NCBI GenBank assembly: GCA_021405315.1
Contig: QWIH01000015.1
Location: forward strand, 1 to 64,000
Reading direction: 5' to 3'
Source: Leptolyngbya sp. PLA1
GTDB taxonomy: Bacteria; Planctomycetota; Phycisphaerae; Phycisphaerales; UBA1924
Length of the DNA: 64,000 nucleotides
Below the pieces are notes generated by a model, which was not told the origin of the DNA, made no database searches, and saw only the letters and a list, made by a program, of their open reading frames with translations. Made by a program: the position numbers and the translations under genes. The number at the start of each line of letters is the position of its first letter. Position 1 is the first letter of the stretch. This document shows, in pieces, positions 1 through 64,000 of the stretch.

Positions 1-95
1 TCCCCACCCTGCTCGACGTGAACAACGACGGCAACATCGATCAGGACGACGTCTCCGCCGTCATCAACATCGTGGGTGGCGGCGGGTGCCCCTGA
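1..95 (+). CDS. C-terminal end of a secreted protein with calcium-loop (dockerin-like) tail, partial
   Basis: Only the last 30 or so codons are in the window, so the main domain is unknown. The visible part carries a calcium-binding loop of the form DVNNDGNIDQDD, followed by a short helix and the ending GGGGCP before the TGA at 93-95. The same loop-helix-GGGCP ending occurs on the next gene and on the multicopper oxidase at 30381-33248. Type I dockerin repeats and EF-hand-like loops of this kind are common on exported planctomycete proteins. The next gene starts 29 bases downstream on the same strand. Confidence 0.75.
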   Translation, partial: PTLLDVNNDGNIDQDDVSAVINIVGGGGCP

Positions 96-124
96 CCCCC
101 TGGAAGCCTCCGAGGAACCCCAGC

Positions 125-1468
125 ATGCTCTCGATGTTCCGCACCAGCGTCGCCCTCGTTGTGTTCCCCGCGTTCGCCGCCGCACAATCCCTCGCGCCCG
201 CGGTCTTTGTCGCCAACAACGGCAACCTGCGGGGCAGCGTCACCTCGCTCCGGATCAACCCGGATGGCACCCTCGCCCTCGTGCAGGATCTCGTCACCGC
301 CGAAGTGCCCAGCGGCCAGTCGAGCCCGGGGACCAACGCCTACTCGATCTCGCTCAGCCCGGACGGGGCGTATCTCGCGGTGTCGCACGCCACCGCCGCG
401 AGCGTGACCGAGCAGATCTCGCTCATCCGCGTCAACCCCGACGCGACGCTCACCTTCGAGACCGCGGCGCAAACGCCGGATTCGCCCCTCGACGTGGAGT
501 GGGTCTCGGACTCCCTGCTGCTCGCCACGCGTACCCGCACCAGCGGCACCAACGAGATCATCCTCTATCGCGTGGACCGGAACCCAATCCGGCTGACCGA
601 GGTGGACCGCGAGCCCGCGGGCTCGTTCGCCAGCCGACTCGCCATCGGCCCGCAGGGCCTGGTGTTCGTGAACGACTCTCCGCTCTCCGGGGGCGGTCAA
701 CTGCGGGTGTATCGCGTGGACGCCCTGGCGCACACCCTCACGCCGCTGGGCACCATGTTCACCAGCACCACCTACGCCCTCGGAATGGGCCTTACGCCCG
801 ACGGCACGCGCGTGTACACCGCGGGCGGCGCCTCGACTCCCTACCGCGTCTCCGCCCTCACGCTCGACCCGATTACTGGCCTGCTCTCCGAGGTCCCGGG
901 AAACCCGTTCCCGAGTTCCGGCCAGAGCCCCAAAGAGTGCGTCGCATCGCCCGACGGGGCGTTCCTCTTTGTCGGTCACGGCACGGACGCGACCATCCGC
1001 ACGCACGCCATCGCGCCCGACGGCGCCCTCTCCGAGGTGAGCATCGCCTTCGACGTGGGCATCCAGAGTTCGCTCGGCGACATCGCCACGCTGCGAGTTC
1101 CCGGCCCGACGCCCCAGGACCTGCTCCTCTTCACCGATAAGGAAACCTTCGACGGCACGCCCCGTGGCATCTTCTCCGCCCTCATCAACCCCGATGGCTC
1201 GATTCAGCTCCGTACCGTCCGTCTCGACACGGGCGCGATCTCGCCCAACGACCTCGCCGTCTGGCCCGGCTCGAGCCCCGCCTGCGACCCGGACGTCAAC
1301 CAGGACGGCAACACCGATCAGGACGACATCGCCTACCTCGTCAACGTCATTAGCGGCGGCGGCAACCCCACGGGGATCGATCCGGATTTCAACCGCGACG
1401 GCAACGAAGACCAGGACGACCTGCTCGCCCTCGTGCACACCATCGCAGGGGGCGGGTGCCCGGAGTAG
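125..1468 (+). CDS. Secreted beta-propeller (lactonase-like) protein with calcium-loop tail
   Basis: A 447-residue protein. The start at 125 is preferred over an in-frame ATG at 86 because it follows a GAGGAA ribosome site and opens directly into a signal peptide ending near AAAQS. The body has repeated blades with the pattern LxxxxDGxxLYV/VTHG (for example [12 protein letters not shown] and [12 protein letters not shown]), as in the YVTN/lactonase propeller family. The C-terminus has two calcium loops ([12 protein letters not shown] and [12 protein letters not shown]) and ends GGGCPE. It is probably exported; whether it is an enzyme or a binding scaffold cannot be told. It stands in tandem with the protein ending at 95, which shares the tail. 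Confidence 0.8.
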
Positions 1469-1545
1469 GCCCGCGCGGCACGCTGCTGTCGTCGGCCGGT
1501 CGCCTGCCCGATGCGCTACCATCTCCCGACCATTGGGAGCACTTC

Positions 1546-2103
1546 ATGGGTATTGAGGCCGCACTTCCAGCCGAGGGGTTCGTCACGACGCAGTTGCGTC
1601 ATGTCATCAACTGGGCCAGGCGCAGCAGCCTGTGGCCCATGCCATTCGCCACGGCGTGCTGCGGCATCGAACTCATGGCCACCGCGTGCAGCCGCTACGA
1701 CCTCGCCCGCTTCGGCGCCGAGGTCATGCGGTTCAGCCCGCGCCAGGCGGACCTCATGATCGTCGCAGGCCGCATCGCCGTAAAGATGCTCCCGGTCCTG
1801 CAGCGGACCTACGAGCAGATGCCCGAGCCCAAGTGGGTGATCTCGATGGGCGCGTGCGCCAGCACCGGGGGCGTCTTTGACACCTATGCCGTTGTGCAGG
1901 GCTGCGATCAGTTCATCCCCGTGGATGTGTACGTGCCCGGGTGCCCGCCCCGCCCCGAGCAGCTCATCGAGGGCGTCATGGCCATCCAGCGCCACATCGA
2001 CCGCGAGGGCCTGCCCCCGCCCGGCGGCAAGCGCGTGCCCCTGGGCCTGGTCATCGAGCCGACGCACATCCCGAGGCCCCAGCCCGTGACGCTGGGGCGG
2101 TAA
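1546..2103 (+). CDS. nuoB: NADH-quinone oxidoreductase subunit B
   Basis: NuoB carries the terminal 4Fe-4S cluster N2 of complex I, which passes electrons to quinone at the membrane face. The 185-residue protein has the expected four ligands at C38, C39, C104 and C133; the spacing of 66 and 29 residues is the same as in the E. coli subunit. The start ATG at 1546 follows a GGGAG site; a longer reading from 1456 would run through the promoter-like TACCAT at 1517-1522. No other nuo gene lies in the window: upstream is a secreted propeller protein and downstream a convergent pseudopilin-like gene. It therefore appears to be transcribed alone. A related hydrogenase small subunit is less likely given the length and the Cys-Cys pair. 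Confidence 0.93.
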
Positions 2104-2124
2104 GTCCCGCCGTCGGCCTGAATC

Positions 2125-2928
2125 CTACCGATAGTCGCCGTCGTCCCAGCTCGCGGGGTTGGTCAGGTCCGTGCCGCGCACGAACGACGCGTGGGTATCG
2201 AGGAACAGGGCGTTGGACCCGTTGCCGTGGCGCCTGGGGGCGACGCGGGGTGCCGTGGTCGGGTCTGTCGTGGTGGGGCTGCCGTTGACGCTTGAGATGC
2301 GCCACATGTCGTAGAAGATGGAGATCTGGAGCTCGTCGTTTCCCGGCGCGTAGTTGTTGCCCCAACGCACGCCATTCGGATCGTCGATGAAGCACGTGAG
2401 GTACATGGTGGAGGACGGGCGGAGGTAGCGGTTCATCTGCGTCGGGGGCTTGGACTCGTTGGTCGCGGTCGGTTGGCCGCCGACCATCCGGAACTTCAGT
2501 CCGTTATTGACGTAGTGGATGTGGTGGGGGTCCTTGGGGCGTGCGGGGTCTCGATACGCGAAGGCGTCGCGGAACTGGTCCCGCAGGCCCATATCCCCCT
2601 GGGATGAGACGGCGCGGCCGTCGATGAAGGGGCGGAGATTGAAGGCCCATGAAAGGTTGTACTGGGCATTGCGAAAGGCCGGGACGTGCGGCCTGCCGCC
2701 GGGGTTGAGGGTCTCGCTGACGCCGCTCTCTCGCGGCGTGAACTCCTTGTACGTCTCCGCGTACAGCCCCAACGCCACGCCGATCTGGCGCTGGTTGGAG
2801 AGGCACGCGACCTGGCGGCCGGCCTCTCGGGCCTTGCGGAGCGCCGGCAGCAAAATCCCGATCAGCAGCGCGATCACAGCGATGACCACGAGCAGTTCGA
2901 TCAGCGTGAATCCGCGGCGGGGCGCCAT
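2125..2928 (-). CDS. Type IV pilin/pseudopilin-like protein with H-x9-DG-type motif
   Basis: A 267-residue protein whose N-terminus, after a short basic leader, reads [14 protein letters not shown]. This is a class III prepilin signal cut before the F by PilD-type peptidase, followed by a hydrophobic helix. The C-terminal half contains H-x9-D ([11 protein letters not shown]), the hallmark of the large planctomycete family often labelled DUF1559 or H-X9-DG. The start at 2928 has GGAGG just upstream. These proteins occur in many paralogues per genome (another is at 29530-30303), and their assembly into a pseudopilus is presumed. It ends 21 bases from nuoB on the opposite strand. Confidence 0.88.
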
Positions 2929-3187
2929 GAGGCCTCCGGTGCCGATGGAGCGGGCGGACAGGAGCGGCCGAGTCGGGCGGAGCTCATCCCGGGAGAGGAC
3001 CCAGTCTACCAGGTGTCCGCCGGTGGCGAAACCCGTCTTTCGAGCCAGGAACCGGGCCATTTTTTTTGGACCACGGGGCGAAACTCGCCCGGTGGACCTC
3101 CCAACAACGCCCGGGAGCACACATCGCGGGTCCGGAAGGGCGTGTGGCCCGACCGGCCTTGGCGGGGCAAGCCGAGGAGTTCGAGCA

Positions 3188-4180
3188 ATGGCAGTCTTCA
3201 AGCACGTCGTCCGCTACGGCGTCATCACGGCCCTGGTGGCGGGGACCGCGGTCGTCGTCGCCGGCCCTGACCGCATCGGAGCCCTCGCCACCCAGGCGCA
3301 GAACGGGATCTGCGGCGTCATCGACGCCCAGATCGAGGACCCCGTCGCCCTGCGCCAGCAGATGCGCAAGCTCGCGGGGCAATATCCGGAGCGCATCGCC
3401 GCCGTCTCCCGCGACCTCGCGGAGCTCAAGAGCCAGCAGGCCCAGCTCCGCCAGGAGGCGGACGTCTCCGACCGCGTGGTGGAGCTCGCCTCCGCGGACC
3501 TGGAGCAGATCCGCGGGCTCATCGACCGCGCCGAACTCACCCAGAACGCCTCGTACACCACCGGCGAGGCCGCCGTCGTCCGAGTCGTCTTCGGCGAGGA
3601 GTCGCTGGACATGAAGCAGGCCTACGGCAAGGCGCGCAGCATCCAGCAGGTGCAGGACGCGTACGTGCAGCGCGCCGCGGACATCCAGCGTGACCTGGGC
3701 TACATCTCGCAGCAGGAAACGCGCCTCACGCAACTGCTCGATCAGTTGCAGCAGGAGCACACGGACTTCCAGGCGCAGATGTGGCAGATGGACCGCCAGG
3801 TCGACACCATCGCCCGCAATGACCGCCTGATCACCATGATGGAGAAGCGCCAGCGCACGCTGGACGATCAGGGCCGCTACGGCGCCGACTCGCTCCAGCA
3901 GCTCTCCTCGCGGTTCGCGGACATCCGCTCCCGCCAGGAGGCCCGCCTGGAGACGCTCGGCCAGTCCTCCAACATCAACTCCTACGAGGACAAGGCCAAG
4001 CTCCAACTGGATTCCCAGCGTGCCTACCGCTCGATGGTGACCCCCAGCCGGGGTGCGGCCCCCAAGCCCGCCGTCATCGAGATCACCCCGCGCGACCTCA
4101 AGACCCCGTTGCCCCCCGCGGCACCCGCCGAGGAGGCCGCGCCGGCCGCGAGCAAGCCCATCGCCCTCAAGACCCGATAA
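3188..4180 (+). CDS. Membrane-anchored coiled-coil protein, function unknown
   Basis: A 330-residue protein. Residues 8-26 form a hydrophobic segment (signal or anchor). Residues 50-260 are rich in Q, E, R, L and A in heptad-like runs, predicting a long coiled coil. The C-terminal 60 residues are Pro/Ala-rich. The ATG at 3188 is chosen because the long upstream extension (from 2519) lies over the antisense pseudopilin gene. The reading frame is followed by a strong terminator at 4323-4360. I do not recognise the family; the layout suggests a periplasmic structural or tethering protein. Confidence 0.72.
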
Positions 4181-4322
4181 CACGCGGTAATCCCGTCCCG
4201 GCCAAGGGCTTCCGGCAGCGGAGACTGCCGTCACTGAACCGGGTGCGGGCCACCGCGTAGAACCGTCCTCGGGCGTCTTGGTTGCGAACGGCCAGAAAGC
4301 CGGAGCCCAACCAGAGCCAACA

Positions 4323-4360
4323 CCGCCGGACCCGCACCCCTGGGCCCGGCGGTTTTTCTT
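4323..4360 (+). terminator. Rho-independent terminator after the coiled-coil gene
   Basis: The stem CCGCCGG (4323-4329) pairs with CCGGCGG (4346-4352), and an inner CCC/GGG extends it. It is followed at once by TTTTT and CTT. It closes the transcript of 3188-4180 about 140 bases after its stop codon. Confidence 0.88.
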
Positions 4361-4472
4361 GTGGGTTCGACGCCCCCCAACGCCGGGGGAACCCGCCGGC
4401 GTCATCATAGAGTTATCACCCTGCCCGGACCGCGCGACGGACGCGTGGCCAGCGGGGGTACCGGAGATTCGC

Positions 4473-6572
4473 ATGAAACTGAAGATCGCGTTCGCGGCGG
4501 CGGCAGTCGCGGTGTGCGGGGGCCTCGCCCTCGCCCAGAGTCAGTCCACCGAGTTGCTCCCCCGCAGCGTGCTGTTCGGGAACCCGGACCGTGCCGGGTC
4601 GCAGCTCTCACCAGACGGAGAGTGGATCAGCTACCTCGCGCCCGTGAATGGCGTGCTGAACATCTGGGTCGCGCCCGCGGACGACGTCAGCAAGGCCAAG
4701 GCCATCACCGCCGACACCAAGCGCGGCATCCGCCAGCACATGTGGGCCTACGACAACGCGCACGTGATCTACCTCCAGGACGTGGGCGGCGATGAGAACT
4801 GGAAGGTCTTCTCCGTGCCCGTCCGTGGAGGGGCAGCCAAGGACCTGACCCCGTTCGAGGACATCAAGGGCCCCGACGGCAAGCCCATCATGCTTCCCTC
4901 CGGCCAGCCCCTGCGGCCCGCGGCCCGCATCGAGGGCGTGAGTCCCAAGTTCCCCAAGCACATCCTGGTCGGCCTGAACAAGCGAAGCCCCCAGTTCCAC
5001 GACCTTTACAAGATCGACATCACCACCGGCCAGATGGAGCTGGTGATCGAGAACAATGAGTACGTCGGCTTCAACACCGACGATGACTTCGTGCCCCGCA
5101 TCGCGGTCACGCAGACGCCCGACGGCGGGATGGACTGGCTCCTCGCCGACGGCAAGGGCGGGTTCAAGCCCTGGCAGCACGTCGGAATGGAGGATTCGCT
5201 GACGACCGGCGTCGTGGGCTTCGACAAGACCGGGGGTGTGGCGTATGTGACCGACAGCCGCGACTCCAACACCGCGAAGCTCACCCGTGTCGACCTCGCA
5301 ACGGGCAAGGCCGAGGTGCTGGCGCAGAACCCCAAGGCGGACTCCGGCTCGGTGCTGACCCACCCCACCGAGAAGACCGTCCAGGCGGTCGAGTTCGAGT
5401 ACGACCGCAGCGAGTGGACCGTGCTGGACCCCTCCATCAAGAGCGACCTTGACTACCTCAAGACCGTGACAGCCGGCGAGATGATCGTCCAGGCCCGCTC
5501 GCAGAAGGACGATCGCTGGCTCGTGTCCTACATGCAGGATAACGGCCCGGTCAAGCTCTACCGCTATGACCGCACCCCGGGCAAGGGCGGCAAGGCCACT
5601 TTCCTCTACACGAACCGCTCCAAGCTCGAGGGGCTGGCGCTTGCCTCCATGCACCCCGTGATCATCAAGAGCCGCGACGGGATGAACCTGGTTTCCTACC
5701 TCACCCTCCCCGTCGGCAGCGACACCAAGCAGGCCGGACGGCCCGACAAGCCCGTGCCCATGGTCCTCTTCGTGCACGGCGGGCCGTGGGCCCGCGATAG
5801 CTGGGGCTACAACCCTTATCACCAGTGGCTCTCCAACCGGGGCTACGCCGTGCTCAGCGTCAACTTCCGCGCGTCCACCGGCTTCGGCAAGGAGTTCCTC
5901 AACGCCGGCAACCGCGAGTGGTCCGGGAAGATGCATGATGACCTCCTTGATGCCGTCAACTGGGCCGTCAAGGAAGGTGTGGCCCAGAAGGACAAGGTCG
6001 CCATCATGGGCGGGTCCTACGGCGGGTACGCGACCCTCGCGGGCCTCACCGTCACGCCCGACGTCTTCGCCTGCGGCGTGGACATCGTCGGCCCCTCGAA
6101 CATCGTCACGCTCCTCAAGAGCATCCCCCCATACTGGGAGCCCATGATCGAGCAGTTCGCCCGGCGCGTGGGCGACCCCCGCACCCCCGAGGGCGTTGCG
6201 TTCCTCACCGAACGCTCCCCCCTCACCCACGTCGCGAAGATCAAGAAGCCCCTGCTCATCGGCCAGGGCGCCAACGATCCCCGCGTCAAGCAGGCCGAGA
6301 GCGACCAGATCGTCTCTGCCATGCAGGAGCGCAACATCCCCGTGACGTACGTGCTCTTCCCGGACGAGGGCCACGGCTTTGCCCGCCCCGAGAACAGCAT
6401 GGCCTTCAACGCCGTCGTCGAGGCCTTCCTGTCCCAGCACCTCGGGGGCAGGGCCGAGCCTATCGGCGATGACCTTGCCAAGAGCACCGCGCAGGTTCGC
6501 GCCGGCGCCGACGGCGCCCCCGGCCTTGCCGACGCCGTCAAGAAGGCTGCCGAGGCCCGCGGCACGAAGTGA
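4473..6572 (+). CDS. S9 family prolyl oligopeptidase / dipeptidyl aminopeptidase, secreted
   Basis: A 699-residue serine peptidase of clan SC. A signal peptide (about 21 residues, ending LALAQ) is followed by a beta-propeller domain with PDG-type blades (to about residue 400) and an alpha/beta-hydrolase domain. The catalytic triad is visible: S515 in GGSYGGY, D602 in GANDPRV and H634 in DEGHGF. The oxyanion-side motif FVHGGPWARD is also present. Enzymes of this family cut short peptides, often after proline, in the periplasm. The start at 4473 is the one that gives a clean signal peptide; upstream in-frame codons run through the terminator of the previous gene. A terminator follows at 6595-6631. 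Confidence 0.92.
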   Translation: MKLKIAFAAAAVAVCGGLALAQSQSTELLPRSVLFGNPDRAGSQLSPDGEWISYLAPVNGVLNIWVAPADDVSKAKAITADTKRGIRQHMWAYDNAHVIYLQDVGGDENWKVFSVPVRGGAAKDLTPFEDIKGPDGKPIMLPSGQPLRPAARIEGVSPKFPKHILVGLNKRSPQFHDLYKIDITTGQMELVIENNEYVGFNTDDDFVPRIAVTQTPDGGMDWLLADGKGGFKPWQHVGMEDSLTTGVVGFDKTGGVAYVTDSRDSNTAKLTRVDLATGKAEVLAQNPKADSGSVLTHPTEKTVQAVEFEYDRSEWTVLDPSIKSDLDYLKTVTAGEMIVQARSQKDDRWLVSYMQDNGPVKLYRYDRTPGKGGKATFLYTNRSKLEGLALASMHPVIIKSRDGMNLVSYLTLPVGSDTKQAGRPDKPVPMVLFVHGGPWARDSWGYNPYHQWLSNRGYAVLSVNFRASTGFGKEFLNAGNREWSGKMHDDLLDAVNWAVKEGVAQKDKVAIMGGSYGGYATLAGLTVTPDVFACGVDIVGPSNIVTLLKSIPPYWEPMIEQFARRVGDPRTPEGVAFLTERSPLTHVAKIKKPLLIGQGANDPRVKQAESDQIVSAMQERNIPVTYVLFPDEGHGFARPENSMAFNAVVEAFLSQHLGGRAEPIGDDLAKSTAQVRAGADGAPGLADAVKKAAEARGTK

Positions 6573-6594
6573 TGGGCTGTGAGCAGAGGTTCCC

Positions 6595-6631
6595 GCGGGC
6601 GTCGGCGATGGCCGGCGCCCGCCTTGTTTTT
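6595..6631 (+). terminator. Rho-independent terminator after the S9 peptidase gene
   Basis: GCGGGCGTCGGC (6595-6606) pairs fully with GCCGGCGCCCGC (6611-6622), using one G-U pair, across a GATG loop. A CTTGTTTTT tail follows. It lies 23 bases after the stop codon of the peptidase. Confidence 0.88.
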
Positions 6632-6706
6632 GTCGGGAGGAGCCGCCGGGGGTCGCTCCCTGGCCCCGCTTTACACCGGGCCCCGAACCTGCGACAATAC
6701 CCGGAC

Positions 6707-8035
6707 ATGGCGACACCCCAGAGCGGCTCGCTGAGATTGCCCATCCTGTCGTGCCCGGCCCTGGTGATGCTCCTCGCCTGGTGCGGGCCCGTGGCCGCTC
6801 AGGATGCCGCGCCCGTCGCTCCGCCATCGGCCCCGCCCGTCGCGACACCATCACGGCCCTCTGCCGAGGGCAAGGAAGAGCCTGCCCCCACGGACGAGGC
6901 CGAGCCCGGCGAAGAGGTTGAAGTCACGATGCGCGACGGACGGCGCATCAGCGGGCTCTTTGTTTCCAAGAACCCGCAGCAGATCATCCTGAGCATCAGC
7001 GGCATCGCCACACCCTTCCCCATCGAGTCCGTCGAGCGCTGGCGCGTGCTCCCGGGGGTGGACGTGAGATATGCCGAACTCCGCGCCGCCATTGAGGATG
7101 ACGACACCGAGCAACTCCTGCAACTTGCTGAGTGGCTGCGATCCCGTGGTCGGCTTGACCTCGCGCTGTGGGAGCTGGACCACGTGCTCGAGCTCGAACC
7201 CACCAACGCCCGTGCCCAGGAGCTGCGAACGTGGGTTCTGGAACAGCAGAAGGTCGTGGAGGCCAGGCGAGCCGCGAGGGCGGGCCAGGGTCGGCCCGAG
7301 GAGGCCGACTCGGGCTTCCCGTTGCTCGACGAGGCACAGATCAACCTCATCCGCGTCTTCGAGGTGGACATCAAGAACCCGCCCCGCATGATCGTGCCTC
7401 GGGCGGCGGTGGTGAAGTTCCTCGACACCTACGCCGGCCGCACGGCGGAAGGGAAGGGCACCGTCCCCGCTACCCCCGAGGGGCGAGAGCTCTTCATGAG
7501 GCAGCGTCCGGCGGACATCCTGGGCTGGTTCTTCGCGCTCCGTGCCAGAGAGCTCTACGGCATGGTGCAGGTGCTCGACAACCCGCCGTCCATGCGGATC
7601 TTTCGTGACGAGATCAACCGGTCCTGGCTCACCAACTCCTGCGCCACCAACAAGTGCCACGGCGGGGAAGAGGCCGGCAGGCTCATGCTCTTCAACAAGA
7701 AGTCGGGCAGCGACGCCTCCGCCTACACCAACTTCCTCATCCTCGATCGCTTCAAGACCAGCGATGGCCTGGGCCTCATCGACTACCCCGAGCCCGCCCG
7801 CAGCCCCCTCCTGGAGATGGGCCTTCCCCACGACCAGGCGATCTTCAAGCACCCTCAGGTGGATTCCATGTCGCAGGGTCGATGGAGGCCGGTCTTCCGC
7901 GACCGCAACGACGAGAAGTTCCTTAGGGCTGTGGAGTGGATTCGGGGCATGTATCCCCAGCGCACCGGGTACCCGATCGACTACGCGGCTCCGGCCCCCA
8001 AGGCCGCGAGTCCGGACGCCCCGCAGCCCAGGTAG
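6707..8035 (+). CDS. Secreted protein with CX4CH haem-like motif, function unknown
   Basis: A 442-residue protein. A signal peptide ends near VAAQDA and is followed by a Pro/Ala-rich linker. Residues about 65-115 (VTMRDGRRISGLFV... SVERW) look like an SH3/Sm-type beta-barrel, and about 120-180 forms a TPR-like helical stretch. The C-terminal part has C312-A-T-N-K-C317-H318, a CX4CH arrangement known as a variant covalent haem-c site, followed by GG and a region resembling planctomycete cytochrome-like modules (EPARSPLLEMGLP). The start at 6707 lies only 8 bases after a GACAAT -10-like box, so the mRNA may be leaderless. Haem binding is an inference from one motif. Confidence 0.75.
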   Translation: MATPQSGSLRLPILSCPALVMLLAWCGPVAAQDAAPVAPPSAPPVATPSRPSAEGKEEPAPTDEAEPGEEVEVTMRDGRRISGLFVSKNPQQIILSISGIATPFPIESVERWRVLPGVDVRYAELRAAIEDDDTEQLLQLAEWLRSRGRLDLALWELDHVLELEPTNARAQELRTWVLEQQKVVEARRAARAGQGRPEEADSGFPLLDEAQINLIRVFEVDIKNPPRMIVPRAAVVKFLDTYAGRTAEGKGTVPATPEGRELFMRQRPADILGWFFALRARELYGMVQVLDNPPSMRIFRDEINRSWLTNSCATNKCHGGEEAGRLMLFNKKSGSDASAYTNFLILDRFKTSDGLGLIDYPEPARSPLLEMGLPHDQAIFKHPQVDSMSQGRWRPVFRDRNDEKFLRAVEWIRGMYPQRTGYPIDYAAPAPKAASPDAPQPR

Positions 8036-8172
8036 CTCCCCCCGCCGCCCCCGAGGGGTGATTCGCACGTCCCCGCGCGGATTGCTACACTGACAATCCA
8101 CGTCTGCGGGCCAGCGGTGGCTCTCAGACGACCTGCACGTCCCTAAGGACCGGGCTCGCCCGGAGTTGTGCC

Positions 8173-10065
8173 ATGAAGACGGTCCCCGCCCTCGTTCGCC
8201 ATGCGATGGTCCTCTGCCTCGTCGCCGGCTCGGCCGCGACGCTGACCGCGTGCGACCGTGAATCTGATGCGCAGCGCAAGGTCTCCGAAAACTCTCGCGC
8301 GCTGGTGGCGCTGACCGGTGGCGGCTCTGCCCCGGCGCACCCGGACGACCAGCGCAAGGCCTTCACGACGATCTCCACCGCCGCGACGGTGGACGGTGCG
8401 ACCGAAGGCGAGAAGGCCGCCGCCGCCCTGCTCGCTTCGGTCTCGCACGACGGTCTGGGTGGCCTGACGACCGCGGAGGTCGGCACCCTCGAAGGAAAGG
8501 TCCGCTCGAGCATTGTCTCCATCCAATCGCTGCTCACGCAGTGGACGTCGTTCGGTGCCATCGCTTCCGCGGCTGACGCCGTGGACGTCTCCGGGGAGAT
8601 CGCCGGCATCGCGGCCAGCCGCGCGGAGCGTGACCGCGAACTGGCGACGCTCACCCGCAAGCGTGGTGAGATCGAGGCGAGGCTCAATGACCTGAAGGCG
8701 AAGTCCCAGGCGAAGCTGACGCAGGCGGACGCGAAGTTCACCGAGGCCGCCACGATCCGCGAGCGTACGGCGAACATGTCTGCGACCGACGCCACGCCCC
8801 TCGTGGAGCAGGCAGCGGCGGTTCGGCGCGAGGGTGAAGGGCTGCGCAATGATGGGATGCGGTTCAAGGCCGAGGCCGACTCCATCGAGCCGACGCTGCG
8901 TGAGACCATCGCGCTGATCGACAAGAGCAACAAGCAGAAGGCGGACCTCGTCGTGATCGAGGCCTCGGTGCAGGCAAGGTCCGCCGCCGCGAAGCAGGAG
9001 GCCACCGCCGCCCGCACGGCGGCGTCCGAGGCCGCCGCGGCCCTCCAGCGCCAACTCACGGAGCTCGAAGCCCTCCGTTCGGGCGACCTGACCAAGGCGT
9101 ACGACAGCGCGCAGTCGGCCTTCGGCAAGGCTGTGAGCAGCGCCCGCGCGGCCCAGGGAGCGGGGAAGGCTTCCGCCGGCAAGCTCGCCGCCGGCACCGC
9201 CTCCGTTTCGCTCGCCCATTCTCACTGGAGCCGGGCGCAGGGTGCGCAGGCGTACGCCGCACTGCTCGCGGCGCTCGCGGGAGCCAAGCCCTCGCTGCCC
9301 AATCATTCCGAGATCCAGACTCGGCTCGCGGCGACCATCCAGGAGCAGAAGACCGCGCTGGGCGAGGCTGAAAAGGCTCTCGACGACGCGAAGTCTGCAT
9401 TCTCCTCCTCCGGGGTGCAGGGCGCAGCTCGTGAGCGACTGGAGGCCCTGACGGGACTGCTCGACAAGGCGATCCAGACCGCGAAGGACGAGAAGCTCGA
9501 CGCCGCGGGCGCCTTCGGTTTCCGGAGCCGCGTGCCCGCGCCGTTGCCCGCCTCAGGCGCCGCCTCCGACGCCGCGCCGGGTGCCGCCGCCCCGGCGGGT
9601 GACGACGTCGCCCAGATCCGCGCCCTGCTCAAGCCGATGGTCGACGCGCAGACCACCATGCGCGTCTCCCTCGCGAAGGCCGACGAGGCCTGCAACGCGA
9701 AGTTTGGCAAGTCGTTCAAGGACGTGCTTGCGACCAACCCCATGATGGCCGCCGCGGGCGGTCAGTTCGATGCCCCCCAGATGAAGCTCGAAGACATCAA
9801 GGTGAGCGTGACGGGCGACACCGCGATGGTCACGTTCCCCGGGGCGCCCATGGACGTGCCCTTCACGAAGGTGAATGGCGCGTGGACTTCGCAGATCCCG
9901 CTTGGCGCGGGCATGAACCGCATGCTGGCAATGGTCACCAAGGCCCTCGACGGCTGGACGAACGACGTCTCCGGCGACAAGTTCGAGGACGAGAAGGCCG
10001 CCGCCCAGGGGCTCATGACGCGGTTCATGGCCATGCAGATGCAGATGCAGGGCGACGGCAAGTAA
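8173..10065 (+). CDS. Large coiled-coil lipoprotein, function unknown
   Basis: A 630-residue protein with a signal peptide and lipobox LTAC, predicting lipidation at C27. Residues about 150-310 and 390-450 are Ala/Glu/Lys-rich helices with coiled-coil character; a Pro/Ala linker follows, then a compact C-terminal domain of about 150 residues (VAQIRALLKPMVDAQ onward). That last domain alternates strands and helices (KLEDIKVSVTGDTAMVTF) and may be an NTF2-like or DUF4878-like fold, uncertain. GGAG precedes the ATG, and a TACACT box at 8086-8091 may drive it. The EVE-domain gene follows after 8 bases. Confidence 0.72.
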   Translation: MKTVPALVRHAMVLCLVAGSAATLTACDRESDAQRKVSENSRALVALTGGGSAPAHPDDQRKAFTTISTAATVDGATEGEKAAAALLASVSHDGLGGLTTAEVGTLEGKVRSSIVSIQSLLTQWTSFGAIASAADAVDVSGEIAGIAASRAERDRELATLTRKRGEIEARLNDLKAKSQAKLTQADAKFTEAATIRERTANMSATDATPLVEQAAAVRREGEGLRNDGMRFKAEADSIEPTLRETIALIDKSNKQKADLVVIEASVQARSAAAKQEATAARTAASEAAAALQRQLTELEALRSGDLTKAYDSAQSAFGKAVSSARAAQGAGKASAGKLAAGTASVSLAHSHWSRAQGAQAYAALLAALAGAKPSLPNHSEIQTRLAATIQEQKTALGEAEKALDDAKSAFSSSGVQGAARERLEALTGLLDKAIQTAKDEKLDAAGAFGFRSRVPAPLPASGAASDAAPGAAAPAGDDVAQIRALLKPMVDAQTTMRVSLAKADEACNAKFGKSFKDVLATNPMMAAAGGQFDAPQMKLEDIKVSVTGDTAMVTFPGAPMDVPFTKVNGAWTSQIPLGAGMNRMLAMVTKALDGWTNDVSGDKFEDEKAAAQGLMTRFMAMQMQMQGDGK

Positions 10066-10073
10066 CCCCGTCT

Positions 10074-10499
10074 GTGGCGACGCTGCTGCTCAAGACCGAA
10101 CCCTCCGAGTACTCCTTCGCCGACCTGCGCCGGGAGAAGAGGTGCGCGTGGACAGGAGTGTCCAACCCGGGCGCTCGCATCGCGCTCCGGGCCGCACGCC
10201 CCGGCGATGAGGCCCTCATCTATCACACCGGAGACGAGCGCGCGATCGTGGGGCTCGCACGCGTCGCCCGTGGGGCGTACGGGGACCCGGCCCGCCCCGA
10301 CATCATGCCCGACGGCCGGCCGCTGTGGCCCGTGATCGACCTCATGCCTCTGAGGGCCGCGGCGAGCCCTCTGGGGCTTCCGGCGATCAAGGCCGACGCC
10401 CGATTCAAGGACTTCGCGCTCGTCAGGCAGGGGCGGCTGAGCGCCATGCCGGTGCCGCCGGACCTCGACTCGCTCATCCGGACGCTCGCGGGCCTGTAG
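10074..10499 (+). CDS. EVE domain-containing protein
   Basis: A 141-residue single-domain protein. It begins in the usual EVE manner, LLLKTEPSEYSFADL, followed by WTGVSNPGAR, GDEALIYHTGDERAIVGLARV and the closing DLDSLIRTLAGL. EVE domains are PUA-like folds that bind modified bases in DNA or RNA. The start is taken as GTG at 10074, which puts the KTEPSEY motif at the expected distance from the N-terminus; the in-frame ATG at 9882 lies deep in the preceding gene. There is no clear ribosome site, and the gene is 8 bases from the lipoprotein stop, so it is probably cotranscribed with it. Confidence 0.85.
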   Translation: MATLLLKTEPSEYSFADLRREKRCAWTGVSNPGARIALRAARPGDEALIYHTGDERAIVGLARVARGAYGDPARPDIMPDGRPLWPVIDLMPLRAAASPLGLPAIKADARFKDFALVRQGRLSAMPVPPDLDSLIRTLAGL

Positions 10500-10514
10500 C
10501 GACCCGGCCGGCGC

Positions 10515-12098
10515 TCAGAACGCCTTGCGGAGCCTCGCGGGCGGAATCTGGAGCTGGTCGCGGTACTTCGCGACGGTGCGCCGCGCGATGTCGATGCCAC
10601 GGGCCTTCAGGGCCGCAACGAGCGCCTCGTCGGACAGCGGCTTGGTCTTTTCCTCGGCGTCGATCACCGCGCGCAGGGCTTCCTTGATGGCATCCCAAGC
10701 GAGTTCGTCCGGCGCCGCCTCCGCGCTGCCCCGCGTCGACACGCCGCCCGAAAAGAACTTCCGAAGGGGGACGATGCCCCGGGGCGTCGCCAGGTGCTTG
10801 TCCGCGACGGCGCGGCTGACCGTCGCGACGTGAATCCCGAGTTGTTCCGCAACGCCCGTCATGGGAAGGGGCCTCAGGGCCTGCGGGCCGAAGTCGAAGT
10901 AATCACGCTGAGCTTCGACGACAGCGCGGACGACCCGAAGCAGCGTGTGGCGGCGCTGGCCGATGGCGTCCAGCAGCCACTGGGCGTTGGCGAGGTTGGT
11001 CTTGATGAAGTCGCGGTCGCGCCTGTCCGCGGATCGGTCCTTGGCGAGCTTCGCGTACTCCTGGTTGATGCGCAGCACCGGGAGGCGGGAGTCGTTGAGG
11101 TACGCGATGTAACGATCCTCGGCCTCGTCGTACTCGACGACCGCGTCGGGGATGATGGGCCGGGCCTGTTCCTCGACGAGGCGGCGCGCCGGCGAGAGGC
11201 TGAGCCGCCGAAGGAGCGCCAGCGTGTCCTTGATCTCGTCGATCGTGAGCCCGGTCTTGTCCGCGACCTTCGGAAGTCTGTTCTGGGTAAGGTCGTCGAG
11301 GTGGTGCTCGACCACGGTGCGAGCCCGGATGAAGGCCTCCGTCGGCCAGCCGCTGTCACCCTGGTCCTCGAGCGCGTCCAGTTGCAGCAGCAGGCACTCC
11401 GCCGGTGTCCGGGCGGCGACCCCTGCGGGCTCGAGGAGCAACTGCACGGCGCGCAGAGCCTCTTCCATCCGGGCCGGGTCGATCGGCTGCCCGGACCCCG
11501 TGGGCTTGGCGAGTTCATCGAGCGGCGTCCGCAGGTAGCCGTCGTCGTGCAACGCAGCGATGACCAACTCTCCCAGCGGACGGAGGTCAGCTCGCACCTC
11601 GCAGAGCGCCCACTGCCCCCGGAGTTGGTCATGCAGCGAGCCGCCCCGCGCCGGGGCCTGGGCCATCGCGTCCTGCTTCGCGTCCCGTTCGCCCGCATGG
11701 CGTGAGCTGCTGTACGAGCCGTGCTCCAGCCGTTCGAGGCCCTCGCTGCTCTCCGAGGCCGAGTTGCCGGAGGCATACTCGTTATCCGCTGCCTCCGGGT
11801 TGGCGGCCTCGTAGGAGTCCAGCCGGGCGAACTCCTCACCCCCGCCGTGCTCGTCGATGCGCAGGGGCCGGTCCTCGCCGTCGGCGTCCGGAACCTCCGG
11901 CGCGACGTCGGGGGCGTCGGGGTTCCCCTCCGACTGCTCGAGCGTTGGGTTGCTCTCCAACTCCTGCTCGATGCGCTCCTCGAGTTCCGCCAGGGGCATC
12001 TGGAGGATCTCCATGGACTGGATCATCCTCGGCGCCAGCTTCATCTGCTGGCCCAGCCTCATGTGTTGGGAGGTCTCAAAGCGCATGGTGGGCAGCAT
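10515..12098 (-). CDS. rpoN: RNA polymerase sigma-54 factor
   Basis: Sigma-54 directs RNA polymerase to GG/GC (-24/-12) promoters that need an ATP-driven activator. The 527-residue protein has the Gln/Leu-rich region I (QHMRLGQQMKLAPRMIQSMEILQMPL), an acidic linker rich in E and D, the core-binding and HTH regions (MTGVAEQLGIHVATVSRAV) and the C-terminal RpoN box ARRTVAKYR near the end. The start may be the ATG at 12098 or the one at 12086 (MRFETSQ); neither has a good ribosome site and the family usually begins near the second. It lies 22 bases downstream of recR on the same strand, a likely operon. Confidence 0.95.
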   Translation of the reverse strand: MLPTMRFETSQHMRLGQQMKLAPRMIQSMEILQMPLAELEERIEQELESNPTLEQSEGNPDAPDVAPEVPDADGEDRPLRIDEHGGGEEFARLDSYEAANPEAADNEYASGNSASESSEGLERLEHGSYSSSRHAGERDAKQDAMAQAPARGGSLHDQLRGQWALCEVRADLRPLGELVIAALHDDGYLRTPLDELAKPTGSGQPIDPARMEEALRAVQLLLEPAGVAARTPAECLLLQLDALEDQGDSGWPTEAFIRARTVVEHHLDDLTQNRLPKVADKTGLTIDEIKDTLALLRRLSLSPARRLVEEQARPIIPDAVVEYDEAEDRYIAYLNDSRLPVLRINQEYAKLAKDRSADRRDRDFIKTNLANAQWLLDAIGQRRHTLLRVVRAVVEAQRDYFDFGPQALRPLPMTGVAEQLGIHVATVSRAVADKHLATPRGIVPLRKFFSGGVSTRGSAEAAPDELAWDAIKEALRAVIDAEEKTKPLSDEALVAALKARGIDIARRTVAKYRDQLQIPPARLRKAF

Positions 12099-12120
12099 CT
12101 GTCCGTCGGTCCGGTCGGGC

Positions 12121-12786
12121 TCACTCCAGCGACTGGCGACCCGTGATCGCGTCGGCGAGCACGGCCTTGTTCGCGAACTCCAACTGAGACCCGCTGGGCA
12201 AGCCCCGGGCCAGGCGAGAGACGCGCAGGCCCAGCCGGCCGATCTCCTGCGCGAGAAGCATCGCCGTCCCGTCGCCCTCTACCGTCGGGTTCAGGCCCAG
12301 GATCACCTCCCGTGGCGCCACCCCGCCGGGATTGAGCGTGACGTTCTTCAGGCGTTCGAGCAGGCTTGCCACGGTCAGGTCCTCCGGGCCGACGCCCTCC
12401 AGCGGGCTGAGACGGCCCATGAGCACATGGTACAGACCGCGGTACATCCCTGTTTGTTCGAGGGAAATGAGGTCCTTGGGCTGTTCGACCACCAGGATGA
12501 GCGTCCGGTCGCGGCTGTCGTCCCCGCACACGCCGCACAGGTCCGCGTCGGCGAAGTTCCAGCAGACTCTGCAGTGCCTGACGCTGCGCTTCACGTCCTG
12601 GATGGCGCCGGCGAGCGCCAGCGCGCGGTCCGCCTCGGACTTCAGCACGTGAAACGCCAGTCGCTCCGCCGAACGACGGCCGATGCCGGGAAGGGCCGCG
12701 AACTCGGTGATCAGCCGGTCCACCGCCGCCGGATACGCGGGAGCGCGCCGGACCGGCTCCGCCGGGTTGGGGCCCTTCCTGGGCAT
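12121..12786 (-). CDS. recR: Recombination protein RecR
   Basis: RecR acts with RecF and RecO to load RecA on gapped DNA. The 221-residue protein has the helix-hairpin-helix near the N-terminus (LITEFAALPGIGRRSAERLAFHVL), the four-cysteine zinc finger (CRVCWNFADADLCGVC) and a Toprim domain (ILVVEQPKDLISLEQTG... LGLNPTVEGDGTA). The start at 12786 is the ATG nearest the conserved N-terminus; longer in-frame reading overlaps the divergent glycosyltransferase. It precedes rpoN with a gap of 22 bases. The start codons of recR and the divergent gene are only about 40 bases apart. Confidence 0.94.
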   Translation of the reverse strand: MPRKGPNPAEPVRRAPAYPAAVDRLITEFAALPGIGRRSAERLAFHVLKSEADRALALAGAIQDVKRSVRHCRVCWNFADADLCGVCGDDSRDRTLILVVEQPKDLISLEQTGMYRGLYHVLMGRLSPLEGVGPEDLTVASLLERLKNVTLNPGGVAPREVILGLNPTVEGDGTAMLLAQEIGRLGLRVSRLARGLPSGSQLEFANKAVLADAITGRQSLE

Positions 12787-12826
12787 GCACCATGCTACGC
12801 CGAGTGGGGCGTTACCATCCGCCCGC

Positions 12827-14332
12827 GTGACGCGTCCCTTGCGCGAATCCATCCTGTGGCAGGCGGCGCTCGTCCTCGGGGTCGCTCTGGCGGTGCACCT
12901 GCCCCTCCTCGGGTCTTCGGGCCTCGCTGATTCGGAGGGCTTTCGCGCCATCCCCGCATGGGAGATGCTCCGCTCCGGGGACTGGGGAATCACCACGCTC
13001 TTCGGGCAGCCCTACCTCCGCAAGCCCCCGGGCATCACGTGGGCCATCGCGGCGTCCTCGGCAATCTTCGGCGAGACGGAGTTTGCCGCCCGGTTCGTCT
13101 CCGCCCTCGCCGCGACCGGCGCTGCGCTGGCGCTCTTCCTCTTTGCCACGAGGCGGTGGGGGCCCCCCTTCGGTCTGTGGGCGGGACTTGCGTACACCCT
13201 CACGCCCTGGTTCTGGAGGTGGGGCAGGAGTGCGGAGATCGAGTCGCTCCACAACGCGCTCGTGCTCGTGACCGTGCTCGTGGTCGTGCACGTCGCGACA
13301 CGGGCCCGTCGGGCGTTCATGCCGGATGTCGTCTGGGCGCTCGTGCTCGGAGCGTCGCTGGGTGGCGCGCTGCTGGTGAAGGGCCCCGCAGGGTTGGCGT
13401 GCACCGCCGGGGCGGCGCTCGGCGCGTGTGTCGCCACGCGGTCGGCTCGCCCGCTCTCCCGGTGGCCCCTGTGGGTCGGGTTGGCACTGGGTCTGGCCGT
13501 GTTCGGCGCGTGGTTTGCGCCGGCGGCATCCCGCGCCGCGGCCCTTCCGGACGGGGCCGTCGTGCAGTCCCCCTCGGAGTTCCTCTGGGGCGCGGGCAAG
13601 GTCGCCCGGGTGCTGACGCTGGGCCCGGTGACGCTGCTGGGCGCGCTGCCCTTTGCGCTCGCGCTGCCGCTGGCGCTCTGCGGCCCCAGGCACCGCGACC
13701 CTCTGCAGCGCGAAGGTGACGACGCGGGGCGCACGCTCGCGTGGGCCACGCTCATCGCCCTGGGAATCGAGACCGTCGTTGGAGTGTCGAACAACCGTTA
13801 CGCCATGCCCGCGGTCACGTGGATGCCGGCGGTCTACGCCTTCGCGCTCTGCAGACACCGGGCGGGCGCGAGCGAGTGGGCGGCCCGCGCCGGCCGCGCC
13901 GTGCTGCTCGGACGACCCCGCCTCGTCGCGGGACTGATGCTCCTCGTCGCGTGGGGGCACCTGGCCTGGTTCGAGCACCGGCGAGATTCTCGGACCAGCG
14001 GCCTCGCCGCCGGGCTCAGCCTGGGCGCGGTCCTGCCACCCGGAGATGTGTGGGCCGACCGGGCGATCGACACGAGGCCGGAGGTGCTGTGGTACGCGGC
14101 TCGCGAGGCCGAGCGCCGGGGGCATGACGTTCGCGTCCGATGGATTCCCGGGCTTGCGTCGCGGCCTGACGCTCCGCGTGGCACGCTTGTCCTCCTCGAA
14201 TCACAAGACAACCGACCCGAAGATCCGCCTGAAATCCCGGAGCCGCGTCGCTCGGAACTTGGGCTCGGCCCCCCGATCTGGAGTGGTGCGGCCCATGTCT
14301 TTCGCATGATCGCGGTGCGGCGACCGGAGTGA
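12827..14332 (+). CDS. ArnT/PMT-like glycosyltransferase (GT-C fold), membrane
   Basis: A 501-residue polytopic protein with about ten hydrophobic segments. The first loop has the ArnT/GT83 layout: an acidic DSEG in place of DE, then EMLRSGDW, YLRKPPGITW and FGETEFAARF. Such enzymes move a sugar from a polyprenyl-phosphate donor to lipid A, protein or glycan at the outer face of the inner membrane. The GTG at 12827 is favoured: it opens VTRPLRESILW and lies 8 bases after a TACCAT box at 12813-12818, implying a leaderless message. An in-frame ATG at 12785 overlaps the recR start. The substrate is unknown. Confidence 0.82.
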   Translation: MTRPLRESILWQAALVLGVALAVHLPLLGSSGLADSEGFRAIPAWEMLRSGDWGITTLFGQPYLRKPPGITWAIAASSAIFGETEFAARFVSALAATGAALALFLFATRRWGPPFGLWAGLAYTLTPWFWRWGRSAEIESLHNALVLVTVLVVVHVATRARRAFMPDVVWALVLGASLGGALLVKGPAGLACTAGAALGACVATRSARPLSRWPLWVGLALGLAVFGAWFAPAASRAAALPDGAVVQSPSEFLWGAGKVARVLTLGPVTLLGALPFALALPLALCGPRHRDPLQREGDDAGRTLAWATLIALGIETVVGVSNNRYAMPAVTWMPAVYAFALCRHRAGASEWAARAGRAVLLGRPRLVAGLMLLVAWGHLAWFEHRRDSRTSGLAAGLSLGAVLPPGDVWADRAIDTRPEVLWYAAREAERRGHDVRVRWIPGLASRPDAPRGTLVLLESQDNRPEDPPEIPEPRRSELGLGPPIWSGAAHVFRMIAVRRPE

Positions 14333-14357
14333 CAGCGCAAGTCCATTCTGGACAAGC

Positions 14358-14399
14358 CACAACACCGACGTCCGCCAAGCGTGCGATGTTGTGATTTTT
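14358..14399 (+). terminator. Rho-independent terminator after the glycosyltransferase gene
   Basis: CACAACA (14358-14364) pairs with TGTTGTG (14387-14393), with further CG/ACG pairing inside, and ATTTTT follows. It separates the glycosyltransferase transcript from the small-RNA candidate downstream. Confidence 0.75.
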
Positions 14400-14422
14400 G
14401 CGCGAAGTCATGCCAGGCAGGG

Positions 14423-14450
14423 TTGGCGCATTGCAGAAAGGTGCTACTCT
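14423..14450 (+). promoter_or_regulatory. Sigma-70-type promoter for the small-RNA candidate
   Basis: A TTGGCG -35 box (14423-14428) and a TACTCT -10 box (14445-14450) are separated by 16 bases. No coding frame begins downstream before the terminator at 14501-14540. Confidence 0.6.
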
Positions 14451-14455
14451 AGTTG

Positions 14456-14540
14456 TGCGTTTCCGCTCAAGGGAACGGCGGCATAGCCGGCGCCCGGAGG
14501 ACAGCAGCCTTTGGAGAGAGGGGCTGCTGTCTGTCTTTTT
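14456..14540 (+). ncRNA. Candidate small structured RNA
   Basis: A short stretch bounded by a good promoter (TTGGCG-16-TACTCT) and a strong terminator, with no plausible coding frame. The RNA would be about 85 nt. It can form a first hairpin, GTTTCC (14459-14464) with GGGAAC (14471-14476), a second GC-rich hairpin around 14477-14494, and the terminator. I do not recognise it as 6S, SRP, tmRNA, RNase P or a known riboswitch. It could be a trans-acting sRNA or an abortive leader; the start at 14456 is estimated from the -10 box. Confidence 0.5.
14501..14540 (+). terminator. Rho-independent terminator of the small-RNA candidate
   Basis: A perfect 9-bp stem, ACAGCAGCC (14501-14509) with GGCTGCTGT (14522-14530), carries a 12-base loop. 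It is followed by CTGTC and TTTTT at 14536-14540. Confidence 0.88.
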
Positions 14541-14617
14541 GGACCGAGCCACGCGGGTATTGAGACGATGGACGTAGCGGGCCGCCAACCGGCGTCCTAC
14601 GCTCGGAGTCCCCTTCC

Positions 14618-14704
14618 GGAGAGGTGTCCGAGAGGCTGAAGGAACGCGACTGGAAATCGCGTAAACGGGCAACCGTTTCGGGGGTTCGAATCCCCCCCTC
14701 TCCG
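14618..14704 (+). tRNA. tRNA-Ser (anticodon GGA)
   Basis: An 87-base class II tRNA. The acceptor stem is GGAGAGG (14618-14624) with CCTCTCC (14697-14703) and G as discriminator. The anticodon stem CGCGA/TCGCG encloses the loop CTGGAAA, giving anticodon GGA, which reads UCC and UCU. A long variable arm and the TTCGAAT T-loop are present. The 3' CCA is not encoded. A TACGCT -10-like box lies at 14598-14603, 14 bases before the mature 5' end. The pgpA start codon follows after 3 bases. Confidence 0.96.
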
Positions 14705-14707
14705 CTT

Positions 14708-15241
14708 GTGCAGCAGCGATCCCGACTGGCCCTGATCTCGGTGTTCGGCCTCGGGAACATGCGCCCGGCCTCGGGCACATGGGGCTCGCTGCCGCCCGTG
14801 ATCATCGCGGCGTTTCTGGTGCTCTGGGGCATGGACCCGCTCGGTGCCCCACTGGTGTACTACGGCGTGATGGGACTGCTCGTGCTGGTCTTCGGGCTCG
14901 GCTGCGTGCTGCAGGGAGATGCCGCGGAGGCCCGTTGGGGGCCGGACCCGGGTCAGGTCGTCGCGGATGAGGTGGTGGGCCAGTCGCTCACGCTGATGCT
15001 GCTGCCGTGGGGCGCGATCATGCGCCCGCCCCTGTGGGCGAGCGACCACATCATGGCCCTCATCATCTTCACGCTCGCGTTCGCCTTCATCGCGTTCCGC
15101 GTGATGGATATCGTGAAGCCCTGGCCCGCTCGGCAGGTGCAGCGTGTTCCCGGGGGATGGGGAATCCTGCTGGATGACGTTTTCGCCGGCATCTACGCCG
15201 CGGCGGTGATCCAGCTCACCGCGCGCCTCGTCCTGCGCTAG
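14708..15241 (+). CDS. pgpA: Phosphatidylglycerophosphatase A
   Basis: PgpA removes phosphate from phosphatidylglycerophosphate to make phosphatidylglycerol. The 177-residue membrane protein shows the family signatures: FGLGNMRPASGTWGSLPP near the N-terminus, VVADEVVGQ, FRVMDIVKPWPAR and GGWGILLDDVFAGIYAA, with four hydrophobic segments. The GTG at 14708 gives the normal N-terminus; upstream in-frame codons lie inside tRNA-Ser. The start is 3 bases from the tRNA end, so no ribosome site fits outside the tRNA. The message is therefore probably released by tRNA 3' processing and read leaderless. The stop overlaps the convergent gene by 4 bases. Confidence 0.9.
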   Translation: MQQRSRLALISVFGLGNMRPASGTWGSLPPVIIAAFLVLWGMDPLGAPLVYYGVMGLLVLVFGLGCVLQGDAAEARWGPDPGQVVADEVVGQSLTLMLLPWGAIMRPPLWASDHIMALIIFTLAFAFIAFRVMDIVKPWPARQVQRVPGGWGILLDDVFAGIYAAAVIQLTARLVLR

Positions 15242-15822
15242 CCCCGCCACTCCGGAACCTGTGACAGAAAGTCCTGGTGTACGCCCTTCACCCACGCATT
15301 GCCCCAGTCGTCGATGCGTGTGGGCTTCAGGATGGGGGTTGCGACGATGGCCCAGATGAGGCCCGCGAAGATCGCGACGCAACCCACCGCCGCGTATGCG
15401 CCGTCCTCCAGCGCGATCGCCGCCACGACGCCCCCGACGCCCGCGAGCACGATGAGCCACGCGATCAGCAGGTGCGTGCGTCGGCGAGCCTGGCAGCGGG
15501 CGCAGTACCCGATATCCAGCGTCGTCTTCTTGTTCATGATGGTTGCGACCACCGCGTACACGATCACCGCGACGAGGATGAGCAGGTAGATCCACTGCTC
15601 GTGCCACAGCAGCTTGACAGTCCGGCGTCGGCCCGCTGCGGGCGAGGCGCATTTCACGCACACATCCGGAAGGGCCAGCCCGGCTGGCACCAGGAGGATG
15701 TTGCCCTGACGCCAGAGCTGCGGTGACACGGCGCCCGGCAGCGGCGGCGGGGTCGCCCCGCGTTGCACGGGTGGCGGGGTCTGCGTCTGCTGTGCGAGCG
15801 GGGTCTCGATGTGGTCGGCCAT
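15238..15822 (-). CDS. Hypothetical membrane protein with CxxC pairs
   Basis: A 194-residue protein of unknown family. The first 35 residues are Pro/Gln-rich. Two short cysteine motifs, CVKCASP and CARCQARRR, flank a first pair of hydrophobic segments (about 75-95 and 115-135), and more hydrophobic stretches follow. The CxxC pairs could form a zinc-binding module split by a membrane hairpin, as seen in several planctomycete membrane proteins. A GGGAGGG ribosome site lies 6 bases before the ATG at 15822. The stop codon overlaps that of pgpA. Confidence 0.7.
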   Translation of the reverse strand: MADHIETPLAQQTQTPPPVQRGATPPPLPGAVSPQLWRQGNILLVPAGLALPDVCVKCASPAAGRRRTVKLLWHEQWIYLLILVAVIVYAVVATIMNKKTTLDIGYCARCQARRRTHLLIAWLIVLAGVGGVVAAIALEDGAYAAVGCVAIFAGLIWAIVATPILKPTRIDDWGNAWVKGVHQDFLSQVPEWRG

Positions 15823-15875
15823 GCGAATCCCTCCCGAGGGGGGGGGGCAGCATACCAGCCCGACGTGGTCCGTGG

Positions 15876-16184
15876 CTACAGGGTCTCGCGGAGCTCAACG
15901 TCGATCCCGGGCGCGAGATACCGGGCCCGGGCGGCGTCGAAGGACTCCGGGAGCGAGATGCGGCGCTCTAGCAGATATCGGACAACCTGCTCGATAACGC
16001 GCGAGGGTGGGCTCGCCCCGCCGCTCCACAGGTCGTGGTCGCGCCATCCGAGCGTCACGCACAGGGTGCGCTCGCCCGTGCCCCGTCCGACTCGGATCTC
16101 GTAGGACCAGCCGCCGGCGAGGGCACGCTCGGTGCCGACGCGGACGTCGAGGGAATGGTCGAGGTTGGGGCGTGGCCCGTGCAT
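15876..16184 (-). CDS. Small conserved-looking hypothetical protein
   Basis: A 102-residue soluble protein with alternating strands (SLDVRVG, WSYEIRVG, TLCVTLGW) followed by a helix (RVIEQVVRYLLER). It ends with YLAPGIDVELRETL. No family is recognised. The ATG at 16184 is preferred over one at 16199 because it lies 6 bases after a TACGCT -10-like box on the same strand, implying a leaderless message. It diverges from the permease gene at 16341. Confidence 0.6.
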   Translation of the reverse strand: MHGPRPNLDHSLDVRVGTERALAGGWSYEIRVGRGTGERTLCVTLGWRDHDLWSGGASPPSRVIEQVVRYLLERRISLPESFDAARARYLAPGIDVELRETL

Positions 16185-16340
16185 GGACGGAGCGTACATC
16201 GGCCCTTGGGAGGGGGCGACTCCACGACGGATGTGGGGTTGGGGGGCGTCCGTGCGGGGGCCGCCGACGGGCGGGCGGAATATGCTGGCGAGCGATCCCG
16301 CGGGGATTCAGGTGGTGTTCAGGCCCCGGAGCGAGGTGCG

Positions 16341-17624
16341 ATGGCGTTTCTGCTCGAGACAATCCGGATGGGCCTGACCAACCTCAGGCTGCACATGCTC
16401 AGGTCAATCCTCACGGCCCTGGGGATCATCTTCGGCGTGCTGGCGGTGATCGTGATGAGCAGCCTTGGCGAGGGCGCCAAGCGCGCGGCGCTGGCGCAGA
16501 TCGAGCGACTGGGCGCGCGGAACATCATCATCCGCTCGCAGAAGCCCCCGGACACCCAGCAGCAGCAGGGAAGCCAGCAGCAGTCGTTCGTGAGCCGCTA
16601 CGGCATCACGCGGGCGGACCTGGAGGTCATCCGCGAGAACTTTCCGGATGCGGAGGCCATCGTGCCCCTCAAGGAAGTGGGGGGCCAGATCATCCGCGAC
16701 GACAAGCGCCGGGTGAGCCAGGCCTTCGGCGTCACGCCGCAACTCATGAGCGCCGCGAACCTGCGGGTGGGCGCGGGGCGATACCTCCACGAGTCCGACA
16801 TGAACGAGAAGGCACGGGTGTGCGTGGTCGGCGCCGAGATCGCCCGCCAGTTCTTCCCGCTGGAAGACCCGCGGGGCAAGACCCTTCGCATCGACCGCGT
16901 GCCCTTTACGGTCGTGGGTGTGCTGGAACCCATCGGTCTGGCGGGCGGTGCCGGGGCCGCCCTCATCGGGCGTGACCTCAACCTCGACGTTCATGTGCCC
17001 ATGACCACCGCCCGTGACACATTCGGCGACCTGGTGGTCCGGGGAACGTCGGGCTCGTTCCAGGCATCGTCGGTCGAAGTCTCGGAGGTGTACATCTCGG
17101 TGCCGACCCGCGAGCGGGTGATCCCCGACGCGGAGCGGCTCCGGCTGATCGTCAAGAGCCGGCACCGCAGCCAGACGGACGTGGGGCTCATCGTGCCCTA
17201 CGAGCTGCTGGAGAACGCGCGGAAGACCGCGCTCACGTTCAACCTCATCTTCGGTGCCATCGCCGCCATCTCGCTGCTGGTGGGCGGCATCGGCATCATG
17301 AACATCATGCTCGCCAGCGTCACCGAGCGCATCCGCGAGATCGGCGTGAGGCGGGCCCTCGGCGCCACCCGCCAGCACATCCTCTGGCAGTTCCTGGTGG
17401 AGACTAGCGTGCTCTCCGCCATCGGCGGGGGGATCGGCGTCGCGGTCGGCGTGGGCGGGAGCCTGCTCGTCGGCTGGGCAGCCCCGAACATGCCCACGGC
17501 GATCACCCTCTGGTCCATCCTCGTCAGCTTCTCGGTCGCGACCGCCACCGGGCTAGTCTTCGGTCTCTACCCGGCGCGTCGTGCCGCGATGGCTGACCCC
17601 ATTGTCGCGCTCAGGCACGACTGA
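16341..17624 (+). CDS. MacB/FtsX-type ABC transporter permease
   Basis: A 427-residue permease of the type VII (MacB-like) ABC class, which uses ATP-driven mechanical motion to move substrates across the envelope rather than across one membrane. An N-terminal transmembrane helix (LRSILTALGIIFGVLAVIVM) is followed by a large periplasmic domain (about 50-290) and three C-terminal helices with the FtsX signature (GGIGIMNIMLASVTERIREIGVRRALGA). The ATPase partner is not adjacent. The start at 16341 is preceded by GAGG and a TATGCT box lies at 16281-16286. The kinase gene follows after 23 bases, so the two are probably cotranscribed. Confidence 0.9.
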   Translation: MAFLLETIRMGLTNLRLHMLRSILTALGIIFGVLAVIVMSSLGEGAKRAALAQIERLGARNIIIRSQKPPDTQQQQGSQQQSFVSRYGITRADLEVIRENFPDAEAIVPLKEVGGQIIRDDKRRVSQAFGVTPQLMSAANLRVGAGRYLHESDMNEKARVCVVGAEIARQFFPLEDPRGKTLRIDRVPFTVVGVLEPIGLAGGAGAALIGRDLNLDVHVPMTTARDTFGDLVVRGTSGSFQASSVEVSEVYISVPTRERVIPDAERLRLIVKSRHRSQTDVGLIVPYELLENARKTALTFNLIFGAIAAISLLVGGIGIMNIMLASVTERIREIGVRRALGATRQHILWQFLVETSVLSAIGGGIGVAVGVGGSLLVGWAAPNMPTAITLWSILVSFSVATATGLVFGLYPARRAAMADPIVALRHD

Positions 17625-17647
17625 CCGGCCACACGGGGGCCCCGACC

Positions 17648-19972
17648 ATGGGCGAAGATGACCCCACCCTCCCGCCGGCGGGCCCGCCCGGCCAAAGGCC
17701 GCGCCCGGAGGCCACCACGCGACCGGCCCACCCCGGTTCAGCGCCGGGTGAGGACATCGGCCCCTACCGCCTCCTGGAGGTGCTGGGCGAGGGCGGCTTC
17801 GGCGTGGTCTACCTCGCCGAGCGGCGCGAGCCCTTCGTTCAGCGCGTCGCGCTCAAGATCATCAAGCCGGGCATGGATTCCCGCGCCGTCGTGGCCCGCT
17901 TCGAGCAGGAGCGGCAGTCGCTGGCGGTGCTCGACCACCCGCACATCGCTCGCATCTATGACGCGGGAGTCGTCGCCCCAGGGGGCCGACCGTACTTCGT
18001 CATGGAACACGTCGCGGGAGAGCCGCTGGCGGCGTTCGCGTCCTCGCGGCGGCTCGGTGTCGCGGAGCGGGTCCGTCTGCTGGTGCCGGTCTGCGATGCC
18101 GTGCACCACGCGCACACGCGGGGGCTGGTCCACCGCGACCTCAAGCCCGCCAACATCCTCGTCTGCCTTCCGGACCCGCGCGGGGAGCCCTTCCCGAAGG
18201 TCATCGACTTCGGCGTCGCCCGCGCCCTCTCGCACACACTCGCCGATAAGACCGTCTACACCCAGCAGGGGGCGGTCGTCGGCACGCCGGATTACATGAG
18301 CCCCGAGCAGGCCGCGGGCGCGCCCGAACTCGGCCCCGCTTCGGACATCTACAGCCTGGGCGTCGTGCTCTTCGAGTTGCTCACGGGTGCCCTTCCCCGG
18401 GAGATCGGTGCCGCGGGCGTCGCGCCCGCAGACCTGCCCCGGCTCTTCCAGGTTCGGGCCCGGCGGCTGCGGGACGTGGACCCCACCCTCTCGCCCGACC
18501 TCGAGACGATCGTGCTGCGATGCATGGCCGACGAGCCCGGGCGTCGGTACGCCTCCGCCGCGGACGTCGCGGAGGACCTGAGGCGATTCCTCGACGGCCG
18601 GCCCATCCTCGCGCGGCGCGACCACACGCTCTACGTCGTCCGTACTCGGGCCAGGCGTCTGGCCCGGCGCCAGCCACTCGCGGCGATGGCGCTGGTCTGG
18701 GTTCTCACCGCCCTCGCATCCCGGTACGTCGTTCTCCCCGCGCTCTTCGAGTGGACGTCACTGGGCGCCGCCTTCGATCACCTGCTGGTCGGCCGCGCAG
18801 GCCGTGCGGTCACCGGTTTCGACACCGCCCGCGTGCTGATGCTCGCCGATGGCGCGGAGCCCGAGCAACTCGGCGCGCTCGCCGGTGTGGAGGGCGTGAC
18901 GCGCGACGGCACCGGACTGAGGCCGGTGCACACGGAGGTGCTGAGGAGGCTGGCCCGCGCCGGACCCCGGGTGGTGGCGCTGGACCTGGTGTTCCGCGCG
19001 CCCTCCGCGCACGACACCGCGCTCCGCGCGGCCATGCAGGAGGCGCAGGCCGCGGGCGTGGAGGTGGTGTCCGCGGTGCGCACCTGGCCGATCGCGCCCG
19101 GGGAGGTGCCCAACGTGGCGCCCTTCATGCTCGAGGGGGTCGGCGTGCCATTGGGGGGGATCAGCAAGGGGACAGATGAGGCAGGCGACCCGGTCGCTCA
19201 CATCTTCGCCCGGCGAGGCCCCGCGCCGCCGTTCCCGTCTCTGGCGCTTCGGGCGTTCGCAGCGTCCGAGGCGCCGGGGTGGGAGCCCGCGATCGACCTC
19301 GTCCGGGGGACCGACCTCGTGCAACTCTACTTCACGAGGCCGGGCAAGTCCGGCGCGGTCATGCAGCACGAACGCATCCGACGCATCATGACACTCAGCG
19401 TCCAGCCGGTCGAGTCGGACATCCCCGAGGTCGGCCTGCGCGCCGGTGATGAGGTGGGGCTCATGAAGGCCCTGGTGCCGTCTTCCACACCGCTCGATGA
19501 GGCGACCATGACCTACGACCGGCTGCTCGGCGCGACCGACGCCGATCTTCGAGCATGGTGCGAGGGGAAGATCGTGGTCGTGGGCGACGCGCGAGCCGCG
19601 ACGCGGGACCTGGTGACGCTCCGAGACGGGAGGATTGTTCCGGGGTGCCAGGTCATGGCGACGCTCATTGAGCAACTCGCGCAGGGGTGGTCGGTGGTGA
19701 GGCCCGGTCCCGCGGCGGACCGGGCGGGGCTCGCCCTCGCCGCCGTGGCGGGGACGATCCTCGGTTCGGCGTTCGCAGGGCGTCCGGTGCGTCGGTGGAT
19801 CGGCCTGCTCGCCGTCATCGCGCTCATGGTGGGCGGTGCCATGGCGCTGTATGCTCTGCGGGCGGTGTACGCCAACCCCATCGTCGCCGGCGTGGCGGTG
19901 ATCGTGGCGGGCGAGTTCACCGCGCTGATGCTCGGCCCCAGGCCCAGGGCCGAAGGGGGACTCTCATCATGA
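17648..19972 (+). CDS. Ser/Thr protein kinase with CHASE2 sensor domain
   Basis: A 774-residue membrane kinase. The Hanks-type catalytic domain spans about 37-315, with the G-loop GEGGFGVVYLAE, K70, the catalytic H162-R163-D164 with K166, and D187-F188-G189, so all key residues are intact. A hydrophobic segment near 345-365 leads into an extracytoplasmic CHASE2 region (VVALDLVFRAP... KIVVVGDARAATRDLVTL), and two or three C-terminal membrane segments close the protein. The order differs from typical CHASE2 proteins because the kinase is N-terminal. It should sense an envelope signal and phosphorylate cytoplasmic targets. Its stop overlaps the next start (ATGA), which indicates translational coupling. 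Confidence 0.92.
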   Translation: MGEDDPTLPPAGPPGQRPRPEATTRPAHPGSAPGEDIGPYRLLEVLGEGGFGVVYLAERREPFVQRVALKIIKPGMDSRAVVARFEQERQSLAVLDHPHIARIYDAGVVAPGGRPYFVMEHVAGEPLAAFASSRRLGVAERVRLLVPVCDAVHHAHTRGLVHRDLKPANILVCLPDPRGEPFPKVIDFGVARALSHTLADKTVYTQQGAVVGTPDYMSPEQAAGAPELGPASDIYSLGVVLFELLTGALPREIGAAGVAPADLPRLFQVRARRLRDVDPTLSPDLETIVLRCMADEPGRRYASAADVAEDLRRFLDGRPILARRDHTLYVVRTRARRLARRQPLAAMALVWVLTALASRYVVLPALFEWTSLGAAFDHLLVGRAGRAVTGFDTARVLMLADGAEPEQLGALAGVEGVTRDGTGLRPVHTEVLRRLARAGPRVVALDLVFRAPSAHDTALRAAMQEAQAAGVEVVSAVRTWPIAPGEVPNVAPFMLEGVGVPLGGISKGTDEAGDPVAHIFARRGPAPPFPSLALRAFAASEAPGWEPAIDLVRGTDLVQLYFTRPGKSGAVMQHERIRRIMTLSVQPVESDIPEVGLRAGDEVGLMKALVPSSTPLDEATMTYDRLLGATDADLRAWCEGKIVVVGDARAATRDLVTLRDGRIVPGCQVMATLIEQLAQGWSVVRPGPAADRAGLALAAVAGTILGSAFAGRPVRRWIGLLAVIALMVGGAMALYALRAVYANPIVAGVAVIVAGEFTALMLGPRPRAEGGLSS

Positions 19973-20640
19973 AACGATTCTCGCTCTCGCTCGCCGCTCT
20001 GCTGCTCGTGTCGAGCGCCTCGTGCGGCCCGTGCCGGGAGTGCCGAGACACGGAACAGCGAGCCGGGCGCCCGGCGCAGGACACGGCCCGAGGTCGCCCG
20101 GGCAGCGCACGCACCCTCTTCAAGCCCATCACAAAGGTCCGCATCGTGCGCGGCGCGGGCAAGGGCGAGGACGGGGTCGGCCTCTGGATTGTCGACCAGC
20201 CCAGCACCGACTACCGCGCGGTCTTCGGCGGGACGAGAGGGGGCTCCGACCCCGCGACCACCGGCTCCGACCTGACCCTCGATGAAGGCTGGGTCCACCT
20301 GCAGGGATCCTTCCCCGCCCAGCGGGACGTCTTCCGGGTGCCCATCGTCATCACCAACGTCGTCGGCATCGGCGCCGACGCCACAGAGTTCATCGTGCAG
20401 AAGGACGCCGTCGATGACACGTCCGCCGGGATGGTGATCTGCCTCGACGGCACGGTCTGGATCAGCGAGCGGTCCAACTACCACGTCGACAAGGAGTGGG
20501 TACCCAAGGACTACTACTCGAAGTACTGGGTGAAGGACGGTGTCGTAAACATCGGACCACCGGAGCCCATCCCCGCCGATCCGGCGCACCCCGCGCGCAA
20601 GCTCGCGGACGAGGCGCACGCCCTCGCGTCCAAGTTCTGA
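19969..20640 (+). CDS. Exported protein coupled to the CHASE2 kinase
   Basis: A 223-residue protein. The signal peptide ends at LLVSSASC, so C19 could be lipidated, although the lipobox is weak; three more cysteines follow (CGPCRECR). The mature part is beta-rich and soluble (TKVRIVRGAGKGEDGVGLWIV, RVPIVITNVVGIG). No family is recognised. The ATG overlaps the kinase stop by 4 bases, which ties its synthesis to that of the kinase and suggests a shared envelope role, perhaps as a ligand or accessory of the CHASE2 sensor. It ends 4 bases from the convergent recombinase gene. Confidence 0.7.
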   Translation: MKRFSLSLAALLLVSSASCGPCRECRDTEQRAGRPAQDTARGRPGSARTLFKPITKVRIVRGAGKGEDGVGLWIVDQPSTDYRAVFGGTRGGSDPATTGSDLTLDEGWVHLQGSFPAQRDVFRVPIVITNVVGIGADATEFIVQKDAVDDTSAGMVICLDGTVWISERSNYHVDKEWVPKDYYSKYWVKDGVVNIGPPEPIPADPAHPARKLADEAHALASKF

Positions 20641-20644
20641 CCGC

Positions 20645-21619
20645 TCATGCGCGCGGGTGGTGCTTCGCGTGCACGCTCTTCAGGCGTGAACTGTCCACGT
20701 GCGTATAGACCTGCGTGGTCGCGATGTCGGCGTGACCGAGCAACTCCTGCACGACGCGAAGATCGGCCCCGCCCACGAGCAGGTGGGTCGCGAACGAGTG
20801 GCGAAGCGTGTGCGGGTGCACGCCCTTCAGCCCCGCGCGCGCCGCGAGGCGAGCCACGATCTGCCAGATCGCGACCCGTTCCAGCGGCCGGCCCGACCGT
20901 GAAAGCAACAGTCGACCGGCGTCGCCACCATCCGGCTTCACGAGCAGCGGTCGGCACTCAGCCAGGTACTCCTGCACCGCCGCACGGGCCGGCTCCCCGA
21001 TCGGCACCAGACGCTGCTTGCCACCCTTGCCCGTCACGCGGAGTACCGGCACGCCCCGGGCCACGTCGTCCACGCCCAGGCTCGCGGCTTCCGAGGCGCG
21101 CAGACCGCACGCATAGAGCAACTCCATCAGGGCCCGGTCACGCAGCCATAGCCCCGGAGGTCCCTTCGCGGGCGGCCGGCCTGCCTCCGCGAGCAACGCA
21201 CGCATCTGCGCCGGAGACAGCACCTCGGGAAGTTTCTTCCAGCGGTGGGGTCGATCGAGCACCGTGGAGGGGTCATGCGGCACCAGCCCCTGCGCCAGCG
21301 CCCACCTGCAGAGCACGCGGATCGTCGCCAGATGCCGGATGACAGACGTCCCGGACATGAGCCGTCTTGTCTTGAGGGCCGCGAGGTGGTCCGCGAGGTG
21401 GCGGGGCGTTGCCTCCGGGAACTCCTTGACGCCGGCCCGGGCCAGATCCGCGAGGAGCAGCATGGCGTCCCAGCGGTAGGCGTCGACCGAGGCCGGGCGC
21501 AGCCCGCACTCGACGCGGAGATAAACCATGAACCGCTCCAACAGCTTGGAGAGAGCCGCGGGCAGATCCGCCTCGTTCGGGGCGGGCTCACTGTGACGAA
21601 CGGAAAGACGGGAGCCCAT
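20645..21619 (-). CDS. Tyrosine recombinase of the XerC/XerD family
   Basis: A 324-residue recombinase, probably for chromosome dimer resolution. It has the SAM-like N-terminal core-binding domain (LERFMVYLRVECGLRPASVDAYRWD) and the full set of catalytic residues: R174, K198, H270, R273, H296 and the nucleophile Y305 (ATTQVYTHV). The length and the ending (KSVHAKHHPRA) match the housekeeping family rather than a phage or integron integrase. The ATG at 21619 is chosen because a longer reading to 21697 approaches the divergent gene. I cannot tell XerC from XerD; the sequence leans to XerD. Confidence 0.93.
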   Translation of the reverse strand: MGSRLSVRHSEPAPNEADLPAALSKLLERFMVYLRVECGLRPASVDAYRWDAMLLLADLARAGVKEFPEATPRHLADHLAALKTRRLMSGTSVIRHLATIRVLCRWALAQGLVPHDPSTVLDRPHRWKKLPEVLSPAQMRALLAEAGRPPAKGPPGLWLRDRALMELLYACGLRASEAASLGVDDVARGVPVLRVTGKGGKQRLVPIGEPARAAVQEYLAECRPLLVKPDGGDAGRLLLSRSGRPLERVAIWQIVARLAARAGLKGVHPHTLRHSFATHLLVGGADLRVVQELLGHADIATTQVYTHVDSSRLKSVHAKHHPRA

Positions 21620-21756
21620 GGCGGCACGAGTATCGGCCGGAACCGTCTGCTGCAAGGAACTTTGCGGTGTCCGCCGCCGATTCCGCGCCGGGGGCACGGT
21701 CGGGCGGCGTCTGTGATGCGTCCCCGGGCACCGCCCGGCGATCCGGAGTCCCGCCC

Positions 21757-23037
21757 ATGACGAGCCGTCGTACCACCTCGCCGCTGATCATCCCAGTCCT
21801 GCTCGCCGCCGGCCTGTCGGGCACCTCGTTCGCCCAGGCCACGCCCGTGGAACCGCCCGCGGCTGAACAGCCGGTGCTGCAGGAGAAACCGGCGTCGGCG
21901 TCTCAGCCGACCATCTCCGTGGACTTCACGGGTGGGACGGTGGAGCAGTACGCCCTCGCGCTCCGGGCTGCGGCGACCACCCAGCCCGTGAACATCGTCG
22001 TCTCGAAGGCGGCGGCCCGGGTTGAACTCGCGCCGATCCAGCTCCGCGACGTGACGCTCAGCGCCGCGGTCGAGGCGATCCGGGCGGCGGGAGAGGAAGT
22101 CGGGTCCTGGCTGATCACGGACATCGGAAGGCCCACGGACTCCGGGGCTCTGGTGTGGCTCGTGGACTACCGGGCACGCCCCACCAAGCCGCCGGCTCAA
22201 CAGACCGCGCCGGAGTCCAACGCCGACCTCCAGCGCATCGAGGTCTTCTCGCTCAAGCAGGTCATCGAGGCGGACCCGAACGATCCGCGCGGGGTGAGCG
22301 TGCACGAATCCCCCGAGGTCGTCCTCGCGGCGGTGGAGGCCACCCTCGCCATGACCGACGAGGCTACCGAGGGCAAGCCCGAGCTCAAGTTCCACAAGGA
22401 CTCGGGCCTGCTGATCGTCCGCGCGGGCCCGCGCACGCTCGCCGCCATCTCCAGTGTGGTCGAGTCGATCCGCCGGGATGTCACCCGCCGTCGTGACTCG
22501 GTGCGACTCAGCATGCCCTCCCCCGCCGCGCTGGCGCAGGCCAAGGCGCAGGTGGCCCGGGCCCAGGTCGTCTTCGCCTCTCGCGAGCGGGAGCTGAGCG
22601 AAGCCGCGCAGCGCGTCCAGCGCCTGAAGCAACTCCGAGACGCCGGCGGCGCCTCCGAAGAGGACGCTCGCTCGGCGGCGGCGGGGCTGGCGGCGGCGGA
22701 GTCCGCGCTCCGCATGGCGCAGATCGAGTTCGATGCCGCCAGGCAGCAGTACGACAGCATGACCCCGGACCGGCCCGTCCCCGAGGCCGCCCCCGCTCCG
22801 GGACGAGCGGTCACGGTTGCCATGCCGCTGGGCGACGTTTCTTCGCCGGCGATGGCGGCGAACATGGCCGCCGCTGCTCGCGGGGTCTGTCGCGCCATGG
22901 GCGTCACGCTCGCGACGGACCCGGGCAAGCCCGACAGTCTTATCATCACGGGTGACGAGGGCTCGGTGGCCCGGGCCCGCGATGTGCTGGGAGCGGTGAT
23001 GGATGAGCTCCGTGCCTCTGGCAAACCTGCCCGCTGA
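21757..23037 (+). CDS. Exported protein with STN/secretin-like N-domain and coiled coil
   Basis: A 426-residue protein with a signal peptide ending near SFAQA. Residues about 45-125 (ISVDFTGGTVEQYALALRAA... VTLSAAVEAIRAAGEE) resemble a secretin/TonB short N-terminal domain, and a second small alpha/beta domain (LKFHKDSGLLIVRAGPRTLAAISSVV) looks like a secretin N1-type repeat. A coiled coil follows (about 260-340), then a third such domain (about 355-420). No outer-membrane secretin barrel is present, so it is probably a soluble periplasmic partner. A CCGGAG site precedes the ATG. The sigma-factor gene starts 35 bases before its end. Confidence 0.7.
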   Translation: MTSRRTTSPLIIPVLLAAGLSGTSFAQATPVEPPAAEQPVLQEKPASASQPTISVDFTGGTVEQYALALRAAATTQPVNIVVSKAAARVELAPIQLRDVTLSAAVEAIRAAGEEVGSWLITDIGRPTDSGALVWLVDYRARPTKPPAQQTAPESNADLQRIEVFSLKQVIEADPNDPRGVSVHESPEVVLAAVEATLAMTDEATEGKPELKFHKDSGLLIVRAGPRTLAAISSVVESIRRDVTRRRDSVRLSMPSPAALAQAKAQVARAQVVFASRERELSEAAQRVQRLKQLRDAGGASEEDARSAAAGLAAAESALRMAQIEFDAARQQYDSMTPDRPVPEAAPAPGRAVTVAMPLGDVSSPAMAANMAAAARGVCRAMGVTLATDPGKPDSLIITGDEGSVARARDVLGAVMDELRASGKPAR

Positions 23038-23614
23038 CCTCGCCGTGACGACGGCAACGCCCAGCCCCTGGTCCGACGCGTCGGACGAGGCGGTGGCGGT
23101 CCTGACCCGCGCGATCCGCGCGGGCGACGCCGGCGCGTTCGAGGCGCTCTATCGAGGCTGGTACGCGCGGGTGGTGGGGCTGGCCATCGCCGCCAGCGGT
23201 CGGGACGAGTCCTTCGCGCTCGACGTCGCGCAGGACACCATGCTGCGCGTCGCCGCCGGCCTGCCCGTGCTCTCATCGAGGGCAGCGCTGGGGGCATGGA
23301 TGCACCGGACCACCCTCCGCGTGGTCATCGATCGCCTGCGGGCGGCACGCCGCCGCGAAGCTCGTGAGAGGGCGGCTTCCCGCCCCGAGGCGGCCCGGGA
23401 TCAGCCCGGTACGGAGCGGACCGCCAGGGGCTTGGAGCGGCTGCTCGGAGAACTCCGCCTCTCTGACTACGAGGCCCTGCGGGCCAGGGTGGTCGAGGAG
23501 CGCACGCTCGACGAAACCGGGCTCGCAGCCGGCGTCAGCGGTGACGCGGCCCACGGGCGAGTGCGCCGCGCGATGGAAGGACTGCGAACCGCCCTGTCCG
23601 GGATGTTGCCATGA
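23003..23614 (+). CDS. ECF-type RNA polymerase sigma factor
   Basis: A 203-residue sigma-70-like factor. Region 2 is clear: AFEALYRGWYARVVGLAIAASGRDESFALDVAQDTMLRV, followed by the LGAWMHRTTLRVVIDRLRAARRRE segment that contacts the -10 box. Region 4 is present but less typical (LRLSDYEALRARVVEERTLDETGLAAGVSGDAAHGRVRRAMEGL). It overlaps the preceding gene by 35 bases and the next by 4 (ATGA), so the three form one operon. By analogy it should drive its own operon or an envelope regulon. Confidence 0.85.
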   Translation: MSSVPLANLPADLAVTTATPSPWSDASDEAVAVLTRAIRAGDAGAFEALYRGWYARVVGLAIAASGRDESFALDVAQDTMLRVAAGLPVLSSRAALGAWMHRTTLRVVIDRLRAARRREARERAASRPEAARDQPGTERTARGLERLLGELRLSDYEALRARVVEERTLDETGLAAGVSGDAAHGRVRRAMEGLRTALSGMLP

Positions 23615-24066
23615 ATCACGAGCACACAGAGCGTCTGTCCGCCGCCGCCCGTGCACGCATGGAGAGGGATCTCCCCGCGCTGCGAGCCCGCGTGACTCAC
23701 ACGCCCTCCCGGCGACTGTTCCGGCGAGCCGCCGGCGCGCTCGCGTGCCTCGTGCTGCTCCTCGTCGCGGCCCGCACGCTGCCCGCTCCGGGCGCCCCTC
23801 GTCCATCCGGCGCGACGATGACGCACCTGCCCCCCGATGGCGCCCACGATACCTCACCTGCGCACGGTGAGGTGACGCGGGGAGCCATCCGGACCGTCAT
23901 CGCCCCCGCGCCCCGCCAGACGCGGATGCTCGATGACGCGGAACTCCTCCGAACCCTCGCCGAGGCCGGTCGCGCCGACGGGATCATCCGCACCAAGGGA
24001 CGCACGCACCTGGCGAGCGAACTGACGCACGCGTACGCCGAGGTCACTTCCCCGCGGCTTCCATGA
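23611..24066 (+). CDS. Small single-pass membrane protein, possible anti-sigma partner
   Basis: A 151-residue protein. A basic N-terminal cytoplasmic stretch of about 40 residues (RLFRRAAG at its end) is followed by one membrane segment (ALACLVLLLVAARTL) and an extracytoplasmic tail. It has no HxxxCxxC zinc motif. Its start overlaps the sigma-factor stop as ATGA, the usual place for an anti-sigma factor, so that role is inferred from position only. It ends 23 bases inside the convergent thiol-oxidoreductase gene. Confidence 0.65.
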   Translation: MNHEHTERLSAAARARMERDLPALRARVTHTPSRRLFRRAAGALACLVLLLVAARTLPAPGAPRPSGATMTHLPPDGAHDTSPAHGEVTRGAIRTVIAPAPRQTRMLDDAELLRTLAEAGRADGIIRTKGRTHLASELTHAYAEVTSPRLP

Positions 24067-25861
24067 TCATCCGGCCCAGCAGGTTCTCGGCCTGGTACTT
24101 CCAGCGGGGCGCGTGCCTCCCGTTCACAAAGATCATCGGGATCGAGGTGATGCCCAGGGACTTCGCCGCGGTGGCGTCGGCCGCGACGTTCTCGCCTGTG
24201 AATGGCTGCGCGAGGGCCTCCATGAAGAGCTCCGGATCCAGCGACACTTCCGCCGCCGCCTGGCGGAGCACGGAGTCATCCAGCGGCATCGCCTGGTTGC
24301 GCATGAGCCAGTCGTGCATGCGCCAGAAGCCCTCCTGGCCGTCGACTCCGGCGGCCGCTTCCGCCGCGCGTGCCGCGAGGCACGCGCCGGGGTGCCTCGA
24401 AAGCGTGGTCGCGGGATTGCACGAGGCCTCCACCGGGAAGTGAACGAACTGATAGCGGATCGTCGGCTCCGGGCCGCTGGTGAAGACCCGCAGCAAGGCG
24501 TCCGCCTCGGCGCAGGTCTTCTCGCGGTAGTCGCCGATCAGCACGACCGTCACCGGCGCGTTCTCCCGTCCCAGGCCGTTGCGGAGCGCCCCCCGCGGGA
24601 ACGAAACCACGGGTGAGGTCCGCCAGTCGGCCATGTACCGGGCGATGGCGTCCGGCGGCGCGTCGGCGACGCTCGTCGCGGCGGGAGGCGAAGCCGCAAG
24701 AACAGCCCCTACCGCCCGGGTCACGGCATCCGGCGCGTTCCACCCCCTCAGTTCCACGCCATTGATGAAGATCATGGGTGTCTGGCTGATCCCCAGCGCG
24801 ACTCCCTCGCGCACATCGGCCTCCACGCCTCGGATGGCCTCCGGGCTCTCCATGAAGCGAGCAAACGTGCCGGGCTCGAACCCGAGCCCCGGCAGCGCGG
24901 CGCGGAGTTCGTTCTCGGTGAACGCGCCTCCACGATCAAACAGCCAGCGGTGCACCCGCCAGAAGCCATCCGTCCCCCCGAGTGCTCCCGCCGCTTCCGC
25001 GGCTCTGGCGGCCCAGCACGCGTTCGCGTGGAACTGCCCCGGCGCGTTCGGGTTGCAGTCCTCGTTCAGCGGGAACAGCTTCACCGAGATGCTCACGCGG
25101 GGATCCGTCGCCAGCGCCTCGAGCTGCGCATCGACCATTCGGCAGTCGGGGCACTGGTAGTCGGTGAAGAGAACGATCCTGGCCACGGCTTCCTTCGGGC
25201 CGCGCCGGTAGCGACCCTCGAATCCCGCGTCCGTTGCCGCCGGTGCGCGGGACGTGATCGCGGCGGTAGACTCCGCGAGGCGCCGCTCCGCGTCCGCTGT
25301 CGAGCGAGCCGCCGCCTGCCGATCCGCGATGAGCAGCCCCGCGAGCGAGACGAGACCCACAGCGAGCGCCACGCCTCCCTGCCGACCAAAGCCCCCCGAA
25401 GGCAGCGCCGCAAAGCCCCGGATCAGCAACGAGGCCATCACCAGGTTTGCGCCGTGGACCACCAGGCAATACACGCAGGGGTGCCCGATCTGGATCAGCC
25501 CGCCGAGCATCACCAGCGACCACGCCGCACCCATCAGGGCCACCCGGGCCAGCCAGCGTGACATGACGCCCCGACCCAGGATGCCCGAGGCAAGCAGTGC
25601 CAGGAAGTACGCGGCTCCGACGATCGACATGGGCCACCCCACGAGGGGGGCCTTGCCCAGCACGCTGCCGGCGGCGGCGTCGCACCCGCCACCCCGGCCA
25701 CAGCCGGGCAGCCCATCGGTGAGCAGGTGCCCAAGGGCCAGAGCCCACGAGGCGACGGTCGCGACCGTGAGGCACAGCAGTACCGCGGGTTGGGGTCGTT
25801 GGGCGGCGTCGCTACCCCTCGCGGGGGAGGCGGGCGGGGGCTTTCGGTGCTTCGGCTTCAT
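24044..25861 (-). CDS. VKOR - DsbA-like - DsbA-like fusion protein
   Basis: A 605-residue membrane protein joining a disulfide generator to its oxidase. The vitamin K epoxide reductase domain (about 25-175) has C54, C60 and the C129-V-Y-C132 active site in membrane helices, and would pass electrons to quinone. The first thioredoxin-fold domain (about 222-390) has C237-P-D-C240 and the cis-Pro loop TPMIFING. The second (about 425-600) keeps the fold and IPMIFVNG but has E447-K-T-C450 in place of CxxC, so it lacks the first cysteine. Both also share an extra cysteine pair (DCNPN...ACWAAR and SCNPA...ACLAAR). The ATG at 25861 is chosen; an upstream TTG is unlikely. Confidence 0.9.
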   Translation of the reverse strand: MKPKHRKPPPASPARGSDAAQRPQPAVLLCLTVATVASWALALGHLLTDGLPGCGRGGGCDAAAGSVLGKAPLVGWPMSIVGAAYFLALLASGILGRGVMSRWLARVALMGAAWSLVMLGGLIQIGHPCVYCLVVHGANLVMASLLIRGFAALPSGGFGRQGGVALAVGLVSLAGLLIADRQAAARSTADAERRLAESTAAITSRAPAATDAGFEGRYRRGPKEAVARIVLFTDYQCPDCRMVDAQLEALATDPRVSISVKLFPLNEDCNPNAPGQFHANACWAARAAEAAGALGGTDGFWRVHRWLFDRGGAFTENELRAALPGLGFEPGTFARFMESPEAIRGVEADVREGVALGISQTPMIFINGVELRGWNAPDAVTRAVGAVLAASPPAATSVADAPPDAIARYMADWRTSPVVSFPRGALRNGLGRENAPVTVVLIGDYREKTCAEADALLRVFTSGPEPTIRYQFVHFPVEASCNPATTLSRHPGACLAARAAEAAAGVDGQEGFWRMHDWLMRNQAMPLDDSVLRQAAAEVSLDPELFMEALAQPFTGENVAADATAAKSLGITSIPMIFVNGRHAPRWKYQAENLLGRMIMEAAGK

Positions 25862-26021
25862 GTAGCTTGGTCCGGGCAACGTCCGCGACCCGGGATTATT
25901 TCCGGACGAACGGCAAGCACGGGCTTCCGGTTCCGTTCTCTTCTGGGTAGATTACCACAGGCCGGGGCACAGGGGTCTGAGCCGGCTTGGTCTTTACTGG
26001 GACACACCCAGGAGGCATGGA

Positions 26022-28214
26022 ATGAATCTGAAGAGGTTGTGGTCTCGACTGTGCTGCGTTGCCGCCGTGAGCGTTGGCGCGCTCGCGTCGCCCGCGGACG
26101 CCCAGACGGGCGCGTGTTGCATCACCGCGAGCGGGACGGTCCAGTGCATCGTCTTGCCCCAGGCGGACTGCGCAGCCAGGGGCGGCACGTACCGCGGCGA
26201 CGGTACGGTCTGCGGCAATGAGATCTGCGCGCCACCCCGTGGGGCGTGCTGCCTGCGCACCGCCGCCGGCGGCGTCACCTGCGTTATCCTCACAGAGGCC
26301 CAGTGCGCCGCTCAGCAGGGCACCTACCGAGGCAACGCCACAACCTGCGGCAACGACACCTGCGCCTTCATGCTCCGCGGCGCCTGCTGCGTCCGCACCG
26401 CCACCGGCGGCACCGAGTGCATCGTCCTCACCCAGGCCCAGTGCGCCGAGCGACAGGGCACCTATCGCGGCAACGGCACGGTGTGCGGCTCCGACTCCTG
26501 CCCGACCCCTCCACCCACAGGCGCCTGCTGCGTCCGAAGCCCCGCGGGCACCCTCGTGTGCGTCGTGCTCACCGAGGCCCAGTGCGCCGCCCAGCAGGGC
26601 ACCTACCGCGGCAACGGCACGCCCTGCTCCAACACCACCTGCGCCCCGCCCCCGCCTCCCACGGGCGCCTGCTGCGTGCCCGTCGCCGGCACGCCCAACG
26701 GCACCGCCTGTCTCATCCTTTCCGAGGCCCAGTGCGCCGAGCGTCACGGTGTCTACCGCGGCAACGGCACGCCCTGCTCCAACACCACCTGCGCCCCGCC
26801 CCCGCCTCCCACCGGCGCCTGCTGCATCCCTCTCGCCACCACGCCCGGAGGCTCCACCTGCGTCATCCTGACGCAGGCCCAGTGCGCGGAGCGCCACGGC
26901 GTGTACCGCGGAAACGGCACCGCCTGCGGCAACGACACCTGCGCCCCGCCCCGCGGGGCCTGCTGTGTCCGCACCGACAAGGGCGTCGTCTGCATCGTCC
27001 TCACTCAGCCCCAGTGCGCGGAGCGCCAGGGCGTGTACCGCGGCAACGGCACATCCTGCACCGACCGCATCTGTGCCCTTGAAGAGCCCCGCGGCGCGTG
27101 CTGCGTTCGCACCGCCACCGGCAACGTCGAGTGCGTCGTCCTCACCGCCGCTCAGTGCGCCGAGCGCCAGGGCACCTACCGCGGGAACGGGACCGCCTGC
27201 TCCGCCACGCTCTGCCCGCAGCCCCCGCGCACCGGCGCCTGCTGCGTTCGCACGAGCACCGGCAACGTCGCCTGCGTCATCCTTACCGAGGCCCAGTGCG
27301 CCGAACGCCAGGGCGTGTACCGCGGCAATGGATCGGTCTGCGGCAACACGACCTGCCCGCAGCCCAGCCCGACCGGCGCCTGCTGCATCCGCACCGACAA
27401 GGGTGTCGAATGCGTTGTCGTCACCGCCGATCGCTGCCGTGAGCAGGGCGGCGTCTTCCGCGGTCCCGGCACCGCGTGCGGCGACCGCATCTGCGCCGTG
27501 CAGGACGTCACCGGCGCCTGCTGTGTCCGCACGAACACCGGCTCCGTCGAGTGCGTCGTGACTACGCCCGAGCGATGCCGCGCGGCGAACGGCGTCTTCC
27601 GCGGGCCGGATACGACCTGCGGCGACGCAACCTGCCGCGAGCCCGCCGCCTTCGGCGCCTGCTGCCTCCGTGCGCCCGCGGGCGTGGTCTGCGTCATGAC
27701 CACGCAGGAGCAGTGCGAGAAGCGAGATGGACTCTACCGGGGCGATGGCAGCCGCTGCGCCGAGGGGGTCTGCGAGCCCCGCGATGTCGGTGCCTGCTGC
27801 GTTCGCACCGACAAGGGTGTGGAATGCGTCATCACCACCACCGAGCGCTGCCGGGCCAATGCCGGCGTCTTCCGTGGTGAGGGCACCCGCTGCGGCGAGG
27901 ACACCTGCTCGCTCCCCGTCGGCGCCTGCTGTCTGCGGACCGACGACGGCGTCACCTGCGTCCAGGCCACCCGCGCCCGCTGCGCCGAGGCCAACGGCGT
28001 CTTCCGTGGCGACGGCACCGAGTGCGGCAAGGACACCTGCGAACGCCGAGCCTGCCCCTGCGACTGGGACCACGACGGCGGCCTCGACCGCGCCGATCTC
28101 GACGCCTTCCTCCGTGACTTCATCGAGGGCGACGCCGACTTCAACCACGACGGCGAGACCAACCTCGACGACCTCCACCAGTTCCTCGACTGCTTCACGG
28201 CGGGCTGTGGCTGA
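26022..28214 (+). CDS. Secreted protein with 14 Cys-rich GACC repeats and calcium-loop tail
   Basis: A 730-residue protein. A signal peptide (to about ADAQ) leads into 14 tandem repeats of about 45 residues with the pattern GACC-x(6-10)-C-x(7-8)-C-x(6-7)-YRGxGTxC-x(4)-C, six cysteines each, joined by short Pro-rich linkers. The sixth to ninth repeats are the most alike. The C-terminus (DWDHDGGLDRADLD and DFNHDGETNLDD) forms two calcium loops and ends FTAGCG. A strong AGGAGG site lies 8 bases before the ATG. Six cysteines per repeat suggest a disulfide-knotted extracellular rod. Two such repeats also occur in the multicopper oxidase at 30381-33248. The function is unknown. Confidence 0.88.
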   Translation: MNLKRLWSRLCCVAAVSVGALASPADAQTGACCITASGTVQCIVLPQADCAARGGTYRGDGTVCGNEICAPPRGACCLRTAAGGVTCVILTEAQCAAQQGTYRGNATTCGNDTCAFMLRGACCVRTATGGTECIVLTQAQCAERQGTYRGNGTVCGSDSCPTPPPTGACCVRSPAGTLVCVVLTEAQCAAQQGTYRGNGTPCSNTTCAPPPPPTGACCVPVAGTPNGTACLILSEAQCAERHGVYRGNGTPCSNTTCAPPPPPTGACCIPLATTPGGSTCVILTQAQCAERHGVYRGNGTACGNDTCAPPRGACCVRTDKGVVCIVLTQPQCAERQGVYRGNGTSCTDRICALEEPRGACCVRTATGNVECVVLTAAQCAERQGTYRGNGTACSATLCPQPPRTGACCVRTSTGNVACVILTEAQCAERQGVYRGNGSVCGNTTCPQPSPTGACCIRTDKGVECVVVTADRCREQGGVFRGPGTACGDRICAVQDVTGACCVRTNTGSVECVVTTPERCRAANGVFRGPDTTCGDATCREPAAFGACCLRAPAGVVCVMTTQEQCEKRDGLYRGDGSRCAEGVCEPRDVGACCVRTDKGVECVITTTERCRANAGVFRGEGTRCGEDTCSLPVGACCLRTDDGVTCVQATRARCAEANGVFRGDGTECGKDTCERRACPCDWDHDGGLDRADLDAFLRDFIEGDADFNHDGETNLDDLHQFLDCFTAGCG
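26603..26812 (+). repeat. 60-bp exact direct repeat inside the Cys-rich gene
   Basis: Bases 26603-26662 and 26753-26812 are identical, 150 bases apart, which is one protein repeat unit. Their flanks differ. This indicates recent duplication or gene conversion among the repeats. Confidence 0.9.
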
Positions 28215-28238
28215 AGAGCCATACCCCCACGGCCTCGC

Positions 28239-28275
28239 GGGGCCCGTGTCCTTCTCAGGATGCGAGCCCCTTTTT
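28239..28275 (+). terminator. Probable terminator after the Cys-rich gene
   Basis: GGGGC (28239-28243) pairs with GCCCC (28266-28270), an inner TCCT-TCTC-AGGA hairpin sits between them, and TTTTT follows at 28271-28275. The stem is short and interrupted. Confidence 0.55.
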
Positions 28276-28320
28276 GTTGGTTCACCCGCCCGCCGCCCCC
28301 TGCCCGCCAGCCAGCCAATG

Positions 28321-28345
28321 AAAAAGGCCCCGCACGGGCGGGGCC
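28321..28345 (-). terminator. Rho-independent terminator of the rpsL-rpsG operon
   Basis: Read on the minus strand, GGCCCCGC pairs with GCGGGGCC across a 4-base loop and is followed by TTTTT. It lies 31 bases after the rpsG stop. Confidence 0.93.
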
Positions 28346-28376
28346 TGACGGGTCGCTGAAGTTCGAGGGGCGGGAC

Positions 28377-28874
28377 TCAGTTCGCGAAGTGGGCGAAGGC
28401 GCGGTTGGCCTCGGCCATGCGGTGAGTCTGGTCGCGGGTGGTCATGGCCTTGCCCTCGCCGCGGGCCGCGGCGTAGAGCTCGTCGGCCATGCGGGCGGAG
28501 ATGGGGCGGCCCTTCTCGCTGCGGATGGCCTCGAGCAGCCAGCGGAACGCGAGGCTCTGCTGGCGGGTGCGGTTGACCTGCATCGGCACCTGGTAGTTGG
28601 CGCCGCCGATGCGCTTGCTGCGGACCTCCACGAAGGGCTTGACGTTCTCCAGAGCCCGCTGGAAGAGTTCCAGGGGGTTCTTGGGGGCCTCGGGGGAGGT
28701 CTCCTTCTCGAGCTTCTTGGCGATGATGTCGAACGCGTCATAGACCACGCGCTGGGCGGTGGCCTTCTTGCCGTCCTTCATCACGCAGTTGACGAAGCGG
28801 GCCAGCGTCCGATCGCCGTAGCGGGGATCGGGCCTGAGCTGTGTTTCTGCCTTGGTGAATCGCTTGCCGCCCAT
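28377..28874 (-). CDS. rpsG: 30S ribosomal protein S7
   Basis: S7 nucleates assembly of the 30S head and lines the E site. The 165-residue protein matches the family from RYGDRTLARFVNCVMKDGKKATAQRVVYDAFDII through ENVKPFVEVRSKRIGGANYQVPMQV to FRWLLEAIRSEKGRPISARMADEL and the ending MAEANRAFAHFAN. AGGAG lies 8 bases before the ATG. It follows rpsL by 115 bases and ends at a strong terminator, so fusA and tuf, which often continue this operon, are absent here. Confidence 0.97.
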   Translation of the reverse strand: MGGKRFTKAETQLRPDPRYGDRTLARFVNCVMKDGKKATAQRVVYDAFDIIAKKLEKETSPEAPKNPLELFQRALENVKPFVEVRSKRIGGANYQVPMQVNRTRQQSLAFRWLLEAIRSEKGRPISARMADELYAAARGEGKAMTTRDQTHRMAEANRAFAHFAN

Positions 28875-28989
28875 CTGAAACTCCTTTGGCTGTCGCGGTT
28901 GCCCGCGTGTCGTTCACCGGCGTGGTTGGGTGTTCCGACGCCGATTACTGCCGTGCCGAACCGTGAAAAACGATCGATCAGGCCGTTGC

Positions 28990-29367
<378 letters not shown>

Positions 29368-29424
29368 TGTCGTTCCAGTACTCGAGATCGGCCCGCCCAC
29401 CGAATGGGCGTGTGCCGGGTGGGA

Positions 29425-29452
29425 AGTGTAGCAGCCAGCCGACACCGGGCAA
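29425..29452 (-). promoter_or_regulatory. Sigma-70-type promoter of rpsL-rpsG
   Basis: On the minus strand, TTGCCC (29452-29447) and TACACT (29430-29425) are 16 bases apart. Transcription would start near 29418, giving a leader of about 50 bases before the rpsL ATG. Confidence 0.6.
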
Positions 29453-29529
29453 ATCCGGGCGCTTGAACTCTGGGCCCCAGACCAACCCCGCCAAAGGGCG
29501 AACGGGACCGTTCCACGTCCGGACTCCCC

Positions 29530-30303
29530 CTACCGGGGCGTGTTCACCCAGCCCCATTCGTTCGCCGCGGAACTGCCCACCCCGTACTGGAGGTTCCGGG
29601 CGTGCAGGCGCAGGTGATTCGCGGTCAGGTCCGCTGCTTCCTCGATCCGGTCATTCCCGCCCTTGGGGAGCTTCAGGCCGTTGACCGATCCATCCAGAAA
29701 GGCGATGTTGCAGGACCTGGTGTGCCGCGCGGAGAACTGGTCCATGTTCGCGAACGAGCCGTCATCGACCTGGGTGTTGTACCAGCGTTCGTCTTCCTCG
29801 ATGAGGAGCGGGATGGACTGGAAGAAGACCCGCGGGGCGTTGGTGATGTTCGGGCTTTCGGGGTAGCTCATGTGCCAGGGTGCATCGACCTTGGCGCCCG
29901 CCAGGCGGATGATCATGGTGTAGTCGAACCACTGGTTCGGGCGCTTTCCCGTGGGGCAGATGAACGTGACATCGGTGGTCATGTAGTCCTTCAGGACCGA
30001 CGTCATGATCGGGTGCCGCCACAGCGTCGGGTTGCTCGTGTACCGCGTGTTGTTCCTCCCGCACCAGTCGAGATTCTGCGGCCCCTGCCAGTACGCCCCC
30101 GGAATGACCTTGTAGTCCGCGGCGTAGGTGAACATGGAGAGCCCGACCTGGCGGATGTTCGAGCGGCAGACCACGAAGCGTCCGGCCTCGCGAGCCTTGC
30201 CGAGCGCGGGAAGCAGGATGCCGATGAGCAGTGCGATGAGCGCGATGACCACCAGCAGTTCGATGAGAGTGAACCCGCGAATCCTCTGCCGGATGGTGTC
30301 CAT
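29530..30303 (-). CDS. Type IV pilin/pseudopilin-like protein with H-x9-DG motif
   Basis: A 257-residue protein. A short basic leader is followed by [44 protein letters not shown], the prepilin cleavage site and hydrophobic helix, and the C-terminal part has HTRSCNIAFLDG, an exact H-x9-DG motif. It is a paralogue of the gene at 2125-2928. The start at 30303 gives the usual leader length; an in-frame ATG 14 codons upstream sits on a TATGCT -10-like box, so it is probably not used. It lies 78 bases downstream of the multicopper oxidase gene on the same strand. Confidence 0.87.
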   Translation of the reverse strand: MDTIRQRIRGFTLIELLVVIALIALLIGILLPALGKAREAGRFVVCRSNIRQVGLSMFTYAADYKVIPGAYWQGPQNLDWCGRNNTRYTSNPTLWRHPIMTSVLKDYMTTDVTFICPTGKRPNQWFDYTMIIRLAGAKVDAPWHMSYPESPNITNAPRVFFQSIPLLIEEDERWYNTQVDDGSFANMDQFSARHTRSCNIAFLDGSVNGLKLPKGGNDRIEEAADLTANHLRLHARNLQYGVGSSAANEWGWVNTPR

Positions 30304-30380
30304 GGACGCTGACTCCGGGCGGGCGAACCGCTCCGAGATCAGCATACCACGGGCATCAAGCTTCCGGCCCGCACAAGTCC

Positions 30381-33248
30381 TCAGGGGCAGCCGCCGCCCG
30401 CGATGACATTCACGAGGGCCGCGACGTCGTCCTGGTCGACGTTCCCGTCGCGGTTGAAGTCCGGGTCGCGGTTGTTGGGGTTGGCTCCGCCCGCGATGGC
30501 GTTCACGAGGTACGTGACGTCGTCCTGGTCGGTGTTCCCGTCGTCGTTGAAGTCCGGGTCGCAGGTTGGGAAGACGGTGAGCGTGGCGGTGCGGCTGGAG
30601 AGGGGGCCGCAGGCGTCTCTGACGATGCAGCGGTAGCCCCCGGCGTCCTCGGGGCGGAGGCTGGTGATGCGCAGGTTGAAGGTCGTGGCACCGGAGATCG
30701 TCGAGCCGTGGGGCGTGACGCCGTTCGTGAGGACCTGTGTGCCCTTCCGCCACTCGTAGGTGAGAGTTCCGGCGCCGGTGGCGTCGGCGAAGAAGCTGGC
30801 GGTCCCGTTGTAGGGTTTGACGGTGTCGCGGGGCTGCCCGATGATGTCGACCCAGCACGTGACGCGGAACTGACGCATCATCTCGTGATCCTCGTGTTCG
30901 AGGATGTGGCAGTGGTAGGGGTAGGTCCCCCCGAAGCCGTCGAACCGCGCGATGACGCGGGTGATCTGGAAGGGCATGGCTCGCACCGTGTCCTTCCAGC
31001 CGGCCTCCTCGGGCGGGGGTGGCGTGCGCGGGCCCACGGGCGTCACCACACCGTTGACGATGGTGCAGTCCTGCGTGTCCAGCACCTGGAACTGCACGAG
31101 GTGGATGTGCATGGGGTGAACGACGCCCGAGTTGTTGACGAACGACCAGATCTCCACGTCTCCGTAGCGGGGGAACTCGGTGATGTCGTCCCACATCAGC
31201 CCGTTGATCGTCCACATGAAGCCCATGCACGGGTGGTTCATGCGCTCCAGCATGAAGGTCCGCGTGCGGGCCGCGGAGGCCTCCGGGATCGGCGTGATGG
31301 TCCGCAGCGTGGGGGGCAGCGGGCCCGTGGAGCCCTCGGCCTCCAGCACCACGAACTTCATCACGTTGGGGATGACTCCCACGCCGGGCGTGCCCGGGAA
31401 GGGCGCGGGCGCCGAGTTCATCAGGAGCACTTCCGTCCCGGGCTCGAGCGGGCCGAAGTCGATGACCATGTCCGCACGCTCGCCCGGAGAGATCGTGACC
31501 GAGGTGACCTCAACCGGAGCGGCGAGCAGTCCACCCTCGGTGCCGATGCGCCACATGGGCTGGCCGTTGGAGAGCGCCAGCGTCAGCGTGCGCGAGTTGC
31601 AGCCGTTGAGCATCCGGAAGCGGTACTTGCCCCGCCTGACTTCCATGAATGGCCAGACCTTGCCGTTGACGAGCATGGTGTCGCCGAAGTAGTGGTCCTC
31701 GCCCTGGCCCATGGAGGGGTAGCGGAGGCTTCCGTCCGCCGCGAACGACCGGTCCTGGATCGCGAGGGGCACCTCGTACGAGCCGCTGGGGAGGCCCAGC
31801 GCCTGCTCCTGGGCATCGCGGATGAGGTAGAAGCCCGCGAGCCCCATGTAGACGTTGAGCCGGGTGGTCCCGAGGGCGTGGTCGTGGTACCAGATGGTCG
31901 CCGGGTCCTGGTTGTTCGGGTAGACATACACCGGCGAGCTCTGGCCGGGGAGCTGGGTGAGCTCGGGCTGGCCGTCGGAGATGGAATCGACCCGTCCGCC
32001 GTGGATGTGCGTCACGGTGGCGGGCGCTGTGCCACGCTCCGCCGGGCCGTGCATGCAGGTTTCCACGTCCAGATCGTGGTCGGTGAGGTAGTTGCCCTGG
32101 TCGTCGCGGAGCTCGTTGCGGTAGGTGACATTGACGGGAAGCCCCCGCGTGGCCTCGATGGTGGGCCCGGGGTACTGGCCGTAGTAGCCATAGACGACGG
32201 TGGGGGGCAGGTCGCGGTGGAGCTGCTGGCGGACCCGCAGGATGGGCACGTCGTACGTGGCCGCTCCTCCGGGCTGGCCCTGGATGGGCTGCGCCACGCC
32301 CGGCAGGGGCAGCGCATCGACGAACGGCGTGAGCGAGACGGGGCACAATCCGGCGGTGCACGTCGTGCCGTTACCCTTGTAGACGCCCCCCTGATTGGTG
32401 CAGTCCGCCTGAGTCTGGACGGAGCATGACCCGTCGGGAAGGCAGCAGGCGCCGACCGCGCCGACGCACGTGTTCTGGCCGCAGGGCACGCCCGTGCCCT
32501 GGTACGTCCCTCCCGCGGCGGCGCACGCGGAGGGGGACAGAACCTGGCAGCTCGTATCGGGCAGACAGCACGCGCCCGACGCGGCGCCGGGTGTGAAGGT
32601 GATGATCAGCTGCGGGATCGCCGAGCCGGACTCCCGGGAGTTGAACCGCTTGGCCGTATGTGGCTGGGTCTCGTCGCCCCTCAGGATCCAGCCGAAGTTC
32701 GTGGCCGGGGCGTCGATCCATCCCTGCACGTCGGTGACGAGCGTGGCGGACGTCCACGTGTAGGTCGCGATGCCGCCCACGCTGATGGTGGCGCTGGGTG
32801 TCGCCACGAAGTCGCCCCCGGCGGTCGTCCAGGGGAAGAGCGGGTGGAGACGGTGTGTCCATGTCGCGTCGTTGGTGGTGGCCACGGCGCCGCCGCCCTC
32901 GCCGCCCTGGGCGTTGGACGTGCCCTCGCCCCACATGCCGAGCGCGCGGTGCAGGCTCACGGGCGTGGCGGGGGCTGTTGTCCGCGACATGTACAGCTTG
33001 ACCTGCACCGCCGTGATGACAGACCCGGCGGGAATGGCCGACGTGTCGAACCGCACCAAGCCCCGCCTGATGGTGCCGAGGTCGTTGGTCCCGGCGAAGA
33101 CGCCGTCTCCGACGCCGTTGGAGATACCGCCGGTGGCGTTCTGCCACATGGTGTTATCGGACACAGCGTTGAGGGTGAGGATGTCCGCCGACGCAGAGCT
33201 CGCGAGCAGCCCGATCGCCGCGACAAGAACAGTGAGACGTATGGACAT
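30381..33248 (-). CDS. Chimeric secreted multicopper oxidase
   Basis: A 955-residue exported protein. Order: signal peptide (1-21); a DNRLRE-type beta-sandwich (about 22-220); two six-cysteine GACC repeats (225-302); a three-cupredoxin laccase/CotA-like oxidase (about 305-800); an Ig-like domain (about 805-893); and two calcium loops ending GGGCP (897-955). All copper ligands are present: type 2/3 H414, H416, H455, H457, H714, H716, H779 and H781, and type 1 H711, C780, H785 and M790. It should oxidise phenols, metals or bilirubin-like substrates with reduction of O2 to water; the substrate is unknown. AAGGA precedes the ATG at 33248. A promoter lies at 33400-33427, back to back with that of mqnC. 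Confidence 0.93.
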   Translation of the reverse strand: MSIRLTVLVAAIGLLASSASADILTLNAVSDNTMWQNATGGISNGVGDGVFAGTNDLGTIRRGLVRFDTSAIPAGSVITAVQVKLYMSRTTAPATPVSLHRALGMWGEGTSNAQGGEGGGAVATTNDATWTHRLHPLFPWTTAGGDFVATPSATISVGGIATYTWTSATLVTDVQGWIDAPATNFGWILRGDETQPHTAKRFNSRESGSAIPQLIITFTPGAASGACCLPDTSCQVLSPSACAAAGGTYQGTGVPCGQNTCVGAVGACCLPDGSCSVQTQADCTNQGGVYKGNGTTCTAGLCPVSLTPFVDALPLPGVAQPIQGQPGGAATYDVPILRVRQQLHRDLPPTVVYGYYGQYPGPTIEATRGLPVNVTYRNELRDDQGNYLTDHDLDVETCMHGPAERGTAPATVTHIHGGRVDSISDGQPELTQLPGQSSPVYVYPNNQDPATIWYHDHALGTTRLNVYMGLAGFYLIRDAQEQALGLPSGSYEVPLAIQDRSFAADGSLRYPSMGQGEDHYFGDTMLVNGKVWPFMEVRRGKYRFRMLNGCNSRTLTLALSNGQPMWRIGTEGGLLAAPVEVTSVTISPGERADMVIDFGPLEPGTEVLLMNSAPAPFPGTPGVGVIPNVMKFVVLEAEGSTGPLPPTLRTITPIPEASAARTRTFMLERMNHPCMGFMWTINGLMWDDITEFPRYGDVEIWSFVNNSGVVHPMHIHLVQFQVLDTQDCTIVNGVVTPVGPRTPPPPEEAGWKDTVRAMPFQITRVIARFDGFGGTYPYHCHILEHEDHEMMRQFRVTCWVDIIGQPRDTVKPYNGTASFFADATGAGTLTYEWRKGTQVLTNGVTPHGSTISGATTFNLRITSLRPEDAGGYRCIVRDACGPLSSRTATLTVFPTCDPDFNDDGNTDQDDVTYLVNAIAGGANPNNRDPDFNRDGNVDQDDVAALVNVIAGGGCP

Positions 33249-33399
33249 GCCGTATCCTTCGAATGTCGCGCGCTCTGAGACGCCACGAGCCCGCAAAAAC
33301 TACCGAGCCATCAGTCTTTCGCATGCGAGCATCGGCAGTTACGCTGTCCGAGTCCTGCCCGAGCTGGCCGCGATCTTCCGAGGGTATTTCGGACTAAAT

Positions 33400-33427
33400 A
33401 CTATAGTTTCTCTGGCAGCAGTTTCAA
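33400..33427 (-). promoter_or_regulatory. Sigma-70-type promoter of the multicopper oxidase gene
   Basis: On the minus strand, TTGAAA (33427-33422) and TATAGT (33405-33400) are 16 bases apart, within the most AT-rich patch of the neighbourhood. Its -35 box and that of the mqnC promoter form the inverted repeat TTTCAATGATTCTTGAAA. Confidence 0.65.
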
Positions 33428-33433
33428 TGATTC

Positions 33434-33462
33434 TTGAAAGTCGGGCGTTCAACTTCTACGCT
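33434..33462 (+). promoter_or_regulatory. Sigma-70-type promoter of mqnC
   Basis: TTGAAA (33434-33439) and TACGCT (33457-33462) are 17 bases apart. A CGGAG ribosome site and the ATG at 33477 follow, giving a very short leader. Confidence 0.7.
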
Positions 33463-33476
33463 GCCCCGGAGTCATT

Positions 33477-34895
33477 ATGAGCCTGACCCCTCCCGCCGAG
33501 CGCCCTGACCTGAACGCCACCGATCCGGGACTGCTCGCGGCGGTCACACGGGGCGAGGCCCGGCTGACCCCGGAGCAGGGCCTGGACCTGCTGCGGACTT
33601 TCCCCACGCACGAGCTGGGTCGCTGGGCCGACCGTCGGGCCCGCGTGGTGCACGGCGACTCCATCCGCACGTACGTCATCGACCGCAACATCAACTACAC
33701 CAACGTCTGCAACGCCAAGTGCACGTTCTGCGCCTTCCGGCGCGACGCGGGCGAGGCCGACGCCTACGTGCTCGACAAGAGCCAGGTGCACGAGAAGATT
33801 GCGGAGCTGGTGGCCATCGGCGGAACCCAGGTGCTGATGCAGGGGGGCATGAACCCCGACCTGCCGCTGGACTACTACCTCGACCTGCTTTCTTCCATCA
33901 AGGAGAAGTTCCCCCGCGTGCACGTGCACGCGTTCTCCCCTCCGGAGATGGTCGAGTTCGTGCACTTCTTCAGCCCGCCGGGCGCAGACTATTTCGAAAA
34001 GTGCCGGTGGGTGCTGGCGAGGCTCCGCGAGGCCGGGTTGGACTCACTGCCCGGCGGCGGCGGGGAGATCTTCGCCGGCCCGGTGAGGCGGAAGATCGGC
34101 CTGGGCAAGTGCGACGCCGATGCGTGGCTGACCACGATGTACGCGGCGCACTCGCTGGGGATGTTCACCAGCGCCACCATGATGTTCGGGCACATCGAGG
34201 GGTTCGCGGATCGCGTGCACCACATGATGCTCGTGAGGCAGTGGCAAGACCGGGCGCTGCGGGAGGGCGTGTCGGGTTTCGGGCACTACACCGCGTTCAT
34301 CTCGTGGCCGTTCCAGCGGGAGAACACCCCGCTGGGTCGCGTGCCGGACTGGGACGCGAATGACGGCGAGTTCCCGGGTGACATCGTCGCGAGGGCGCAC
34401 GCCTGGGGGCGGAACGACGGCGCGGACTATCGCGAACTCGGCCCCGAGGCGGCGGAGTTCGGACGGCGCGTGCGGCTCTCCGGCGCCGTGGACTACCTCC
34501 GTACCCAGGCGCTCTCGCGGCTGTTCCTGGACAACATCTACTCCATCGGCGCCTCCTGGGTCACGATGGGCCCTCACGTGGGCCAGCTCGGGCTGCACTA
34601 CGGCGCGACCGACATGGGCAGCGTCATGATGGAGGAGAACGTGGTCAGCAGCGCGGGAACCACGTACTGCCTCGATGAGGCCGTGCTCTGCCGCCTGATC
34701 CGCGAGGCCGGGTTCACGCCCGCGCAGCGGAACAACACCTACGACGTGGTGAAACTCCACGACGGGCCTCAGTCCCCGGACCTGCTGGTCACGGACTGGA
34801 GCCGGCACCGCGCCAAGACCATGCACCGCGAGACGACGGGCAAGGGCAAGCAATCCGGGCGGGCGTCCCTCACGGTGAGCGCCGCCCGCACCTGA
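33477..34895 (+). CDS. mqnC: Cyclic dehypoxanthinyl futalosine synthase (futalosine menaquinone pathway)
   Basis: MqnC is a radical SAM enzyme that cyclises dehypoxanthine futalosine on the way to menaquinone. The 472-residue protein has the iron-sulfur motif C78-x3-C82-x2-C85 (INYTNVCNAKCTFCAF), the typical QGGMNPDLPLDYYLDLL and HAFSPPEMVEF, and the closing ASWVTMGPHVGQL and MMEENVVSSAGT. MqnE is similar, but the QGG and SPPE context fits MqnC. It has an extra stretch of about 45 residues between FQRENTPLG and AVDYLRTQALSRL compared with what I expect of the family. The start at 33477 follows a good promoter. It implies menaquinone made by the futalosine route. Confidence 0.9.
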   Translation: MSLTPPAERPDLNATDPGLLAAVTRGEARLTPEQGLDLLRTFPTHELGRWADRRARVVHGDSIRTYVIDRNINYTNVCNAKCTFCAFRRDAGEADAYVLDKSQVHEKIAELVAIGGTQVLMQGGMNPDLPLDYYLDLLSSIKEKFPRVHVHAFSPPEMVEFVHFFSPPGADYFEKCRWVLARLREAGLDSLPGGGGEIFAGPVRRKIGLGKCDADAWLTTMYAAHSLGMFTSATMMFGHIEGFADRVHHMMLVRQWQDRALREGVSGFGHYTAFISWPFQRENTPLGRVPDWDANDGEFPGDIVARAHAWGRNDGADYRELGPEAAEFGRRVRLSGAVDYLRTQALSRLFLDNIYSIGASWVTMGPHVGQLGLHYGATDMGSVMMEENVVSSAGTTYCLDEAVLCRLIREAGFTPAQRNNTYDVVKLHDGPQSPDLLVTDWSRHRAKTMHRETTGKGKQSGRASLTVSAART

Positions 34896-34930
34896 CCAGA
34901 AGCCCCCGGGAACCGGCCCGCCCGATCCCC

Positions 34931-35521
34931 TCAGTTCATCCCGGGGATCGGGAGGTTGATGGTCGCCTTCGGCCACTGCCAGCCGAAGATCCCGGCGGTG
35001 AGGAGCGCGTAGATGAGCCCGTCGATGATGCGCCCGGGGACCTGCGACCAGGGCAGGCCGTGCCAGATGGACAGAGGGAGCGTGGAGCCCGCGTACGCGA
35101 GGAATCCGGTGGCACCGACGACCTGAAAGACCTTCAGGTAGCTCGTGCCGTGGGGCAGCGCATTGGACGCGATGTACCCGATGAAGACGCTCACCAGCAG
35201 CAGGTGGAAGAACCACAGGCCGAGCATCTTGCCCATGCTGGGAGCGCACCCCTGGACAATGAGCATGCCCCAAGGACCTTGCTTGACGCGGGCCATGGCC
35301 TCGGGGTCCTTGTTCCCCTTCCCGCCGCACCAGGGGACGTAGTACACGCCGGGCTCGAAGGACTGGGACCTGAGCAGTTCCAGCAGCGGGCCCTCCTTGG
35401 ACCCGGGGTCCTTGTAGTCGTGCTTGTGGAGGGGGGACGCCATCCAGATGATGGAACTCGCGACGAAGCAGACGACAGCGCTGAGGACGATGGGCAGCCA
35501 GAGTGCGACGAGCTCAGACAT
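34931..35521 (-). CDS. Hypothetical membrane protein
   Basis: A 196-residue protein with four or five hydrophobic segments (about 4-24, 95-115, 120-140, 155-175). Between the first and second lies a soluble stretch containing VPWCGGKGNKDPEAMARVKQGPWG. No enzymatic motif is recognised. The start at 35521 follows an AAAGGAACGG ribosome site and a promoter at 35558-35586; the longer in-frame reading to 35605 would cover that promoter. Confidence 0.75.
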   Translation of the reverse strand: MSELVALWLPIVLSAVVCFVASSIIWMASPLHKHDYKDPGSKEGPLLELLRSQSFEPGVYYVPWCGGKGNKDPEAMARVKQGPWGMLIVQGCAPSMGKMLGLWFFHLLLVSVFIGYIASNALPHGTSYLKVFQVVGATGFLAYAGSTLPLSIWHGLPWSQVPGRIIDGLIYALLTAGIFGWQWPKATINLPIPGMN

Positions 35522-35557
35522 GAACCGTTCCTTTCTTGGCGTGACGCAACCGTGGGC

Positions 35558-35586
35558 AGCATGACTTGGCCCGGTCCCAGTGTCAA
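35558..35586 (-). promoter_or_regulatory. Strong sigma-70-type promoter of the membrane-protein gene
   Basis: On the minus strand, a consensus TTGACA (35586-35581) and CATGCT (35563-35558) are exactly 17 bases apart, upstream of the ATG at 35521. This is the best -35 box seen in the window. Confidence 0.72.
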
Positions 35587-35623
35587 CCGCAGAAAATCGG
35601 ACCAATACATGCGGTGGCGGGCC

Positions 35624-36076
35624 CTACCTCGCGGCGCTGATCATCGCGCGGGCCAGCGGGCTGAGGGAGGCTCGCCGGGCGGAGAGTTCCGCGTAGCGGT
35701 CCGCCACGCCTCCCCTCCCGACGACAGGCGTCGGCCGGGCGGGACTCTGGGGTGACTGCGGGTGCGGTGCGCGGAGCGCGTAGCCGGCGAGGAAGCCGAG
35801 GGCCACTGCCGCCGCTGCGGCCCAGATCCAGCGCGGTGAATGCACGACGACCGGGGCCGTCAGATGGCGTGTGGCGGCGTGGGCGTCCGCGTGCGAACCC
35901 GCCGCCTGCGCCACGGACGCGTGCGCAAGCCGCAAGGAGCGAGCGCATTCGCGGCAGGGGTCGCAGGCGTCCAGATGCGCCGTGAGCTCGGCTCGACGGG
36001 ACGCGGCGAGTTCACCGGCGGCGTCATCGACGAGCATCTCCTGCCACTGGTCGCACGGGCTGGGCCGGTCACTCAT
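35624..36076 (-). CDS. Anti-sigma factor with ZAS zinc motif, single-pass membrane
   Basis: A 150-residue protein. The N-terminal zinc-binding anti-sigma domain has the signature H34-x3-C38-x2-C41 (AHLDACDPC). A linker follows, then one membrane segment (about 83-102, WAAAAAVALGFLAGYAL) and a short extracytoplasmic tail. Proteins of this class hold their ECF sigma factor inactive until an envelope signal releases it. It overlaps the sigma gene by 8 bases on the same strand, which makes the pairing secure by position. Confidence 0.85.
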   Translation of the reverse strand: MSDRPSPCDQWQEMLVDDAAGELAASRRAELTAHLDACDPCRECARSLRLAHASVAQAAGSHADAHAATRHLTAPVVVHSPRWIWAAAAAVALGFLAGYALRAPHPQSPQSPARPTPVVGRGGVADRYAELSARRASLSPLARAMISAAR

Positions 36077-36584
36077 GGGGCACTCCTTGCTGGATCAGGC
36101 ACTCCCGAAGCGTGCGGAGGGCCCGGGCGTAGTGGGTCTTGGCGGTCGGGATGCTGATCGCCAGCGCCGCCGCCGCCTGCGCGAACGAGAGCCCTTCCAC
36201 CGCCTTCGCCAGCAGCACAAGCCGCTGCGGCTCCGTGAGCGTGCGCATCGCCGGAGCAAGTCTCACGGGCTCTTCGTGCGGCGTTTCCTGGTGGAGGGGC
36301 TCGGCAGCGACGGGTCGAGGCCGGGACAGCCGTCTGGTGTCGATGGAGAGGTTGGACGCGGTGCGCCGGAGCCACGCGACCTGCGATGCCTCGGTCGGGC
36401 ACCGCGGAGAGGACGCGAGGAATCGGGCGAAGGTCTCCTGCGTGACATCCAGAGCCGCGTCGTGCCTCAGCCCGTGTGCGCACGCCCAGCGATACACCAG
36501 CGCGCGGTACGCGGTGAAAAGCTCTCCGGCGGGGCGGGCGGGCGAGAGTGGAGTGTGCTGGTCCACCGGGTTCTGGTCCCTCAC
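36069..36584 (-). CDS. ECF-type RNA polymerase sigma factor
   Basis: A 171-residue sigma factor. Region 2 reads FTAYRALVYRWACAHGLRHDAALDVTQETFARFL with the following WLRRTASNLSIDTRRL, and region 4 reads LTEPQRLVLLAKAVEGLSFAQAAAALAISIPTAKTHYARALRTLREC, a complete helix-turn-helix. The GTG at 36584 is chosen because it overlaps the stop of the upstream lipoprotein gene as GTGA; longer in-frame reading passes through that gene. The stop is inside the anti-sigma start. The three genes are therefore a tightly coupled lipoprotein - sigma - anti-sigma operon. Confidence 0.88.
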   Translation of the reverse strand: MRDQNPVDQHTPLSPARPAGELFTAYRALVYRWACAHGLRHDAALDVTQETFARFLASSPRCPTEASQVAWLRRTASNLSIDTRRLSRPRPVAAEPLHQETPHEEPVRLAPAMRTLTEPQRLVLLAKAVEGLSFAQAAAALAISIPTAKTHYARALRTLRECLIQQGVPHE

Positions 36585-37603
36585 GGGGCTGCGGGGGTTG
36601 CGATGCGGCTGGTCGCGAGGAGTTCGCGGTCTGCGTCGAGGAGCGCGTTGCCATCGAAGGTCCAGATCAGCGTGCCATCGCGGACCTCGTCCGCGTTGTG
36701 GGCCACGATCTCGCCGGGAAGCTTCAGGCTCACCTCCCAGCGCTCGTCGCGCAGGTCTTCGGTCACCTCGCGTCGGGCCCGCTCCAGCTCGAAGGCGGCG
36801 GTCGCCGCCGCGACCTCCTCGGCCCTCAGGTTCTCGCGAGCCAGGGCTGAAGCCAGATCCTTGGAGACCAGGGACAGGAAGTCCTCCGCGATGGCGGCGA
36901 GGGCAGCGTCCCGCTCCTCTGTCTGGGGCAAGGCCATGAGTTTGGTCGCGTTCGCGAGGTCGTACGACCGGGCCCGCGCGAGCGCCCCCTCGAGCACGCG
37001 CAGACGCACGTCCTGTGGCCGGTCGGTCAGCGCGTGTGTCGCCGCCCGCACCTGCCACGCCTGCTTCTCGAGCTCGACGCGTCGGAACGACTCCAGCAGC
37101 GACACGCGATCCTGGTCCGTCAGCGTCTGGGGATCGGCCTTCAGGAGTTCCGATGTGCGGCTGTCGTGCTCGAGCGCCCGCTGCGACACGCTGAACGGCG
37201 CGTACACCCGCGACCGGTACACCCGCGCGAAATGCACGTAGGTGTCCGCGCCCCGGCGCTCCCACGTCACGGACGTGGGGAACTTGAGCGAGGCCTCGTC
37301 GCTGCCCGTGGCGTAGGTCGCCGGCAGCACTCCCCCCGGGGCAATGCTGACGGTGGCACGGCGGACGTGATCCGTCCCGCCGCTCGGCGTCTTGGTCTCC
37401 CACTGGCTCACCTGCCACACCCCGCCGGCGAGCGGGAGCGCGTCGCCCTGGGTCAGGTCGTCCAGGTCGCCCCGAAACTCTGACTCAAAGTCCGTCGTGC
37501 CGTCGGAGCGGACGGTGATCGTCTCGGCCCGCTCGAGGCAGCCGCCGGCAACCAGCGCGAGGCTTGCGGCGACCGAGAGCACAGCGAGTGCGGCATGATT
37601 CAT
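36581..37603 (-). CDS. Lipoprotein heading an ECF sigma operon
   Basis: A 340-residue protein. Its signal peptide ends in LALVAGGC, predicting lipidation at C22. The mature part starts ERAETITVRSDGTTDFESEFRGD, a beta-rich stretch seen in other planctomycete lipoproteins of unknown role, and has a helical middle (about 160-290). It is preceded by AGGAG. Its stop overlaps the sigma-factor GTG. Being first in an operon with an ECF/anti-sigma pair, it may take part in sensing or be the main output; this is inferred from position. Confidence 0.72.
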   Translation of the reverse strand: MNHAALAVLSVAASLALVAGGCLERAETITVRSDGTTDFESEFRGDLDDLTQGDALPLAGGVWQVSQWETKTPSGGTDHVRRATVSIAPGGVLPATYATGSDEASLKFPTSVTWERRGADTYVHFARVYRSRVYAPFSVSQRALEHDSRTSELLKADPQTLTDQDRVSLLESFRRVELEKQAWQVRAATHALTDRPQDVRLRVLEGALARARSYDLANATKLMALPQTEERDAALAAIAEDFLSLVSKDLASALARENLRAEEVAAATAAFELERARREVTEDLRDERWEVSLKLPGEIVAHNADEVRDGTLIWTFDGNALLDADRELLATSRIATPAAP

Positions 37604-37752
37604 GTGCAGAACTCCTTGCGGGGACGGTGGGGCGCCCCTCACAGACATAGACGGCCAACCCCCCCCCGGCGGATGACACAATCCGCGGGGCGGGCCCGAG
37701 ATCGGCCGGCACCAGAGGGAGCCGCTCCTGGGCGTGGACGGCGAAGGAGCGT

Positions 37753-40926
<3,174 letters not shown>

Positions 40927-40945
40927 TCGATTCCTCCGTGGCTCC

Positions 40946-40975
40946 ACTGTAGCGGCGACGCTAACAGGAGTCTAA
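40946..40975 (-). promoter_or_regulatory. Sigma-70-type promoter of uvrA
   Basis: On the minus strand, TTAGAC (40975-40970) and TACAGT (40951-40946) are 18 bases apart. GGAGG (40937-40933) and the GTG at 40926 follow. No LexA-type inverted repeat was recognised. Confidence 0.55.
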
Positions 40976-41009
40976 CGGAACGGCGTGGTTCCCGACCGCC
41001 GCCGTGTGT

Positions 41010-41270
41010 TCAGAGCGACTTCCCGCACTCCGGGCACTTCATGCCGCGCAGCGAATACCCGCAGCCACAGCGGTGCTCGCGCGTGTCGATGAGTCGGCTG
41101 GCGAGTTCGAGGGCGGTCCAGCACAGGAGGCACGCCGCGGCGAGCAGGGCCCCCGCCCAGATGTCGGTCTGCCCGTAGTTCGCATACCACCCGAAGTTGA
41201 GACGCACAAACACGAATGCGAAGCCCGCGGCGAGGAGTCCGCCAACCAGCAGCCAGTGCCTGTGTCTCAC
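41010..41270 (-). CDS. Small membrane protein with zinc-ribbon tail
   Basis: An 86-residue protein. Two hydrophobic segments (about 7-23 and 38-55) are followed by the C-terminal ribbon CGCGYSLRGMKCPECG, a form seen at the ends of many planctomycete membrane proteins and expected to bind zinc in the cytoplasm. The GTG start at 41270 has GGGAGG 5 bases upstream. It lies 10 bases after the next gene upstream, as the last member of the dut operon. Confidence 0.75.
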   Translation of the reverse strand: MRHRHWLLVGGLLAAGFAFVFVRLNFGWYANYGQTDIWAGALLAAACLLCWTALELASRLIDTREHRCGCGYSLRGMKCPECGKSL

Positions 41271-41280
41271 GCACGCCTCC

Positions 41281-41436
41281 CTAGGGAGTGGTCGCGGGCG
41301 GCGTGGGCGGTTTCTTGGTCGCCCCCTCCCGTGCAGCCCGCAGGAATCCCAGCAGCATGAGCCCGATCGCGATGCCGATGAGGTAATACGCGAGCCGGCG
41401 GCCGAAGCCCTCTTTCCACGATCCGCCCGTCTGCAT
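41281..41436 (-). CDS. Very small single-pass membrane protein
   Basis: A 51-residue protein: a charged N-terminus (MQTGGSWKEGFGRR), one membrane segment (LAYYLIGIAIGLMLLGFL) and a Lys/Pro/Thr-rich tail. It sits 8 bases after dut and 10 bases before the next gene, all in one direction, so it is likely to be real in spite of its size. A long overlapping frame on this strand (to 42015) is not credible. Function unknown. Confidence 0.62.
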   Translation of the reverse strand: MQTGGSWKEGFGRRLAYYLIGIAIGLMLLGFLRAAREGATKKPPTPPATTP

Positions 41437-41444
41437 GGGTGATC

Positions 41445-41894
41445 CTAGTGCCGCCCGGTCGAGCCGAAGCCGCCTTCGCCCCGCGCTGTTTCGCCGAGCT
41501 CTGGAACCACGTCGATCGTGGCGCGGACCACCGGGGCGATCACGAGTTGCACGATCCGCATGCCGTGGGTGACGGTAAAGGCTTCCTTGCCGTGGTTGAT
41601 GAGCGCGATGCGGAGCTCGCCCCGGTAGTCGCTGTCGATCGTGCCCGGGGCGTTGGGCACGGAGAGCCCGTGCTTCGTCGCGAGGCCAGACCGGGGACGC
41701 ACCTGACCCTCGAAGCCTTCTGGGATCGCCAGGGCCAGTCCTGTTGGGATCACCGCGATGCTGCCGGGCTGAAGCACGACAGGGGCGTCCGGCAGGCACG
41801 CGTGAATGTCCATGCCCGCGGCACCAGAGGTCTGATAACCGGGTACGGTCGCTTCCCCATGGAGCTTCTTGACCGCGAGGCAAACGGTGCTCAT
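41445..41894 (-). CDS. dut: Deoxyuridine 5'-triphosphate nucleotidohydrolase
   Basis: dUTPase hydrolyses dUTP to dUMP and pyrophosphate, keeping uracil out of DNA and feeding thymidylate synthesis. The 149-residue protein has the five motifs of the trimeric family: [43 protein letters not shown] and the C-terminal [11 protein letters not shown]. The ATG at 41894 overlaps the stop of the upstream gene (ATGA), so the two are translationally coupled. Confidence 0.96.
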
Positions 41895-42205
41895 GCGGTG
41901 CGGCTCGCGGCATAGGTCGCGGCGACTGTCCAAGGGCCCGCCGATCGGCTCGGGACGCGGACCTCTGCGACCGGGTTGCACGGGCGACCCTCGGCCTCCG
42001 CCAGAATCCGGTCATAAGTTTCGATCAGACGCCTGGTTGTGGCGATGGCCTGCTCCACGCTGCTCGCCCCAACCACCCGACGGAAGAGGTCCGGCCGTCC
42101 TCCTTGGAGGATGGCCTCCTGGGATTCCAGGAGGGTGCCTAAGAGCTGCTCGGCCTGCGAACGGGCCGCGCGGGTCTGATTCAGGATGGCTTCACGGTCA
42201 CTCAT
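41891..42205 (-). CDS. Small helical protein coupled to dut
   Basis: A 104-residue, mainly helical protein ([30 protein letters not shown] and [23 protein letters not shown]). It might be a FlgN-like or other helical-bundle adaptor, but this is only a resemblance. Its stop overlaps the dut start. The start is uncertain: ATG at 42205, or the pair of ATGs at 42244 and 42241, which lie right where a transcript from the TTGCCA-18-TAGACT promoter (42279-42250) would begin, giving a leaderless message with 12-13 more residues. Confidence 0.6.
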
Positions 42206-42249
42206 GCGGTCAGAAAGCCGGGGTGGACGAACCCGCCTCATCATTAGGA

Positions 42250-42279
42250 AGTCTATCACGCCGATTGAACACTTGGCAA
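42250..42279 (-). promoter_or_regulatory. Sigma-70-type promoter of the dut operon
   Basis: On the minus strand, TTGCCA (42279-42274) and TAGACT (42255-42250) are 18 bases apart. The predicted transcription start, near 42243, coincides with the ATG pair at 42244/42241. Confidence 0.55.
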
Positions 42280-42311
42280 CGTGTATAGTTCGGATATGGT
42301 TCGGGTTTGGA

Positions 42312-43901
42312 TTACCCCGGCCTGGTCATCTCCGGCACGTGGCGCCGGATCATCTCGATGACGGGACCGGGCGACGCGCCGGAACGGACGGCGGAGAGAT
42401 CCGCGACCATGGCCGAGGCATCGAACTCGGCCCGTACGGACGCCGCAAGAGCCAGGATGCCGGGATACGGCGTGGGGAGGAGGCCCTCGGCGTCGTAGGC
42501 GAGCTCCTCGAAGAGCTTCTCTCCGGGCCTGGCGCCGGTGAAGAGGATGTCGATTTCACGGCCTGACAGGCGCAGCGCCGGGCCGCCGACGTGACTCGCG
42601 GCCTGCCCGCCCGCGAGTCCCGCGACTCGGGGCTCAAAGCCGTGGAGCGCCACGAATCTCTGGGCGAGGTCGAGGATGCGGATGGGCTCACCCATGTCGA
42701 GGACGAAGATGGTGGGCTGGGGTCCGGCGGAGGTGTCGTGGGCGTCGATGGCGCCGGCCTGGATGACCAGCGTCGCCGCTTCGTGGATGGTCATGAAGTA
42801 GCGCGTCATCCTGGGATCGGTGACGGTGATCGGCCCGCCCTCGGCGAGCTGCGCCGACCAGATGGGGAGCACGCTGCACGCCGAGCCCAGCACGTTTCCG
42901 AACCGCACCATCGTGAAGCTGGTCGTGGGCCCGGGGCGTCCGCGGGCCAGGGCGTTGCAGTGCTGCACGTACATCTCGGCGAGGCGCTTGGTCGCCCCCA
43001 TGACGCTGGTGGGGTTGACGGCCTTGTCCGACGAGATCATCACGAACCGCTCGGCGCCGACCGCCATCGCGGCGTCCGCGACGGACTTGGTCCCGAAGAG
43101 GTTGTTGGTTACGGCGTGGGAGGGGTGGTCCTCCATGAGCGGAACGTGCTTGTGGGCCGCGGAGTGGAAGATCGTCTGCGGGCGCAGGCCCACGAACTGG
43201 CGGAGGGTGCTCTCCGCGTCCGTGATGTCGTGCAGGAGGGCCTTGCGGGGGAGGTCGGGGAACCGGCGCGCGATCTGCCTGTCGATCTCGAACAGCGCGT
43301 TCTCGGAGCGTTCTGCGAGCACCAGTTGCGCCGGGCGGAAGGTCGCCGCGATGCGGCAGATCTCCGAGCCGATCGAGCCACCCGCGCCTGTCACCAGCAC
43401 CCGCTTGCCCTCGATGACCCGAGCCACGGCACGTCGATCGATGCCGTAGGGCGTGCGGCCGATGAGGTCCACCATGTCGATCGCGGGAGCGATGCCGCCG
43501 GGCCGGGTCGGGCCGGCGACGGCGAGCATCTCGGCGAGGGGTGGCACCGTGCGTTCGGCGATGTGCAACTGCCGGAGTTGGGCCCTGAGCTTCAGCGTCG
43601 CCGCGGGCATGCCCCCGGGGATCGAGACAATGGCCGCGGTGAAGGGCTGGGCCGCATGGAGCTTGGGGAGGTCTTCCACCGAGCCGAGCACCGGCACCCC
43701 CAGGGTTGCAACCACACCCTCTCGCACCGCCTCCGGCCCCGCGAGCAGGCAGCCAACCGGCACGGGCGCCCCCGGCAGGCGGGAGAGGTGAGCCGCGAGC
43801 CCTGCGACGCTCTCGGGGGTGCCGATGAGGATGGCCCGGGTCCAGAGAGGATCGGCGGGGTGCGCGGGGCTTGGGGCGGCAATAGCAGCGGTGGCGGGCA
43901 T
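42312..43901 (-). CDS. CapD/PglF-like nucleotide-sugar 4,6-dehydratase, soluble
   Basis: A 529-residue protein. The N-terminal part (about 20-165) looks like a Rossmann-type domain, and the C-terminal part (about 180-510) is an extended SDR with GAGGSIGSE, the HSAAHKHVPLMEDHP segment and NPTSVMGATKRLAEM, where Met replaces the usual catalytic Tyr, as is normal for this branch. Such enzymes convert UDP-GlcNAc or a relative into a 4-keto-6-deoxy sugar for surface glycans. Membrane-bound relatives have four N-terminal helices, which are missing here, so this one should be cytoplasmic. The ATG at 43901 gives the expected N-terminus. Confidence 0.88.
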   Translation of the reverse strand: MPATAAIAAPSPAHPADPLWTRAILIGTPESVAGLAAHLSRLPGAPVPVGCLLAGPEAVREGVVATLGVPVLGSVEDLPKLHAAQPFTAAIVSIPGGMPAATLKLRAQLRQLHIAERTVPPLAEMLAVAGPTRPGGIAPAIDMVDLIGRTPYGIDRRAVARVIEGKRVLVTGAGGSIGSEICRIAATFRPAQLVLAERSENALFEIDRQIARRFPDLPRKALLHDITDAESTLRQFVGLRPQTIFHSAAHKHVPLMEDHPSHAVTNNLFGTKSVADAAMAVGAERFVMISSDKAVNPTSVMGATKRLAEMYVQHCNALARGRPGPTTSFTMVRFGNVLGSACSVLPIWSAQLAEGGPITVTDPRMTRYFMTIHEAATLVIQAGAIDAHDTSAGPQPTIFVLDMGEPIRILDLAQRFVALHGFEPRVAGLAGGQAASHVGGPALRLSGREIDILFTGARPGEKLFEELAYDAEGLLPTPYPGILALAASVRAEFDASAMVADLSAVRSGASPGPVIEMIRRHVPEMTRPG

Positions 43902-44063
43902 GATGGTCCTCTGCAAGGCTCTATCGGCCGGGCAGGGCAAGGCGAGTGAAGAAGGGGGGGCGGGCGGAGAGGTGATCACCGGGCCCCGGGGATGAGGGCG
44001 TTTGTCGCGCGGGCCGATGGCGGGGTTCAGGATTGATCCGGCGCTCTCCCGGCGCGGGCCCAC

Positions 44064-44069
44064 TACCAT
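44064..44069 (+). promoter_or_regulatory. -10-like TACCAT box of tRNA-Val
   Basis: TACCAT lies 11 bases before the mature 5' end of tRNA-Val. The same hexamer (51279-51284) lies 13 bases before tRNA-Lys, and TACGCT (14598-14603) 14 bases before tRNA-Ser. No good -35 box is seen. Confidence 0.45.
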
Positions 44070-44080
44070 GCTTCGCTCTT

Positions 44081-44153
44081 GGGCGGGTAGCTCAGCGGCT
44101 AGAGCATTCGCCTTACACGCGAAGGGTCCGGGGTTCGAATCCCCGCCCGCCCA
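44081..44153 (+). tRNA. tRNA-Val (anticodon UAC)
   Basis: A 73-base tRNA. The acceptor stem GGGCGGG (44081-44087) pairs with CCCGCCC (44146-44152), with A as discriminator and no encoded CCA. The anticodon stem TTCGC/GCGAA encloses the loop CTTACAC, giving TAC (UAC), which reads valine codons. The T-arm is CGGGGTTCGAATCCCCG. Confidence 0.96.
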
Positions 44154-44207
44154 TTCCTGCGCTTCCGCCGCCGAGGCGGGCGATTCTCTCTGGGGCAACT
44201 TCGGAAC

Positions 44208-45476
44208 GTGAACGCCCTCGATCTACTTTACATCCCGCTCGCTCTGGTGACGGCCCCCAAGTGGGCCTCCAAGCGCCGCCGGGGCTGGCGGGAACGGATG
44301 GGCCACACGCCGGAGTTCCCTCCCAAGACGCGGCCCCGCATTGTGCTGCACGCGGTGTCGGTGGGGGAGGTCTCAGCACTTCGGCAACTGGTCCCGCTGC
44401 TGACGCCCCACGCGGAGGTCATCGTCACCGCGACGACGGACACGGGTCTGGCGCGAGCCCATGCGCTCTTCGACTCGGGCGCGACGGTGCTGAGGTACCC
44501 GCTGGATTTTTCATGGTGTGTGGCGAGGTTCCTGGACGCGGTGAAGCCGGACGTGGTGGGACTGGTGGAACTCGAACTGTGGCCAAACTTCGTCGACGCG
44601 TGCGCGGCCCGGGGCATCCCGGCGTGCATCATCAATGGCAGGCTCAGCGAGCGGTCGTTCCGGGGCTACAGGCACATCAGGGGGTTCATCGAGCGGCGGC
44701 TGCGGAAGCTGCGGGCCGTCTGCGTCCAGGATTCGGAGTACGCCGCGAGGTTCCGGGCGCTGGGGGCACCGGCGGATCGCGTGCTGGTCACCGGCTCGAT
44801 GAAGTGGGACAGTGTCCCGCCGGCGCCGACGACGGTGGAGGGTGCGGCGGAGCTGGCCCAGCAGTTCGGCATCGACCGCACAAGGCCGTTGATTGTGGCG
44901 GGCAGCACCGGCCCGGACGAGGAAGCGCTGCTGCACGCGGCGTGCCCGCCGGGCGTGCAACTGCTCTGTGCCCCGCGCAAGCCAGAACGATTCGACGAGG
45001 CGGAGCGCGCGTTGCCTGGGTGTGTGCGGCTGACTCACCTGCGAGCCGGCACCGCCTCGCCGGGTTCGGCCACGGGCCGGTTCCTCCTCGACACGATCGG
45101 CGAACTGCGGAAGGCGTACGCCCTGGCAGACGTGGTGGTGGTGGGGCGGAGTTTCGGAATGCTGCACGGCTCGGACCCGGTGGAGCCGGCAGCGCTGGCG
45201 AAGCCGGTGGTCATCGGCCCCGCAGTCGCGGACTTCGCGCAGGTGGTCGCGGCGCTGGAACGACACAGGGGCATCTGCCGAGTGGAGGCGGCGGGTCTGC
45301 CCGGAGTGCTCGCCGACCTGCTGGCTGACGCCGGGAAGCGTGCAGCCCTGGTTCGGGGAGCCCTGGAGTGCATCGCGGCGGAGGCAGGGGCCTCACGCCG
45401 ACATGAGGAACTTCTGACAGGGCTGTTGCCCGGACCCGTCAGACCCCCAACGATGCCCGCGAACGGGACTGGCTGA
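44208..45476 (+). CDS. waaA: 3-deoxy-D-manno-octulosonic acid (Kdo) transferase
   Basis: WaaA adds Kdo to lipid A precursor at the inner membrane, an early step in LPS core synthesis. The 422-residue protein has an N-terminal anchor segment (LDLLYIPLALVTAP), the conserved VSVGEVSALRQLVPLL, VELELWPNFVDACAARGIPACIINGRLSERS and, in the C-terminal GT-B domain, VVVGRSFGMLHGSDPVEPAALAKPV in place of the usual GSFVxxGGHNxLEPA. The start is a GTG at 44208 without a clear ribosome site, 54 bases after tRNA-Val. It indicates an outer membrane with Kdo-containing LPS. Confidence 0.9.
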   Translation: MNALDLLYIPLALVTAPKWASKRRRGWRERMGHTPEFPPKTRPRIVLHAVSVGEVSALRQLVPLLTPHAEVIVTATTDTGLARAHALFDSGATVLRYPLDFSWCVARFLDAVKPDVVGLVELELWPNFVDACAARGIPACIINGRLSERSFRGYRHIRGFIERRLRKLRAVCVQDSEYAARFRALGAPADRVLVTGSMKWDSVPPAPTTVEGAAELAQQFGIDRTRPLIVAGSTGPDEEALLHAACPPGVQLLCAPRKPERFDEAERALPGCVRLTHLRAGTASPGSATGRFLLDTIGELRKAYALADVVVVGRSFGMLHGSDPVEPAALAKPVVIGPAVADFAQVVAALERHRGICRVEAAGLPGVLADLLADAGKRAALVRGALECIAAEAGASRRHEELLTGLLPGPVRPPTMPANGTG

Positions 45477-45526
45477 GGGGTCGACCCACTGGTAGGTGAG
45501 TGTTCGGAATCCTGACACGTACCGAC

Positions 45527-45555
45527 TTGTGTTCGACCCGGAATTCGGTCACAAT
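45527..45555 (+). promoter_or_regulatory. Promoter of the giant subtilase gene
   Basis: TTGTGT (45527-45532) and CACAAT (45550-45555) are 17 bases apart. The leader of about 150 bases contains a hairpin, CCCCTG-CACACA-CAGGGG (45677-45694), 18 bases before the ATG. Confidence 0.5.
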
Positions 45556-45711
45556 AGGATCAGGGAGCAAGGGGGCCCGTATGGCATGACGCCAACGGGC
45601 GCCGCGGCTTATGGTGGGACCACAGGTTCCGCCTCACAGGCTGCACCCGCCGGACTCCTACTTGGGATTGCACACGCCCCTGCACACACAGGGGCTGTCT
45701 TGGAGTGTCGT

Positions 45712-48700
45712 ATGTTCAATCGTCGAACGGGTGGCATCGGCTTCGGATTCGGCCTCGACGCGCCTCAGGTCATGGAAGCGCTCGAGCAGCGTCAGTTGCT
45801 CGCCGCCGATCTTCCGTCGGGAGTTCGACTGCTGGACTGGGATGGGGACCGCGTCGCGGCCATCGAGAACTCGTACATCATCTCGTTCGATGGTCAGCAG
45901 AGCGCGCAGGATGCGCTGGCGACGGCCCGGGCGGTCGCGGCGCGGCTGGGCATCCAGGCGACGGACTTCCAGTCCGTGGCCCGGGGCCAGTACGCGACGT
46001 TCACGACGACGGACGCGGTGTCGGGCGTGCTCGCCCGGCGGCTGGCGGAATCGATGCCGTTCGTGCGCACGATCGAGCCCAACCGCGCCTACCAGACGAT
46101 GGCGGTCCCGAACGACCCGCAGTTCTCGAACCAGTGGTGGCTCCGGAATACCGGTCAACCCACGACCGTGAGCCCGGCGGGCACGCCCGGCGCGGACATC
46201 AAGACCGTGCAGGCGTGGGACATCTCCATCGGCACGCGGGACAACGTGGTGGCGGTCATCGACACGGGCATCGACCTCCAGCACCCGGACCTCATCCAGA
46301 ATCTCTGGACGAATCCCGGCGAGATCGCGGGCAACGGTGTCGACGATGACGGCAACGGCTTCATCGACGACGTGCACGGGTTTGACTTCGGCGACAACGA
46401 CTCCGACCCCGACGACATGGACACGGGCGGGCACGGCACGCCCGTCGCGGGCATGATCGGCGCCGTCGGCAACAACGACCTGGGCGTCTCGGGCGTCAAC
46501 TGGAACGTCTCGCTGATGGCGCTGAAGATCGCCGACCGGTTCGGCGCGCTCTCGACCGCCGCCATCGTCGCGGCGCACGACTACGCCACGATGATGATCG
46601 GGCGGGGCATCAACATCGTCGTGAGCAACAACAGCTACGGCGGGTTCAATCAGGAGTTCTACGCGGACGCGCCCGAGGGGTTCTCCGCCGAGCGTGACGC
46701 CATCCAGCGATTTGTGGACACGGGGGCGTCGTTCGTGGCCTCCGCGGGCAACAGCTCGTTCGACAACGACAACCCGAACTTCACGTTCTTCCCGACGTCG
46801 TACAACATCGCGGGCGTCATCTCGGTCGCGGCGACGGACTACAACGACCAGCTCGCGGGCTTCTCCAACTGGGGCGTGCGCACCGTGGACGTCGCGGCCC
46901 CGGGCGTGGGGACGTATACCACTGCGAACGGGGGCGGGTACAGCTCCTTCGGCGGCACCAGCGCCGCGGGCCCCGCGGTGGCCGGCGCGGTGGCGCTGCT
47001 CAAGGCGGTCAAGCCCAACGCGACCGCCGTGGAGATTCGCGAGGCCATCGTGAACGGCGCCGACCCGCTGCCCTCGCTGCAGGGCAAGGTCCGCTCGGGC
47101 GGGCGTCTGAACGTCTTCCGTTCGATGCAGCTCATCCAGATCGACGGCCCCGTGGTGCAGTCCATCAACCCCGGCCCGATCGCCCAGCAGTTCGTCCCGG
47201 GCACGAACACGCCCCTGAGCACCGTCACGGTCAACTTCAGCGAGGTGATCGATCCCTCGGCGCTCACGACCAGCGCCGTCACGCTGCTCGGCGCCGGCAA
47301 CGACAACACCTTCGGCACCTCCGACGACTTCAGCGTCCCCATCGCCTCCATCACCCGCAGCAACACGGACACGACGCTGGTCGACATCGGGCTCAACCTC
47401 TCGGGCTTCTCGCCCCAGCGACTCCCGCTCAGCAACTACCGGCTCACCCTTGCCCCCGCCGGCTTCAAGGACCTGCAGGGCAACTTCCTCAACGGCAACA
47501 ACGTGGGCGGCTCCAACCACGTGTACAACTTCCGCATCGCCGCGGCCACCGGCGACAACGAGCCCAACGACCAGCTCGTCGAGGCCACCACGCTCGCCTT
47601 TGACGCGAGCAGCACGGCCCGTGTGACGGGCGTGACGCTCGGCAACGGCCTGTTCGGGCCTCTGGACGTGGACCTCTACAAGGTCGTGATGCCGCGGGGC
47701 GGGCAGATCACCGCCGAACTCACGGCCCAGCGGCTGCCCGCGGGCTCCACGCTCGACGGCTTCCTCCGCCTCTTCGACGCCAACGGCGTGCAGCTCAACG
47801 AGAACGATCAGTTCTTCGGCAACGACCCGTTCATGGACTTCTTCGTCCAGACCGCCGGCACGTACTACGTGGGCGTCTCCGGCTTCGGGAACGATGCCTA
47901 CGTGCCCACCATCCCGGGCAGCGGGACGACGCAGTCACTGGGCATCTACAACCTCACGGTCGGCGTCCGGCTCTCCACAGACGACACCGTGACGAGCGTG
48001 GGCTTCAACCCCACCGTTCCGCCGCCCTCCGGGACGAACGTCTTCACCACCTTCGACGCGCCCGCCGGGCCCACCACCAACATCCCGCCCAACGCGCCCT
48101 CCGACACCCGGGGCGTCACCACCGCCTTCATCGACATCGACGACTCCCGCCAGATCCTCGACGTGAACGTCCGCCTTCGCCTGGCGCACTCGTTCGTCGG
48201 CGACCTCATCATCAGCCTCATCGCCCCCAACGGCCGCGAGATCTTCCTCTCCAACCGCCGGGGCGGCGCGGGCACGAACTTCACCAACACCATCTTCGAC
48301 GACGAGGCCACGACTTCGATCACGACGGCGTCGCCGCCCTTCACCGGCGTGTTCCGGCCGGAGAGCACGACGCCCGCCTCGCAGCCCAACGCGCTGGGCC
48401 TGCTCGATGGCATCCCGGGCGCGGGCCGCTGGACGCTGAAGATCGAGGACACCACGTCGCTCAACACCGGGCAGCTCCTCAACTGGGCCCTGGACGTCAC
48501 CTACAGCAACGACATCTTCGGCCCCTTCGAATCCAACGACACCCTGGTCACCGCCAAGGCCATGACCGAGATCAACGGCGCCGGCACCGCGACCCGCAAC
48601 GCCTTCCTGGGTGACGGCGGCTTCGGCGGTCTGGACCGCGACATCTTCTCCTTCTACGCCGAGACGGGCTCGACCCTCACCGCGACCCTGACGCCCACGG

Positions 48701-51186
48701 GCGCCTTCAACTCAGCCATCCGCGTCTTCGACTCGCAGGGAACCCAGATCCTCATCTCCAACCCCCTGGACCGCAACTCCGCGCAGATCGACGGCTTTGT
48801 CTTCAACAACGGCGGCACGTACTACATCGCCGTCTCCGAAACTTCCAACGTCGCGTACAACCCCACGGTCGTCGCCTCCGGGACTCCGGCCGCCAGCACG
48901 GGCGACTACACCCTTGTTGTCAATGTCGCGGCGGGTGTCTCCGATCCCAGCCAGGTGTTCACCGGTTCGGCACTGTCGATGGGCATCAGCACGCTGGGCA
49001 ACATGGGAGGCTCGGCGGGCACCCCGGGCATCCGCTACAACGGCATCGAGTTCCTGCCCAACCTGGGCCAGACGTTCTTCGGCGCGGTGGGAGGGGGCCT
49101 GGGCTTCTCCAACGCAGCCGCGAGCCAGAACTCCCTCGCGTTCTCGCTCACCAACCAGAGCGACCCCTCGAACTTCCGCCTCACCACCCGCGCCCAGCAG
49201 GGCAACGGCCTCCGCATCGAGCGATCGATCTCCTTCGGCCGCAACGACTCGTTCTTCGTCATCGACGTCACGCTCACCAACGCCTCTTCCGGCGGGCTGA
49301 CGGACGTGAGCTGGATGGAAGGCTTCAACCCCAACCCGGGCATTTCGCTGGGCGACAACCGCGCGAACACGGTCAACGACGTCGCGTCCGGTCAGCCCTT
49401 CGGCACCGCGGTCTACACGAACAACCAGTTCACCCAGGGCCTGACCGTCGGCCTGGGCGCACCGACCACCGACACCCGCGCGGGCGTGACCTTCGCGAGC
49501 GGCGCCGTGCCCCGCGACCCCGGCGTGCTCATCGGTCAGGGCGCCATCGACCCCAACGGCACGTCCGGTGACTTCCAGATGGTCATCACCTTCGACCTCG
49601 GAGGCCTCTCCGCGGGCGCCTCCACGTCGATGCGGTACTTCGTCTACTTCGGCACCACGCCCACGCAGGTGCAGAACCTGCACGACGCGATGAACGCCGG
49701 CACCGGCACCGGGCACCTCGCCGCCCGGTCCGACCAGCCCGCGACCGAGACTCTCTCCGAGGGTTCCACGGTTCCCGTGCTCCCGTACCGCGTCTTCTTC
49801 CCCGAGGGCGCGACGGGCGACAACATCTTCACCTTCGTCCCGATCAGCAACCCCAACAACACGCCCGTCCGCGTCGTCGCCATCGCCCGGTATGAAGTCG
49901 GCGAGCGGGACCAGGTCGTGGGCGACGTGGTCATCCCCGCGCAGTCCCGCGGCGGGTTCACGCTCATCGACCCCGTCCTCAAGGCCAACAACCAGACGCT
50001 GGTCCGGCTCCCGACCGCGGAGAACCCCTTCGTTCAGTACGCCCTCGAACTCCGCTCCGACCTGCCGGTCGCGGCGACGTTCAGCCACTACGACCTCAAC
50101 CTCGTCAGCGGCGCGAACAACTTCAAGGCCGCCGTGGGCGAGGCCTTCACGAGCGTCACCAGCAACACCTGGTCCTTCGCGCAGGTCGAGAAGGGCAACG
50201 GCAACGTCAACTTCATGGTGTGGCTGAACACCACCGGCGCCAACTCCAAGGTTGACGTCTTCTTCTACCCGCAGTCGGGTGGGCAGGCCTACCAGACCAC
50301 CATGACGCTCGGCGCCTTCCGTCGCGGCGGCATCTCCGTCAACGACGCGGTCGTCCAGCGCCTCGGCCAGCCCGCCGATCCGTTCATCAACCTCCCCGAC
50401 GGGAACTACGGCGTGGTGCTCTCCAGCCCCGTCGCCATCGTCGCCTCACTCTCGCACTACAACGGCGGCGAGGGTGTCGCCGAGGGGGCCATCGGAAACG
50501 TCGGTGCGGGCTCGACCACCGGCGTCATCCCCGAGGGCCAGATCGGCCTCAACGGCACCTCCGAGTCCATCGCCATCCTCAACACCGGCGGCTCCGCCGC
50601 CACCGTCACCATCTCCTTCCTCTTCGACAACGGCTCCGCGTACCGCGCGGTCCGCACCGTGACGGGCGGCTCGAGCAGCACGATCGTCGTCGAGGACCTC
50701 CCCAACTTCACGGGCGGCCGGCCGTACTCGGTCTTCTACGAGTCCACAGCCTCCGTCATCGTCTCGGCCCGCTCCAACGCGTTTAGCGGTCAGCTCGCCA
50801 CCTCTACGGCGGACGCCGCGTACTCCTGGTGGGGCTTCGGCGAGGGCTTCCGCCCCGGCGACACCGACACCAACCACCCCGGTGTGGTCGAGAATCTGCG
50901 CCTCTACAACCCGGCGTCGACCGCCACGACCGTGGAGATCACCATCGCGTACGACGGCATCGCGGGCACGGAAGTCTTCCGCCGCACGCTCTCGGCACGG
51001 ACGGTCAGCGAGTTCAACGTGCACGACTTCGTGACGGGCGCCCGCCGCACCAACAACCAGTGGTACTCGATCACGGTGAAGGCGCCCACGCCGATCGTCG
51101 CGTACATGGCCCACTACGACCGCGCGTTCCAGGGCGCGTTCGGCACGCTGGGCACGCCCCTGGGCCGCATCTCCGCGGTCTCCTGA
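45712..51186 (+). CDS. Giant secreted subtilisin-like serine protease (S8), multi-domain
   Basis: An 1824-residue protein. The N-terminus ends in MEALEQRQLLAADLP, a form of the planctomycete LEPR/LLA export motif. A propeptide-like region (about 35-130) precedes the S8 domain with D184 (VIDTGID), H241 (GGHGTPVAGM) and S417 (GGTSAAGPAVAG). Then come an Ig-like segment, a PPC domain (EPNDQLVEATTL), a proprotein-convertase P domain (about 780-940), a second PPC domain, and a C-terminal region of about 800 residues with three similar beta-domains that end in PVAATFSHYD, PVAIVASLSHYN and PIVAYMAHYD. The ATG at 45712 follows GGAG and gives the export motif its usual place. A terminator follows. Confidence 0.92.
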   Translation: MFNRRTGGIGFGFGLDAPQVMEALEQRQLLAADLPSGVRLLDWDGDRVAAIENSYIISFDGQQSAQDALATARAVAARLGIQATDFQSVARGQYATFTTTDAVSGVLARRLAESMPFVRTIEPNRAYQTMAVPNDPQFSNQWWLRNTGQPTTVSPAGTPGADIKTVQAWDISIGTRDNVVAVIDTGIDLQHPDLIQNLWTNPGEIAGNGVDDDGNGFIDDVHGFDFGDNDSDPDDMDTGGHGTPVAGMIGAVGNNDLGVSGVNWNVSLMALKIADRFGALSTAAIVAAHDYATMMIGRGINIVVSNNSYGGFNQEFYADAPEGFSAERDAIQRFVDTGASFVASAGNSSFDNDNPNFTFFPTSYNIAGVISVAATDYNDQLAGFSNWGVRTVDVAAPGVGTYTTANGGGYSSFGGTSAAGPAVAGAVALLKAVKPNATAVEIREAIVNGADPLPSLQGKVRSGGRLNVFRSMQLIQIDGPVVQSINPGPIAQQFVPGTNTPLSTVTVNFSEVIDPSALTTSAVTLLGAGNDNTFGTSDDFSVPIASITRSNTDTTLVDIGLNLSGFSPQRLPLSNYRLTLAPAGFKDLQGNFLNGNNVGGSNHVYNFRIAAATGDNEPNDQLVEATTLAFDASSTARVTGVTLGNGLFGPLDVDLYKVVMPRGGQITAELTAQRLPAGSTLDGFLRLFDANGVQLNENDQFFGNDPFMDFFVQTAGTYYVGVSGFGNDAYVPTIPGSGTTQSLGIYNLTVGVRLSTDDTVTSVGFNPTVPPPSGTNVFTTFDAPAGPTTNIPPNAPSDTRGVTTAFIDIDDSRQILDVNVRLRLAHSFVGDLIISLIAPNGREIFLSNRRGGAGTNFTNTIFDDEATTSITTASPPFTGVFRPESTTPASQPNALGLLDGIPGAGRWTLKIEDTTSLNTGQLLNWALDVTYSNDIFGPFESNDTLVTAKAMTEINGAGTATRNAFLGDGGFGGLDRDIFSFYAETGSTLTATLTPTGAFNSAIRVFDSQGTQILISNPLDRNSAQIDGFVFNNGGTYYIAVSETSNVAYNPTVVASGTPAASTGDYTLVVNVAAGVSDPSQVFTGSALSMGISTLGNMGGSAGTPGIRYNGIEFLPNLGQTFFGAVGGGLGFSNAAASQNSLAFSLTNQSDPSNFRLTTRAQQGNGLRIERSISFGRNDSFFVIDVTLTNASSGGLTDVSWMEGFNPNPGISLGDNRANTVNDVASGQPFGTAVYTNNQFTQGLTVGLGAPTTDTRAGVTFASGAVPRDPGVLIGQGAIDPNGTSGDFQMVITFDLGGLSAGASTSMRYFVYFGTTPTQVQNLHDAMNAGTGTGHLAARSDQPATETLSEGSTVPVLPYRVFFPEGATGDNIFTFVPISNPNNTPVRVVAIARYEVGERDQVVGDVVIPAQSRGGFTLIDPVLKANNQTLVRLPTAENPFVQYALELRSDLPVAATFSHYDLNLVSGANNFKAAVGEAFTSVTSNTWSFAQVEKGNGNVNFMVWLNTTGANSKVDVFFYPQSGGQAYQTTMTLGAFRRGGISVNDAVVQRLGQPADPFINLPDGNYGVVLSSPVAIVASLSHYNGGEGVAEGAIGNVGAGSTTGVIPEGQIGLNGTSESIAILNTGGSAATVTISFLFDNGSAYRAVRTVTGGSSSTIVVEDLPNFTGGRPYSVFYESTASVIVSARSNAFSGQLATSTADAAYSWWGFGEGFRPGDTDTNHPGVVENLRLYNPASTATTVEITIAYDGIAGTEVFRRTLSARTVSEFNVHDFVTGARRTNNQWYSITVKAPTPIVAYMAHYDRAFQGAFGTLGTPLGRISAVS

Positions 51187-51212
51187 TCCGCCCCCACAGC
51201 CTGATTTTCACC

Positions 51213-51248
51213 GCACCCCCCGCACGTAAGCGGGGGGTGCTTTCATTT
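51213..51248 (+). terminator. Rho-independent terminator of the subtilase gene
   Basis: A perfect 11-bp stem, GCACCCCCCGC (51213-51223) with GCGGGGGGTGC (51230-51240), has a 6-base loop and is followed by TTTCATTT. Confidence 0.92.
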
Positions 51249-51297
51249 CGGAGGCTGGTAGCCCGCGCGGCGGCCCCCTACCATGTCCCCTGCGCTC

Positions 51298-51370
51298 GAG
51301 GGCGTAGCTCAGTTGGTAGAGCAGCGGCCTTTTAAGCCGTAGGTCCAGGGTTCGAGTCCCTGCGCCCTCA
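51298..51370 (+). tRNA. tRNA-Lys (anticodon UUU)
   Basis: A 73-base tRNA. The acceptor stem GAGGGCG (51298-51304) pairs with CGCCCTC (51363-51369), with A as discriminator and no encoded CCA. The anticodon loop CTTTTAA gives TTT (UUU). The D-arm AGCTCAGTTGGTAGAGC and T-arm TTCGAGT are canonical. A TACCAT box lies at 51279-51284. Confidence 0.97.
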
Positions 51371-51447
51371 TTCCGCCCGCCGGATCAGCCCCGCCCGCGA
51401 CGAGCGCGCGGGCAGCCCGGCGCAGTGCCGACGAACGGAGAGTCGAG

Positions 51448-54400
51448 TTGTTGCCACAGGTCGTTCATGCCAACTGGAGCCAGGGCGCTCTGCACCTCTG
51501 GGTCGAACTGGGAACCCCGACACCGGGAGCGGGTGCCGAGCCTCACACGCACCCCGCGGCACGGGCGCTCGATGCCGAGGACGTTGCCTCGCTCACGGGC
51601 CGCCCGCCCCAGGCGACGTCGGGAACGCTCGTGCTGAGGCTGCCGACGCGGGCGGGCGCACCGATGGCAAGCTCATCGCTCGCGCACGCGATGGGCCGCT
51701 CCGCGGTGCTGGATGACGACGAGCTGTCGAGCGTCGCGATCGACCGCTGGACCGTGCCGACGCTGGTGGTCCCGCCCCACGCCTCCGGCGACCTGCTGCT
51801 GTCTCTCGCGGAGAACCTGACCGACGCCTCGCTGCTGGACGAGTCCCCGTGGCGGGCCGGGTCGACCCTTCGCTACTTCGCGGAGTGTGTGCGGCTGGCT
51901 CGCTACCTGCAGATCCAGCAGCGGGTGGTGCCGATGCTCGTGCAAAGCGGCGCGGAGACGCTCGGTGCGTGGGAGCCCTGGATGTCCGACGCGGCCACCG
52001 CGGAGCGCGTGGTGGCGCTGGTTTCCGCGATGCCCGCGGCGGCCCGCGCGGCCGAAGATTCGCTCCGCCACGACGCGTGGGCCGTGACGAGGGAGTTCCT
52101 CGGCGCCGTGGTCGACGCCGAGGCGCGGGCGGTCCTCATCCGCGAGAGCTTCGCGGACTCTCTCGACGGGCGCGACCCGGCGAAGGACCCCCACGTCGCG
52201 TGGCTGTCCGGGCTGCTGGGCGAGGCCCATCAGGTTCCGGGCCCCGCGCCCCTGCGCGGGGAGCTCTCCCGCAGGGTGCGCACGTGGGTGTCAACACTCG
52301 AGGAGCGGGGCCCCAGCTCGCAGTGGAGGCTGCTGCTCCGCGTCGAGGAGCCCTCGCTCGCGCCGGGCGCCGAAGCGCCCCCGCCCGAGGCGCAGGTCTG
52401 GAAGGTGACCTTCCAGCTCCAGTCCATCGATCGCACCTCGCTCATCCTCGACGCGGAAGACGTCTGGATGCTCTCCGGCGAGTCGGCGACCATCATGGGC
52501 AAGCGCATCGATCGCCCGCAGGAGTTGCTGCTGGGAGAGCTCGGCCGGGCCTCGCGGCTCTATCCGAGGCTCGAATCCGCGCTCTCGCTGTCGCAGCCCA
52601 CGCACCTGACGCTCTCCACCCGCCATGCCTACGAGTTTCTCCGCGAGATCCGGCCGATCCTGATCGAGCAGGGCTTCGCCGTCGAGGCCCCGGCCTGGTG
52701 GGACTCTCCCGCGGCGCGTCTGGGGGCCAAGCTGCGCCTGCAGACGCCGGATCAGGATCCGTTCAGCGCCGCCGCCTCGGGCGGGCTCTCGAACGCCGCG
52801 AAGACACAGCTCGGGCTCTCGGCGCTGGTCGATTACCGCTGGGAGATCTCGGTCGGTGATGCCACGCTGACGCTGCACGAGTTCGAGCAGCTCGCGTCGA
52901 AGAAGTCCCCGCTGGTGCGGGTGAACGGGCGCTGGGTCGAGATCCGCCCGGAGGACGTGCAGGCCGCCATCCGGTTCATCCGGGAGTCCCCCGGGGGGAG
53001 CATCCCGCTCGCGGCGGCGTTGCGGATGGCGTACGCGGACGAGTTCGACCGCGCCGGGATCCCGATCGTCGGCCTGGAGGCAACGGGCTGGCTGCAGGCG
53101 TTCCTCAGCAGCGAGGCCGCGAGTCGGCACGTGACCATGCTGGAGACGCCGCGGTCCTTCCGGGGTGCGCTCCGACCGTACCAGGCGCGGGGCGTTTCGT
53201 GGATGGCGTTCCAGGAGTCGTTGGGCTTCGGCATCTGTCTCGCCGACGACATGGGCCTGGGCAAGACCGTGCAGCTCCTGGCGCTCATGGCCTGGGAGCG
53301 ACAGGTCGACGGCTCGCCCGCGGCGACCGATGTCCCCGCCCCCCAGGCCACGGTGCCTCCCACGCTGCTCCTCGTGCCCATGTCGGTCGTGGGGAACTGG
53401 ATGCACGAGACGAAGCGATTCTGCCCGGACCTGCGTCTGCACGTGCACCACGGCCCGAACCGCCCGCTGGGCGATGCGTTTGTCGCGAAGGCCGGCGAGA
53501 GCGACCTGGTGGTCACGACGTACGCGCTGGCGCACCGCGATCGTGAGCTGCTTTCTCGCGTCAACTGGGCTCGGGTGGTGCTTGATGAGGCGCAGTACAT
53601 CAAGAACCCGACCGCGAAGCAGACGCAGGCGGTGCGTGGCCTGCACGCACAGCGCCGCGTGGCCCTCACGGGCACCCCGGTGGAGAACCGGCTGACAGAG
53701 CTGTGGTCGATCATGGACTTCCTGAACCCGGGCTATCTCGGCTCCGCCGCGGGCTTTCGCACGAAGTTCGCCGTGCCCATCGAGCGATATCACGACCGCC
53801 ACCGCGCGGAGAAGCTGCGCGGGCTCATCCGCCCCTTCGTGCTGCGGCGGCTCAAGAGCGACCCAACGGTGGTCGCCGATCTGCCGGAGAAGGTCGAAGG
53901 GCGCGAGTTCAGCCATCTCACCGGCGAGCAGGCGTCGCTGTACGAGTCCTGCGTGAAGCGCATGCTCGCGGAGGTCGATCAGTCCGAGGGCATCCAGCGT
54001 CGCGGCCTGGTGCTCGCGACCCTCGTGAAGCTCAAGCAGATCTGCAACCACCCCGCGCTGGCGCTGAAAGAGGCGGACCACGGCACGCCCCCGGATCCCT
54101 CCCGTTCCGGCAAGTGCATCCGCATCCTTGAGATGCTCGACGAGGTGGTCGCCCAGGGCGACCAGGCGCTGGTCTTCACGCAGTTCCGCGAGATGGGCGA
54201 CCTCCTCGAACGCATGTTCCGCCACGCGCTGGGCAAGGAAGTCCTGTTCATGCACGGCGGGACGACGCAGCCCCAGCGCCAGGCCATCATCGACCGCTTC
54301 CAGAAGGCCGACGGCTCCACGCCCATCCTGATCCTCAGCCTTCGCGCGGGCGGCGTGGGCCTCAACCTCACCGCCGCCACCCACGTCTTCCACTTCGACC

Positions 54401-54654
54401 GCTGGTGGAACCCCGCGGTCGAGAACCAGGCCACCGACCGGGCGTACCGCATCGGCCAGACCCGCACCGTGCAGGTGCACAAGTTCGTCGTGCGGGGCAC
54501 GCTCGAGGAGCGGATCGACGCCATGATCGAGAGCAAGTCCGAGCTGGCTCAAAACATCATCGGCGCCGGAGAGGCCTGGATCAGCGAGCTCTCAACCGAC
54601 CAGCTCCGTGACATCCTCACGCTCCGCAACGACGCGGTGGACGACGAGGCCTGA
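51448..54654 (+). CDS. SNF2-family helicase with SNF2-associated N-terminal domain
   Basis: A 1068-residue ATP-dependent DNA translocase. The N-terminal half (about 1-560) matches the domain often found before bacterial SNF2 helicases (DUF3670-like). The helicase core has Walker A ADDMGLGKTVQ, DEAQYIKNP, LTGTPVENRLTELWSIMDFLNPGYLG, and in lobe 2 VFTQFREMGDLLE, LSLRAGGVGLNLTAATHVFHFDRWWNPAVENQATDRAYRIGQ. Such helicases are usually encoded next to a SWIM zinc-finger protein; here the SWIM gene is at 63178-64000, about 8.5 kb away. The start is a TTG at 51448 with CGGAG 7 bases upstream. It ends 19 bases from a convergent gene. Confidence 0.94.
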   Translation: MLPQVVHANWSQGALHLWVELGTPTPGAGAEPHTHPAARALDAEDVASLTGRPPQATSGTLVLRLPTRAGAPMASSSLAHAMGRSAVLDDDELSSVAIDRWTVPTLVVPPHASGDLLLSLAENLTDASLLDESPWRAGSTLRYFAECVRLARYLQIQQRVVPMLVQSGAETLGAWEPWMSDAATAERVVALVSAMPAAARAAEDSLRHDAWAVTREFLGAVVDAEARAVLIRESFADSLDGRDPAKDPHVAWLSGLLGEAHQVPGPAPLRGELSRRVRTWVSTLEERGPSSQWRLLLRVEEPSLAPGAEAPPPEAQVWKVTFQLQSIDRTSLILDAEDVWMLSGESATIMGKRIDRPQELLLGELGRASRLYPRLESALSLSQPTHLTLSTRHAYEFLREIRPILIEQGFAVEAPAWWDSPAARLGAKLRLQTPDQDPFSAAASGGLSNAAKTQLGLSALVDYRWEISVGDATLTLHEFEQLASKKSPLVRVNGRWVEIRPEDVQAAIRFIRESPGGSIPLAAALRMAYADEFDRAGIPIVGLEATGWLQAFLSSEAASRHVTMLETPRSFRGALRPYQARGVSWMAFQESLGFGICLADDMGLGKTVQLLALMAWERQVDGSPAATDVPAPQATVPPTLLLVPMSVVGNWMHETKRFCPDLRLHVHHGPNRPLGDAFVAKAGESDLVVTTYALAHRDRELLSRVNWARVVLDEAQYIKNPTAKQTQAVRGLHAQRRVALTGTPVENRLTELWSIMDFLNPGYLGSAAGFRTKFAVPIERYHDRHRAEKLRGLIRPFVLRRLKSDPTVVADLPEKVEGREFSHLTGEQASLYESCVKRMLAEVDQSEGIQRRGLVLATLVKLKQICNHPALALKEADHGTPPDPSRSGKCIRILEMLDEVVAQGDQALVFTQFREMGDLLERMFRHALGKEVLFMHGGTTQPQRQAIIDRFQKADGSTPILILSLRAGGVGLNLTAATHVFHFDRWWNPAVENQATDRAYRIGQTRTVQVHKFVVRGTLEERIDAMIESKSELAQNIIGAGEAWISELSTDQLRDILTLRNDAVDDEA

Positions 54655-54673
54655 GCGGGCCTTCCGGCCCGGT

Positions 54674-55711
54674 CTATCGGGCGCCCCCGGCCTCTCGCCT
54701 TTTCCACGCGCTGGTCGTCGTCGATCTCGTGCCGCCGTGCGTGAGGGTGTAGGTCAGGCGCCCCTCCAGGGGCCACGTGCTCCCGAGCAGGACCAGGGCG
54801 TCGCCCTGGCTGCGCGCCGCGATGGAGTGCACCTTGGGCACGTCCTTCTTGCGCCCCGCCCGCACCTGCAGGTCGCGCACCGTGCGGGCCATCACCCCCG
54901 CCACGTGCTCCTGCTTGAGCGAGACTCCCCAGGCGACCCGGGCGGTCGTCGGCGTCAGGTCCAGCACGGCAAAGCTTGCGGACGCTGGGAACGGCTCACC
55001 GCCGAACGGGTTTGGCATCAGCGCATCGGCGTGAGTTTGACCCTGCGTGCTCAGCTCTCCCGGGAGGCACCCGAGCACGGTGGCCGGGGCGTCGAGCACC
55101 AGCGATTCGAGGCTCTCCCGCGTTCGGATCATCTCGAGCACATCCCGCCCCGCCTGTTCGAGTGCGGCGTTCTCGCCCAACGCGGGGCGGCGCGCGTCCA
55201 CGGCATCCGCGAGGCGAGCTGCGAGGTCGCTGCTTAGTCGCTCCCAGCCTCGCACGCCCCGCATCTCACCTGTTCGGCTGAGGTCGAACTCGATCCGTGC
55301 GCCGCTCAGCATCGCCGCGACGAGTTCGTCTTCGCTGGCGCTCGGGCGGCTGGGGTCCGCGTGCTTCAGTTCGCCCCAGGTCCATGAGAGCACGAACCCC
55401 CAGTTTTCCATTGACTCCACCGCCACTCGCGCCGTGCCGAGCGTGGTCGCGGCCTGCACCTTCCCCTTCGGCAAGGGCACGACCTTGCTCCGGCGCCATT
55501 CCAGATCCACGGAGTCGCCTCTCGTGAAGTTGGGGGAGAGGTCAACCGTTCCCGGCGGCAGCCTCTTCCGGAGGGGTGGTGTCGAAGGCGGCGCGGGCTC
55601 CTGCTGCTTGGCCCGAGGTGTGTTGATCTGAGCGCGCACGTCAGCCGGCGCCGCGCAGCAGGCGGCCGCCACAATCGCCGGCAACATCCTCCGAACAAAC
55701 AACATCCTCAT
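54674..55711 (-). CDS. Exported protein of unknown function
   Basis: A 345-residue protein with a signal peptide ending near DVRAQ. The mature part is mostly beta (VDLSPNFTRGDSVDLEWRRSKVVP, ATTLGTARVAVESMENWGFVLSW, ARIEFDLSRTGEMRGVRGW), with a repeated pattern seen in secreted proteins of the DUF6263 type, though I am not sure of that link. There are two possible ATGs, 55711 and 55705. It is convergent with the helicase gene and diverges from the PAAR-like gene. Confidence 0.7.
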   Translation of the reverse strand: MRMLFVRRMLPAIVAAACCAAPADVRAQINTPRAKQQEPAPPSTPPLRKRLPPGTVDLSPNFTRGDSVDLEWRRSKVVPLPKGKVQAATTLGTARVAVESMENWGFVLSWTWGELKHADPSRPSASEDELVAAMLSGARIEFDLSRTGEMRGVRGWERLSSDLAARLADAVDARRPALGENAALEQAGRDVLEMIRTRESLESLVLDAPATVLGCLPGELSTQGQTHADALMPNPFGGEPFPASASFAVLDLTPTTARVAWGVSLKQEHVAGVMARTVRDLQVRAGRKKDVPKVHSIAARSQGDALVLLGSTWPLEGRLTYTLTHGGTRSTTTSAWKRREAGGAR

Positions 55712-55828
55712 GCAGGTTCCCGCGTGAGTCCCCCGGTACATCGTCCGGCAACCGCCGTACCCCGCTCCGCATCCGGGCAACGGGGCGGAAGCCGGGCTTC
55801 TGGGACCCTCTCAGGCCGTCTCGGGCGC

Positions 55829-55857
55829 CCGCCGGGGACTGAACAAAGTCCGTGCGG
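55829..55857. promoter_or_regulatory. Inverted repeat upstream of the PAAR-like gene
   Basis: GGACT-GAACAA-AGTCC is flanked by CCGC and GCGG, making an interrupted 9-bp inverted repeat. It sits just where the -35 box would be for the TATGCT -10-like sequence at 55875-55880. It may be an operator or a weak hairpin. Confidence 0.35.
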
Positions 55858-55903
55858 GAGCCCCCGGAGCGTGGTATGCTGAGCGAGGATTCGGGAGGTG
55901 CCC

Positions 55904-56290
55904 ATGCCGCTGCTCGTGGTGAATAACGCCGTGCTCAAGTGCTCGTGCGGCACGGCGCCGTCAACGTTTTCCGTCGCCCCGGTAACCACGAAAGGTGGGA
56001 ACCAGCCCGCGGGAACGATCATGGACTTTGCACCAAATGTGAATATCAAGCCCTTCGGCATGTGCACGACAACGTCCAACCCGCAGGTGGCCGCGGCGAC
56101 CTCGGCCGCCAGCGGCGTGCTCACCCCGCAGCGGTGCATTCCGGCGACGCCTGCGCCCTGGTCGCCGGGCTGCAGCAAGACGATGATCGACAGCAAGCCC
56201 GCGCTCCACGACGGTTGCACGTGCAACTGCATGTGGAGTGGTTCGATCTCAGTGACGCAGGCGGGCCAGACCACGATTCAGGTGAGCTAG
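55904..56290 (+). CDS. PAAR-like protein (DUF4280 type)
   Basis: A 128-residue protein with the layout of DUF4280 PAAR-like proteins: LLVVNNAVLKCSCGTAPSTF at the start, the NIKPFGMC..NPQVAAAT and CIPATPAPWSPG segments, and CTCNCMWSGSISVTQAGQTTIQ at the end. PAAR-like proteins cap the tip of type VI or related contractile secretion machines and carry effectors. The ATG at 55904 has GGGAGG 5 bases upstream; a GTG at 55898 is less likely. A protein kinase gene follows after 51 bases on the same strand. No other T6SS component is in the window. Confidence 0.82.
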   Translation: MPLLVVNNAVLKCSCGTAPSTFSVAPVTTKGGNQPAGTIMDFAPNVNIKPFGMCTTTSNPQVAAATSAASGVLTPQRCIPATPAPWSPGCSKTMIDSKPALHDGCTCNCMWSGSISVTQAGQTTIQVS

Positions 56291-56341
56291 AGCGGCGACG
56301 GGAGCGTGCCTCTCGCGCGTCATGGAGTTCTGGACGACCCC

Positions 56342-57727
56342 ATGAGCCAGACCGAGACAGTCACCCTGACCAGGGCTGCCACGAAGCCCACAGCCGCCGA
56401 CGACGCCGGGGGTCCGCCCGCGCCCGCCGTCACGATTCCGGCGAGGCTGGGGCCCGTTCAACTCCTCCGTGAGATCGGGAAGGGGGGCATGGGGACGGTG
56501 TGGCTGGGGCGGCACGAGATGCTGCACCGCGACGTGGCGGTGAAGTTCATGCTGAACATGGTCCAGAGCCAGGATGACCCGGGCTTCGCGACCTTTCTTG
56601 AGGGGGCTCGCGCCGCCGCCGCGATTCGCCACAAGGGCATCAACTCCGTGCTCAACGCCGACGTGGTGGAGGGGATCCCCTTCCTCGTCATGGAGTATGT
56701 GGATGGTCCGACGCTGGACCGCCTGCTGGAGCTGGGCGGGAAGTTCACCCCGGCGGTTGTCCGAGTGGTGCTCGAGGCCGCCTGCGAGGCGGTGGGCGAA
56801 CTCCACGACCAGGGCATCATCCACCGCGACATCAAGCCCTCGAACATCCTGATCCAGCCCGATGGCACCCCTGTCCTCACGGACTTTGGTCTTGCCTGTG
56901 CGCGACCCGCGCAGAGCATGGGCGAGCGAGTCGAGGGCGTGGCGGGCACGCCCTGCTACATGGCGCCGGAGATGTTCGATCGCATGGTCTCTGCACGCAG
57001 CGACGTGTACGCCCTGGGCGTCATGGCCTTCGAGCTGCTCACGGGGCACCTGCCGTTCGAGGGCTCGCTGGACGAGGTGCGGCGTGCGCAGCGTGAGACC
57101 GAGCCAAACCTTGCGGAGATCACCGGCATCCACCCGGCGCTCGAGGAACTCCTCACCCGCGCGATGAACAAGAACCCGATGTTCCGCCTGAAGTCCGCGC
57201 GGCACATGCGCCATGCCGTCGAGGAGGCCTTCGGCCAGATCGATCAGATGCTCGTGGCCCGTGCGAAAGGGGAGGCCGAACTCGCCGCGCTCCTGGCGAC
57301 CTGGAGCCGTGGAGGCCGGGCGGCGTCGGGCGGCGCCGAGCCCACGCCGGAGCCCTCGTCGTACTACGACCGTCTGACCACGCTCGTCTCCAAGCGCAAG
57401 AACGATTCTGACCCGGCCCACAGCGCCGATGTCGATCAGCTGATCGAGCGCGTGCCGCAGGGCGTCGCCTGTGCGCGCTGTGCGACGCACATCGGGGGAG
57501 AGCCAGTCACTGGCCGGTGCCCCGGGTGCCTGCTGCTGGTTCGTCTCACGCTCAAGCCCGACCAGTCGCCCGGGGCTTCCACGCGGCCTGCGGCCCCGGC
57601 GCCGCCACCCACGGCGGAATCGGCTCCGGCGTCTCAATCGCCCGCCGGGCCCGGGCAGCCTTCGCCACGGCAATCCGGGCTCTTCACCCGCCTCGGGCGG
57701 GCGTGGCGCGGCTTCTGGCACCAGTAG
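56342..57727 (+). CDS. Ser/Thr protein kinase with C-terminal zinc-ribbon-like motif
   Basis: A 461-residue cytoplasmic kinase without membrane segments. The Hanks domain (about 37-305) has the G-loop GKGGMGTVWLG, K68, H161-R162-D163 with K165, D181-F182-G183 and APE at 208-210, so it should be active. After a linker, C-x2-C-x13-C-x2-C (CARCATHIGGEPVTGRCPGC) looks like a zinc ribbon, and the tail is Pro/Ala-rich and ends in a basic-aromatic LGRAWRGFWHQ. It is 51 bases downstream of the PAAR-like gene, recalling the kinase-controlled (PpkA-like) T6SS loci, but this is only an analogy. Its end overlaps the convergent gene by 44 bases. Confidence 0.9.
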   Translation: MSQTETVTLTRAATKPTAADDAGGPPAPAVTIPARLGPVQLLREIGKGGMGTVWLGRHEMLHRDVAVKFMLNMVQSQDDPGFATFLEGARAAAAIRHKGINSVLNADVVEGIPFLVMEYVDGPTLDRLLELGGKFTPAVVRVVLEAACEAVGELHDQGIIHRDIKPSNILIQPDGTPVLTDFGLACARPAQSMGERVEGVAGTPCYMAPEMFDRMVSARSDVYALGVMAFELLTGHLPFEGSLDEVRRAQRETEPNLAEITGIHPALEELLTRAMNKNPMFRLKSARHMRHAVEEAFGQIDQMLVARAKGEAELAALLATWSRGGRAASGGAEPTPEPSSYYDRLTTLVSKRKNDSDPAHSADVDQLIERVPQGVACARCATHIGGEPVTGRCPGCLLLVRLTLKPDQSPGASTRPAAPAPPPTAESAPASQSPAGPGQPSPRQSGLFTRLGRAWRGFWHQ

Positions 57728-58361
57728 CGGGCGCATCAAGCTCGTACGCACGAGCCAGCCACTTCAGCACGAACGCGTCCACCTCGTCCGGCGACGCCAA
57801 CGCCACGCGGTGGGTGATGCGGTCCTTCTTCGCGAAGCCGCCGGTGTCGAGCAGACGCCCGGGCAACTCCCGCCCGTCCTTGACGAGCGGCGTGAGGCAC
57901 AGGCCAAGGTCGACGCGCGTGTTCGTCGCGGGCCTGATCTGTGCGAAGACGTGCTCCCGGTACGCAGGAACGATCGTCTTGCAGGGGCAGATCTTCACGT
58001 CCCGCCCCAGCCCGCGGCAGGCCGTGTGCAGCTTCTCGTAGATCGCCCGCAGGCCGGTCTTCTTCCCGGCGTACTGCCCCTCCACGTACTTCGGCGCGAG
58101 CGCCAGGTACCGCTCGGGATCATCGTCCATCAGGGACAAGTCCCGCGCGAACGCACGCTCGGCCAGGTGCCGGCAGGCGTTGGTCCCAAGCCCGTGCTGC
58201 GCCTTCAGCCACGCGCGGGCCTCGCCGGGCCCGGTGAACTTCTCGGCGCGGATCGCCCGCATCCACGCGGCCAGCGACCTGCCGGTGGACTCGGGGAGCG
58301 TGCGCACCCACTCCGCCATCAGGCGCACGCTCGGATGCACGTCGTAGGTCAGAGTCGCCAC
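57684..58361 (-). CDS. DUF4287/DUF5655-domain protein
   Basis: A 225-residue soluble protein. The N-terminal half (EWVRTLPESTGRSLAAWMRAIRAE... WLKAQHGLGTNACRHLAERAF) matches DUF4287, and the C-terminal half (VKICPCKTIVPAYREHVFAQIRPATNTRVDLGLCL) matches DUF5655. The family is widespread and its role is unknown. The start is a GTG at 58361. It follows the metallo-hydrolase gene by 14 bases on the same strand and is likely to be cotranscribed. Its end runs under the kinase gene on the other strand. Confidence 0.85.
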   Translation of the reverse strand: MATLTYDVHPSVRLMAEWVRTLPESTGRSLAAWMRAIRAEKFTGPGEARAWLKAQHGLGTNACRHLAERAFARDLSLMDDDPERYLALAPKYVEGQYAGKKTGLRAIYEKLHTACRGLGRDVKICPCKTIVPAYREHVFAQIRPATNTRVDLGLCLTPLVKDGRELPGRLLDTGGFAKKDRITHRVALASPDEVDAFVLKWLARAYELDAPATGARSRATPARGG

Positions 58362-58375
58362 GGAAGCGGGCTCCC

Positions 58376-59353
58376 TCAGGCGTCGTCCTCGTCCTCGGCG
58401 GCCCGGGCGGCCTGCACGGGCGCTCGCCTCCCGAGCCTGGCGGCCTCCTTCGCCTCAGCCTCCAGAAGCTGCGCCTCGTACCGGGCCTTGTTGGTGCGGT
58501 AGTCCATCAGGAAGAGCACCTTCTCCGCGTTCTTGGCGCCGGAGAGCTTCGCCACCCGCTCCTTCGCGAACTGCATGTCGGTCCGCCTCGAGACATGCAC
58601 GAGCACGATGTGCTGGCACTCCAGCACCCGGAGCCACTCCGCGATGTCGTCGATGTGCATGTGCATCCCGATCTTCGCCCGCTCCTTGTGGTCGGGCTCG
58701 AAGAACGTGCACTCGGAGATGACCACGTGTGCCTTGCGCACGTCCTCCCGGAGCAGGTGAGGGCCCGGCAGCGTGTCGCCCGTGTACGCGATCTGCGGGA
58801 TCTCCAGCACACGCACGATTTCCACCCCCCGGTCCTTCAGTTCCCGGAGCTTTTCCTGGGGCAGATCGGCGAACTCCGGCTTGAGCTTCGTTCGGCGCTC
58901 GTAGACCACGTACCCGAAGCTCGGGGCCGTGTGCTCGGTCTCGAAGCCCCGAATGAACATGTTGTTCTTGATCTCGTAGGGCTGGTCGGGCAGCAGGGGC
59001 ACCAGGTCATAGGGCGTCCGCTGACGCTCCAGGTCCACGTACCCCTCCATCATCCGCTTGATGGACCCCGCGATCCGCGCGTCGCAGATGATCTTCGCGT
59101 TGCCCATGCCCTGGAACCGCCTCTGCGAGCAGTAATACGCCAGTCCCCCGATATGGTCCATGTGCCCGTGCGTGATCGCCAGGTGCTTGCTCGGAAGGAT
59201 CGCCCGCGGGCAGCTCCCGATGTCGAAGCCAAGGTCCAACTCGGGCACCATCAGGCTCGTGGACTCGCCCGCGATCGACTCCCCGTACAGCCGGTATGGC
59301 GGGAGATACAGGAAGCCCAGCGAGGGCTCACGGGGCGGCGGCTTGGGAAGCAT
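58376..59353 (-). CDS. RNase Z-like metallo-beta-lactamase-fold hydrolase
   Basis: A 325-residue metal-dependent hydrolase. The metal motif H62-x-H64-x-D66-H67 (THGHMDHIGGL) is intact, and the later elements EHTAPSFGYVVYER, AYTGDT and the C-terminal HMHIDDIAEW complete the site. The closest style is ribonuclease Z and related tRNA 3' processing enzymes, but the flexible exosite arm is not evident, so another phosphodiesterase is possible. GGAGG lies 9 bases before the ATG at 59353, and a TATGAT -10 box lies at 59417-59412. Confidence 0.85.
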   Translation of the reverse strand: MLPKPPPREPSLGFLYLPPYRLYGESIAGESTSLMVPELDLGFDIGSCPRAILPSKHLAITHGHMDHIGGLAYYCSQRRFQGMGNAKIICDARIAGSIKRMMEGYVDLERQRTPYDLVPLLPDQPYEIKNNMFIRGFETEHTAPSFGYVVYERRTKLKPEFADLPQEKLRELKDRGVEIVRVLEIPQIAYTGDTLPGPHLLREDVRKAHVVISECTFFEPDHKERAKIGMHMHIDDIAEWLRVLECQHIVLVHVSRRTDMQFAKERVAKLSGAKNAEKVLFLMDYRTNKARYEAQLLEAEAKEAARLGRRAPVQAARAAEDEDDA

Positions 59354-59437
59354 CGGGCGAATCCTCCTTCGGCGGGCTCTCGCCCGGACGTGAGTGTGCA
59401 ACGTCAGGCCGATCATACCCGGTGTCGCCACCCAACG

Positions 59438-59464
59438 AAAAACCGGAGGGGGCTGCCCCTCCGG
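59438..59464 (-). terminator. Rho-independent terminator of rplI
   Basis: On the minus strand, CCGGAGGGG pairs with CCCCTCCGG across a short loop and runs into TTTTT. It separates rplI from the hydrolase gene and its TATGAT box. Confidence 0.92.
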
Positions 59465-59495
59465 CGTGGTCCAGCATCAGGATGACGCGAGAGGC

Positions 59496-60287
59496 CTACT
59501 CCTTGGACTTCTTCTCGGCAGCGGGCTTGCCCTTGCCCTTCGCGGCCTTCTTGTCGCCATCGGCGGTGGCGGCCTCGGCCTTCTTGTCTCCGCCGCCCCA
59601 GCCCACGACGCGGGCCTTATCCGCCTGGAGGGCCTGCTCGAAGATGTCCACCCGCTTGCGCTCGACGCGCTCGCCGCGGTCGCCACGGTCGCCACGGTCG
59701 CCACGGTCGGGACGCTCGCCGCGCGGAGCACGCTCGGTCTTCTCGCCCTCCGCCGCGGGCTTCTCGCCCTCGGCGCCGGCCGCCGCGGCCTGCTTGGGCT
59801 TCTCGCCCTCGGGGGCGTCCTTGGGCAGCTCGCGGTCGGGCTTCACGAAGAGCCGGATCGTCGCGTCAAGGTCGGAGTCCAGCTTCATGTGGATGTCGTA
59901 CTTGTCGATGCGCTTGATGGCGCCGGGCAGCCTCACGTCGCGGGCGCGGACCTCGAAGCCCTTCTCGCCCAGTGCCGTCGCCACGTCCTGCTGGGTGATG
60001 GCGCCGTATAGAATGCCCTGGTCGTTGCAGGAGCGGATGAGCTCCAGCTCAACGCCCTGCAGCTTCTGAGTCGTCTCCTCGCGCTTGGTGCGCTGGAGCG
60101 CGACCTGCTTCTGCGCTTCCGCGCGCTTCGCCGAGAGCTTCGCGATGAGCTCATCGCTGGGCTGCGTTGCCAGGGCGCGGGGCAGCAGGTAGTTGCGGGC
60201 GTAGCCGATCTTCACGTTCACCACGTCGCCCACGATGCCCAGGGCTTCGACGCTCTCGATCAGCAGCAGCTTGACGGATCCGGCCAT
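59496..60287 (-). CDS. rplI: 50S ribosomal protein L9 with extended charged tail
   Basis: L9 binds 23S rRNA near the L1 stalk. The first 150 residues are a normal L9 (VKLLLIESVEALGIVGDVVNVKIGYARNYLLPRALA, and the C-domain VTALGEKGFEVRARDVRLPGAIKRIDKYDIHMKL-like segment). A further 110 residues follow, rich in E, K, P, R, G and D, with a run of RGDRGDRGDRGE encoded by a 9-base tandem repeat (59675-59710). Usual L9 is about 148 residues, so the tail is an addition. GGAAAGGA lies before the ATG, and a strong terminator follows. Confidence 0.94.
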   Translation of the reverse strand: MAGSVKLLLIESVEALGIVGDVVNVKIGYARNYLLPRALATQPSDELIAKLSAKRAEAQKQVALQRTKREETTQKLQGVELELIRSCNDQGILYGAITQQDVATALGEKGFEVRARDVRLPGAIKRIDKYDIHMKLDSDLDATIRLFVKPDRELPKDAPEGEKPKQAAAAGAEGEKPAAEGEKTERAPRGERPDRGDRGDRGDRGERVERKRVDIFEQALQADKARVVGWGGGDKKAEAATADGDKKAAKGKGKPAAEKKSKE

Positions 60288-60429
60288 GGTGGCTGTCCTT
60301 TCCGAGCCCCTTCAGGCCCGTCGAGTTAGGAGCGATTCCCGGGACACCCGTACATCGCCCCAACAAATGTGAGACTCCCGCGGCGTGCGAGAGAACTCAA
60401 GTCTAGGCTCCATCCCCGTTCCCGTCACC

Positions 60430-62694
60430 ATGACCGGCCTTTCGCCCAATCTCGACCTTGTCGCCACCTGCGCCTTCGGGCTGGAATCTGTCGTGGCGCG
60501 CGAACTCGGGGCCCTGGGCGTGGAGGCCAAGCCCTACGCCACGGGTCGGGTCGGCTTCGGGGGCGATGCCGCGACGATGATCCGGGCGAATCTCTGGCTC
60601 CGCGCTGCCGATCGCGTGCTCATCGCCGTGGGCCGTTTCCCCGCCTCGGACTTCGGCGTGCTCTTCGACGCGACCTACGCCCTTCCCTGGGAGCGCTGGA
60701 TCCCGCACGACTTCGCCTTTCCCGTCGATGGGCGGAGCGTGAAGAGCCAGCTCTCGTCGGTGCCCGCGTGCCAGAAGATCGTGAAGAAGGCGATCGTGGA
60801 GCGACTCCGGTCTGCGCACGGCGTGACCACGCTCCCCGAAACCGGCCCCACGGTTCGCGTGGAGGTCGCCATCCTGAAGGATCAGGTGACCCTCACGATC
60901 GACACGTCCGGGGATGGCCTTCACAAGCGTGGCTACCGCCCGCTGGTCGGCGAGGCCGCGCTCAAGGAGACCATGGCCGCGGGGTTGATCCTCTTGTCCA
61001 ACTGGCGGCCGGAGCGACCGCTGATCGACCCGTTCTGCGGCAGCGGCACGATCCCCATCGAGGCCGCGCTGATCGGTCGCAACATCGCCCCCGGCCTCTG
61101 CCGCGACTTCGACGCCCAGCACTGGCCCTGCTTCCCACGAGCGCAGTGGGATGCGCTCCGCGCCGAGGCTCGCGCCGCGGCGCGCCCCGCGCTCCCCATC
61201 ACCATTCACGGGAGCGACATCGACTCCAACGCGCTCTCGCTCGCGCGGGCTCACGCCGTGGCCGCCGGAGTTGACCGCGATGTTCATTTCCAGCGGCGGG
61301 ACATCGCCGATCTGGAGAGCAAGGCCGAGTTCGGGGTGATCATCGCCAACCCGCCCTACGGGGTGCGGCTGGGGGACACGGAGTCCACCGATCGGCTCTA
61401 CGCCCAGCTCCCCATCGTCTTCCGACGCCTCCCCACCTGGTCCTTCCACATCCTGACGGCGAGGCTGGATCTGGAGCGCCTCTTCGGGCAGGAGGCCACT
61501 CGCCGGCGCAAACTCTACAACTCCCGGATCGAGTGCACGTACTTCTCGTTCCTGGGCCCGAAGCCCCCGTCGCTCCGGCGCGACCCCGAACCCGGAGCCG
61601 AGCCCGCGTTGGAACCGGATGCTCCCGCCGACGATCCGGGTGAGTTCGAGCCCGAGTCCCCGCCGGGCGCGGTGCGTGGAGCGCAGCCGCCCCCGGCACC
61701 GCCGGCCCTTCTTCCAGCCGCGTTCGGGGGCCTGCGGGGGCGTGACGCGCGCGAGCTCGATCAGTTCGCGTCGCGCCTCGAGAAGAACGTCCGTCACCTT
61801 CGACGCTACCCGTCCCGGGGCATCACGTGCTACCGCGTCTACGAGCGGGACTGTCCGGATGTGCCGCTCATCATCGATGTCTACGAGGGGGCGGCGCACA
61901 TCTCGGAGTACGAGCGGGAGCACAGCCGCTCAGCCGCCCAGCAGGCCGACTGGTGGGACCGAGTGCGGGACATCACCGCCGGCGTGTTGTCGATTCCGCG
62001 AGATCTGGTGTTCACGAAGGAGAAGCACCGCCAGCGTGGCCTCACGCAGCACGAGAAGGTCGCGGATCGGCGCGCGACGCGCGTGATCACGGAGGGCGGG
62101 CTGAGGTTCGAGGTGAATCTCTCGGACTACGTCGACACGGGCCTGTTCCTCGACCACCGCCTGACCCGCGCGATGGTCCGTGAAGAGGCACCGGGCAGTC
62201 GCTTTCTCAACCTCTTCTGCTACACCGGCTCGTTCACCGTGTACGCGGCCGCCGGGGGCGCCGCCTCCACCACCAGCGTCGATCTGTCGAACACCTATCT
62301 CTCATGGGCCCGCCGGAACCTGGAACTGAACAGCCTGTGGACGCCCGCGCACGCGCTGGTGCGAGAGGGAGTGCTGGAGTTCCTCGAATCGCCCGACGCG
62401 GGGCGGGGGTACACCCTCGCGGTGGTCGATCCGCCCACGTTCTCCAACAGCAAGTCCACCGAGGACGACTGGGAGGTGGGCCGAGACCAGGCGGACCTCT
62501 TCGAGCGGCTGATCCCGCGCATGGCCCCCGGGGGCGTGATCTACTTCTCGAACAACTTCCGCCGGTTCAAGCTTGATGAGGCCACGCTCGCCCGTCTGGG
62601 TGTCACGGCGAGGGAGATTTCCAGCCGCACCGTTCCGCCGGAGTACCGCAACCGTCGCATCCACCGCTGTTGGCGGCTGGTGGTGGGGGGGTAG
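60430..62694 (+). CDS. rlmKL: Bifunctional 23S rRNA methyltransferase RlmKL
   Basis: RlmL makes m2G2445 and RlmK makes m7G2069 (E. coli numbering) in 23S rRNA. The 754-residue fusion has a THUMP domain (about 45-155), an N-terminal methyltransferase with DPFCGSGTIPIEAA and IIANPPYGVRLG, a Pro/Glu-rich linker (about 390-440), and a C-terminal methyltransferase with FLNLFCYTGSFTVYAAAGGA and VVDPPTFSNSK. The ATG at 60430 is chosen; a GTG at 60385 would add 15 residues, and a TAGGCT box (60404-60409) lies between, which speaks for the ATG. Confidence 0.92.
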   Translation: MTGLSPNLDLVATCAFGLESVVARELGALGVEAKPYATGRVGFGGDAATMIRANLWLRAADRVLIAVGRFPASDFGVLFDATYALPWERWIPHDFAFPVDGRSVKSQLSSVPACQKIVKKAIVERLRSAHGVTTLPETGPTVRVEVAILKDQVTLTIDTSGDGLHKRGYRPLVGEAALKETMAAGLILLSNWRPERPLIDPFCGSGTIPIEAALIGRNIAPGLCRDFDAQHWPCFPRAQWDALRAEARAAARPALPITIHGSDIDSNALSLARAHAVAAGVDRDVHFQRRDIADLESKAEFGVIIANPPYGVRLGDTESTDRLYAQLPIVFRRLPTWSFHILTARLDLERLFGQEATRRRKLYNSRIECTYFSFLGPKPPSLRRDPEPGAEPALEPDAPADDPGEFEPESPPGAVRGAQPPPAPPALLPAAFGGLRGRDARELDQFASRLEKNVRHLRRYPSRGITCYRVYERDCPDVPLIIDVYEGAAHISEYEREHSRSAAQQADWWDRVRDITAGVLSIPRDLVFTKEKHRQRGLTQHEKVADRRATRVITEGGLRFEVNLSDYVDTGLFLDHRLTRAMVREEAPGSRFLNLFCYTGSFTVYAAAGGAASTTSVDLSNTYLSWARRNLELNSLWTPAHALVREGVLEFLESPDAGRGYTLAVVDPPTFSNSKSTEDDWEVGRDQADLFERLIPRMAPGGVIYFSNNFRRFKLDEATLARLGVTAREISSRTVPPEYRNRRIHRCWRLVVGG

Positions 62695-62727
62695 GGGGCC
62701 ACACACCGGCCGCTACTACCATCCGGC

Positions 62728-63114
62728 ATGAACGCTCGACTTCTCCCTCTTCTGGCCGCGCCCGCCCTTCTCGGTGCCTGCACCGTCTCCCGGCATGATC
62801 AGGTGAAGGCTCACGCGCAGCGCACCGAGCGTGCGCTGGTTTCCGAGCGAGACCGCACCATCCGAAGCGACACGCTCGCCCCAGCCCGCGATGCCCGCCT
62901 GGGCCATCTGAGCACACTGCGCCTCTCCCTGTCCGCCGCCAACATCGCGCTGGGATCTGTCCCCTACGCGATTGACGAGCCCAAGCGGCCCGCGGCGTAC
63001 GACGTGCTGGACGAGGTGTATTCCACGATCGAGTGGAACATCCCGCTCGGCCCCGGCGACTCGCTGAAGCCCCTCCCCCGCCAGTTCCAGGGCAACGTGC
63101 TCCGGCTTGACTGA
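62728..63114 (+). CDS. Small lipoprotein
   Basis: A 128-residue protein with the lipobox LLGAC, lipidated at C18. The rest is soluble and charged (SRHDQVKAHAQRTERALVSERDRTIRSD) with no known family. The ATG lies 5 bases after a TACCAT box (62717-62722), so the message may be leaderless. It follows rlmKL by 33 bases. Confidence 0.68.
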   Translation: MNARLLPLLAAPALLGACTVSRHDQVKAHAQRTERALVSERDRTIRSDTLAPARDARLGHLSTLRLSLSAANIALGSVPYAIDEPKRPAAYDVLDEVYSTIEWNIPLGPGDSLKPLPRQFQGNVLRLD

Positions 63115-63177
63115 ACCCCGCGACGCACTGCACACCCGCCGCTGGACTATTCGCCCCGCGGCCCCAACGCTTCACGC

Positions 63178-64000
63178 TTGGACCACGCCACCCCCGAGAA
63201 CCAAAGCCCGCCGCCCGTCCCGCCGAGTTCTGGTGGCCAGCCCGCGCCGGCCTCGCACGGGCCGCCCTTCTCCAGCCCGCGACCGGCGCCGCGTCCCACC
63301 CCCATGCACCCCCGTCGCGTGCGTGGGGGCGTGCGACTTTCGGGCGGCATCGTGGAGGGGCCGACCCTGTGGGCTGCGCAGCGATGGATGCGTGTGGTAG
63401 AGGTTGCGGCTCCTGGCGCGAACCTCACCGAGGGGCTGGAGTACGCGAAGCTGGGCCAGACCAAGCGCATCGCCGTCTCTCCCGGGCGCATCGAAGCGGC
63501 GATCCAAGGCCGCGCGGACCGCCCGTACCTCACGCAGATCAGCTTCGGCCGCCTGGCCGACGCCGAATGGGAGCGTGTCGCCCGCGTGATGGCGGAGGGC
63601 GCCGTCTACTCCGCCAAGCTCCTCGCGGGCGAGCTTCCGTCGAACATCGAGGACGCGTTCGGACCGCTGAACTTGCGGCTGTTCCCGAGTGAGCCCGGGC
63701 ACCTCGCCGTGTCCTGCACGTGCGCCGAGTTCCGCATGGCGGCCGAGGCCCCGCCCCAGCCGGGGGCCGACGCTCGCTGGTGCAAGCACGTGTGCTGCCT
63801 TTCGCACATCCTGGCGGGCAAGCTCGCCAACGAGCCGCTGCTCATCTTCGCGCTTCGGGGCCTTGAGGGCGCGGAGTTGCTCGAAAGGCTCCGCGACCAG
63901 CGTGCGTCGGTATCCGCCGCCCCTGGAGACCGCGTGTCCGTCTACCAGCAGCACGTCCCCGGGATCAACGACCTGCCTGCGAAGACACTCGAAGAGTCCA
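63178..64000 (+). CDS. SWIM zinc-finger protein, cut by the window end
   Basis: An open frame that runs off the window. It has WAAQRWMRVVE, EYAKLGQTKRIAVSPGRIEAAIQG, SAKLLAGELPSNIEDAF, and the SWIM motif C-x-C-x(n)-C-x-H (SCTCAEF... ARWCKHVC), as in the bacterial SWIM family that accompanies SNF2 helicases. An SNF2 helicase is at 51448-54654. Its zinc finger probably binds DNA or protein. The first 50 residues are Pro-rich; the TTG at 63178 and the ATG at 63304 are both possible starts, so the beginning is uncertain. Confidence 0.75.
   Translation, partial: MDHATPENQSPPPVPPSSGGQPAPASHGPPFSSPRPAPRPTPMHPRRVRGGVRLSGGIVEGPTLWAAQRWMRVVEVAAPGANLTEGLEYAKLGQTKRIAVSPGRIEAAIQGRADRPYLTQISFGRLADAEWERVARVMAEGAVYSAKLLAGELPSNIEDAFGPLNLRLFPSEPGHLAVSCTCAEFRMAAEAPPQPGADARWCKHVCCLSHILAGKLANEPLLIFALRGLEGAELLERLRDQRASVSAAPGDRVSVYQQHVPGINDLPAKTLEES

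Follow-up and report, generated by a model that had tools for sequence, protein, structure and literature searches.

A secreted array of fourteen six-cysteine GACC units beside a VKOR-DsbA fusion gene in a planctomycete, and the probable kinship of its unit with the iRhom homology domain

Within the 64,000-nucleotide stretch of planctomycete DNA analysed here (the window), the plus-strand gene at 26022-28214 encodes a 730-aa protein composed of a signal peptide, 14 six-cysteine units that we call GACC units (26109-28043) and a C-terminal dockerin-like domain (28053-28211) with two DxNxDG-type loops. The units, delineated by a profile search of the own genome, start at positions 26109, 26241, 26379, 26520, 26664, 26814, 26955, 27093, 27234, 27375, 27513, 27654, 27789 and 27921 and are 41-44 aa long each, plus linkers; every one of them carries six cysteines in the arrangement CC-x(8,9 or 11)-C-x7-C-x13-C-x4-C. 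The per-unit E-values in this search, 1e-12 to 1e-21, exclude a chance origin of the repeat, and TRF independently detects the tandem array. The tandem six-cysteine repeats of the original prediction were therefore confirmed, as was its figure of about 84 cysteines, of which we counted exactly 84 in the units and 90 in the whole protein; its extracellular placement agrees with the secretion signal read from the sequence (MNLKRLWSRLCCVAAVSVGALASPADAQ). A Pfam search of the array ORF matched zero domains, and the tail scores 24.2 bits against the GC-type dockerin model NF041540, under the curated 29-bit cut-off, so that it does not qualify as a member. Homologous array and partner proteins are also recognised by this model, and two of these exceed the cut-off (29.6 and 34.6 bits). 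An antisense ORF of 760 aa (25896-28178, minus strand) that fully overlaps the array was rejected, being probably a product of GC-rich codon use.

Head-to-head with the array gene, across a gap of 160 bases, lies a minus-strand gene (24044-25861) for a 605-aa VKOR-DsbA-pseudoDsbA fusion that scores above the cut-offs of PF07884 and PF01323. Downstream, also on the minus strand, a secreted multicopper oxidase (30381-33251) combines a DNRLRE/CBM96 domain, two GACC units, copper-oxidase domains, an Ig domain and a dockerin-like tail. Profile search placed the two units at 32463-32576 and 32340-32453 (both minus strand), between the DNRLRE and copper-oxidase domains, which verifies the earlier claim that the unit recurs twice in this enzyme. 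Beyond these two proteins, the own genome holds one single-unit protein (contig C82). A scan of named genomes recovered units mainly from Planctomycetota (Phycisphaerae and others) and some from bins of Eisenbacteria, Zixibacteria and Bipolaricaulota; units were also seen in two Proteobacteria-named bins (L121, a Limnohabitans MAG13 contig, and L148, a Proteobacteria MAG), both on small contigs that are possibly mis-binned planctomycete DNA. At another locus (L051, 8441-13809, genome G035), two cysteine-rich proteins with 165 and 88 cysteines are encoded directly downstream of an array; only part of their cysteines fall in recognisable GACC units, and they are perhaps diverged relatives of the unit. 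Two further observations concern the surroundings of the array. A DUF1559 / N-methyl pilin-like gene (29530-30318, minus strand) is found near the array also in genomes G004, G005 and G006 (70-92% identical), even though the array is otherwise flanked by different genes in G004 and G006. At 45496-51186 (plus strand), the window encodes an 1896-aa subtilase in which a proprotein-convertase P domain, PPC domains and ASRT (Anabaena sensory rhodopsin transducer) domains occur in an unusual combination.

The array had been described as undergoing homogenisation, on the strength of 60 identical bases at a 150-base offset. The identity itself is real: positions 26603-26662 equal 26753-26812 (plus strand), and this is the sole exact self-match of at least 25 bases within the array ORF. 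The two copies span the second half of units 4 and 5, respectively, together with the linker, each beginning within the YRGxGT core and extending through the proline linker. In the closest available relative (G005), which has the neighbourhood in common with the window (VKOR-DsbA neighbour 82% identical, rpsG 98%, rpsL 99%), the ortholog has six units, which match window units 1-5 and 14 by position and show 77-90% DNA identity to their positional partners. The 60-base identity belongs to the window alone; G005 reaches no more than 41/60. Compared with G005, the array has thus undergone one recent conversion or partial-duplication event over a single tract, plus a net change of eight units, and no wholesale homogenisation. 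Because units 1-5 and 14 still correspond by position in G005, the array appears to change mainly by gain and loss of units with one local tract added, and of the proposed homogenisation only that recent tract stands. Across genera, the nearest relative of a unit lies in the same array for 40-68% of units in most arrays, against about 9% expected, which indicates that over larger distances units turn over through duplication and loss.

The six cysteines are conserved. Among units from the loci collected, 806 of 818 fully aligned ones keep all six cysteines, and the ten that lack Cys1 also lack Cys4 (10/10), in at least two unlike contexts. This joint loss points to a Cys1-Cys4 disulfide within the GACC unit, the number of independent events being small since most of the co-losses fall inside one protein family; natural cysteine losses in the 818 aligned units gave no resolvable pairing other than this one. 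Structure prediction for a single unit, proposed alongside the original prediction, yielded a confident fold of a beta-hairpin and a short helix: AlphaFold2, supplied with alignments of window and locus units, returned a pLDDT of 92 for a single unit (the second multicopper oxidase unit, 32340-32453) and of 94 for three units. The three-unit model has a pTM of just 0.57 and the linkers are proline-rich, so that of the "rod" first envisaged no more than extended, proline-linked beads is supported.

No family assignment emerged for the unit in the domain collections. Searches with the array protein and 91 diverse units gave no reproducible Pfam match, and the unit matched neither a Pfam nor an NCBIfam entry, though the collection ran to hundreds of distinct copies. 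Searching the PDB with single sequences from the array gave no match for the unit, two phmmer matches of the array to PfEMP1 (E 0.28 and 1) were rejected as chance, and a search of open-licence papers found no description of GACC repeats. The density of cysteines, and the presence of two units in a copper enzyme, could suggest that the thiols bind metal or stay free, as in metallothionein. We regard this as highly improbable, given that a metallothionein model matched just 1 of the 91 units (E 0.09), that Cys1 and Cys4 are lost as a pair, and that the units co-occur with a disulfide oxidase.

A relative did appear among solved structures. Searched against 177,635 distinct PDB sequences, the unit profile matched only iRhom1 and iRhom2 chains up to E 10 (best E 6.4e-6), and two further unit profiles recovered the same four sequences and nothing else; the structures concerned are PDB 8snl, 9o58, 9q7y and 9xy4 (iRhom1/RHBDF1 and iRhom2/RHBDF2). 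Two stretches of the iRhom homology domain (IRHD) match the profile. The C-terminal one is complete (8snl_B 571-606), and the C-terminal module of iRhom1/2 follows the six-cysteine pattern CC-x5/6-C-x7-C-x13-C-x4-C from first to last cysteine, with CC-x6-C-x7-C-x13-C-x4-C in 8snl_B; the first stretch is matched over about 25 residues, and its structural alignment crosses an insertion (9xy4_A 500-593). The view that the domain had no known function needs amending: it belongs to no Pfam family, but among solved structures it has detectable relatives in one place only, the luminal modules of the metazoan pseudoproteases iRhom1/2.

Fold comparison led to the same place. Foldseek, run with the single-unit model against 350,542 PDB chains, gave two matches up to E 10, iRhom1 (9xy4_A) and iRhom2 (8snl_B), with TM-scores of 0.57 and 0.59 on the unit and an rmsd of 1.0 over 25-26 columns, their E-values of 2.1 and 3.7 being individually weak for a 38-residue unit. 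None of the Foldseek matches to the three-unit model was significant; the rows heading that list, among them complement C6/C7 modules and NAMPT, had an rmsd of 8-25 A and were discarded. VIA-align of the three-unit model placed the iRhoms first (Z 3.8, 3.5 and 3.4; next row 2.3), on the same residues as the sequence match. The single unit was aligned by the same program over its full length with 8snl_B 569-607 (Z 3.4, rmsd 2.1) and, across the insertion, with 9xy4_A 500-593 (Z 2.3); all these Z values for iRhoms lie below 4, a low absolute score that is expected for 38 residues and that does not by itself reach significance. The VIA row for leech tryptase inhibitor (Z 2.3 at 6% identity) ranks below the iRhom rows and was dismissed. 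Judging from hhalign, units and iRhom align with a probability of 74 and an E-value of 2.8e-5, the iRhom side comprising only two sequences.

Given the small size of the unit, these likenesses might have arisen by convergence, a short beta-hairpin and helix with six cysteines being easily reinvented and implying no shared descent. The unit has merely 38-44 residues, the structural scores are weak one by one, the YRGxGT core is not retained in iRhom (its second glycine is absent from the iRhom modules), and metazoan and bacterial hosts are far apart. Cysteine spacing by itself does not account for the match, however. When residues of the iRhom fragments were shuffled with cysteines fixed, the real score was reached in 0-6 of 3000 trials, and when the other profile columns were shuffled in the same manner it was reached in 0 of 200 for any of four fragments; the similarity between unit and iRhom exceeds cysteine spacing. 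The unit profile also matches a second place in the same iRhom domain. Further weight comes from the agreement of methods, because sequence-profile and fold searches, which differ in kind, each name this single family in the whole PDB and the same residues in it. We therefore consider convergence rather doubtful, and the GACC unit is likely to be homologous to the IRHD modules. The array protein itself is not filed as an iRhom protein, because its architecture is signal peptide, repeats and tail, and not a domain between TM1 and TM2 of a rhomboid pseudoprotease.

For the IRHD, neither the PDB nor the AlphaFold human proteome had yielded a similar structure (PMC11248996), and it has been termed a fold unique to iRhoms (PMC10148629); our search of open-licence papers found no bacterial IRHD relative. 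Within the searchable data, the GACC unit would thus be the first relative of the IRHD modules. The IRHD is required for the ADAM17-dependent release of TNF and EGF ligands, and a free-standing bacterial relative, after published searches had found none, would be short and expressible enough to serve as a model of the fold and disulfides of this domain, and would give a lead on where the domain came from.

We turn to the enzyme encoded opposite the array. Its VKOR domain scores 29.6 bits against PF07884 (cut-off 27.5), and in the alignment the four catalytic cysteines (C54, C60, C129 and C132) are invariant in all 43 orthologs. The first DsbA domain reaches the profile score of PF01323 and has its CxxC (C237/C240) in 43/43, while the second DsbA-like domain (residues about 430-600) lacks a catalytic CxxC in 43/43 and keeps C481 and C494 in all. 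By its sequence, this second domain is a conserved pseudo-DsbA, or pseudo-thioredoxin, inside a VKOR fusion. The fusion is the sole VKOR and the sole DsbA detected in the window genome. DsbB was not detected in any of the 163 family genomes, the control search being positive in known genomes, and VKOR was observed to be nearly confined to the fusion gene in this set; taken together, these two facts imply that genomes without GACC units seem to lack a recognised quinone-linked disulfide oxidase. A planctomycete VKOR triple fusion was not found in the open-licence literature.

The fusion follows the units. Across the 163 family genomes it is present in 0/48 without units, 4/53 with 1-3, 14/33 with 4-7, 5/7 with 8-15 and 20/22 with at least 16 (Fisher 4e-14 at ≥8 units; 8e-7 by genus). 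Of the two exceptions with at least 16 units, one (G031) carries a fragment of VKOR where a contig ends and the other (G063) is an 82% complete draft; a third genome, G016, has 12 units and no fusion in a good assembly. In a phylum sample of 392 genomes, the fusion occurs in seven, all with units (7/7), and in 0/371 of those without (p 4e-10). The original prediction that the array would need a strong oxidative folding system is accordingly well served, by an oxidase gene that adjoins the array and co-occurs with units phylum-wide. A GACC gene stands directly divergent from the fusion in 22 of 43 genomes (window counted) belonging to 12 genera, and never convergent; one further fusion gene has a GACC gene 3.4 kb away. 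The divergent partner takes one of two forms, a long array or a shorter chain (about 540 aa) in which GACC units, usually four, lie between an N-terminal domain and a dockerin-like tail; a genome outside the class (G503) shows the same divergent pair of array and fusion. Chance and general synteny are inadequate explanations, because the pairing is fixed with two unlike partners that share only the GACC unit.

Could the enzyme instead serve a cysteine-rich secretome at large, its link to GACC proteins being a by-product of genome size or lifestyle? A few genomes do carry the fusion with only 2-3 units, and about half of the fusion genes do not adjoin a GACC gene. Such a general role is nevertheless unlikely, as the fusion never occurs without units in the family and phylum samples, its frequency climbs with unit number, and two unlike GACC proteins are paired with it in one fixed orientation, in 12 genera as well as beyond the class. 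We conclude that GACC proteins are probably clients of the fusion enzyme, and its main ones, because the enzyme is kept essentially only in genomes that have them. An oxidase present only alongside one class of repeat module would be a natural single-client oxidative folding system, in which substrate choice becomes testable.

These results can be assembled into a model in which the array protein would be exported unfolded, whereupon the membrane enzyme encoded opposite it would oxidise the beads. VKOR would pass electrons from cysteine pairs to quinone, and the fused DsbA (YQCPDC) would insert disulfides into the beads, each of which is predicted to comprise a beta-hairpin, a short helix and three disulfides including Cys1-Cys4. 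The second DsbA-like domain, which is catalytically dead, may hold the substrate; as a conserved non-catalytic domain it is an obvious candidate for substrate binding, and by analogy with non-catalytic PDI domains we give this role an even chance. The resulting chain of 14 stapled beads would be displayed outside the cell, with the dockerin-like domain as its C-terminal anchor. In planctomycetes, the GACC module may be a spacer that separates a functional head from an anchor at the C-terminus, a role that suits it because beads lie between head and tail in other proteins such as the multicopper oxidase; the headless array would then, somewhat more probably than otherwise, be a stalk or coat.

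Cysteine-rich proteinaceous walls have been proposed for planctomycetes, and the array could be a covalently cross-linked protein of such a wall or coat, with disulfides mainly between molecules. Its cysteine content, secretion signal, repeat architecture without a catalytic head and variable copy number between relatives are all in keeping with this. On the other hand, six invariant cysteines per compact unit and a confident single-unit fold suit pairing within units, the unit occurs 1-4 times in other secreted proteins (for example, the multicopper oxidase), and the published model of the related iRhom domain shows every one of its 16 cysteines in a pair (PMC10148629). We thus find intermolecular cross-linking improbable and favour, with reasonable though not strong confidence, a secreted, anchored chain of GACC beads that is folded by a dedicated, divergently encoded oxidase and whose bead is probably a homolog of the iRhom module. 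Whether both lines can be joined is evenly poised: the IRHD may be two diverged copies of a bacterial disulfide module abundant in planctomycetes, received by ancient transfer or from a deep common ancestor, with a quinone-linked VKOR-DsbA-pseudoDsbA enzyme kept essentially only for folding proteins of this module.

Compared with known systems, the differences are as telling as the likenesses. The IRHD is part of a rhomboid pseudoprotease, in which it lies between two membrane helices; it contains 16 cysteines, one loop that is hypervariable and another for ER export, and it grips ADAM17. The GACC units differ in being free, secreted, tandem bacterial beads. With planctomycete proteins anchored by GC-type dockerins (NF041540), the homologous GACC proteins have the C-terminal dockerin-like tail in common, but the array protein differs in scoring below the bits required. 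VKOR-thioredoxin/DsbA fusions of cyanobacteria, plants and other bacteria share the four-cysteine VKOR core and a C-terminal thioredoxin-fold oxidase; the planctomycete enzyme adds the second DsbA-like domain, which has lost its CxxC and kept two other cysteines, and differs further in being tied to one class of client genes. A dedicated disulfide system beside its client is also found in uropathogenic E. coli, where DsbL/DsbI accompanies arylsulfate sulfotransferase. The likeness lies in a disulfide catalyst encoded beside its preferred substrate, whereas the planctomycete system is a single fused chain, apparently the only such oxidase of its genome, and its putative clients are a family of repeat-module proteins.
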